From the NCBI GenBank assembly GCA_903918675.1, contig CAIXFE010000082.1:1-45885 (forward strand): a DNA stretch of 45,885 nucleotides, given 5' to 3'. Position numbers and translations under genes: made by a program. The first letter of the stretch is position 1, and each line of letters begins with the position of its first letter. Shown here in pieces: positions 1-45,885 of this stretch. This stretch comes from an uncultured bacterium. Lineage in GTDB: Bacteria; Patescibacteriota; Gracilibacteria; Absconditabacterales; Absconditicoccaceae. The notes under the pieces are model-generated. The model did not search any database, had not been told where the DNA came from, and saw nothing but the letters and a program-made list of their open reading frames with translations.

Positions 1-9
1 GGCAATGAG

Positions 10-39
10 AAAACTTACCCTCGTGGTGAGTTTTTTTTT
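10..39 (+). terminator. Intrinsic terminator of a gene upstream of the window
   Basis: AAAACTTACC pairs with GGTGAGTTTT across a five-base loop, and the stem runs into nine T on the plus strand. It would end a plus-strand transcript entering from the left. No gene for it is visible in the window. Confidence 0.65.
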
Positions 40-44
40 GATTG

Positions 45-66
45 AAAAAAAATCCACATATGTGGA
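45..66 (-). terminator. Intrinsic terminator of the tRNA-Pro gene
   Basis: On the minus strand the perfect palindrome TCCACATATGTGGA (five-base stem arms, ATAT loop) is followed by eight T. It begins about 8 bases after the tRNA 3' end, the expected place for the terminator of a single tRNA gene. It is back to back with the plus-strand terminator just to its left. Confidence 0.7.
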
Positions 67-73
67 CTACATT

Positions 74-147
74 TCGGGGCGACAGGACTCGAACCTGCGA
101 CCTCAAGACCCCCAGCCTTGCATTCTAGCCATCTGAACTACGCCCCG
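74..147 (-). tRNA. tRNA-Pro, anticodon GGG
   Basis: A full cloverleaf folds on the minus strand. The acceptor stem is CGGGGCG/CGCCCCG with discriminator A. The D arm is GTTC/GAAT. The anticodon stem is CAAGG/TCTTG with loop CTGGGGG, which places GGG at positions 34-36 after the invariant U33. The T arm is GCAGG/CCTGT with loop TTCGAGT. CCA is not encoded and would be added after transcription. The gene has its own terminator and a plausible promoter, so it looks monocistronic. This is not the UGA-reading tRNA-Gly(UCA) that the recoded genome needs; that gene must lie elsewhere. Confidence 0.93.
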
Positions 148-155
148 GTATCCTT

Positions 156-183
156 TTGATATGGATATGTCTCGAAATATCAA
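156..183 (-). promoter_or_regulatory. Candidate promoter of tRNA-Pro
   Basis: On the minus strand TTGATA (-35 like) and TATCAA (-10 like) are separated by 16 bases, and the -10 ends about 9 bases before the mature tRNA 5' end. The position is right but the -10 is a weak match to TATAAT, so this is a prediction only. Confidence 0.35.
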
Positions 184-257
184 CTCTAAGTATATTTTCC
201 TGTTGGAATTTATTTCCTTTTCTGTATCATTTTATCAATTTATCATTTTATCATTCC

Positions 258-1781
258 ATGTTTAAACTCCAATCCACTTACCAGCCCGCAGGAGATCAAA
301 TTAGAGCGATCGATGAGATTCAGAAGATTTTTGCGAAGGGGAAAAATAAAGTGACGCTCTTAGGAGCTACGGGGACAGGAAAGACCTTTACGATGGCAAA
401 TATTATCCAACATTTACAGAAACCTACGCTCATTATTTCCCACAACAAAACACTCGCGGCTCAGCTTGCCACCGAATTCAAGTACTTCTTCCCAGACAAC
501 GCTGTACACTATTTTGTATCTTACTTCGACTACTACCAGCCTGAAAGTTATTTACCCGCACAAGGCCTCTACATAGAGAAGGAGGCGACCGTCAACCAGG
601 AGATAGAGATGTACAGACTCGCAACTATGGCTTCCCTGCTCAGCAGAAAAGACGTGATCGTCGTGGCTTCCGTGTCTTCGCTGTATGGATTGGGGCAGAA
701 AAGATTCTTTGAAGAAAATTGTCTGATCTTGGAAACCGGCAAAGAATATGATTTTAAATTACTCAAAAGGCAGCTTCTCCATATGCAATACAAACCCGTG
801 CAAAGTAAGATCGAACACGGGATGTTTGATATGCATGGCGAGACGGTAGATATTTTTTCGAGTACAGAGAAGTTTCTGTATAGACTGCACTTCAATGAGG
901 AGAAGCTAGAACTTATCGAGCTGAGAGATTCTATGAGTTATGAATTTAGAGGTAAAGTAAATAAAGTAACCGTCTGGCCGGCGACACAATTTTTGCAAGA
1001 CGTGACTGACCTGGAGTTTATCTTAGCACAGATGGACGCTGAGAAAGAAGAGAGAGTCAAAGAATTTGAAAAAGCTGGCATGCTCGTAGAAGCAGAAAGG
1101 ATCAAGAAAAGAGTCGAATATGATATTAGGATGATCAGAGAGACATGATTCGTAAATGGTATCGAGAACTACTCTCTCTACTTCGATCGCAGACTGCCTG
1201 GTCAGCCCCCAAATACGATCTTCGATTATTTCCCAGATGATTTCTTACTCATCATCGATGAATCACATATGACACTGCCCCAATTGCAGGCGATGCCTAG
1301 CGGCGACAAATCCAGAAAAATGAACCTCGTGAAATACTGATTTAGACTGCCATCGGCGATCGATCATAGACCTCTGAATTTTCAGGAGCTAGAAACGAAG
1401 CTTGGATGGAAGGATGAATTGAAAATTGAAAATTGAAAATTAGAAATTGCGGAGCTGTGAGAAACATATAAACATTTACAGAAGAAGATATGATTAGAAA
1501 CGTGAATCAAGATGAAGCAGCATGTAGATGCGAAAACAATCTTCCTTTCTGCGACACCTGCTGAATATGAATTAAAATTATCAGATAAAATTGTGGAGCA
1601 AATTATTAGACCGACAGGATTATTAGATCCGATCACGTACGTCTATCCCAAGTCAGGAGAATATGACCCACTGATGAAAAGTCTAGAAACTCTGATCGCC
1701 AAGAAGCCACATTTGAAAGAATTTTTGGAGTGATATAGTCTGAAGGATGGAGTGGAAGAAATTTTTGGTAATGAAGAATAG
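258..1781 (+). CDS. uvrB: UvrB excinuclease subunit, C-terminally truncated
   Basis: UvrB loads onto damaged DNA from UvrA and recruits UvrC in nucleotide excision repair. I start at ATG 258 ([14 protein letters not shown]) because the upstream part of the ORF is not UvrB-like. Visible are Walker A GATGTGKT (residues 36-43), the beta-hairpin ([21 protein letters not shown]), the DESH box (about 334-337) and LSATPAEYE followed by [13 protein letters not shown]. In-frame TGA fills conserved glycines (RET-G-FVNG, KY-G-FRLPSA). The product is 507 residues against about 660 in the family. It stops shortly after the RPTGLLDP segment in an unrelated tail, so helicase motifs IV-VI (including the GRAAR box) and the UVR motif are absent, and I do not find them in any frame nearby. 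A GAAAATT array is inserted in frame after the FQELE segment. The gene may be inactive, or a deletion or assembly error may have removed its end. Confidence 0.88.
1416..1449 (+). repeat. In-frame (TTGAAAA)n array inside uvrB
   Basis: Four degenerate 7-base units (TTGAAAA-like) occupy the variable stretch between the PLNFQELE and KTIFLSATP segments of UvrB and keep the reading frame, with one TGA read as Gly. The same unit recurs in hemW near 9021. Confidence 0.75.
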
Positions 1782-1814
1782 AAATAAGCTTTTTTATTAT
1801 CTTTGATCTTACTC

Positions 1815-2276
1815 ATGCTCGATTCCATCGGACTAACCAGTAGGGCTAAGAAAACTACGCAAGGACAGGATACTCCTATCACAGAGATTGTTGATATTTT
1901 TTCTTGTAATCAGGAACCGCTTCTAAATAACCTTCGCTGACATATCAATGACTTAAAGAAATTACTGGGCATAGATTTTGATCATCCCCATGGAGAAAGA
2001 TTTACCGATCTCTTCTGAAACACATGTGAAGATATCAGATACTATATGCGCCACAATAAAGCCATAGCACAAAGATTATATGATAGTCTACATCACCTTG
2101 TAGCTATTGCAAAGCAGTTATCTTCACAAGAGAAAGAATATTTCTTACAGGCTGTGATAGAAACGGTGGCGCTAAAGAAGACTAATGAACCCTCGGTTCT
2201 GGACGAAAAGACTATATGGTTGAATATATTTATAGAAAAGCTTAAAGTATCACTTTCAAAGTATTTTACTCCATAA
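1815..2276 (+). CDS. Hypothetical protein, 153 residues
   Basis: The frame is open from ATG 1815 to TAA 2276 with two TGA codons read as Gly. I do not recognise the family. The sequence is mixed and probably helical, with a central segment rich in His, Tyr and Lys (DIRYYMRHNKAIAQRLYDSLHHL) and no signal peptide or membrane segment. It starts 33 bases after the uvrB stop and ends 8 bases before the hydrogenase-like gene, so the three genes may share a transcript. It occupies the place where the missing UvrB C-terminus would be encoded, but it shows none of the helicase motifs. Confidence 0.6.
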
Positions 2277-2284
2277 TAATATGC

Positions 2285-3208
2285 ATGCCACTTACCCCAG
2301 AGTTAGAGAACATAATAAATATACTGAATGAAGGGAAAACGATTTGCTTGCTAGCCCCAAGTTTCCCTGTGGATTTCGCGTATCCTCAGATTGTCATAGA
2401 TCTGAAAGGGATCGGATTTACTAAGGTAGTCGAACTGACTTATGCAGCGAAGATGATCAATATGCACTATCATGAGCTGATCAAAAAAGATCCTACAAAG
2501 CAATGGATATGCACCAACTGCCCCACTGTGGTAAAATATATCACGAATAAATATCCTCAGCATAAAGATAAATTGATCGATATTGCTTCGCCCATGGTCA
2601 TCATGAGTAGATTTGTGAAGAAAGCGTACGAGCAAAGCGAGGGAGTCCCGCAAGGCGGGAAATACTGACCAGATCGGAAGACGGTTTTCGTTTGACCGTG
2701 TTTAGCAAAAAAAATGGAGGCGAAGGAGTCAGGCGATGTGGACGAGGCCATCACGTTCAAAGAACTTCAGCAAATATTTGATCACTACAAAGAAAATAAT
2801 ATCCCGTATAAGGAGTTCTCATTTGATGTCACGGAGAGTGGCGATGCGGACTTCGATAAATTTTACAACGATTATACCAAAGTATTTCCACTGACGGGAG
2901 CTGTCGCGGATACGCTGCATTACAGAGATGTCCTCTCCCCTGACCAGGTTTTGGTCGTAGATGAGATCAAACATTTGGATGCCGCTTTAGACTATATGGA
3001 GAAAAATCCCAACATCAAATTCCTAGATCCCCTCTCCTGTCCTGGAGGCTGTATCGGATGACCATGAATAATTTCCCTCGCTCCAACTGAAGAAAGAGTG
3101 AAAAAAATCAAGGCATATAGAGATCATTGCAAGAAGAATAAGATGGGTAGCAAGGAAGGGAAAGCGGAATATATGGATGGAGTGGATTTTGATAATAAGA
3201 TTATATAA
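2285..3208 (+). CDS. [FeFe]-hydrogenase-like large-subunit C-terminal domain protein
   Basis: The 307-residue protein matches the catalytic-domain fold of iron-only hydrogenases, including the sensory HydS-like groups. The visible motifs are ICTNCPTV (in place of TSCCPxW), VGPCLAKKMEA (the L2 motif, PCxAKK) and LSCPGGCIGGPG (the L3 motif, CxxGCxxG). The glycine in VGPC and the second one in CIGG are TGA. In the first motif the cysteine that serves as proton relay in catalytic enzymes is replaced by Asn, while the next Cys, a cluster ligand, is kept. There is no N-terminal ferredoxin domain. I infer a cluster-binding protein that is sensory or non-catalytic rather than an H2-evolving enzyme. 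A small palindrome (CCCGCAAGGCGGG) inserts VPQGG before the YGPDRKTVFVGPC segment. No hydE/F/G genes are in the window. Confidence 0.8.
2647..2659. repeat. Small palindrome inserted in the hydrogenase-like gene
   Basis: CCCGC AAG GCGGG forms a five-base-pair hairpin within the coding sequence and encodes the VPQGG insertion. It resembles CCCACCGAAGGTGGG at 22329, suggesting a family of small GC-rich palindromes. Confidence 0.5.
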
Positions 3209-3228
3209 GGATAGCCGAAAAATGGCCG

Positions 3229-3268
3229 AAAATAGCTTAAAGTAGCTTAAAATTGCTGGGCTATTTTT
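3229..3268 (+). terminator. Probable terminator after the hydrogenase-like gene
   Basis: AAAATAGC pairs with GCTATTTT, and the 3' arm sits in a T run. The loop of about 23 bases is long and itself repeats TAGCTTAAA. It starts 21 bases after the stop codon. The rest of the gap to rimO holds only a GC-rich stretch (CGCCTTGGTGGTGGA). Confidence 0.5.
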
Positions 3269-3349
3269 GGCGCGAAGGCCGCCTTGGTGGTGGACGAGCG
3301 TTTGGCTATCTTTCAGCACGGAGTGTTAAGCATTTATTTACAATTATTT

Positions 3350-4696
3350 ATGATGACTCAAGAGTTTAACTTTTCATTAATAAATCTCTGATGTACCAAA
3401 AACCTGGTCGATAGCCAGCATTTCCTGGGGCGTCTTTTTGATATTAGCATCAAGACTCCTGATTATACACTGAATTATTTCACGGATCCGTTTGATAAAA
3501 ACGCGGATATCGTTTTCGTGAATACCTGCGGATTTATTTCTTCATGAAGAGATGAAGCTGAACAAAATGTACGTAAACTTTTGAAGGCAGGAAAGATTGT
3601 CTATCTCTTGGGGTGTGCGGTTCAGTATTATAAACAGTTACAGGTTTCAGGTTCCAAGTTACAGGTTAGAAACGTCCATTATCTTTCACGGCACGATGTT
3701 ACATCGGTCAGTCTCAAGGATCTCATGCAATGATACAACAGTACAACTTTCTGAAATTTTGAATTTAACAAAGGACCAAGAGTGTATACCAATATTGAAA
3801 ATAAATTTGAATATCTCAAGATCGCTGAATGATGCGACAATCACTGCTCATTCTGCATCATCCCCCAACTCAGATGAAAACAAAAATCATTAGCGATAGA
3901 GAAAATTCTAACTGGAGTGAAACAGATGATCGATGCGTGAATCGAAGAGATTATCGTGATCGCGCAAGACACTACGAGATACGGGACCGACCTGTATGGA
4001 AAACCAGCTTTGCTTGAGCTTCTGAAGAGGATAGAAGAGATCTGATGAGAATTTAGATACAGACTCCTCTATCTCTATCCAGATATCGTGACGCTCAAAC
4101 AATTGGAGCAACTCACGAAGCTCAAGAAATTTATTCCTTACTTCGATGTCCCGCTTCAGCATATCAGTTCTTCGGTATTGAAAAGAATGGGAAGATTTTA
4201 CGATGAGTGATATATCGGAAAATTTTTGGATCAGATTAAGAAATTATTTCCAGTCCATTTCATCAGGACAAATTTGATCATAGGATTTCCTGGAGAGATG
4301 AAGGAAGATTTCCAACAGTTGAAGAAATTCGTGCAGGAAGAAAATTTCGACAATGTCGCATTGTTTGAATATCATGATGAGCCTCTCGCTCCATCGAGTA
4401 AATTGCTAGATAAAGTGCCGGATAGGGAGATTAGGAAAAGATTTAATGAAATGAAAACAATAGTCGAAAGTCTTAGATCCACAAGAGCCAAGATGAGAAA
4501 AGGGAAGGAAGAAATTGGTTACATTATGGATGTTGAGAGGTTGAGACGTTGAGAGATTGAGAGATTAACAATTAGGCCATGGCTTAATTGTCCGGAGATT
4601 GATGAGTATGATAAGATTTCTGCGAAGCAGATTATCGGATGCTTTGATGATTCTGAAGAACTGAAAATATGAGATAAGATAATCTATACCATATAG
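3350..4696 (+). CDS. rimO: Radical SAM methylthiotransferase RimO
   Basis: RimO methylthiolates the conserved aspartate of ribosomal protein S12, using two 4Fe-4S clusters and S-adenosylmethionine. Visible are the N-terminal UPF0004 cysteines (NLGCTKNLVDS, NTCGFIS, LLGCAV), the radical SAM motif EGCDNHCSFC (CX3CX2C) with CIIPQLRGKQKS, and the late core LIIGFPGE. A C-terminal TRAM domain follows (IRPWLNCPEIDEYDKI). CTKNLVDS and NTCGFIS favour RimO over MiaB. The start is ATGATG at 3350 in an A/T-rich leader without Shine-Dalgarno; the product has 448 residues, the usual length. Many conserved glycines are TGA, including those in LGC, EGC and LRGK. Two repeat arrays are inserted in frame, at 3635-3671 after LGCAVQYYK and at 4532-4566 inside the TRAM domain. 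Confidence 0.92.
3635..3671 (+). repeat. In-frame CAGGTT-type array in rimO
   Basis: Degenerate units ACAGGTT/TCAGGTT/CCAAGTT add about ten residues (LQVSGSKLQV) to the loop after the third UPF0004 cysteine. A similar AGGTAACAGGTAGAAGGT tract lies just after nrdR (19174-19201). Confidence 0.65.
4532..4566 (+). repeat. In-frame GTTGAGA array in the TRAM domain of rimO
   Basis: Five units of the type GTTGAGA/GATTGAGA insert VERLRRGEIERL between GYIMD and the conserved RPWLNCPEID segment. The frame is kept and one TGA is read as Gly. Confidence 0.65.
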
Positions 4697-4763
4697 TTTT
4701 CTTTTAAAAACCCACTTGAATTTCTTATGTCTATTCCTATAAACGATATTTGTCAACCACTTT

Positions 4764-7700
4764 ATGGTTTTTGACTATAATATGGGAGATACGAACACAG
4801 GAGCTGATTCTCAGTTATCTTTTACTTTTGATGAATTCTCATCTACGGAGAATAATTTTGTTAATACAGAAACTTCAAAAATTACGAAGGTTACTGGTAA
4901 TGCGATCGTTAATATAGATCATAGCACACCTCCTCTCCTTAATGAACTCTCGCCTCACGACAAATATCTTGAGCTCGAGCTTATTCTCAAGAACCTTTCA
5001 ACAGGTGAAATTCTTTCTCATTTTCTTAACAACCAAAGAAAATTGTTACAAAATATTGGCCTTTATAAACAATGAACAAAAATAGTCTATATAGGCATAC
5101 AAGGGCAGATCTCCTTGCAGTTGTCTTTACCGCAGGAATTACTTTCTTGGCGAGGTAAGGTTCTATGACTTAACGATAAAGATGATTTGCCCGAGCAATG
5201 CATAGGGAATCACCTTCTTGATAATCCAGAGACGCCTCCACTGATTAAGGAGTATGAGGATCCCTGTCCAGAGCTTTATCCTGCAGATTATTTGGATTCA
5301 TTTAGTGAAGATGATGTCCCAGAAGTTATCGAAGATACATTGGATACATTGGATTTATTGGAAGAGCTTCTAGCACGAGGGTATTTTCCTCTTCAAATGG
5401 AGGATACACCGACACCCGATGATCATGGAGAACCAAACAGAGATACCGATCCAGCTAATATTAACCCTTGAAATAATTCGAAAACAGATAGATATATCCT
5501 TTGATCTGATTGAAGATTAGACTTATTTTCTATGGTATGATCGTATGGAGTCGAGAAAACATGTAGTATGATCAAACAACTGATAGACGCTAAAGAAAAC
5601 GGCTACTGAGACGTCCTGAACATTCTCTGGAGAGAAATAGGCGTCTGGGGGAATATTGAGAGACTGCAAGAAGATTCTTCCTTCATATTTAATTTCTTCG
5701 GACGTATCAAAGAGAGCTTCAAAAAGGGAAATATCTGGTTTCGCCTCTTGGAAAAGAGTGATAATGAAGATGGAAGTCTCTGGAGCGAATTATGGCAGTG
5801 GTTTGATAAAATTCTCGAAGGAATGAGATTTATGTGGTCCCAATGAGAGCATCGTCAAGATCTGGACGACTTTTCTGGTCTCAGTGTCCGATTTGATAGA
5901 TACACAGATAACTATCCCCATATGTACGGGACACTCCTTTCTATTATCTGACCACAGAATGTTGATAATTTTAGACTTCTTAGCCCTTTTCAGGATGCCT
6001 TCCCTGATATGTTTCAGGAATATATTTCCGATGATATAAGGACTGATCTTCTTACAACATATAAAAAAAGTTGTATTATGACTCCTTTGTTGGCTATTGC
6101 TCAAGCACTTAAAGAAGGGAAAGTATGACAACACATAGATACATTATTAAAAGATTTTAATGAGATCCTCAATAGTTGTATCGAACATTCTCCTACTCCT
6201 CTGGATGAACTCTGTACATGTACTATGTCACTCTCAATAATCGGTATCAGCCTCTTACCAGAGAATAAAGGATTAAAATATATCGATACAGGTGAAACAA
6301 TACTCTTTGGTGAGATTCCAATTGATTCTGGAGATGCCGAAGAAATATTCGAATGTATAAAACTAGGGCTTCTAGAGTGGCTTGAAGAAATCATAGAAAA
6401 AATGGAAGCGAAAAAGCCAGTAGAGGGGAATCTTTCTCAATTTTTCTGGCTTCAGAAAGATACAAATAGATTACCTCCACCACAAGAAAACTTTGAGGAA
6501 GTAGACTTTGTAATGGATAATGATAAGATTGATATCTCTGCAAGCATGCTAGAATATTGAAAAAAAATAGTCTATCGTATGATGATTGATACCCTGAAAA
6601 GATGAGAAGACGATCCCGATTACATCAAACATCATGAAACTTTTTATGAATATCTTGGATGAAAATTTTGACGAGTATATCTCAAAAAAGATATAGTAGA
6701 CTTCCTAGTTATTCGATATCAAGTAGAGTATAAAGGACTTGATATACCACTACGCTTTGGTCCTTATGGATTGATAGACTTTGGATATGTAGAGTTATTA
6801 AGATTTGATCAGAAAGAGAGGGAAGAGTTCTATATGGGAGTTCTAAACTGATGACCTGAGTATGATCAATACTGCATCTTTATACCACAAATATGGCGTT
6901 ATATCAAAAGATACTATTCTCGAAATGGTACTATGAAAGAGCTTATAGGCGCTAGAACGGCTGAGATTAATGAGCTACCATCCGCTGCTTTTGATGTCTT
7001 CCTCACACCGGATTCGGCATTCGATATTGATAGGATGATCAAGAAACATGGGACAAAAAAGACCTCAGAGATCTTCGATTCTATTTTCGTAGGAAATTAT
7101 CCATATAGTAGTAAGTTTTTCAAAACACTTATAGAGAAGCTTATGGTAAAAATGAAGAAACAAGAATTCATTCTATTACTAAGATCAGGCGATATTGAAT
7201 ACATAGCAGACCTTTTTTCAGATATTTATGATGCACTTGATTCATGTGGCATCTATGATACATTTTATATAGGTCCTAATATGAATCGGCTCCCAATAAA
7301 AAAGCGATCTTCACTGATCGTTGATGCATTAGCAATTATGCCCACTCCAGCACCACAACAAACCCTAAAAACAAATAATATTAATGCAAACATATTATAT
7401 AAGACTATATGAATGAGAGATAAGCCGGTTATTGATCTTATCAATGACATAATCCGTCAGGCATGACCACAGACATTTATGAATATGTTCGCAAGTTATA
7501 TGAGTATGAAAAAAAATAATAGTGTAAGATCACAACAATTGATTACTGCCTGCCAAAAAAGTCTTGTCAGAGAATATATAAAGAATTTCGTTACCTCTCC
7601 TGAAAAAGTAAATTATGAAGATGAAATTAAGTTTAAGTTCATTGCAGATCTACAGAAACTAATAAGAAACAATCAACGACTTTCTTATAATCCACTTACA

Positions 7701-8141
7701 GATAGACTACTTGATAATAAAACCTGACTCTCTCTTCCTATAGACTGTTTTATTACAAAGTATTCTATACAAGAACTAGAAACGCAAACAGAAGAAATCA
7801 TCGATGAACGGCTCAGTTATTGTACAGTAGATGCAAACCACGCAGAGAAGATATGAATCATCATAAAAGATAATCGGTTAGGGGAGGAATTTCTTTCCGT
7901 CATTCGTCCAACGAATACAATATCTTATTATGTACAATATCTATGACTCAGAATACCAGTCAGAGACCTCTGTGAAGGATGCGATGAACAGTACCGACCA
8001 AAGAATCTTAAAGATCGAATGGGGCGAGTTGACATACAATATGCCGAGAAAGGGAACACCCCTTCACATCGTCTTCCTTCCACTAATCCCTATCATAGGA
8101 ACAACTTTTCAACAGAAAAAGATGAAAGTCTCCCCTTCTAA
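4764..8141 (+). CDS. Giant orphan protein, up to 1125 residues
   Basis: One frame is open from ATG 4764 to TAA 8141 when about twenty TGA codons are read as glycine; I saw no TAA or TAG in it. ATG 4782 is an equally possible start, and neither has a Shine-Dalgarno. I do not recognise the family. The first 240 residues are acidic and probably flexible (SFSEDDVPEVIEDTLDTLD). The rest is mixed alpha/beta in composition, without signal peptide, membrane segments or obvious internal repeats. The end carries a CxxC (DLCEGCDEQYRPK) and a basic, His-containing tail. It lies between rimO and hemW with no other gene, and it lacks the low-complexity insertions seen in those neighbours. Size and acidity suggest a cytoplasmic scaffold or very large enzyme, but there is no functional evidence. 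Confidence 0.7.
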
Positions 8142-8350
8142 GCTCTCCTTGTTTTCTCCTGCGCTTTCTTTACTAATCGGTAGTCGGGAATTGGCTTGAG
8201 GCTTAAAGCGTAAAGCTTGAGACCTTGAAAATTAAAAATTAAACTTTGTCAACTCTTCGAAAATTAGAAAATTTTGTTATTTGTAAATTGTTTGTAAAAT
8301 TCAAAATTCTTAAATTTTAAAATTCCATTTTATTCTTTCTCTCCTCTCTC
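8142..8350. other. A/T-rich intergenic region before hemW
   Basis: It contains two degenerate repeat tracts, GGCTTGAGGCTTAAAGCGTAAAGCTTGAG around 8195-8222 and GAAAATTAAAAATTAAA after it, then AATT-rich sequence. I see no gene and no convincing terminator. TTGTCA near 8249 looks like a -35 hexamer but has no good -10. Confidence 0.4.
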
Positions 8351-9688
8351 TTGCTTTCCCTCTACATCCATATTCCTTTCTGTGCCAGTAAATGCGCTTA
8401 TTGTAGCTTCAATAGTTTGCCCATAGATTTTTCTGATAAACTCATTGATAATTATATCGTTGCGTTGAAAAAAGAGATCGATCATTATAGTGTGACGCTT
8501 ATGGATAAAGAAATTAAGACCCTGTATATCTGATGAGGGACGCCAAGCAGAATCTGAGTAGAAAGAATTATCGATATCGTGGAGTATATTGCGACAAAAT
8601 TTGATCTCGAGAATATGGCTGAATTTAGCATCGAACTTAACCCCTCCCCTGCTCAAGAGGTTTTGGATTTTGTAAAAAAGCTGAATCACAGGTACGCGAA
8701 GTTTCCCAGAGTGAGGTTTAGTTTTGGGATTCAGAGTCTGGATGATGAGATATTAAAAACTGTCTGAAGAGCATACTCTTTTGTCGGAATCACAGATTTC
8801 TTAAGGAAGCTCGTACATCTCAAGCAAGATAACAATGTCTTCAATTTCGATTTCATCGCATTCGGCAAATTTCATGTCAGCAAAAATGGAACTAAACAAT
8901 TACGACATGATTTTAATCGTGAATTTTTCCAGAAATTTCTAGAAAGCGGGCGGGCAGATAGTATCTCCCTCTATACTTTGGAACATCATGAAAATTCTAA
9001 GCGATATAGTGATCTCATCGGAATTGAAAATTGAAAATTGTCCTTACAGGATGAAAGGATTGAGGATTGAAAATGATGCAATACATACTGAGAAGTCGAA
9101 AGTCTAAGGTCTAAGGACCAAGCTCTAAGTTCTGATGAGAACATTATGGAAGAATTTATTTTCTTGAAAGATATTATTTTGCATGCCTGATTTTCTAGAT
9201 ATGAAATATCTAACTTCACTAAGGCAAGCAAGGCATCGATCCACAATATGGTGTATCGGAATATGGAAAATTATTTGGGACTTGGTTTATCAGCAAGCTC
9301 CTTTCTCCCAATGACTAATGACCAATGACTAATGACTCATGTATTTCCATCGTTCCAGAATTCTATCGTTCCATCGTTCTGAACGCGTTGGACCAATACC
9401 GCCGATATGAAAACCTATCTCGAGGGAAATCGAGTCGATGAAAAGCAAGTCCAAACGCTGGACAATTCAGACCTTCTGATAGAAGAATTTTTCCTCAGCC
9501 TGAGAACAAGAGAAGGGATTGCTGATATTGATAAGTTTAAAGACGTACTCATTCCAAATTACAAATGACTAATTACGAATTACGAATGAGCGTGATTGGT
9601 TCTTTTCGACTGAACAAAATTACAACTCACTGATGAGGGAATGAATGTATCGAATACTATTGTCACTGAATTATTGAGAGAAATCTAA
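8351..9688 (+). CDS. hemW: HemW-like radical SAM protein (coproporphyrinogen oxidase family)
   Basis: HemN/HemW-family protein. The N-terminus LYIHIPFCASKCAYC holds the CX3CX2C cluster motif, followed by YIGGGTPS (first two glycines TGA), ELNPSP, RFSFGIQSLDD, the HemW-like SRYEISNFTKAS and NYLGLGLSASSF, and a C-terminal winged-helix-like LQLTDEGM. HemW is a heme chaperone in studied bacteria, whereas HemN oxidises coproporphyrinogen III; without other heme genes here the chaperone-type name is safer. The start is TTG 8351; there is no ATG, and a TAA lies just upstream. The 445 residues are longer than typical HemW because short-repeat arrays are inserted in frame at about 9021-9040, 9097-9140, 9308-9340, 9344-9381 and 9555-9590. 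All are multiples of three and read through TGA where needed. Confidence 0.85.
9021..9140 (+). repeat. Two in-frame arrays in hemW (GAAAATT and CTAAGGT units)
   Basis: GAATTGAAAATTGAAAATTG is followed after about 55 bases by AAAGTCTAAGGTCTAAGG and related units. They lie between the SLYTLEHHE segment and the SRYEISNF segment. The first matches the uvrB array and the second matches the intergenic CTTAG arrays at 10900, 14945 and 35800. Confidence 0.65.
9308..9381 (+). repeat. Two adjacent in-frame arrays in hemW (AATGACT and CCATCGTT units)
   Basis: CCAATGACTAATGACCAATG and TTCCATCGTTCCAGAATTC type tracts encode PMTNDQGLMTHV and FPSFQNSIVPSFG between the conserved SASSF and RWTNTADMKTY segments. 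Both are expanded heptamer-like repeats, read in frame. Confidence 0.7.
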
Positions 9689-9861
9689 ACAGATTATTGG
9701 GCGTTTGGAATCGGGGATCTGGAATCGGGAATATCCCTGCCAAATAAACAGATTCCCAATAAACCGATAAACCATTTTCCCCTTGAATCCTTGTCATAAA
9801 TGACTACATTGATTATGAGCATAGTAGAATATGCTTATTTTTTATTTACTCAGAAAAAAAT

Positions 9862-10890
9862 ATGAAATTAGATGGTAAAAGTATCCAAGCTGCAATTATG
9901 CAACTCGTAGATGATTATAAATTCGATCCGTATCAAGTATTGGAGATCGTGAAAGCCGGCATCAAGTCTGGATTTAAAAAGGACTTCGCTCAATACAAAA
10001 AGTCTGAAATTCTGGTAAATATCGAGGACGATGGGACAGTAAAGATCTATAAAGAGCTTGAAGTAAGTGAAGAGATCGAAGATGAGGAGAAGCAAGTCAC
10101 GGTGAAAGAAGCGAAGAAAATTAGAAAAGATGCTGAAGTGTGAGAGCAATTATTGATCGATGTCACTCCAGAGACGATGGAGCTTTCTAGGATTGCAGCT
10201 CAATCTGCTGCGCAGACGATCAAGCAAAGTTTGAAAGCGATCGAGAGAGAAAGATTTTACGAAAAGTTTCAAAATAAACAGTGAGAGTTGCTCAAGGCGA
10301 GAGTCATCAGAGTTCATGCAGACAGCGTGATCTTAGATATAGAAGGAACCGCGGTGGTATTGCAACCCGATGGGCAGATCCCCAACAGAATGTATGAACC
10401 AGGAGAAGAAATTTTTGTACTCTTGAAACAGATTTCAAAAGATCAAGGAAGTATCGTCTTGGAGATTACTCAATCTACAACTGAATATATCGAAGCTATC
10501 CTGAGAAAAATCGTTCCAGAATTGGAAGAATGAATCATCACTATAGAAAAGATTGTCAGGATCCCTGGTAAGAGGACGAAGATCGTCGTAGCTTCTCATG
10601 AGGAAAAAGTCGATCCCGTCGGTGTGATGGTAGGAAGTAGAGGAGACAGAATAAATACCGTGTTATCATTGTTGGATGGAGAGAAGCTTGATTTCATCGA
10701 ACAGACTGAGGATCCTTTGCAGCTCATCAGAAATTGTTTGAAGCCTGCCCACATCGATCATATCGAGATCCAAGATCATAAAGCCATTGTGACCATAGAA
10801 GAAAGTCAGAAGGCTCTCGCTATCGGCAAATGAGCTTCTAATGTGAAATTAGCGTCACAATTGACAGGATATCAGATTGAAATAATATAG
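9862..10890 (+). CDS. nusA: Transcription termination/antitermination factor NusA
   Basis: NusA binds RNA polymerase and nascent RNA and modulates pausing, termination and antitermination together with NusB. The N-terminal domain (residues 1-110) is followed by an S1 domain (about 140-205, KARVIRVHADSVILDIEG) and two KH domains (VGVMVGSRGDRINTVLSLLDGEKLDF, then AIGKGASNVKLASQLTGYQIEI). At 342 residues it is the short form without C-terminal acidic repeats. TGA encodes Gly at several sites, including AIGK-G-ASN. ATG 9862 follows AGAAAAAAAT rather than a Shine-Dalgarno. A possible promoter (TTGTCA, 17 bases, TATGAG) lies near 9792 but is weak. A CTTAG-type repeat tract follows the stop. Confidence 0.95.
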
Positions 10891-11026
10891 ATCGGAGAAC
10901 TTAGCGCTTAGACCTTAGATGGATACGGTTTTCAATAGCGTGTTGGTAGGCAGTTTTAAGGTTTACCCCTTGAACTACAGCTTTTGCCCTTCAACATTTT
11001 AACACTTTAACATTTTATCCATTCTC
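10891..11026. repeat. Intergenic degenerate repeat tracts between nusA and the cupin gene
   Basis: AACTTAGCGCTTAGACCTTAG follows nusA, and CTTCAACATTTTAACACTTTAACATTT lies just before the cupin start. Both are degenerate 7-9 base units of the families described elsewhere in the window. No gene is seen. Confidence 0.5.
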
Positions 11027-11404
11027 ATGGAGTGAGTAGAAATTATAGAGTTGGAAACAGTCAAACAAGACGAGAGAGGTTCAATTTTTCAATTTCTTAA
11101 TAGAGACTCGTCGCATATCCTTGTCATCAAAAGGGGAAAATGAAGTATCAGCGGCAAGCATTATCATACAGGCAAAGATAGAATGAAAGACCCCGAAACG
11201 CTAGTTGTGATCGATGGAGAGCTCGAGATGATTTTGAAAAATATAAAAACCGGAGAAGAATTTAGTCAGATATATAATCGCCCTATCATGTTTAAGATTG
11301 CCCCATTTATTTATCATGAGATCAGGGCGATTACCGATATCGTGATGCTGGATATGAATAGCATAGACGATGATGACGACACGATCAAAATCAATCGTGA
11401 ATAG
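11027..11404 (+). CDS. Cupin-fold protein (sugar-epimerase/FdtA-like)
   Basis: A 125-residue single-domain protein. The core SGKHYHTG with a downstream Glu (DPETLVVIDGELEMIL) and NIKTGEEF, followed by MFKIAPFIYHEIRAI, is the two-motif pattern of cupin barrels. Small cupins of this type include nucleotide-sugar 3,4-ketoisomerases and dTDP-4-dehydrorhamnose epimerase-like proteins, but no sugar pathway gene is adjacent. The start ATG GAG TGA includes a TGA-Gly at codon 3, and a second TGA supplies the Gly of the KGSISG turn. The C-terminus is very acidic (SIDDDDDT). It is 21 bases upstream of the permease gene, so they are probably co-transcribed. Substrate unknown. Confidence 0.65.
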
Positions 11405-11425
11405 TTTTTACTCTCCAGAGATCAG

Positions 11426-12151
11426 ATGATTTTCTTAATATTTTTATTAGGCCTTGTCGCCGGCACTCTCTCTGCTATTTCATGAGGAGCGGGACTCATA
11501 GTTGCTCCTGCGCTCATGCTTTTGTGATTGCCACCACAAGCGGCTATCGCCACCAGTAAATTTGCTGGCGTATGAAATGCACTATGAGCTATAGCTAAAT
11601 TTTGGAAAGAGAAAAAGATTATTTGGAAGATAGCATTACCCTTATGTATCTTTGCTGTCATCGGAGGATATCTCTGAGCGCATATTGTCATCAGCATAGA
11701 TGCACGTACATTATCCATCATCATCTGAGTGCTCTTACTGGTATTGCTTCCGATAGTATTGATAGGTAACATTGGCGTTACTCAGAAAGCGACTTCACTT
11801 ATAAAAAAAATACTGTGATCTCTTATCTATTTTCTTCTCTCTATCCTTGGATGATTCCTTGGGGGACTTGGGCCATTGTATATGGCTAATCTGATGTATT
11901 TTTATGGATTGGATATCGTCCAAGCGAATGCTACAGACATTATCCCGTATTTTGTACTTACCGTTACTTCCGTGATTGTCCTTATTAGCCAATGATTCCT
12001 GGATCGAAAGATTTGAATCACTTTGTTCTTAGGTATGATGATCTGAGGATATGTAGGAGCTCATCTTGCTATCAAAAAATGAAATAAACGAGTGAAAACG
12101 GTTTTTGCCATAGTTGTCGTAGCATCTGCGATCAAGATTTTATTCTTCTAA
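11426..12151 (+). CDS. TauE/SafE (TSUP) family membrane permease
   Basis: A 241-residue membrane protein with about eight hydrophobic segments. The N-terminal repeat GLVAGTLSAISGGAGLIVAPALML with QAAIATSKFAGVGNALGA, and the second-half repeat GGFLGGLGPLYMANLM with NATDIIPYFVLTVTS, are the duplicated signature of the TSUP (DUF81, sulfite/organosulfonate exporter) family. Around fifteen glycines are TGA, concentrated in the transmembrane glycine motifs, so under the standard code the gene vanishes from ORF calls. The substrate cannot be read from sequence; sulfur-containing anions are typical of characterised members. The start is ATG 11426, 21 bases after the cupin stop, and a Nudix gene follows 10 bases after its own stop. 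Confidence 0.85.
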
Positions 12152-12161
12152 GCATTATCCC

Positions 12162-12536
12162 ATGCTTGAAATCTCCAAGGCCGTGATCCAGAAAGATGGC
12201 AAATATCTCCTGCTCAAAAGAGCTTCTAATGCTTTAAGCTTCCCTGGTTTACGAGATTTCACGGGATGAAAAGATGATCCTGGAGAGACGCACACCCAGT
12301 CGGTTATGAGAGAAGTGAAAGAAGAAACCTCTTATGATATTATCCCTTGAGATGAAATGAAACGCGCAGAATATCATGATAAAAAATATGATCTTTCTTT
12401 TCATTACTTCATCCCTGCATCAGTAAGAGGCGAGATTAGGTTAAGTGATGAACATTCCGACTTGCTGCGAGCCACTCTGGAAGAAATAAAAAATCTGGAA
12501 TTACATCCCAGTGTGCCACTGTTTTTTGATTTATAA
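12162..12536 (+). CDS. Nudix hydrolase 1 (degenerate Nudix box)
   Basis: Nudix enzymes cleave nucleoside diphosphates linked to another moiety. The box reads G-KDDPG-E-THTQSVM-REVKEETSYD, which keeps the catalytic REVKEE but has Ser where the consensus has Gly near its end. The first Gly of the box is TGA. At 124 residues it is a single-domain protein. The N-terminus MLEISKAVIQKDGKYLLLKR and C-terminus PLFFDL closely match the next gene, so the two are tandem paralogues. It begins 10 bases after the permease gene. Substrate unknown; house-cleaning of damaged nucleotides is a guess. Confidence 0.85.
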
Positions 12537-12580
12537 ATGTTTTTAGTGACCATCGTTTTATTCTTTTGCTACATTTTTTT

Positions 12581-12964
12581 ATGCTTGATATCTCCAAAGC
12601 TGCGATTCAAAAAGATGGGAAATTTTTACTTCTCAGAAGATCTCCTGATTCTTGGAACCATCCTAATGTACGAGACTTTCCTGGATGAAGATGTGAACCA
12701 TGAGAAAGCCCAGTCGATATTATCATGAGAGAGATCAAGGAAGAGACGGGACTTGATATCGAACCTGGAGAAGAGGTGAAACACACGGCATACCATGATG
12801 AGAAAATCCCTGATGCAATCATCCACTACTTTGCTCCTCTCTCTGTCAAGGGAGAGCCAAGACTGAGTAGCGAGCATACTGCTATGGGCCGGTTCACTAG
12901 AGAAGAAATAAAGGACATGGAAACCACGCCTAGTTTGAAATTATTTTTTGATTTTCCACTTTAA
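12581..12964 (+). CDS. Nudix hydrolase 2 (tandem paralogue)
   Basis: 127 residues. The Nudix box G-RCEPG-E-SPVDIIM-REIKEETGLDI is canonical, with two of its glycines encoded by TGA. The start MLDISKAAIQKDGKFLLLRR is nearly identical to the first Nudix protein, and both end in LFFDF/LFFDL, so a local duplication is clear; the middle has diverged (HHPNVRDF-type loop versus NALSFPGLRDF). I prefer ATG 12581 over ATG 12537 because it aligns with the paralogue. A strong hairpin follows the stop. The diverged loops suggest different substrates. Confidence 0.88.
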
Positions 12965-12991
12965 AAAAATACTGACAATATCCATTGTCAG
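12965..12991. terminator. Bidirectional terminator between nudix 2 and mutL
   Basis: CTGACAAT ATCC ATTGTCAG is a perfect eight-base-pair hairpin between convergent genes. On the minus strand it is followed by TATTTTTTT, a strong U tract for mutL transcripts. On the plus strand the following T tract is interrupted. Confidence 0.7.
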
Positions 12992-13009
12992 TTACCTTTA
13001 TTTCTATCC

Positions 13010-13103
13010 CTTTCTCCTCACCCTAACCCTCTCCTTCTGAGAGGGCATCTTGGCACGTTAAGCTCCCCTTCTCTGAAGGAGAAGGGGGTGGGGGATGAGG
13101 AAA
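13010..13103. repeat. GC-rich inverted repeat element downstream of mutL
   Basis: CTCACCCTAACCCTCTCCTTC and GAAGGAGAAGGGGGTGGGGG form the arms of a long imperfect inverted repeat. Each arm also holds a smaller hairpin (CCCTCTCCTTCTGAGAGGG and CCCCTTCTCTGAAGGAGAAGGGG). This resembles dispersed MITE/REP-like elements that occur widely in bacteria. It lies just outside the mutL stop. Confidence 0.6.
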
Positions 13104-13124
13104 AGTGCGCTGATTAAGGTGAGA

Positions 13125-14864
13125 CTATCTGTCAAAGAGCTTATCGACATCTTTCTTATCAATCTTCACAAAAAAAGACCTTCAATGCTGGCAGACAAAC
13201 ATTCATGGAATAGCAGTAAATCCTTCTTGTACGAGGTGCTGCATTTCTTGATAAGATAATTTATCTCCTGCTTTGATGGAGATCTTACAGGCTTTGCTGG
13301 CGAAGATTTTATCTAAGATATGATCATAAGAGATCTGCGGTAAGTAGAGAATATGGTTGAATAATTCTTCTATATCGACTTTGTAGATCATGAAAATCTG
13401 CGGGATGGCATAGATGACGATCTTATTTTCTGAAAGCAGTCCACAATCAAATCATAGGGCATTGAGCTGATCTATCTTATCCTGGATATTGGGGATGCTG
13501 TGCATCTCGACGGTAATAGGTTGCAAGACCACCTCTGATTTGAGTCCTGTCTTGTCTGCGATATTTCTTTTCATTTTCTCAAAAGCGATCCTCTCTGCGA
13601 GGGCATGTTGATCGATATAATAGATAGCCTCGTCTGATTGCAACACAATGTATGAATTCCACGCCTGCCCTACGATTTTATAATTGCCAATTTCTTGGTT
13701 TCGGAATTCAGGCGTTTCGTCATGATCGAAGTTACGCGACGTCTGTAGGACGTCAGTTGAAAGTTGAAAGTTGAAGGTTGAAGGTTGTGGATTAATCGTC
13801 GATGATTGGAAGCTAAATCCCTTTTCAGATCTTTCAGCCCCTTCTCAGATTTGTCAGATTCAAACCGAGGCAACCTTATTTTCCCCTAACGTTTTCTGGA
13901 CAGTATGGAAAATGATATCATACATCTTTCCTGGATCAGCGAATTTGACCTCGAGTTTTCTGGGATGGACATTGACGTCTACCATACCGGGAGTACTCTC
14001 TATCATCAATAAAGCAAAAGGATATTCTCCTGGTGATATCTGTCTGTGATATGCGTCCATCAATGCCTTCTTGATAATTTTATCCTGGATCGGTCTACTA
14101 TTTACATAGATCCTTGTATGTTCTGCTGATCAAAAACGAAGTTGTGCATCTGAGACCAACCCGGTCAAACTAATGTTCTCATCTTGGTAAGTAATGTCCT
14201 TGAGATTGGCTGATCGATCTTTTTTGAAGACATCTTGGATCCTTGTGAAAATATCATCTGTAGGGGGAAGATCAAAAACTATTTTTTCATTTTTCTTGAA
14301 GACGAAGTGTTTGTCGTGATGATACAACGCCACGTCCACGAAGTAGTTGTAACAGTAGAAAAATTCAGTCTGAGAAGATTTGAGAAACTTGAGTCTTGCA
14401 GGCACATTGTAGAAGAGATCCTCTACGGTCACAATCGTCCCATGTTCAAAGCCTACCGGCTGATGCTTAAGAATAAGTTCTGACCCTACTTTCGTCAGTT
14501 TGCTTCCTATCTCGGCGTAGGTAGTCTTAGAAATCACGGAGGTCTTGCTTACCTCAGCGATACTGGCCAATGCTTCACCACGGAATCCATAACTTTGTAA
14601 ATTGTATAAATCTTGTTCACCATTGATCTTGGAAGTCGCATATCTTTCAAACAAGAGATCCATATCGGAAAGCTCGATTCCCGTCCCATTATCTTGGACG
14701 CTGATCAAATTTTTCCCTCCATCGTTTATGGTAATAATGATTTCATCAGCTCATGCATCTAAACTATTTTCTAATAATTCTTTGAGCAAAGATGCAGGTC
14801 TCTCTACGATTTCACCTGCCTTGAGTCTATTGATGAGATATTCTGGAAGTCTATGAATTGCCAT
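13125..14864 (-). CDS. mutL: DNA mismatch repair protein MutL
   Basis: MutL couples mismatch recognition by MutS to downstream excision. The 579-residue product has the GHKL ATPase N-terminus: [25 protein letters not shown], then [18 protein letters not shown] and [11 protein letters not shown]. The transducer follows ([24 protein letters not shown]), then a linker and a C-terminal dimerisation domain ([45 protein letters not shown]). [10 protein letters not shown] and CQHGR match the zinc-site region of MutL endonucleases, but I do not see a clear DQHAxxERxxxE metal motif, so nuclease activity is unproven. The linker carries a GTTGAAA array in frame. Start ATG 14864; mutS is not in the window. 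Confidence 0.93.
13738..13790 (-). repeat. In-frame repeat array and palindrome in the mutL linker
   Basis: Six GTTGAAA/GTTGAAGG units adjoin the inverted repeat GACGTCTGTAGGACGTC. Together they encode the Pro/Ser/Gln/Phe-rich stretch [19 protein letters not shown] between the MutL ATPase and dimerisation domains, a place that tolerates extra sequence. Confidence 0.65.
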
Positions 14865-15080
14865 GGAAGGAACGTTGAAAGGTTGAAAAGTGGGATGGTG
14901 GGAAGGTGGATTGAGTTACTGAATATTTGATGATTATATATTCCTAAGGACCTAAACCTCTAAGCCCCTAAATTCAAGATTATTTTAAACAATAAGTAAA
15001 CCAACTTATACAACTTTGCCTTGAATTTTCAACCGAGAATAGCAAATTCTATAGATGTATTTACTTTGCCAGATCATTTT
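14865..15080. other. Divergent intergenic region mutL / membrane protein
   Basis: It holds repeat tracts (CGTTGAAAGGTTGAAAAGT near 14873 and CCTAAGGACCTAAACCTCTAAGCCCCTAA near 14944) and A/T-rich sequence in which the two opposing promoters should lie. The plus ORF could extend up to TTG 15021. No other gene is seen. Confidence 0.4.
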
Positions 15081-15503
15081 ATGCCGAAACTGAAATATTA
15101 TCTCAGAAAGTATCCCAATCGCATCAAATACGGCCTTCTCATCATAGATATTTTTGCCATGATTATCGCGATCAGGGTGTATGTGAATTATGTAGCTATC
15201 GAGACGACGATCTCTAGTACTACATTGGAAAGAGAAGGTAAAATGGCCGAATTGGCTTTTTCGCAAAACTTTTTGGTGAACTACGAAAAATCAGATTATG
15301 CGAAATTTTTTCTCCAGCATGAAAACAATATGCTTGCCCCAGATGAATTTATCATCAAGTTTGAAGAGAATACGAAACCGATACTGACGTGATCGACAGA
15401 AACAGATACTTCTACTTCGCAATCGCAGACACCACAAGATCCCAATCTCATCACGAGCCCACAAGCTTCTTGGGCAAAGTTTTTGCAGGATAAGATTAAA
15501 TAA
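15081..15503 (+). CDS. Small single-pass membrane protein, unknown function
   Basis: 140 residues from ATG 15081. A basic N-terminus (KLKYYLRKYPNRIKYG) precedes one transmembrane helix (LLIIDIFAMIIAIRVYVNYV, about 18-38). An outside domain of about 60 residues with helical composition follows, ending in a Ser/Thr/Gln-rich tail (STETDTSTSQSQTPQDP). This is type II topology, N-in and C-out. One TGA is read as Gly just before the Ser/Thr tail. The layout recalls small divisome or secretion accessory proteins, but I see no family motif. TTG 15021 would add 20 residues. The neighbour downstream is an exported FKBP lipoprotein, consistent with envelope work. Confidence 0.65.
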
Positions 15504-15518
15504 AGTTGAAGGTTGAGG

Positions 15519-15586
15519 GCCACACCACAATTTCTGTAGAGCCACATTGCATGTGGCTACGGAGCTTAAAATAATGATGGTGTGGC
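15519..15586. repeat. Nested inverted repeat (hairpin within a hairpin)
   Basis: The outer arms GCCACACCA / TGGTGTGGC are perfect and enclose a second perfect hairpin, AGCCACAT TGC ATGTGGCT. The element starts 16 bases after a stop codon and lacks a U tract, so it is not a classical terminator. It could be an RNA structure in the leader of the FKBP gene or a mobile palindromic element. Confidence 0.6.
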
Positions 15587-15686
15587 ACAGTGGAGGCTCG
15601 CTCTGCTCGGCAGTGGAGAATTGCAATTGGGAATCGTCCTTTAGCGGATAAAGAAATTGAAAATTTTTATTCCATAATATTCATTC

Positions 15687-16184
15687 ATGAAAAAATTATC
15701 TTATATCGCCTTTGCTGTAATGGGGGCTACTGCACTACTCTTAACTGGTTGTGGGAAAAGTGCTGTCGTCCAAATCGGCGATAAGATCAGCGCTAATGTC
15801 GTATCACACTTCTCTGATGGGACTAATTTTGAAAGTGGGAATCTAGATTTTACTGTAGGCTCAGGTGAAGTGATCAAAGGGCTCGAAGATGCAGTAATCG
15901 GCATGAAAGTTGGAGCGACTAAAACATTCTCTGTGACTTCTGGACAATGATATGGGGCTCTGTACAATCCCATGAAGCTCCAAAGGATTTCTCAACTGAT
16001 CTTCGATAAGATTCATGTCGATGGAGTAAAAGGAGCTCAAGTCAGCTTAGGAGATCTTCAAGGCATCATCCAATGAACGGAAACGGATAGTAGTGGCTTC
16101 CAATTTGTCCTTTTGGAAACGAATCCAAGACAGACTTGGGACAACTTGGCTTATGAAGTTAATGTGTTGAGTATAAACAAGTAG
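15687..16184 (+). CDS. FKBP-type peptidyl-prolyl isomerase, lipoprotein
   Basis: 165 residues. The N-terminus MKKLSYIAFAVMGATALLLTGCGKS is a lipoprotein signal with lipobox LTGC, so the mature protein should be lipid-anchored on the outer face of the cytoplasmic membrane. The domain that follows has FKBP features: ISANVVSHFSDGTNFESG, then LDFTVGSGEVIKGLEDAVIGMKVGATKTFSV and GYGALYNP with a TGA-encoded Gly. The proximal insert (KLQRISQLIFDKIHV...VSLGDLQG) resembles the IF loop of SlyD/SlpA-type FKBPs. It probably helps fold exported proteins such as the large secreted proteins downstream; that link is inference. Confidence 0.82.
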
Positions 16185-16401
16185 AATGACAATTTAAGAA
16201 TTTAAGAATTTTGAATTTTCTAAACAATTCACGAATTTACGAATTACCAAATTACCAAAACGATTTATGCATTTACAAATATAACAATCTTTACAAGTTA
16301 GCCCTGTTTTCTTCATTCTGTCATTCGGTTATTTGAAAATTGTTTCGTAAATTTGAAAGTATTTGAATATTTGTAAATTATTTAGATGATAAGCTCATGA
16401 T
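16185..16401. other. A/T-rich intergenic region with short repeats
   Basis: It holds AATTTAAGAATTTAAGAATTTTGAATTTT and ACGAATTTACGAATTACCAAATTACCAAA tracts, then AAATTTGAAAGTATTTGAATATTTG. These are degenerate heptamer arrays of the AATT type. No gene or clear terminator is visible. Confidence 0.45.
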
Positions 16402-18603
16402 ATGCAATTGTTCAAAAGAGTCTTACTCTCGATCTTTCCCGACGATATTGTAAACCAATCCGTGAATCCGGCCAGCATGTTTATTTCGTTTATCTCTACG
16501 AAAGAATTTTTTTCTGTCATCAACAGAAAAATTGTAGAAAATTATAAGCTGAATCTTTTTGACGTGACGCAGGATCCTTTCGAGTTTAAGATCGGGTTTG
16601 GCGAGAACATTCCTATCAAACCCAAGGACGTAGATCTCTACTATGGCTATGCTGCCACTGCAAATCTCAATGGCTATAGATTTTTTTCTCCTGCGAATAT
16701 TGCCAATAGTTTGAGCTTGGTCTCTGCTTTGTATGTCAAAGATATTTTCTGAAAGTATGACCCGGAGTATTATCTCCACTTTCTGTACACGATATTTCTT
16801 CTGCATTTTGTCTTCCTCTCTAGGATGAAGATCTTTCCCTCTCAAGATAAAGAGAGAAATTATAACTGGTTTGTGGATGTATTTTTCTCCTTTTATGCCT
16901 TCGTTTTCCAGCAAACCGGACAGACGCCAGATCCCAAAAAGTTGTTGGAGATCAAAAAAGCCGTTTTAAATACCACAGAAATATTTTTCGTGCTCTTCGC
17001 TGTATATCAGAGACTCAATACGACATTCCTCTACAGCAAAGTGACGGACAAGGATATCTATGCGTGGCTCTTCCATGATGAATTGAAGGGCGAAGATACG
17101 AGAAAATCCTTTGCAGACTTTGTGGGGCATTATCAGCAATACGCCTACTCATCAGATTTCACTGCCTTAGAAGGGAAGATTTTACATCATGTTTTGCCTG
17201 CAGATATTCTACTGAGGTATCTTTTCCTAGAATCTGACATGTCGCTGATGACGGAAACGGTAGTCGCTAAATTGTTTGATAAAAAGATATTGGATGAGTT
17301 TGTCGTCCGTTTCCGTAAAGATGATAGTGCTTTAGAGAGTTTCCTTCTCTATATCACGGATTACAGACATTTCAAAAAGAAATTTTTCCAATGAGTACAG
17401 AAATATATCATCACCCTATTTAAAGACGAAGATCAATGAATGATAGGAGAAGATCTCGATGATCTCATGTCCTCTATCGGAGAGGACGTCGAAAGTATCG
17501 ATAGCTTCAAGGTCCCCGAAAGGATCAAAAAAGAATCCAAACTCATGGAGAAAATTCTTAACTTCTACATCACTTTTATCTGATGATTTCGAGTCTCCAG
17601 AGGCGACAATTTCTTTCTCAGGCTCTTTAAATATCCTCTCATCCAGAAGGTGATGACTGTCATCGATAGTTTGGGAGAGAAAAATTATACACTGATGTAT
17701 TACGGGGCGTTGCTTGACCAGTACAGGACGAATGTATTTTATTACAGATATACTGCAGACAATGTCAGAGCAGGAAAGCAAAAATTTATACTCCCCAACA
17801 AATCTGACAACGCGAAACTCGCACCCAATATCAGTCTATTGAAATCTTTTGATGTAAATTCCTTAGCAATCATCTTGCAAGATATCAATCCCAAAGATAT
17901 CAGGATCTACCTCAAGCACAAGAAAATCTTGGACCTATTTAGAGCGCTCTTGGGCAAGCAAGTCTCTGATTTGGTCACGAGCAAAAAGCAAATCTTCCTG
18001 GATGGTGTATATGGTAGCATTGCGCAGCATCTGGTAGATTTCAAGGATTTCGTCAAAGATATCAAAGGAGCATTTACTGATCAAGATATCTTCCATCTCA
18101 AGGAAAATATTTACAACATTGATTATCGAGTTTCTCAAACCTTCTATCAACATCTCCATGGCGCGAAGGTGGCTTTGCATGTAAATTATTCTGACATTAC
18201 TATCTTGGGTATCTTTGCACAAGTGAGAGAGACGCTCTTCGGGTTTTTGCTGTATATGACTTTTCTCCGTAAAGAAGAAACCAGCACGAAACAGCTCCAT
18301 GCAGATCGGCTTACCAAGCTATATATCAAGCAGGTCCTCCATATCGATGATGACTATGCAGACAAAATTACTAAAGTCATAGAACGTGTCGCCGATACTT
18401 TCCAAGACATCCTTCTGCAACGAATCTCATTGGACGACAACAAAGAATATCTCAAAATAGCAATGGACAACCGGCTTATCTTTACAGAGTGAAAACAAGC
18501 GACGGACATGGAAAAAAAATACAGCGATCAAGATTTTATCCGATATGCTTGATTTTTGAAGAATATTACATACTACAATAAGAGGTTTCTTATACCAAAA
18601 TAG
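16402..18603 (+). CDS. Orphan protein, 733 residues
   Basis: One frame is open from ATG 16402 to TAG 18603, with six TGA codons read as glycine joining three long ORF-track entries. I do not recognise it. It is rich in Phe, Tyr, Leu and Lys, predominantly helical in composition, and hydrophobic in patches (YYLHFLYTIFLLHFVFLSR; TTEIFFVLFAVYQRL) without a signal peptide. These patches are interrupted by charged residues and may be buried helices rather than membrane spans. No P-loop, Cys cluster or repeat is apparent. It sits between the FKBP lipoprotein and nrdR. Its stop is followed at once by a hairpin element shared with rpoB and tsf. Confidence 0.7.
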
Positions 18604-18697
18604 TGGACAACTAACAACTAACAGATAACAGCGTAGGAGTTCTTGTTTATAAAAAAATACCAACGCTGTTCACTATTCACTGTTCACTGTTAACTAA
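18604..18697 (+). repeat. 3' hairpin repeat element, copy 1
   Basis: The left arm CAACTAACAACTAACAG continues to AACAGCGTAGGAG. After an A-rich loop (TTTATAAAAAAATACC) the right arm CAACGCTGTTCACTATTCAC follows and ends GTTAACTA. The inner core AACAGCGT/ACGCTGTT is a perfect inverted repeat and the outer arms are degenerate heptamers. It begins directly after the stop of the 733-residue gene. Homologous elements follow rpoB and tsf in the same orientation. Confidence 0.8.
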
Positions 18698-18736
18698 AAT
18701 ATTGTGTAGAATTTTATCCATTTAAGTAATTGTACA

Positions 18737-19171
18737 ATGAAATGTCCCAAATGCCAAAACATGGATACCAAAGTGATTGATTCCAGGGTCATAGATAATG
18801 GACAAAGCATTAGACGTAGGAGAGAATGTGAATTTTGCCAAAATAGGTTTACTACATTTGAAAGAAAGTGAACTACAGAATTGACTGTGGTCAAAAGAAA
18901 TGGAGAAAAACAGATCTATGATAGAGATAAGCTCAAGAGAGCCATCCGTCTCGCCTGCGCCAAAAGAGATATCAGTGATGAAGACTTGGAACGCATTATC
19001 AATAATCTGGAATCTGAATGGACCACTGACAAAACGGAAGTGAGCTCCAAAGAAATCGGAGATGATGTATTGAGAGCATTGAAAAAAGCTGATTCTGTAG
19101 CATATATCAGATTCGCTTCAGTATATAAGCAATTCGATAGTTTAGAAGATTTTCAGAGATTTATAAAATAG
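18737..19171 (+). CDS. nrdR: Transcriptional repressor NrdR
   Basis: NrdR represses ribonucleotide reductase genes in response to ATP/dATP. The 144-residue protein has the N-terminal zinc ribbon MKCPKC...[17 protein letters not shown] (Cys 3, 6, 31, 34) and an ATP-cone ([24 protein letters not shown] ... [13 protein letters not shown]). The Gly after TTFERK is TGA. The length is normal. ATG 18737 follows TAATTGTACA without a Shine-Dalgarno. No nrd gene is adjacent. A short AGGT-type repeat follows the stop. Confidence 0.96.
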
Positions 19172-19319
19172 GAGCAGGTGGAAGGTAACAGGTAGAAGGT
19201 TGTTGTCATTCTTGACGTGCAATGCTATCAATATATCTCTTTATTATAACATTCCTCGCCCCGGAGTCCCGGGACTCCGCCTGCTGAAGTTTTCTAATAC
19301 GTTTTTCTTTCTAATAACG
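19172..19319. other. Convergent intergenic region with a perfect palindrome
   Basis: An AGGTGGAAGGTAACAGGTAGAAGG tract follows nrdR. At 19263-19278 GGAGTCCCGGGACTCC is a perfect 16-base palindrome. It has no T tract on either side, so I do not call it a terminator; it lies between convergent genes. Confidence 0.5.
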
Positions 19320-21044
19320 TTAACCATAGATTTCATGGTTATAGCAGGCTTCGCAATACACCATCTCCTTCCTCCCTGCCTGTCCGGTAGGCAGGTCTGG
19401 CGCATAACTGGTCTTCATATCGACTCCACATTTCATACATTTCCTCTCATATAATTTTCTTGGATTTCTGAGTGACGTCCTTTCTCTATGACGAACGTCT
19501 GGATGCTTTGTAGGAAGCGGCAATCCATGTTTGCGATAAAATTCAAGTTCTTGTGCAGTAATCTTAAAAGGTTTTCCGCTCACCTCACAAGTGATTGCTC
19601 GAGCGAGAATATCATTATTTACAAATTTAATATCAGGAAGCTCATTGGCCTTCAATATTTTCTCGACCTTAGGAAATGGTGCTTCATAGTCAGACCACTT
19701 AAATCAGGCTTTTAAAGCCTCCTCTTTCGTCAGAGGATAATACTCCATAGCAACCGATTCGTTGTATCCAAAGGGTGAAACGCGAGATGGGAAAAACTCT
19801 CCCCGTTCTCAGTCAGAGATCATTTTTTCTATAATCTGAGGAACTAACTTTTCATATTCGTCTTTGGAATATTGTTTATTTAAGATGCAATATTGCTGAT
19901 TTTTCAATCCTGCACAACCGAAACAATTTTGGCAATTCATGCAATAATCGCAATACAGCAACTCTGAATTTGTCCGACAGAGGTTGACGAATGCGCTCTT
20001 GTAGCCGTTGTATCCGCTCGCATGCGCCTCTAGCATAAGATCTACGACATCTCCTATCATAGAGACATCCATACAGTTTTTCACTCCCACACAGGAATCT
20101 CGTGTATATTTTGAATCCTCAGCATCGGCCACGTTGAAACAAGAAGTACATTCTTTGCAATTGGTAAGATAATCCCCATCGGAGTTGAATGTCTCTTTCC
20201 CTGTATAATATTTTCTGATCTGTTTGGCTTTGAGTGTATTGAAAGTGTCTCTGAGCTCAGTGATTTTTGCCTGTGCACAGGGGAAATTTGCCTTTAGCTT
20301 CTCCTCATATTCTTCTTTGGTAAGCTGCTGATTTCATCGACAATAGTTCTTGTTTCTCAATCAAGTACATAGGCAACAATTGTTACAACCGACACAGTCA
20401 TAGAGAAAATATCCATCTCTGCAATCTTTGCAACTTTCGGAATAATTGAGATTGTATACCGTATGCACATCAAAACACTCATACGAATTTTCGCTACCAA
20501 GAATATTGGAACTATCTACACAAGTATTGGATTCCACGCATCGATATGAATACAAACATTCCTCGGATTGAAAAGTAGTAGAACACATATAACAATTTTT
20601 ACAATTACCTACAATCACATTATATTCACAATTTAATGAAGTCTTTACTAGATTGGATATTTTAGGCACTTGAAGGAGCAGATCTTCGTATTGCTGAAAG
20701 AAATTTTTACTTGGGTCAAAATCTTTTCCATAATCGAAGCCACTCCATTTATCAGACCGCCGTTCTTCTTGCCCATAGACTTTATAAGGTTTATCGGCAG
20801 AATAAATCGATAATATATTTTTACCTGTGAGATCACATTTCCTATGATACAATTTTCTTTCATTCCTAAAACTCAGTCTCCTCTGCTGTCTGCAATCAGG
20901 ACAAAAAGTCGGCGAAGAGATAGTATATTTTTTTCATGCGAAGATCGGAGAAACCTTGTCGTAGAATCCCAAGTCTTTGTCTGTGATATCAAAAGACGAT
21001 CAACAATGCGCACATTGTTTGGTTTGGATGATTTTTTCGGCCAT
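19320..21044 (-). CDS. Large cysteine-rich zinc-ribbon-like protein, unknown function
   Basis: 574 residues from ATG 21044 (MAEKIIQTKQCAHCG) to TAA 19320; all pieces share one frame through TGA-Gly. The N-terminus has two CxxC pairs (CAHC, CPDC) in a zinc-ribbon arrangement. The middle has many paired cysteines (GNCKNCYMC, CKDCRDGYFLYDCVGCNNCCLC, NCKECTSC, YCDYCMNCQNCFGC) with recurrent NYC/QYCILNKQ-type segments followed by KEEYEEKL or KDEYEKLV. The C-terminus has another ribbon (CMKCG ... CEACY). So there are two similar internal halves, each ending in C-x-GL+NxxYC-x-N-x-Q. I infer a structural zinc protein that may bind nucleic acid, but no function is known to me. A palindromic repeat encodes LPTGQAG near the C-terminus. 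Confidence 0.75.
19375..19395. repeat. CCTGCCT...AGGCAGG palindrome inside the Cys-rich gene
   Basis: CCTGCCT and AGGCAGG form a seven-base-pair hairpin that encodes DLPTGQAG in the gene. It is related to the copy at 24720, which lies outside any gene. Protein-embedded copies giving LPTGQAG or LPAGRQAG strings are, from general knowledge, a recurring oddity in CPR proteins. Confidence 0.7.
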
Positions 21045-21096
21045 GAAGAAAATAGAATGTAAAAGTTTTTTGAAGAAAAACGAAAAGCCCCGTTTT

Positions 21097-21149
21097 AAAA
21101 TCCCCCGCCGTACCGGCCCTCCCCCTTTCAATAAAGGGGGGACTCAATT
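21097..21149 (-). repeat. 53-bp repeat, copy A (terminator-like)
   Basis: AAAATCCCCCGCCGTACCGG and onwards matches the copy at 23133 in 51 of 53 bases. On the minus strand it forms CCCCTTT/AAAGGGG and then GCCGGTACGGC hairpins ending in GGGGGATTTT, so it resembles a terminator. It lies about 50 bases after the stop of the isochorismatase-like gene. The adjoining AAAACG...CGTTTT is a further small hairpin. Confidence 0.75.
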
Positions 21150-21200
21150 TGGGATATATTTTTTCTCCTGATTATTATTTCGAATGACGGTCTATCCCGT

Positions 21201-21707
21201 CTATTCTACAAATTCTTCAAAATTAATAAATTCAATTTCTTCTCTCGTATCATGCAGATCAGCGAAGGTTTGCTCTTGTTTCTCTGGAGTATGTGCTGCG
21301 CAACAATCCTTGATGACTGTGATCTTGAGGTCTCTATCATACGCCTCTGCTATAAAACTTCTGACGCAGAGATTGGTCAAGATACCACATACGACGACAT
21401 TTTTCACGCCTTCTAATTCGTTATCCAATTCGGTTTTGTAAAATGGGCTGATCTTATGTTTCACTACGATGACATCAGCTTCAGATAATTTCAGCTCAGG
21501 GATAATCTGAGTGGTGTTATTGAAATAGTCCAACGATTCCGGTTCTACATGTTTGGTGAAGATAATTTTATATCCTCTCGCTTTGCAGAAGTCGATCAGG
21601 AAATTTACTTTAGAGACGATGTCTACTAGATCGCCCACATAATACTCAGACTCAGGATTTCTCCATTCAGTCTGATAATCTATAAGGACTAAAGCGGATT
21701 CTTGCAT
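21201..21707 (-). CDS. Isochorismatase-fold cysteine hydrolase (nicotinamidase-like)
   Basis: 168 residues without any in-frame TGA. The triad of the family is visible: Asp10 (LVLIDYQTEW), Lys83 or Lys85 (VVKHKISPF) and Cys114 (CGILTNLCVRS), with the cis-peptide-type GILTN before the Cys. Members hydrolyse nicotinamide, isochorismate or small amides; the pattern does not settle the substrate. Nicotinamidase usually has a DxHxxxH metal site; here I see only THKHVEP-like TKHVEP, so a nicotinamidase call is uncertain. Start ATG 21707; the terminator-like repeat copy A lies downstream. It is probably a single gene, since a terminator and a 193-base gap separate it from the next gene upstream. Confidence 0.82.
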   Translation of the reverse strand: MQESALVLIDYQTEWRNPESEYYVGDLVDIVSKVNFLIDFCKARGYKIIFTKHVEPESLDYFNNTTQIIPELKLSEADVIVVKHKISPFYKTELDNELEGVKNVVVCGILTNLCVRSFIAEAYDRDLKITVIKDCCAAHTPEKQEQTFADLHDTREEIEFINFEEFVE

Positions 21708-21852
21708 GGAGTGGTTTGGCTACAAAGCTAAAAGATCGCTGCGTGAATAGATTGTATTGTCTGGGGGATATGTATCTACTATTTGATAGTTATATGTAAG
21801 GGATATTTTAATAAAAAGCTAGATAATCTCAATAGGAGAATTAATGGAGCAA

Positions 21853-21885
21853 AAACCAAAAAGGCCCTGTTATAAACAGGGTACC
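21853..21885 (-). terminator. Intrinsic terminator of the 106-residue orphan
   Basis: On the minus strand CCCTGTT TAT AACAGGG, extended by the outer GG/CC bases, is followed by TTTTTGGTTTTT. It lies 16 bases after the stop of the gene at 21901 and fits a standard intrinsic terminator. Confidence 0.75.
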
Positions 21886-21900
21886 TTCTGGAAATACCAT

Positions 21901-22221
21901 TTAACTGATTTTCATATCTGGTGGACACTCTCTGGCAATCAACGCCTTCATAAGTTCTAATGACTCGTCGTCATAGACTCTCACTGATTGAATTGCCTTT
22001 CCATTTCTTACCGGGATATGCATACCGGTATCTTTCAGACACCCTTTCGTCAAGCAATGGGATTTAGTATCATCGCTATTTATTTTACGATGTTTTATCC
22101 CTGCTTTACGGATTTTTTTCATCAGGAGATCAATTGCCTCCTGTGATTGGTGTCTAAATGTGAACACCACGTGGTAGGAGACTTTCACTCCCCCCACTAA
22201 CTTTAAAGATGAGTCTTTCAT
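21901..22221 (-). CDS. Hypothetical protein, 106 residues
   Basis: A basic small protein with no in-frame TGA. The start is ATG 22221 (MKDSSLKLVGGVKVSYHVVF) and the stop is TAA. The pattern of an N-terminal beta strand pair (VKVSYHVVFTF), a helix (EAIDLLMKKIRKAG), a loop with Cys residues (SHCLTKGCLKDTG) and a final SVRVYDDESLELMKALI suggests a compact alpha/beta fold. I do not recognise the family. It has its own terminator downstream. Coding potential rests on the open frame, the start and the terminator, so confidence is moderate. Confidence 0.55.
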   Translation of the reverse strand: MKDSSLKLVGGVKVSYHVVFTFRHQSQEAIDLLMKKIRKAGIKHRKINSDDTKSHCLTKGCLKDTGMHIPVRNGKAIQSVRVYDDESLELMKALIARECPPDMKIS

Positions 22222-22328
22222 ACTTTTTTCTTAATTTGTATTTATTTTTCTTTTCACTTCCTCTTATAACAAAACGATCCTCGAAATCAAGGAGAATCCC
22301 GAATATGTCAACATCAGATTCTTTTACT

Positions 22329-22408
22329 CCCACCGAAGGTGGGCAAGCCCGGGAGCAAATGAGCGAGTTGGTAGTTAAGTGGCTCCTTTTAAGCGATTAG
22401 CTCCCGGG
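22329..22408. repeat. Two inverted repeats upstream of the 106-residue orphan
   Basis: CCCACC GAA GGTGGG (22329-22343) is a tight palindrome. CCCGGGAGC at 22348 pairs with GCTCCCGGG at 22400 across a 43-base spacer. The second lies just after the stop of the membrane protein at 22419 on the minus strand and may act as its 3' structure. No T tract follows. Confidence 0.55.
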
Positions 22409-22418
22409 AGATTAGCAG

Positions 22419-23069
22419 CTATTTCCTTCCATTTTTTCTTCTGATCAAGAAAATGATTGCGAGAATGAGAAGTAAGAGTATAATGAATGTCCCTGTTATC
22501 ATCTGGACTATCAGTCATTGAAATATGGCTCGTGCTGAGGTATCGAAGAACTGAGTTTTTAATATTGGTAATACTTTGAGTGTCTTGATAATTTCATTGA
22601 GTGGAAAGCTTTCTATCTTTCCTATTGCGAGGGAATACTTGCCTTGATTGCCTGGATTGCTAATGATGATCGTGTAGACTCCTGAGCCTACTTGTCTTTC
22701 CCATAATGGTCACTGAAGATATTCGTCTCCTGCAAATTTTTCATAAAATCCTGATCGCTGCAGACGTGATCCCTCTCATTTCTCGAGACGGACGTTTCCC
22801 TGCAGGATTCCGAGGACAAAATCAGTTCTACTTCCTGTCAAATCTGGGACTACGATACTTGCATACAAGAGAAATCAGGTATCGGAAGTGATCTGATAAT
22901 AATCCGATTGCCCTGAGAGATCGCCGTAAAAAGCTTGAGAAATTTCTGGATGGGTCACAATGACGGGATTCCCTTTGGGGTGAAATTCACCGAAGGTGAT
23001 CCTAGGTTGATGAGCGGAGCAGGTTCCCAAGAGCATTAGGAGAGCTAACAAAGAGAAAATCTTTTTCAT
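22419..23069 (-). CDS. Exported membrane-anchored protein, unknown function
   Basis: 216 residues. I start at ATG 23069 (MKKIFSLLALLMLLGTCSAHQP), which gives a clean signal peptide with a Cys at LLGTC that could make it a lipoprotein; the longer ORF upstream reads into the 53-bp repeat and is unlikely. The exported domain has beta-rich segments (HPEISQAFYGDLSGQSDYYQI; GSGVYTIIISNPGNQGKYSLAIGKIESF). A C-terminal transmembrane helix (IVQMITGTFIILLLLILAIIFLI) ends in the basic tail RRKNGRK. The Asn-Pro-Gly-Asn/GxYSLAIG segment resembles jelly-roll or pre-peptidase-type exported domains. Four TGA codons are read as Gly. Function not recognised. Confidence 0.7.
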
Positions 23070-23132
23070 AATGTACACAATATGGAGGTAAATATCTTTT
23101 AACAAGTAGAGGTTTGTGTTTCGAGGTGAAGA

Positions 23133-23183
23133 AAAATCCCCCGCCGTACCGGCCCTCCCCCTTTCCATAAAGGGGGTACTCAA
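23133..23183 (-). repeat. 53-bp repeat, copy B (terminator-like), after murD
   Basis: It differs from copy A at two of 53 positions. On the minus strand CCCCCTTT ATGG AAAGGGGG and GCCG GTA CGGC are followed by GGGGGATTTTT. It directly abuts the murD stop codon, so its likely role is a 3' end hairpin for murD. Confidence 0.75.
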
Positions 23184-24563
23184 TTACGTTATTTCCTTAA
23201 TATATTTCTGAAATAGATCTCCTTTTTCTTCAAAATCTTTCCACAGACTATAACTGGGAGATGCCGTCGAAAGCAAGCAAATCTTTCATTTCTCGGTATG
23301 TTCGTAGGCAAATTGTACTGCCTCTTGCATAGAAGAAGTTTGGATTAAATGTGGGAGGGTTGGATCCTCCTTGGTGGAGGACAAGACGTTGGAACGTTGC
23401 AATGATTCAAGAATTCTTTCTCATGAATCGGGGAAGATGACGATATTTCTGATCTTAGATTGATGGATATATTTTGCTAATTCATCAAATTGATAGCCTC
23501 TATCGGTTCAGCCTAAGAAGATGGTATCGATCTGATCGCCATAGGTTTTGAGGGCTTCGATCGTGCTTTCTGGCGTAGTAGAGATCGCATCATCGATCCA
23601 ACGGATACCGCCATACTCCCCTACTTCTTGTAATCTATGGGGCAATCACTGAAATTCACGCACCGTTGTATGCAAGATCTCCATAGGGATTTTCAAAGTA
23701 TCAGCAAGTGCAACGACTGCGGTAATATTTTCTAGATTATGATCGCCTGGGATTTTTCTATCATCTACAGAGAAGATCATTTTGTCTCCGAGCGTAAAAT
23801 GCCCATCCATCCGGGCATAGGCAGACCCCTGATCATAGGGGATCAGATTTGTGTATGCTTTATCCAGATCAAATCTTTGCAATGTTTCATGGTTGACGAT
23901 ATTGATTTCTGACCCCTTGAGGATATTGAGTTTGGCGCCCACATAGTTATCGAAAGAGCCATGTCGATCGAGATGCTCTGGGAAAATCGTTCCCAAGATG
24001 GAGATGAAATTCTTCTTACGCAGGTCATGCAGCATATAACTCGAGAGTTCTATCACGACGAAATCATTCTCTCTGACAGGGCAGAATTCAGGGTCCCCAT
24101 CAGTTTTGAACGGAGGACAAATATCTATCTCATCCAAAATAGGTACGCCGATATTGCCGACAAGCTTAACGTTATATCCGGCATTTTTTAACAAAGCATA
24201 AATCAATGATACTATCGTAGATTTCCCTTTACTTGCGGTAACCGCGATCACTTTCCCCGGATAATTATCAAAAAATAATTGCACTTGAGTCACGATCTTT
24301 TCTTTAACGTGTACGAGTTCAGTCGTGATAGGTACCCCAGATGATTTGAAAATGATATCGTATTTATCGAGATCTTGCAGATATTTACTTCAGGTAATAG
24401 CATGGATAGCGTCAGGATTATCTAGGTCATCTTTAGCATCTAGGATAGTAATATTGCTGAAGTGGATTTTCTGATCCATCAGAAATTTGAGCGTGGATTT
24501 TCCTTCACGTCCAAATCAGAGGATAGCGATATTTTTATTTCTGAGATCTGCGAAATCAACCAT
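23184..24563 (-). CDS. murD: MurD-family UDP-MurNAc-L-alanyl glutamate ligase (probable MurD2)
   Basis: The 459-residue Mur ligase adds glutamate to UDP-MurNAc-L-alanine in peptidoglycan synthesis. Visible are the N-terminal Rossmann-like domain ([18 protein letters not shown]), the ATP-binding loop VTASKGKST (about 109-116), [10 protein letters not shown], the [25 protein letters not shown] segment (usually TNLxxDHLDxH), and a C-terminal domain ([51 protein letters not shown]). Because murL is immediately divergent, the substrate is more likely L-Glu (MurD2) than D-Glu; that is inference from the Xanthomonas MurD2-MurL pathway. The P-loop reads ASKGK instead of the usual TNGK. TGA fills Gly sites including FL-G-GTDRG. 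It ends in repeat copy B. Confidence 0.9.
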
Positions 24564-24870
24564 TGAGTGTAAATAGAGTAAAAGGCGGAAGTGTGTAAAA
24601 AGCGTAATGACCATGTACGGTATTTACGCAAGAACGGTATTTACTGCTTTTACGATGATGCATCTAAGGTAATTATTTGAAATAAAAATGCAATGGGAGT
24701 GGGTTGGTATATTTGGGTACCTGCCTACCGGCAGGCAGGTTGGTTATTGGTGTATTGGAGATTAGGAGAAGGCTTCCGGCCAAATAACAAATAACTAATG
24801 ACCAATTACAATCACTTTTATATATCAACAATTTCATTGATTTTCTGCAGTAAATATATAGATTCACTGC
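24564..24870. other. 307-bp divergent region between murD and murL with hairpin arrays
   Basis: No gene is seen. GTAAATAGAGTAAAAGGCGG and GTAAAAAGCGTAATG face TATTTACGCAAG and TATTTACTGCTTTTACG as inverted arms (about 24569-24655). They include the 11-base direct repeat ACGGTATTTAC at 24617 and 24634. A second structure follows: the palindrome CCTGCCTACCGGCAGGCAGG, then TTGGTTATTGGTGTATTGG against CCAAATAACAAATAACTAATG (to about 24808). The two promoters must lie among these, but I cannot place them. Confidence 0.5.
24720..24739. repeat. CCTGCCT...AGGCAGG palindrome, intergenic copy
   Basis: CCTGCCT ACCGGC AGGCAGG is related to the copy inside the Cys-rich gene at 19375. Read as protein it would encode LPAGRQ-type strings. 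It borders the TTGGTTATTGG hairpin. Confidence 0.65.
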
Positions 24871-26289
24871 ATGAAAACATTCCAAAATTTCTTCATAGAA
24901 TCCTGCAATTTCGATGTACAAACGCTGACGGCGAGCTTCAGCTATAGTTTTGATCATGAGGTAAAATTTACGGAGACAATAAATTTCTCCAGCCCATGAT
25001 TTACATCTATCGTGAACATCGATCCGAGCGTGATGCAGCATCTGCTTTTTCATCTTTCTTTAGCGATAGGGATCAGTTATTACAAACTTTGTCCTACTCC
25101 GAATATCACTGTGCAGAATTGATATTTAAGCAATGACCAACAAACCTTTCGAAATACTTTCTATCTCCATGGATTAGGAGAGTATTTTTTTAGAAATAAG
25201 ATTTCTCCTAAAGGATTAGCGCAATTTGTGAATGGAAAAACAGAAAAAGATTTTAATTTTTTGCATGCGCATTTTGCGAGTGAGAGCAAGAAAATTATGG
25301 TAGCGATAGGTGGAGGGAAAGATAGTTGTGTCAGTGCAGAACTCGTGAAAAAGGCCTGACTCCCCCTCTCCACTTCTACTTTCTGAAAAGATTACTTTCT
25401 TCATCAGATAGTGAATGAAAAAATAGGTGCGCAAAGATTGGTCATGAAAAGGACGATGGATCCTCAACTTTTCGCGATGAATGAAGAAGGATATTACAAT
25501 GGGCATGTGCCCATCAGTGGCATGATCGCCTTTGTCCTCGTCACTGCAGCATATCTCTATGATTACAAATATATCATCATGTCCAATGAGAAAAGTGCGA
25601 ATGAGTGAAATACAATCCTTGATGGCATCGATGTCAATCATCAACGAAGCAAAAGTCTGGCATTTGAAGAGGCATTTGCTCAATATATAAAAAATGCACT
25701 TTCTCCCGATGTGAAATATTTCAGTCTCTTGAGAGGTATGTATGAGATCAAAATCGCTCAACTTTTTGCCTGATATCCACAATATTTTGACGTCTTCAGC
25801 AGCTGTAATACTAATTTCAGAATTCTTGAAGAGCTTCCAGCATCTAGCATCCAGCATCCAGCTTCAAGCTCCAACCTTCCACCTGCGCCTGCGGCGCGCC
25901 GTCGATGCTGATCCTGCCCGAAATGTGCTTTCGTATATGTGATTCTGAGACCATTCGTGGATAAAATCCAGACTCAAACTATTTGGTGAAAAGAATTTTT
26001 CGAAGATGAAACATTATTGCAGACATTTAAACAATTGCTTGGGATCGAAGGGATGAAGCCATTTGAATGCGTAGGGACCAATGAAGAAGTAGTCTTGGGG
26101 ATGAAAAAAAGTTATGAACTTTGGACTGAAAAATATCACGAACCGTTACCTGTGATCTTACAGATGTTTGCTGACCTTGTTTTGCCTACGATGAACGAAA
26201 CCGATTTCATTGCACTTGAACAAAAACTCATGCATATCGATCAGGAGGATATGATCCCTGCTGAGCTTCGTTTTCTTTTACCTTTGTAA
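24871..26289 (+). CDS. murL: MurL, UDP-MurNAc-L-Ala-L-Glu epimerase
   Basis: In Xanthomonas, MurL epimerises the terminal L-Glu of UDP-MurNAc-L-Ala-L-Glu to D-Glu after MurD2 adds L-Glu. The 472-residue product shows the family pattern: AIGISYYKLCPTPNI, FYLHGLGEYFFRN, the nucleotide-binding loop MVAIGGGKDSCVSAELVKKAG, MDPQLFAMNEEGYYNGHVPISGMIAFV, IIMSNEKSANEGN, DVNHQRSKSLAFEEAF and YFSLLRGMYEIKIAQLFA. SCNTNFR and RRCGSCPKCAFVYVILRPF follow, then LLGIEGMKPFECVGTNEEV. TGA supplies Gly in several of these. A repeat array inserts about 20 residues between SCNTNFR and RRCGSCPKC. Start ATG 24871; a 44-residue ORF and a terminator follow. No murI-type racemase is in the window. Confidence 0.9.
25831..25900 (+). 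repeat. In-frame CCAGCAT/TCCAGCT array in murL
   Basis: Units CTTCCAGCATCTAGCATCCAG and CTTCAAGCTCCAACC, ending in the GC-rich palindrome-like GCGCCTGCGGCGCGC, encode LPASSIQHPASSSNLPPAPAARR. The insertion separates two conserved MurL segments and keeps the frame. Confidence 0.7.
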
Positions 26290-26301
26290 AAAAAATTTAT
26301 C

Positions 26302-26436
26302 ATGGACCTCTTTTCTCACACGGAATGCATCTGATGCACTGAAGAAGCACAATGAAAGACAGCGCTTCTTAGTGAAGACGTCGATGAATATGAAATTTCA
26401 GAAGCCAACGCAACCGATCCCTTGCCGGAAGAATAG
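26302..26436 (+). CDS. 44-residue acidic ORF with CxxC
   Basis: MDLFSHTECIGCTEEAQGKTALLSEDVDEYEISEANATDPLPEE, shorter than the ORF track limit because of two TGA codons. It starts 12 bases after murL. It has one CIGC pair and an acidic tail and matches nothing I know. Support is the open frame, the spacing and the terminator downstream; it may be a small protein co-expressed with murL. Confidence 0.4.
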
Positions 26437-26444
26437 ATATTAGC

Positions 26445-26514
26445 TTCTAGGTTCTAGGTTCTAGGTTCTAGGTTCTAGGTTCTAGGTTCTAGATTCTAGA
26501 TTCTAAGTTCTCAA
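26445..26514 (+). repeat. TTCTAGG heptamer tandem array, ten units
   Basis: Seven exact TTCTAGG units are followed by TTCTAGA, TTCTAGA and TTCTAAG. The exact 7-base period makes this the cleanest example of the heptamer tracts scattered through the window. It lies between the 44-residue ORF and the terminator. Confidence 0.9.
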
Positions 26515-26538
26515 TTACTCACTGCCTAAGTGTCCATT

Positions 26539-26561
26539 CGCCCATATTGGGCGCTTTTTTG
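26539..26561 (+). terminator. Intrinsic terminator of the murL transcript
   Basis: CGCCCA TAT TGGGCG is a perfect six-base-pair hairpin followed by CTTTTTTG. It closes the murL transcription unit before the surface protein genes. Confidence 0.8.
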
Positions 26562-26602
26562 TTTATCTGTCAACCCTATTATATAGTAGAGAGAGGCATT
26601 TT

Positions 26603-26630
26603 TTGCTTATTTTCTCCCCGCGCATATAAT
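26603..26630 (+). promoter_or_regulatory. Candidate sigma70-type promoter of the surface protein genes
   Basis: TTGCTT and a perfect TATAAT are separated by 16 bases. The transcription start would be near 26637, about 50 bases before ATG 26689. Both surface protein genes, 38 bases apart, probably depend on it. Confidence 0.55.
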
Positions 26631-26688
26631 AGTAAGGTGAATAAACTGAATATTACGAAACATCTCTTTATACTTTTCATGAGTTATC

Positions 26689-29600
26689 ATGCTTAAAACG
26701 ATCAAACATCATTACCGCAAGCTCCCTACATTTCACAGGGCACTTCTTGGGATTATGTTGTTCCTAGGAATGTTTGTGGCAATGCTTAGAGGCCTCTCTG
26801 CGGCATATCTTCCCTTTGAAAATGGATGGACTATGATGTTCACCTGATTAATAAATACTTGAGTGTATTCTGAGGCACATTTTGCCTACGGAGGGAATGA
26901 CTTTGCCGGAATTATTTTCTGGGAACCCGTTACTACATTAAGCACTCCACAGAACATAACTATTGGATCTCAATCCATCAACTGTTCTACTCAACTCAAT
27001 GGACTCTATTATGATAATCAAAGAGGATGGAGATTGTGGCCTTTGGATACAGGGGACCTCGCTATCTTGAGCTGACAAGGGCAATCGTGATATAATCTGA
27101 TGACTATGAGTGGCTGATGGTTTACCAATTGTACGGGTGCTGGTGTCCATGCGAATGAAGTATATGGGCAGATCAACCATAGCTGGTCAGGCATAGATTT
27201 TCATTTGATCGCAGGAGTAGAGTATGACTTTTCAAATAATCAGATGGAATGAACCACGGTATTTTCTGGTTCATTGAGAATATTATCATGAAGTATGACC
27301 TGATTTATGCGAGATAACTATGGTGGTATCGCTGATATTGATCTCTGGACTTGATCATTCCTTCTTGGGTGTGGTGATGGTATGCTCGATACAGGGACAA
27401 ATGAACAATGTGATGATGGAAACAACAACAATGGAGACGGATGTAACTCTACTTGCCAGATTGAACTACCATCTTGTTCCGGGCTGCTCGCTTACCCAAG
27501 CACTTGGAATGTTAACACTCCAATAACTTTTAGTTTAAGCGGAAATCGAGGGAATGGTATTAGCCTCCATTCATTTGTGGGAACAACATGAGAAGTGTTC
27601 TCAACATGACGAACGGCTACGGGAACTATTAGCTATTCTCACACATTTACTGGTGTGGGAACATACTGAGGGGTATATACCCGAATAAGTAATTACTCCG
27701 GAGCTATAGGAAGTGGCTGTGCTCGGCAAACTACTCTCACGAGTGGAACTACGCTCTGTCAGTCATTCACTACAAGTACATCAACGCCTGTTCTTGGGCA
27801 AAATATTAATTTCACCTGTACGTGACAAAATGTTACTTGATATACTTTGAATATCTATTCTGGGTCTATAGATCCTATGCATATCGCATATTCCACAGGA
27901 GTTACCACTATGGCCAATAGCTATACGTGGACTACTGGAAGTTTTCTGCCTCTCGGCCATTATGTAGCTACCTGTACTGCTCGATCAGGGACAACACACG
28001 ATATCTGTCCTACTACCTACTCTACATTTAATGTAGTCAATGTATCCAGTGGATGTAATCCCAACTTCCAGGGTGATGTGACGTTCTGACCTGGACCACA
28101 TGTGATCAACGCAGGATGAATCTCTTATTATACGGACCTCACAAATATTATTACTTACGTCTCTGTAACGGAACCAGTAAATTATCTCATTACCTGAGAC
28201 TTCTTACCTGGGATCTTTACTGGATTCCATCCATGAACAGGACTCATTTATCCTATTGCCCTCCCTGCGACACTTACAGGGATCAATGTACGAAATCGAT
28301 TTTATAGCACTTATCAGACATGATCATGTACCTACCTAGATGCAGGCAAGAGAATCTATGTAGATACTCTACCACCTACGCCTCCTACACTTCTAGGACC
28401 TATCAATGGTACTGGCGTCTGCGCATCAAGCCTGTTCCAATTATCTTGGGCGGGAGCATATGATACGGGAGCTGGTATTGCATCATATACTTATAAATTG
28501 TACAATAGTGGACTCGTACTTTCCGGTAGTGTATGACCTACTGCTACAGGAGCACAGATCAATGCATCATTATTACCTATCGGATCATATTCACGAGTCG
28601 TAATTACCACCGATCAACTTGGACACTCCTCTACTTCTGCCACGGGCACATTTGTGATAGGCTCACAGTACTGTAGTGGCTCATGTAGTTGTTGCCTCCT
28701 AAATGGAGTCATGTATCTGAGCTCTATCCCTTCTGTGAGAGATGCAGACCTTTCCAGAGCATATCTGTCTGACGTCTTCTATGTGTTTGGTCTTTCCACA
28801 CCCACACGAGTATCTGTCAGCAACGGAATGCTTTTCGTCAACGGAACTGGTGTAGGATCAGGAGCATATGTGACTTCTAGCGATCAATTGCAGATCGATC
28901 TCATATCAAGTGATCAGTTTGATACTACAGTAAGTTCTGTCGTCCATACTAATGGATTTAGTATGACTGCCGCCTATAATGTGACAACTAAATTGGATGG
29001 TAGTGAATCATGTAATCTTACTGATGCCGAAAAATTGAGTATCGTAAATATTTACGACAACATGAAGGCCCAGTATGATAATGATCCAAATAGATTGCAA
29101 GATTTCTTGAACACCTTTGATAGCATGGTACAAGATAACGTAGACCTTACAAATGATTGTAGTCTCCAATACCTCTTGGATCTCCTAGATGGTGATCTCA
29201 ATAACAATAGCGATACTATAGATACCAGTATCCATATCGCACCAAACTGTAAACAATACAATATAGGATACGACAATAGTAATTCGGCTTATTATTCACC
29301 TGACATGAGCACCAGGTATTATTTCATCAACCGTGAATCATTGATCAGACATATAGATTATTACAATCCAGGTGATTGTCATATCAATACCTATGGGAAT
29401 GATTCTCGAAGTGATACGTTGAATAACGATCAAAAGCACATCGCTCCAAATGGTAAGATCTATACCATTGCAGGTAGCAATGGAGCATATACTTCTCCAG
29501 AATTTGTCTCAGCGAAATACTTTGATAGCATGGATGGTATCCTTAGATATATAGATGGCAAGAACCCAGCGAAAGAGATCTGGAATCATCAGGTAGATAC

Positions 29601-29763
29601 CTCATTCACGCCTATTACTTATGCCGCACCAAATGGTAAAGAATATAAGATCTACAAAACCAATAGATGATATATGTCGTATAAACTGATGAAAGTAAAA
29701 TATTATGAGACACTCAGCGAACTAGAAAATCATATTACCACACAGAATCCTGCTCATTATTAA
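26689..29763 (+). CDS. Large secreted surface protein 1 (1024 residues)
   Basis: The frame is continuous from ATG 26689 to TAA 29763 through many TGA-Gly codons. The N-terminus HHYRKLPTFHRALLGIMLFLGMFVAML is a signal sequence or anchor. The mature part is Thr/Ser/Asn-rich with scattered Cys. A Cys-rich DUF4215-type (Myxococcus cysteine-rich) repeat is clear near residues 230-260 (EQCDDGNNNNGDGCNSTCQ). Ig- or fibronectin-like modules follow (PTPPTLLGPINGTGVCASSLFQLSW ... SYTYKLYNSG). The last 250 residues (from about 773, DGSESCNLTDAEKLS) form a module shared with the next gene. It holds three repeats of the type HIAPNGKIYTIxx...YTSPExxxxKYFxSxxxLxxYID. Likely a cell-surface adhesin or S-layer-associated protein; the shared C-terminus could be an anchoring module. 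Confidence 0.8.
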
Positions 29764-29801
29764 TAGTAAGTACATTATATATTTATATTCGCTTCGCGAT
29801 C

Positions 29802-32800
29802 ATGAAAGGCATCGGCAGAACATTTAGCGCAAGAAACATTCGAAGATTCTGACTATCACTCATAGCCATCTCTTTCCTATGCATATTTTGACTTTGTATG
29901 AAATCGCAGGCTAACTGGCAACGATGAGCATTTCTTAATGCGGATTTCCGAAGTCAAAGTCCGACTACGGGGAATATTATCTACGCCTTATTCGGTGATG
30001 GGACTACGTGATCTACAGCATACACGAGAAACTGGACAGGTAGTTGTATCCCGACATCCATCCAGCATCTTCTATCTTCATTTAATGGAGGCCCTTTAAA
30101 TGCGAACACGATCTATATTATTAATTCAGGAAATTATACCTTATCCTCTAATATTACTTTCAATGGGAATTGCATCGCATTGGTAGGAAGTGGTGATGTG
30201 ATTATTAATTGAAGTAATAAATCCATCTCTGTTAATACTAACGATGTGATTGTAGATAATATCCAGCTTTATAGTGGGAGTAGCACCACTGCAGGGTTCC
30301 TCATTAATGGAAGCACAAATGCCACCTTTAATAACATCCAATGATATAGTTCACTGAATAATTGACTAATTATTACTGGGGGAGCATCATTCATCAATAT
30401 CGATAATTCACAATTTTATAATAATCAAGTTCAAGGCATCTCTGTAATTAATTCTACCCATGCCACGATCAACAATACATTGGTGTATAATAATGGGAAC
30501 AATGGGATAGAATTCATTACTGCCTCTGAAAACTCACTCAACAATTCACAATCCTTCAACAATGCTAACGTCGGTGTTTATATTGATACTGGGAGCAATA
30601 TTATCCACAATAGTATGATCTACAATAATGCTTATGGAATTTTCGTCGAAAACCCCTGGATAAATTATATCAATAATGTTTCTATTTATAATAATAGTAT
30701 CTGAATTTTTGCCCTGACCGGAGAACTCGATTTCTTTGGGACTATTAAACTTTTTAGTAATACTAATGATACTTGATGACCATGATTGTTTAATACAAAT
30801 CCTTGAAGCGGTCCTATTACTTCCTGGTCTGCTGCTGGAAGCTTTGATACTACCGATCCTGGTCTTGATTACGATCGAGTTACCAATCCTAAAAATGGAA
30901 GTAATTCATTCCTTCTGAGCGGTGGGTTAACGCCTCCTCAATGATGGCAATCGTTCAACGCTACTTCCAGGCCCATCAGATATATCTTTGGATTGCATAT
31001 CTTGAAGCAACTTATACCTGTGAGTTATTCTCAGGGATGAGCGGTGGAATATGGAAATGATCTAGAAGACTTCGATAGCAGTAAATATATTGCTGAATTG
31101 GACTCCGTTTTGCCTCCTGCACAACAGACTATCATCAATCAGTATTTCTGATCGGGATCTATGTATACTCAAAACCGACAGAACAATGGATGTTCTCTTT
31201 CATCTTTTCAAGTAGTAAATCTTCCTGGCAATATAATGGGGTTTAACTCACCTATATACTTACAAGACCATACCATCTATATCCTTACGGGCTGAACTGA
31301 TGAATATAGATTCATCCGGAATTCTCCAACAACAAGTTTCTTCGTCTTCAGTGGGGATTGTATTGCCGTCGTTGGGAATGCAAACACAAGGATTACGGCG
31401 GACGCACATAATCTTGTGAATATGTTTTATGCTAATAATCAGCGCAATCTAATAATTGATTCCGTTAAGATCGATGGGAAGTATTATGGGAATGGCTGAT
31501 TTAATGTCACGGGGACTCTTGCTGGGATAAATTTTGATGGTACCACGAATAACAGTACGATCAACAATACACAGGTATATAATAATAAGGAATATTGAAT
31601 TGCGTTTGGTATAGGGTCTCATGACAATACTATTCTCAATGCTCAACTTTTCAATAATGGCATCGCTGGGATCTATTTGTATTATTCGTCTAACTACAAT
31701 GTCATCAATAATACTCAGACCTACAACAATTCATGATATGGAATCCGATTCGCCAATGGCTCTATCAGAAACACGATGAACAACTTCCAATCCTATAATA
31801 ATGATATCGGACTCTTTGGCGATATGACGACCAAGGAAAATGTAATCAATAATGCATTGATCTATAACAATTCTACTGCATGAATCTATTTCAAGAATTC
31901 ATCTGGGAATATACTCAATCACGTCTGAATCTACAATAATAAAGTTGGGATCAAAACAGCGTACAGTTCATTAAATAATACCTATTATGATACCTTAACA
32001 ATGTTCGGTAATTGGTCTGGTGATTTCAATGGGACCAATGGAAGCGATATGTATTTCGCTCAAGGGACCAATGGAGGCGTTCCGTTTACTACTCCATGAT
32101 TAAGTGGATGAGGGCTAAGTATGTCCTGTGTCTATACGACTAACCCTACATTAGTCTCTGGGAACAATCTGACTCTCCTCACTGGCAACTGTGATGCTAC
32201 AAGAGTAAACAGCGGGTTCAAAAATCAAAATGACATGAACGTAAATTACACGTTCTGATTAAATATCTACAAGCAAGTCCAACCTTTTAGATATGATAGT
32301 GGATGAAATCTTTTGCCTATCCTCGATCAGTATGATACGAGTAAATATATCGCCGAAGTTTTTCCCATCCGAGTCACATTCCCAGAAGGACTTGATACCT
32401 GGGTATCATTATCATCTACTGGGAATTATCAACTCAACACAGGGTATACCACCAACATATATATTGTAAATGGCATAAACACTCCTGTCACTGGATCGCT
32501 CACTTTGACTCCTTCTTCAGCTTCCTGACACCTTATTATCAACAATACTCCCGTAGGCATGACTGGAGTAATAAACGATGGGGATAGTATCCAAGTATGG
32601 TTGCTGAGTAGCACAGGGTTTGATCAAACCATTACCTGAGCGGTGACGATCGGTACTTCAGGTCCTCGACCTCTTACTCTCACTACTAGGGATCCTAGTG
32701 TAAGTCCTACCACAGGGTCATTCAACTTTCTCAATATCTCTGGAGTGCAAATAAATACGTACACAGGAAGTACAGTCACGGTCAATGGTATCGAAACGTG

Positions 32801-35192
32801 AGTATCCGCCAGCATAAGTTTCCTTCCTCCCCTTACCTCTGGATGGTTGGAAATATATTCCGGGAACAATTTCTTATATTCATGAACTACGGGGCTCGTA
32901 TTCAATGGGAATAAAGTGAAAGTCGTGGTCAAAAGCAGCGCACAATATGGAGATATCATTACCTGAACGGTGTTTATCGGTTTGGGATCTGGAAGTTTTA
33001 CCGTGCAGACCTTACCCGATATTTATGCGCCGATCATTGCATTTATCGATGATGTCACCCCATGATATTGGGCAGATAGTATCAACATCTATTTCTCAGG
33101 TGCTAATGCATTGAGTGGATATATCTTTGTCAATGCTCCCGCTCTCTGTAATACAGGAATGAGTACTACAGGGATTGTCCCCTATACCACAGGATTCACC
33201 GTTACAGTTCCACTCTATAATGGGCAATATGTCTGTGCTTATGGACGTGATCTGGGAAATAATATTAGCACCCTTGTTTCTAGTTCCGCATTTAATGTCG
33301 CTGGACTCTATTTCGCAGATGGAGTAGAAACTTGACCCGTTGCCTATGATCTCGTAGATATCAGATTCCCTAGCACTACAAATAGCGGTTATGCGCTTGT
33401 GAGTAGCCCTGCTCAATGCACGGTCGGTATTTCCTTAAATCATTATACATCGTCATTGTTATTCACTAACACTTGATCCAACGGGCAATATGTCTGTGCT
33501 TATGGTGAAGATGCTGGTGGGAACTGAAGATTGATTGTCTCTGCTAATGCCATAAATATCGATCCGAGTTTGCCATCATTACATTTCACGGATGATGTCT
33601 CCTCTGGAGCGGTGTACTCTGACACTATAGCAGTAGATTTTTCTGGGGTTGTCCCCTTTATGACGAAGCTTTATAAATTTGTAAATTCTAGCAGTGATTG
33701 TAATGCTACATGAGCAACGAATTATACAGGAGCCATAACTATCACGAATGAATGACTGAATGGGAAATATTTCTGTGCTTATGGCATAGATCTTAGTGGA
33801 CATCAATTGATGCTTACATCACAATACCCTCTCAATATTGATCGTACCCATCCGACTGCTCCAACTGCTACGTTCCCTATCAATAATGAAGAGCTCTTCT
33901 TTATCAGCTTTGAATCCACAGGTGCTGTAGATACTGGATCCGGGATATCTGGGTATAATTATGAAGTCGCTGATGATCATAACTTCTCAGATATTATTAA
34001 TTCTTGATTCGTAGAAACTACTGGTGAGACAGTTGTCCCTGAAGATTTTACAGAAGTAGATGGAGATTATTATCGAAGAGTACAAGCCATAGATAATGTA
34101 GGACTCGCATCCGCATGGAGTTCTCCAGGATCTTTCACTGCGAAAGATAATCCAGACTTCTTTTTTGACGAAGTAACGCATGCAAACCGCACTACCTATT
34201 ATGATTCTGAGGATTTTACAGTCAACGGATTGGATCAAAACGATACCGTATGGGCAAGTGTAGATAATGGAGTCATCTATAAAAATGGTCATGATAAATG
34301 AGCCCGCACTCCTGTGCAAAATGATGATGTCATATCTATCCATTTGAAGTCTAGTAGCCATTATCATAGTTCTGTCACAAGCACCTTAACCATAGCTAAT
34401 AGAAATACTGATTTTATGATCACTACTATCACGGATGGAGAATCTTGTAACCTCTCCGATCAAGACAAGGGGATCATTCAGACCGTATTTAGTGGCTTAG
34501 TGAGCCAGTTTTCAGGCGATCAAAATAGATACAACACCTTCCTTTCTACCATGGAAAGCATGCTCCAAGATCAAATCGACTTCACTAACGACTGCAATCT
34601 CCAATATCTTTCAGATCTGATCAATGGCACTACCCCATCTATACTTACCATCAATACCGGTGACTATATCGCGCCCAATTGCAAAGACTATCATGTAAGT
34701 TACGATAACGTGAAATTGGCCTATACGTCTCCTGATTTCAGAACGCCTGTATTCTATGCAACCCGTGAATCATTAGGCAGATTTATTGATGCCAAAAACC
34801 CTGGCGATTGTCACATCAGTGCGAACACCGTTCCCGTAACCTGGTATTTCACAAATTCTGATCCGACCAAACATATTGCACTCAATGGTAAGGTCTATGG
34901 CATCCAATCTAACGGAAATGGATACACCTCCTCTGATCTCAGCACCGTCAAATACTTCACTTCTCTAGTTGCATTACGTAGCTATCTGGATAAGAAAAAT
35001 CCTCCTTCTCAAATCTGGAGTCATACCGTAGATACGAGTTTTACCCCAGTGGCGTATACTGCTCCTAATGGGAAAGAATATACCGTCTATAAGACCAATA
35101 GATGATATATGTCCTACAGATTATTACAGGTAAAATATTTCACTACGCTGCAAACGCTTGAGACTTTCATCAGTAAGAATAATGCGAAGTAG
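29802..35192 (+). CDS. Giant secreted surface protein 2 (1796 residues)
   Basis: One frame from ATG 29802 to TAG 35192 with dozens of TGA-Gly codons; the ORF track shows only fragments. The signal peptide is RRFGLSLIAISFLCIFGLCMKSQANW. Residues about 80-310 and 550-750 are right-handed beta-helix repeats rich in Asn (NNTQVYNNKEYGIAFGIGSHDNTILN), typical of NosD/pectate-lyase-like surface proteins. DLEDFDSSKYIAEL and QYDTSKYIAEV mark two similar segments. Around 1080-1350 three related beta domains end in YVCAYGRDLG, YVCAYGEDAG and YFCAYGIDLS. A fibronectin-like segment (ISGYNYEVADDHNFSD) precedes the C-terminal module (from about 1547, DGESCNLSDQDKG) shared with protein 1. Probably a surface adhesin or stalk; the host-contact role in CPR is inference. 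Confidence 0.8.
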
Positions 35193-35206
35193 CCTTAGAT
35201 ACAAAA

Positions 35207-35749
35207 TTAATTAGAAACTATCTTATGCATGATCCCGTTGATCAATTTAGGTGCTCCCTCGTCGGAGTACCTTTTTGCGAGTTCTATCATTTCATTGAGT
35301 AAGATTTCTTTGGGCGTCTGGATTGTCATCCGCTCGGTATATCAGAGCAAAAATATTGCTTGATCGATAGTATCCATCTCATCGTAAGTAAAACTCACTG
35401 CATGGGCATTTACCTTTTCTATCAATGCTGGTTCATATTTAATGAAATCTTTAGCAACCTTGCTCAGATAATCAAAATCGATATCTTCATCCTTCCGCTG
35501 ATCAAAAAACATATCAGAAAATTCTTTCATTTCTTCTGCGCTAGGATTGGAGATATGCTCTTTAAACTTGCTTATGAGCTCGTCTTTTGCTTGATCGAAT
35601 TTTCCGCTATCCGTCTTGAAGATATTGCCTATGAATAGTGACTCTGTGATGATGATCCCTTTTTTTATCAGATTAGAAAAAAAACAATGCTGATAGAGAT
35701 ACGATAAGAGTATCTTCCTGGCATTGATTCTTCCGGTAACATTGACCAT
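35207..35749 (-). CDS. nusB: Transcription antitermination factor NusB
   Basis: NusB binds boxA RNA with S10 and works with NusA in antitermination of rRNA transcription. The product shows the NusB pattern: VTGRINARKILLSYLYQHCF, a helical middle, then MDTIDQAIFLLGYTERMTIQTPKEILLNEMIELAKRYSDEGAPKLINGIMHKI. TGA encodes the Gly in FLL-G-YTER. I prefer ATG 35749 (MVNVTGRINARK); the ORF track starts 11 codons earlier at 35782. At about 180 residues it is somewhat longer than usual because of an insertion in the middle. It is the last gene of the minus-strand ribosomal/RNA polymerase block and ends 14 bases from the convergent surface protein gene. Confidence 0.88.
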
Positions 35750-35782
35750 ATTGATTACAGTAAAGACACTAAAGACCAGCAT

Positions 35783-35847
35783 AGAGCTTAGATGGGAGGT
35801 CTTAGACCTTAGACTCTAAGTCCTAAGCTCTAAATTCTAAGTTCTAT
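35783..35847 (-). repeat. CTTAG-type heptamer array forming a hairpin after rpmF
   Basis: On the minus strand AACTTAGAATTTAGAGCTTAG and CTTAGGACTTAGA face TCTAAGGTCTAAGACC, so the transcript can fold directly after the rpmF stop. The units belong to the same CTAAG family as the hemW array. Confidence 0.65.
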
Positions 35848-36078
35848 TTATGCGTTAACTACTTTCTCTTTTGACTTAGATTTGATAGTGATGATCTGTT
35901 TCCCCTTGTAATATCCACATACAGGACAAACCCTGTGTGTCAGTTTTTGAGATCCACAGTTAGAACATTTTCCTATCTGATAGGTTTTTTCCAATCTCTT
36001 GATATTTAGTCCTTCTCGCGTAGAATGCCTGCTGCGTCCTTTCGCTTGAGAAATTTTCTTCTTTGGTCAGATTGTCAT
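35848..36078 (-). CDS. rpmF: 50S ribosomal protein L32 (bL32)
   Basis: 76 residues, absent from the ORF track because codon 4 is TGA (MTI-G-PKKK). The N-terminus PKKKISQAKGRSRHST is the L32 signature, normally P-K-x-K-x-S-x-x-R-x-x-x-R-R. Two CxxC pairs (CSNCG and CPVCG) form the zinc site, followed by YYKGKQII and a basic tail. Start ATG 36078 and stop TAA 35848. It lies between rpmA and nusB with heptamer arrays on both sides. Confidence 0.92.
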
Positions 36079-36127
36079 AATGAACGATTAAACGATAAAA
36101 CGCTTAAACGCTTAAACGTTTGGTCGC
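36079..36127 (-). repeat. CGTTTAAG-type array between rpmA and rpmF
   Basis: CGTTTAAGCGTTTAAGCG and degenerate units fill the 49-base gap. On the minus strand CGCCTAAGCG and CGTTTAAGCG can pair partly with neighbouring AACGATTAAACG-like units. No separate gene fits. Confidence 0.6.
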
Positions 36128-36406
36128 TTAGGCGTTATTTACTTCCACAACTGTCTTGATATATTTTCTTCCATCAAACCTTTCAAATTTCTTGGTCTTG
36201 AAAGCTACTATCCCATCCACTTCTGCATGGATAGAAAAATCATTGGCCAAATACGTGTTTTTACCACACTCATATTTGCTGCCACATTGTTTGAGGATAA
36301 TATTCCCTGCGATCACTTTTTGTCCGCCAAAAAGCTTGAGTCCACGGTACTGCGCATTAGAATCTCTAAGGTTTTTTGCCGATCCACCGGCCTTTTTGTG
36401 TGCCAT
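36128..36406 (-). CDS. rpmA: 50S ribosomal protein L27 (bL27)
   Basis: 92 residues with the L27 pattern: MAHKKAGGSAKNLRDSNAQYRGLKLFGGQKVIAGNIILKQCGSKYECGKN, then DFSIHAEVDGIVAFK. The N-terminal AHKKAGGS tail, which reaches into the peptidyl transferase centre, needs no processing here, unlike in Firmicutes. No in-frame TGA. ATG 36406 is preceded by TTGTAAAAAG. Confidence 0.97.
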   Translation of the reverse strand: MAHKKAGGSAKNLRDSNAQYRGLKLFGGQKVIAGNIILKQCGSKYECGKNTYLANDFSIHAEVDGIVAFKTKKFERFDGRKYIKTVVEVNNA

Positions 36407-36597
36407 CTTTTTACAATAAATAAATATAAATGATTTATCCCCTTCAGTAAATTATTAAGAATTAAGAGCTTTGCTTATTAAGGATTAAGTATTCTTGAGA
36501 TACTCCGAAATTATTCATTCTTAATTATTAATTTGAGTAGAGACGAACTTATATAATGATTTACTTGTCTTTTTCAAGTTTTTCTTACCTCTACTCA
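36407..36597 (-). other. Intergenic region rpoC-rpmA with hairpin arrays
   Basis: After the rpoC stop, on the minus strand, GAGTAGAG pairs with CTCTACTC across about 45 bases. Then TTAATAATTAAGAATGAATAA faces CTTAATCCTTAATAAG and CTTAATTCTTAATAA. These are TTAAT-type degenerate arrays. No gene is seen. Confidence 0.5.
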
Positions 36598-39500
36598 CTA
36601 TTCTACTCCATGATCCTTCCTGTAGATCTCACCGACTGGCAACAATCTACCGATGATAACGTTTGATTTGAGATCGGATAAGGTATCTATAGATCCTTTA
36701 AGTGATGCCGCCACCATCACTCTGATGGTCTCCTGGAATGATGCAGCAGAAAGCCATGAATCAGTCTCCTTAGCAATATTGGTCAGGCCAAGCGCTAACC
36801 TCCTTCCCTTCGCTTGTTTCTTTCCTTGCTGTTCTAAGTCTTTATTTATCTTGATGAAATCTTCATATTTCGCATAGGTACCTGGGACAAAACTAGACTC
36901 TCCAGAATCTTCTACAAATACTTTGGAGAACAGCTGCTTGATGACTACTTCGATATGCTTATCATTCAAATCTTGTCCCTGTGCAGAGTACACTTTTTTC
37001 ACTTCTCTGATGATATGTCTCTGTGTCTCGAGATCTCCCACAATTTCTTTGTATTCCTTGATATCTAACGCACCATTGGTCAAAATCTCTCCTTTGAATA
37101 CCTCAGTGCCATCCTTTGTTTTGAGGGCCGTCAATCCCAATAACGGTTTCGTGAACGTCTCCTGTACACCGAGAACGATACGATCCTTATGTGCTTCCAG
37201 CACTGTACCTTCTTCCTTTACCTTAAGCTTACTCTTAGACTTACTTGCATATACTCCTCCTTTGGCTAATACCTGGCCCTTCTTGATGTCCACGGTGTAT
37301 CCTGCCTTTACCAAATAGGTCCTTTTGAGGAATTCTGAAACGATTTTCACGTATCTCATTTTACCCGTTTCGTAAAATGATAAGACTCCGTCAAATGGGG
37401 CAATGATGGCTGGAGACTTAGGAGCTCTCACTTCAAATAATTGCTTTACTCTATCGATACCTTGTGTCATATCTCATCACTTGCTTGCTACTCCTCCTTC
37501 ATGGAAGGTATCCAAGGTCAACTGTGTAGATGGCTCTCCAATAGACTGAGCTGCGATGATCCCTACAGGGACACCAATCTCTACCATCTGTCTGGTAGAA
37601 AGATCTACTCCATAACATTTCTGGCATACTCCGCTAATACTACTACATATCAATGGTGTTCTTATTTTTACTTCTGAAATATTAGCGCCTTCTATCAGTT
37701 CCATATTTTCTTTATTCAAAATCTCTCCTTTGGTCAACAAGATATTCTTCTTGTCATCAAATACATCATCAGCCAATACCCTACCACTGATCTGATTGAT
37801 GAAATGATCTCCATGCAACTCGGCTTCTTGTTTGGAAAATGTAACGTATTTGTCTGTACCACAATCGTTTTCCCTGATGATGACTTCTTGTGAAGCATCA
37901 CAAAGTTTTCTGGTCAAATATCATGATTCAGCTGTCCTCAACGCAGTGTCTGCTTTCCCCTTTCTTCCTGCATGAGCGGAGATAAAGTATTCGATAGGTC
38001 TCAATCATTCCACATAAGAATTTTTGATAGGAAGTTCGATAATCTCTCCTCTTGGATTAACTACTAGTCCTTTCATACCTGAAATCTGTGTCATATGTGT
38101 CTGAGAACCTCTTGCTCCTGAATCCACCATGGTATATAAGTCCTGTCCTGGACCAGTAATTCCCTTCAAGCTTTCTTCGATCTTCTTTTTGACTTCAGTC
38201 CAAAGTTTGACTACCAATCTATGTTTCTCTTCATCAGAGAAGAATCACTTGAAGTAGTATTTGTAAATCTCATTGGATTTGATATCTCATATTTTCAGCT
38301 CTTCCTCTTTCTCCTTTGGTACTTTCATATCCAAGATATTGATAGAGGTCCCAGCTAAAGTAGAATATTTGAATCAGAAATCTTTGATATCATCGGCTAC
38401 ATGTACTGTCGTCTGCATATCATATTCATCGAAGATCCTACTCAATATCTTTTTTAGATCTTTATTTTTGAGTTTCTGATTGGTAAATCTCAATCTCTCT
38501 GGTAAAATAGAATTGAGGATGACTCTTCCTGTGGTAGTAGTGATCGGCTCCTCATTGTATACCAAGACGATTTTGTCCTTTACATGGAGATTCCCATTGT
38601 CATATGCATCTAACACTTTTCCCATGGAAGAAAATATTCCCACGAGTGGATTTTTTTCTTTCCATTCCTCTTCAGTTCTATTTTCTGGATATCTCAGATC
38701 ATAATAATCTGTCAGGTAATATACTCCCAAAACCATATCCTGTGAATGAGTAATAGTAGGTTCTCATGATCCTGGTTTCAAAATATTTTTATCTGAAGCG
38801 ATCAACTCCTTTGCTTCTCTCTGAGCCTCATCGGAAATAGGCAGATGGACTGCCATCTGATCTCCATCGAAATCGGCATTGAATGAAGGACATACCAACG
38901 GATGGATCCTTATCGTCTTTCCTGGCATCAGGATAATCTTAAATGCCTCGATAGAAAGTCTATGCAAGGTAGGTGCACGATTGAGCAGTACATATTTATC
39001 TTTGATAACTTCTTCCAAAAATTTCAATGCGAGTGGAGATTCTTCTTTGATGAGCTTTTCAGCTTGTTTGGGCGTATATACGATCTTCTTCTCGATCAAT
39101 TTCCCGATGATAAATGGAGTAAACATCTTCACTGCAATATATATTGGTAATCCACATTCATCCAATCTCAAATCTGGCCCTACCGTAATAATTGATCTTC
39201 CAGAGTAATCTACTCTCTTTCCTAGCAGGTTTTTTCTAAAGATACCCTCTTTACCAGAAAGCATATCGGACAGCGATTTGAATACTTTGATACCAGCTCC
39301 CGCGCCTCCGACTCCAGCTTTTTCTCCTACAAGCAAATTATTTACTGCTTCTTGCAACAATCTGATTTCATTTTTTTTGACGACATCTGGCATCCCAACC
39401 TGGATCATCTTTTTCAATCTGATGTTTCTCATCAGTACACGTCTGTAAAACAGATTCACATCTGATGACGCAAACTTACCTCCTTCCAACTGAACTACCG

Positions 39501-40419
39501 GCCTCAAATCTGGTGGGATAACGGGCAGTTTTTTGATGACCATATTTTCAGGCTTGACTCCAGATACGTGGAGATTGATCAATAATTTGATCAGTGCAAT
39601 TCATTTTTTCTTCTGGTCCTCTGATTTGATGGTTGCAAATTCTTTGATTTTCTTCTTGATCTCATCTTCGACATTGATATTTTGCAGCATCCTTAAGAGT
39701 GATTCTGGACCTGACTGAAGATTGATCAGGTGAGTAAATTTGGAGAAAATATTTCTGAAATCATTTTCAAAAATCGTTGATCCTACCTCCAAATCAGAGA
39801 CGATAGATTTGATCCTATTGAATTCTTTTTCCAAAGAATCTTTATTTTCCTGATACATTTTTTCAGTTTCTTTGATTGACTTCTGATTTTCTTTATTTTC
39901 TGCGAGCTCGCTTTTGTAGAGCTCATCTAATTCTTTGAGTTTATTATCATAATCTTCTTTGACCTTTGCCATGATTTTCTTTTTGAAATCGGCATCCGTC
40001 TTCCCTACTACTACATATTTCACGAAGCTCAAAATCTTATCAATCTCATTGGCAGATAGTCCGAGCAATTGATTGACTCCTCCAGATGGAGATGATTTAT
40101 ACCAAGCATGAAGCACAGGGACAGCTAATTCGATATGCCCCATCCTAGATCTTCTGACTCTTGAGGTAGTGACTTCTACTCCACATCTTTCGCAAACGAT
40201 ACCTTTATATCTTACTCCCTTATACTTGCCGCAACTACATTCATAGTTTTTGACAGGTCAGAAGATAGATTCACAGAATAGTCATCATTGTTTTGGCTTC
40301 CCTGTCCTATAATTGACGGTATCTGGATTATCTACTACTCCATGGGATCGCTTCTCGATATCTTCAACTGATGCAAGTCTTACTACAAGTCATTCGAATC
40401 TTGTTTTATTCATGCTCAT
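36598..40419 (-). CDS. rpoC: DNA-directed RNA polymerase subunit beta prime
   Basis: Catalytic subunit of RNA polymerase. The 1273-residue product joins nine ORF fragments through TGA-Gly. Visible are the N-terminal zinc-binding region ([16 protein letters not shown]...CERCGVEVT), [11 protein letters not shown], the active-site loop [14 protein letters not shown] with the three Asp, LVNPRG-type clamp sequence, a second zinc site ([23 protein letters not shown]) and the C-terminal [16 protein letters not shown] coiled-coil, Lys/Glu-rich insertion lies at about residues 125-190 ([24 protein letters not shown]). ATG 40419 (MSMNKTRFE) or 40413 are both possible starts. It lies 176 bases after rpoB with a hairpin repeat in between. 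Confidence 0.97.
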
Positions 40420-40595
40420 TTGCTTGATAAGGGTAAGATGATAAAGGCAGTGAACAGTGAACAGTGAATAGTGAATAACGAAGGTGTCTTTTTTGTTTTA
40501 ACTCCAACGCTGTCAACTGTTAGCTATTAATTATTTGTATTCTTCAGAAACACTCCTACGCTGTTAGTTGTTAACTGTTAGTTGTTAACTATTTT
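40420..40595 (-). repeat. 3' hairpin repeat element, copy 2, after rpoB
   Basis: On the minus strand, 5 bases after the rpoB stop, GTTAACAACTAACAGTTAAC leads to AACAGCGTAGGAG, then a loop, a second ACAGCGTTGGAG with AAAACAAAAAAGACACC, and finally a right arm TTCACTATTCACTGTTCACTG. It is the same element as at 18604, enlarged by an internal duplication. It could attenuate rpoC expression. Confidence 0.75.
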
Positions 40596-44414
<3,819 letters not shown>

Positions 44415-44454
44415 AGGACGTTTTGCCGATTAAGAAAATAAACAATTACATACA

Positions 44455-44475
44455 ATGCTCATTATACCTTAGACG
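44455..44475 (-). promoter_or_regulatory. Candidate promoter (-10) of rpoBC
   Basis: On the minus strand TATAAT (plus 44461-44466) lies between the rpmH stop and rpoB and would give a leader of about 40 bases. No good -35 is present at the right distance, so activity relies on the perfect -10 alone. Confidence 0.4.
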
Positions 44476-44504
44476 ATTTTCACTTCTTTCGCAAAAAACT
44501 TACA

Positions 44505-44660
44505 CTATGCCTTTTGCACAGTAAGTTCTTTTCTTCCCTTTGCTCTTCTTCTTGCTAACACTTTCCTGCCGTTCTTTGTTTGCATTCTTTCTCTGAAACC
44601 ATGTTTATTGAGTCTTTTACGTCGAGAATATTTTCTCACTCTCCTTAACTTGCTTGCCAT
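44505..44660 (-). CDS. rpmH: 50S ribosomal protein L34 (bL34)
   Basis: 51 residues, below the ORF track cut-off. The sequence [39 protein letters not shown] is the L34 signature (R-K-H-G-F-R-x-R-M-x-T-x-x-G-R-x-x-x-x-x-R-R-x-K-G-R). Start ATG 44660 and stop TAG 44505. It lies between rpsF-rpsR and rpoB; L34 normally sits beside rnpA and dnaA near the origin, so the location is unusual. Confidence 0.95.
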
Positions 44661-44702
44661 CTTTTATTGTTACAATCTAAAGATTTGAATCTACTGAGAT
44701 GA

Positions 44703-44770
44703 TGGTGTATTGGTGTATTTGTGTATTGGTTATCGGTGTACTGGTTCCCCAATAACTAATAACAAATGGC
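44703..44770 (-). repeat. TTGGTTATTGG-type hairpin array after rpsF-rpsR
   Basis: On the minus strand TTGTTATTAGTTATTGGGG faces CCGATAACCAATACACAAATA and further ACACCAATACACC units. It starts about 6 bases after the S18 stop. The units match the array at 24741-24808. Confidence 0.7.
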
Positions 44771-44776
44771 GATTTT

Positions 44777-45346
44777 CTATTCCTTAACGTACTCTAACAA
44801 CCCAAGTTCTCTTGCCCTGAGAATCGATTCCCTAACTTTCTTTTGAAGGTTGACAGGATTGCCTGTATATTTTCTCGGTTTGATATTGCCAAATCTCGTA
44901 ACATATTTTTTGAGCATAGGGATTGCTTTCCAGTTGATGTATTTTGCATTCTTCTTATCAGCGAAGAAACTGAGCTTCTGTCAGAGTTTCTTTTGTTCCC
45001 AGCCTTCGATCACTTTTTCCATCTCCGCATTGATATCAGCAAATTTGAAAAATTCTTGAGTCGGATCCATTTTGTAAATTACATATCTTTTGATGGCTTT
45101 GTTGTAGACCATTTGTTTCTTAAAGGTCTCAATATTTTCAGCTGGCGATTGGATATGATAAGAATAGAGGTATGCTTTATCATTTCCTGCCTTATCCTTT
45201 AGATTGTAGGCTAAGGTTTTGAGTCCGATATCGTCCTTGAGGAGGATATTTTTGTCAAACATAGCTTCTACATTCTCCAAGACAGCATTGCGATCTTTGT
45301 CTGCCAGACTCGCATCTACCAAGAGAACTACATCATACTTTTGCAT
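44777..45346 (-). CDS. rpsF-rpsR: Fused ribosomal proteins S6-S18
   Basis: 189 residues in one frame under table 25. The S6 part (1-121) starts MQKYDVVLLVDASLADKDR and ends EKVIEGWEQKKL. It is joined by TGA-Gly directly to the S18 part (QKLSFFADKKNAKYINWKAIPMLKKYVTRFGNIKPRKYTGNPVNLQKKVRESILRARELGLLEYVKE). S6 and S18 form a heterodimer on the 30S platform, so fusing partners is mechanically sensible. There is no ATG between them; the first Met in S18 is well inside it (AIPM), and no start with a ribosome site is visible. In most bacteria ssb or spacer separates rpsF and rpsR. If the TGA were a stop, S18 would have no credible start. The S18 part has FFAD where many S18 have a CYFC-like motif. 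Confidence 0.88.
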
Positions 45347-45381
45347 TAGACTATTATTTAAATATTAAAACCTATTTTTTG

Positions 45382-45479
45382 AATGAGTGAATAGCGAACA
45401 GATAACAGTTAACAGCGGTGGTATTTTTTTTATATGAAACTTCCTACGCTGTTAGTTGTTCACTGTTAGTTGTTAACTA
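45382..45479 (-). repeat. 3' hairpin repeat element, copy 3, after tsf
   Basis: On the minus strand it overlaps the tsf stop codon: AACAACTAACAGTGAACAAC leads to ACAGCGTAGGAAGTTTCATATAAAAAAAATACC, then CCGCTGTTAACTGTTATCTG. The A-rich loop ending TACC is shared with copy 1. The arms are heptamer-like and the hairpin is long. Confidence 0.78.
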
Positions 45480-45885
45480 ATTTCCGATTGCCATCCTTAT
45501 AAATCCGATGACTTTCATATCGGCTGGCAGAATATCTTTTATTTTCTTGCTTTCGTCTCTAATATATGACTGCTCCAATAATACATTTTCAGCCAACGCT
45601 TTCTTTATTTTTCCTTCCACGATCTGAGCGATCATAGCTTCTGGTTTCCCTGCAGCTTTGAGCTCTGCACCAAACTCTTCCTTCATCTGAGCTACTTGAC
45701 CTTGATCTACCTCATCAAAAGAGACATAGGTAGGATTCATAGCAGTCACTTGCAATGCTAGCTCCTTAGCTACTTCGTCATTTCCTCCTTCGAAGAAAAT
45801 AAGTGAAGCCACTTTATTGCCTGGATGATTGTAGATGAATGCTTTCTTGTGAGTAACTAAGACACTTCCAATTTTCATATTTTCA
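45477..45885 (-). CDS. tsf: Elongation factor Ts (partial, 5' end outside the window)
   Basis: EF-Ts exchanges GDP for GTP on EF-Tu. The fragment covers the C-terminal core: ENMKIGSVLVTHKKAFIYNHPGNKVASLIFFEGG, AKELALQVTAMNPTYVSFDEVDQ and KALAENVLLEQSYIRDESKKI. ATG 45878 is internal (the family reads GENIxIxR there), and the frame runs off the window, so the N-terminal EF-Tu binding domain (TDVPVA region) lies beyond. Gene order tsf, rpsF-rpsR, rpmH, rpoBC is unusual. It ends directly in hairpin repeat copy 3. Confidence 0.9.
   Translation of the reverse strand, partial: ENMKIGSVLVTHKKAFIYNHPGNKVASLIFFEGGNDEVAKELALQVTAMNPTYVSFDEVDQGQVAQMKEEFGAELKAAGKPEAMIAQIVEGKIKKALAENVLLEQSYIRDESKKIKDILPADMKVIGFIRMAIGN

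Follow-up and report, generated by a model that had tools for sequence, protein, structure and literature searches.

Heptad and octad repeat arrays of intergenic type lie in frame within a hemW-like gene of an Absconditabacteria genome

The hemW gene and its repeat arrays

The window analyzed here is a stretch of 45,885 nt, one contig (C82) of a 1.39-Mb metagenome-assembled genome (G000; 92% complete, 5% contamination). This host reads TGA as Gly (table 25), and the relatives of its hemW that carry names belong to candidate division SR1/Absconditabacteria (e.g., CP006913.1 and JAPLUT010000004.1). The gene and the repeats within it are the following:

8351..9688, + strand: hemW-like gene, 445 aa under table 25, with TIGR00539 as best model and a HemN_C domain (PF06969)
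9022..9040, + strand: array 1, AAAATTG heptads in loop A (TRF); disordered in the structural model, residues 232-262
9037..9055, + strand: non-tandem core of loop A, ATTGTCCTTACAGGATGAA, a dispersed element
9093..9133, + strand: array 2, TCTAAGG heptads in loop A
9310..9341, + strand: array 3, AATGACT heptads in loop B (TRF)
9345..9379, + strand: array 4, TTCCATCG octads in loop B (TRF)
9551..9587, + strand: array 5, AATTACG heptads, encoding a conserved helix (residues 408-417)

An earlier, sequence-only reading had reported five in-frame tracts in hemW, with the frame preserved and TGA read as Gly. The tracts are real and all lie within the single open frame of 8351-9688, which has 445 open codons, although its start codon is unsure (TTG at 8351). 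Fifteen of its codons are TGA read as Gly, 9 of them within the repeat stretches. The repeat units needed correction. Their lengths are 7, 7, 7, 8, and 7 nt, and the tracts given as CTAAGG and AATTACGA are really heptads. According to TRF, each array holds ~2.5-4.6 copies; the arrays are imperfect and are sited mid-gene or near the end.

Chance is excluded as the source of the hemW arrays. Four heptad arrays of such strength were seen, compared to a mean of 0.05 when synonymous codons were resampled with the protein kept, and 0/2000 resamples reached four. Shuffling the codon order of hemW gave 0.0005 heptad arrays. The octad tract was weaker, with P ~0.003 for its own stretch.

TIGR00539 (HemW) was the best curated model for the protein, at 139.1 bits, which is under the curated cut-off of 205.4. 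We take as a HemW feature the radical SAM motif CxxxCxxC, lacking the fourth Cys that HemN has. The cluster motif is intact here (CASKCAYCSF), as it is in every fetched homologue. The motif HNxxYW is presumably the heme-binding motif of HemW. Residues 302-307 (9242-9259) read HNMVYR in G000 and HNMVYW in several siblings, the Trp of this presumed motif being replaced in G000. The AlphaFold2 model of the protein had a mean pLDDT of 83.8, with E. coli HemN (1OLT) as the nearest solved structure, and pLDDT fell below 50 only at residues 232-262, inside loop A. Compared with G007, differences at the three codon positions were 0.27/0.15/0.52, and hemW outside the repeat loops is under constraint.

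The repeat-bearing loops across relatives

The hemW alignment contained 30 homologous loci, the G000 gene included, and the tree was calculated from 377 core columns. G000 is the first branch in an eight-species clade (support 100/100), in which the other seven are joined at 95/86. All homologues in the tree are open.

With 54 residues in G000 compared to 18-38 in 23/27 others, loop A (9021-9138) is expanded relative to the family. The length of loop B is 27 residues in G000 and 20-29 in 16/20 outgroups, whereas five siblings have only 4. According to the tree, this four-residue loop is a derived shortening (a loss), so arrays 3 and 4 fill a loop of ordinary length. Loop B looks like an insertion if the siblings alone are compared; the tree rules this out. 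At array 5, every complete homologue aligns over 22 residues (VPNYESLLxxYxxxGL), and this region is predicted as a helix at high confidence by AlphaFold2. Because the relatives have as many homologous residues there, existing sequence was probably rewritten at this site, not interrupted.

These comparisons bear on two earlier claims, that the tracts interrupt hemW between conserved blocks and that intergenic-type repeats invade or expand inside coding loops. The former holds for loops A and B, which are poorly conserved, but not for array 5, which lies within a conserved block. As for the latter, the presence of repeats within genes is general, but only loop A showed a net expansion. Loop B is of normal length, and array 5 cannot be called an insertion, since relatives have homologous residues there in unchanged number.

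In other species, the corresponding hemW loops are occupied by different heptads or by REP-like palindromes. In G005, the palindromes GTCATTCCGAG and GTCATTCTGAG are found in loops A and B. Sibling G007 has GGTACGAGGAACGAGG heptads in loop A and, like G000, AATGACT heptads in loop B, while the hemW loops of G010, G028, and G025 contain palindromic repeats. For two of the relatives' loop repeats, the patterns recur elsewhere in their own genomes. In addition, an N-terminal hemW loop is equal in length in G001 and G002 and is periodic in G001 only.

Repeat families in the genome and in other genes

The genome was sampled over 504 kb, about a third of G000, and compared with 1.16 Mb of G008 and 0.26 Mb of G007; one sibling was sampled nearly whole, and all are metagenome-assembled genomes. 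The lags of tandem runs in G000 peak solely at 7/14/21/28, 8/16/24, and 15 nt, with almost no runs at lags such as 5, 10, 11, and 13. Lag-7 runs number 46 per 100 kb in intergenic sequence compared to 3.6 in coding sequence. The lag peaks recur, in weaker form, in siblings G008 and G007. The heptad units are diverse, with 127 heptad arrays falling into 54 families.

It had been claimed that the tracts in hemW are of types found in intergenic gaps, and the same types were indeed found elsewhere in G000, mostly between genes. The hemW tracts are members of genome-wide families of 7/8-nt repeats that are lineage-specific. The loop A sequence resembles 28 other places in the 504 kb of G000, 0 in the 1.16 Mb of G008, and 0 in the 0.26 Mb of G007. 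Loop B matched 14 places in G000 and the stretch termed loop C matched 10, compared to 0 or 1 for three stretches of the hemW core. With up to 2 mismatches, the 19-nt ATTGTCCTTACAGGATGAA core was found in 11 copies in G000 and 0 in 40 relatives, an absence that is not absolute because some of these relatives are incomplete. A number of these copies fall within long frames, most of them being read as LSLQDK. Of all the evidence, this core points most strongly to copying as a recent means of dispersal specific to the species.

Three loci (L132, L133, and L136, from ~1500) share a longer composite consisting of the GTTGTCCTTACAGGATAAA core and then the palindrome GAGACGCATTGCATGCGTC. This composite may be a full-length mobile element, with hemW loop A holding a part of it. 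The longest array in the window, TAGGTTC in ~10 copies with a 93% match, is intergenic (26441-26511). Directly 3' of the hemW stop, at 9703-9735, lies GGAATCGGGGATCTGGAATCGGGAAT, a GGGAATC-type heptad tract resembling repeats of Xanthomonas and Nostoc that form quadruplexes (PMC4692102).

Arrays were also found by TRF in other genes of the window:

1417..1449, + strand: AATTGAA heptads in the gene at 156-1781
3637..3668, + strand: GTTACAG heptads in the RimO gene at 3284-4693; the G007 loop there has other heptads
4532..4563, + strand: GTTGAGAG octads in the RimO gene; gap-free compared to G008
25832..25873, + strand: AGCATCC heptads in the MurL-like gene at 24871-26289; 41 residues in G000, 25 in five siblings

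The MurL-like gene is a better polarized case of insertion. Outgroup G010 also looks heptad-like in this segment, and G005 has 33 residues there when counted over a slightly longer reference frame.

Next, 209 non-overlapping pairs of orthologues from G000 and G008 were compared, with segments of at least 6 residues that are longer in one genome being scored. Polarity is known for hemW and the MurL-like gene only, and the segment counts that follow describe location, not polarity. Arrays of 7/8 nt were found in 12/40 segments longer in G000 compared to 24/2400 matched stretches (1%), and in 1/25 segments longer in G008. At control lags, 0 arrays were found in the segments longer in G000 among these pairs. 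The arrays prefer variable segments. Together with the dispersed families, the 12/40 segments support, as a general matter, the entry of intergenic-type repeats into genes. There were 37 arrays in regions aligned to G008. Fifteen lie in segments longer in G000, 11 are gap-free, 9 show a small net change, and 2 show the reverse. In nine strictly gap-free arrays, identity to G008 was 34% inside compared to 56% in the flanks.

Origin of the arrays and relation to known repeats

We think it probable that the short repeat families of G000, which are mainly intergenic, also colonize coding sequence by copying and slippage and are then filtered by frame, stops, and structure. The tracts would be copies of the 7- and 8-nt families, some with linked non-tandem cores. 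They would enter genes by the process that spreads and reshuffles repeats between genes, namely copying from locus to locus together with slippage within arrays. Survivors would be those with a net length change that is a multiple of three, a frame without TAA or TAG, and a site tolerant of new residues. In hemW, loop A would have been expanded to a disordered segment, loop B rewritten at normal length, and the helix at array 5 rewritten in place. Reading TGA as Gly would render more repeat frames translatable. The fraction of open frames per heptad array rises from 27% to 37% with TGA as Gly, and this recoding may have helped the repeats persist. The residues encoded by the repeats are most likely tolerated passengers rather than a new function. 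We identified neither a transposase nor a target duplication or empty site for the repeats, and plain insertion would not explain the 11/37 arrays that are gap-free compared to G008.

Two ideas related to translation were also considered. Heptads are not an especially translatable kind of sequence, since open frames in G000 (0.37) were fewer than in shuffles (0.48) under code 25. The AATGACT arrays gave a sign of selection against TAA at their constrained position that is suggestive only (P 0.10).

Because the units are so diverse, much may arise locally. If the origin were local only, slippage would start from chance coding seeds, and the likeness to intergenic tracts would reflect a common slippage bias, not copying. 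Such seeds are present, e.g., ATTACGA in siblings at the array 5 site and in the N-terminal loop of G001 and G002. Among long simple repeats in bacteria, heptads are also the commonest type, and polymerase slippage has been proposed for them (PMC4679880). However, a non-tandem 19-nt core that 11 loci share and 40 relatives lack, together with the resemblance of the whole of loop A to 28 other loci, points away from this explanation, and each 7-nt slippage step shifts the frame. We regard local origin by itself as unlikely. Overwriting without length change, by templated rewriting (either gene conversion from one array to another or dislocated synthesis in a 7/8-nt register), would fit array 5 and loop B, which are altered in sequence at constant length. 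It would also fit the 11 gap-free arrays and the N-terminal loop that is periodic in G001 alone. This explanation is doubtful, however, since templated differences at lags 7/8 were not enriched beyond the discrete arrays, replacement followed by selection on length gives the same picture, and the lower identity inside arrays (34% compared to 56%) is typical of any variable segment. Pervasive slipped templating across the genome was excluded, since at sites differing between G000 and G008 the frequency with which the genome's own base equals the one 7 or 8 nt away was not above that at other lags. It is rather improbable that an undescribed process of this lineage writes 7/8-nt periodicity at discrete sites without length change, recoding conserved helices and loops in housekeeping proteins, with TGA as Gly making it survivable.

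Two further explanations concern hemW itself. The bit score below the curated TIGR00539 cut-off (139 compared to 205) and the replacement of HNxxYW by HNxxYR could mean that the arrays mark a decayed gene without function. Against this, the 445 codons are open, the cluster motif is intact, the fold is confident, and the codon-position differences from G007 argue for constraint. The siblings also score low on the general HemW model because the family is divergent, and a decayed hemW is very improbable. Since the units are not multiples of three, one unit gained or lost would shift the frame, and heptad slippage might turn hemW on and off. But these arrays are short and imperfect and lie in the middle of the gene or close to its end, and every homologue in the tree is open; a phase-variable switch of this kind is hardly credible.

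For colonization of genes by copying and slippage, the closest known cases are the Rickettsia palindromic elements (RPE) and the heptad repeats of the cyanobacterial type. RPE are described in PMC10969869 as palindromic units of ~150 bp found in frame inside unrelated housekeeping genes (Ogata 2000, 2002). Like them, the short repeats of G000 are dispersed in intergenic sequence and in frame within unrelated protein genes. In contrast to the ~150-bp palindrome of RPE, which encodes a conserved peptide, the hemW tracts are tandem 7/8-nt repeats without a palindrome, the LSLQDK core is 19 nt, and arrays are also found at unchanged length. Palindromes do occur in the equivalent hemW loops of G005, G010, and G028. 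The heptanucleotide repeats (STRR) of cyanobacteria, Beggiatoaceae, and Xanthomonas are mainly intergenic (PMC4679880, PMC4692102, PMC2670836), and the title of Vioque 1997, as cited in PMC2858038, places STRR inside the RNase P RNA gene. The 7-nt arrays of G000 are likewise degenerate and tandem, and they occur throughout the genome, mostly in intergenic sequence. Unlike STRR, they occur in many conserved protein genes, include an octad class, and belong to a candidate phylum with TGA as Gly. The tandem repeats of Borgs are similar in being found in both intergenic sequence and ORFs, in their fast turnover, and in often encoding disordered protein segments. However, Borg units within ORFs are always divisible by three (PMC9879509). 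With imperfect units of 7 or 8 nt, the G000 arrays preserve the frame only by their overall length.

In the literature searched, we found no case of a recoded candidate phylum with heptad and octad families inside many of its conserved genes. What is new is that, in a recoded lineage, units not divisible by three occur within many conserved genes. This would be another lineage besides Rickettsia in which repeats of an intergenic kind colonize housekeeping coding sequence genome-wide, here with unit lengths expected to break the frame. Since the repeats make up parts of functioning genes like hemW, they would keep reshaping proteins, and protein loops from such genomes can be translated repeats, not adapted sequence. 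The origin and spread of 7-nt repeats in bacteria become testable, as does whether losing the TGA stop raises the tolerance of genes for invading repeats. In the majority of the other families in this class, homologues lack in-frame TGA, so standard-code neighbors exist for a comparison of repeat tolerance.
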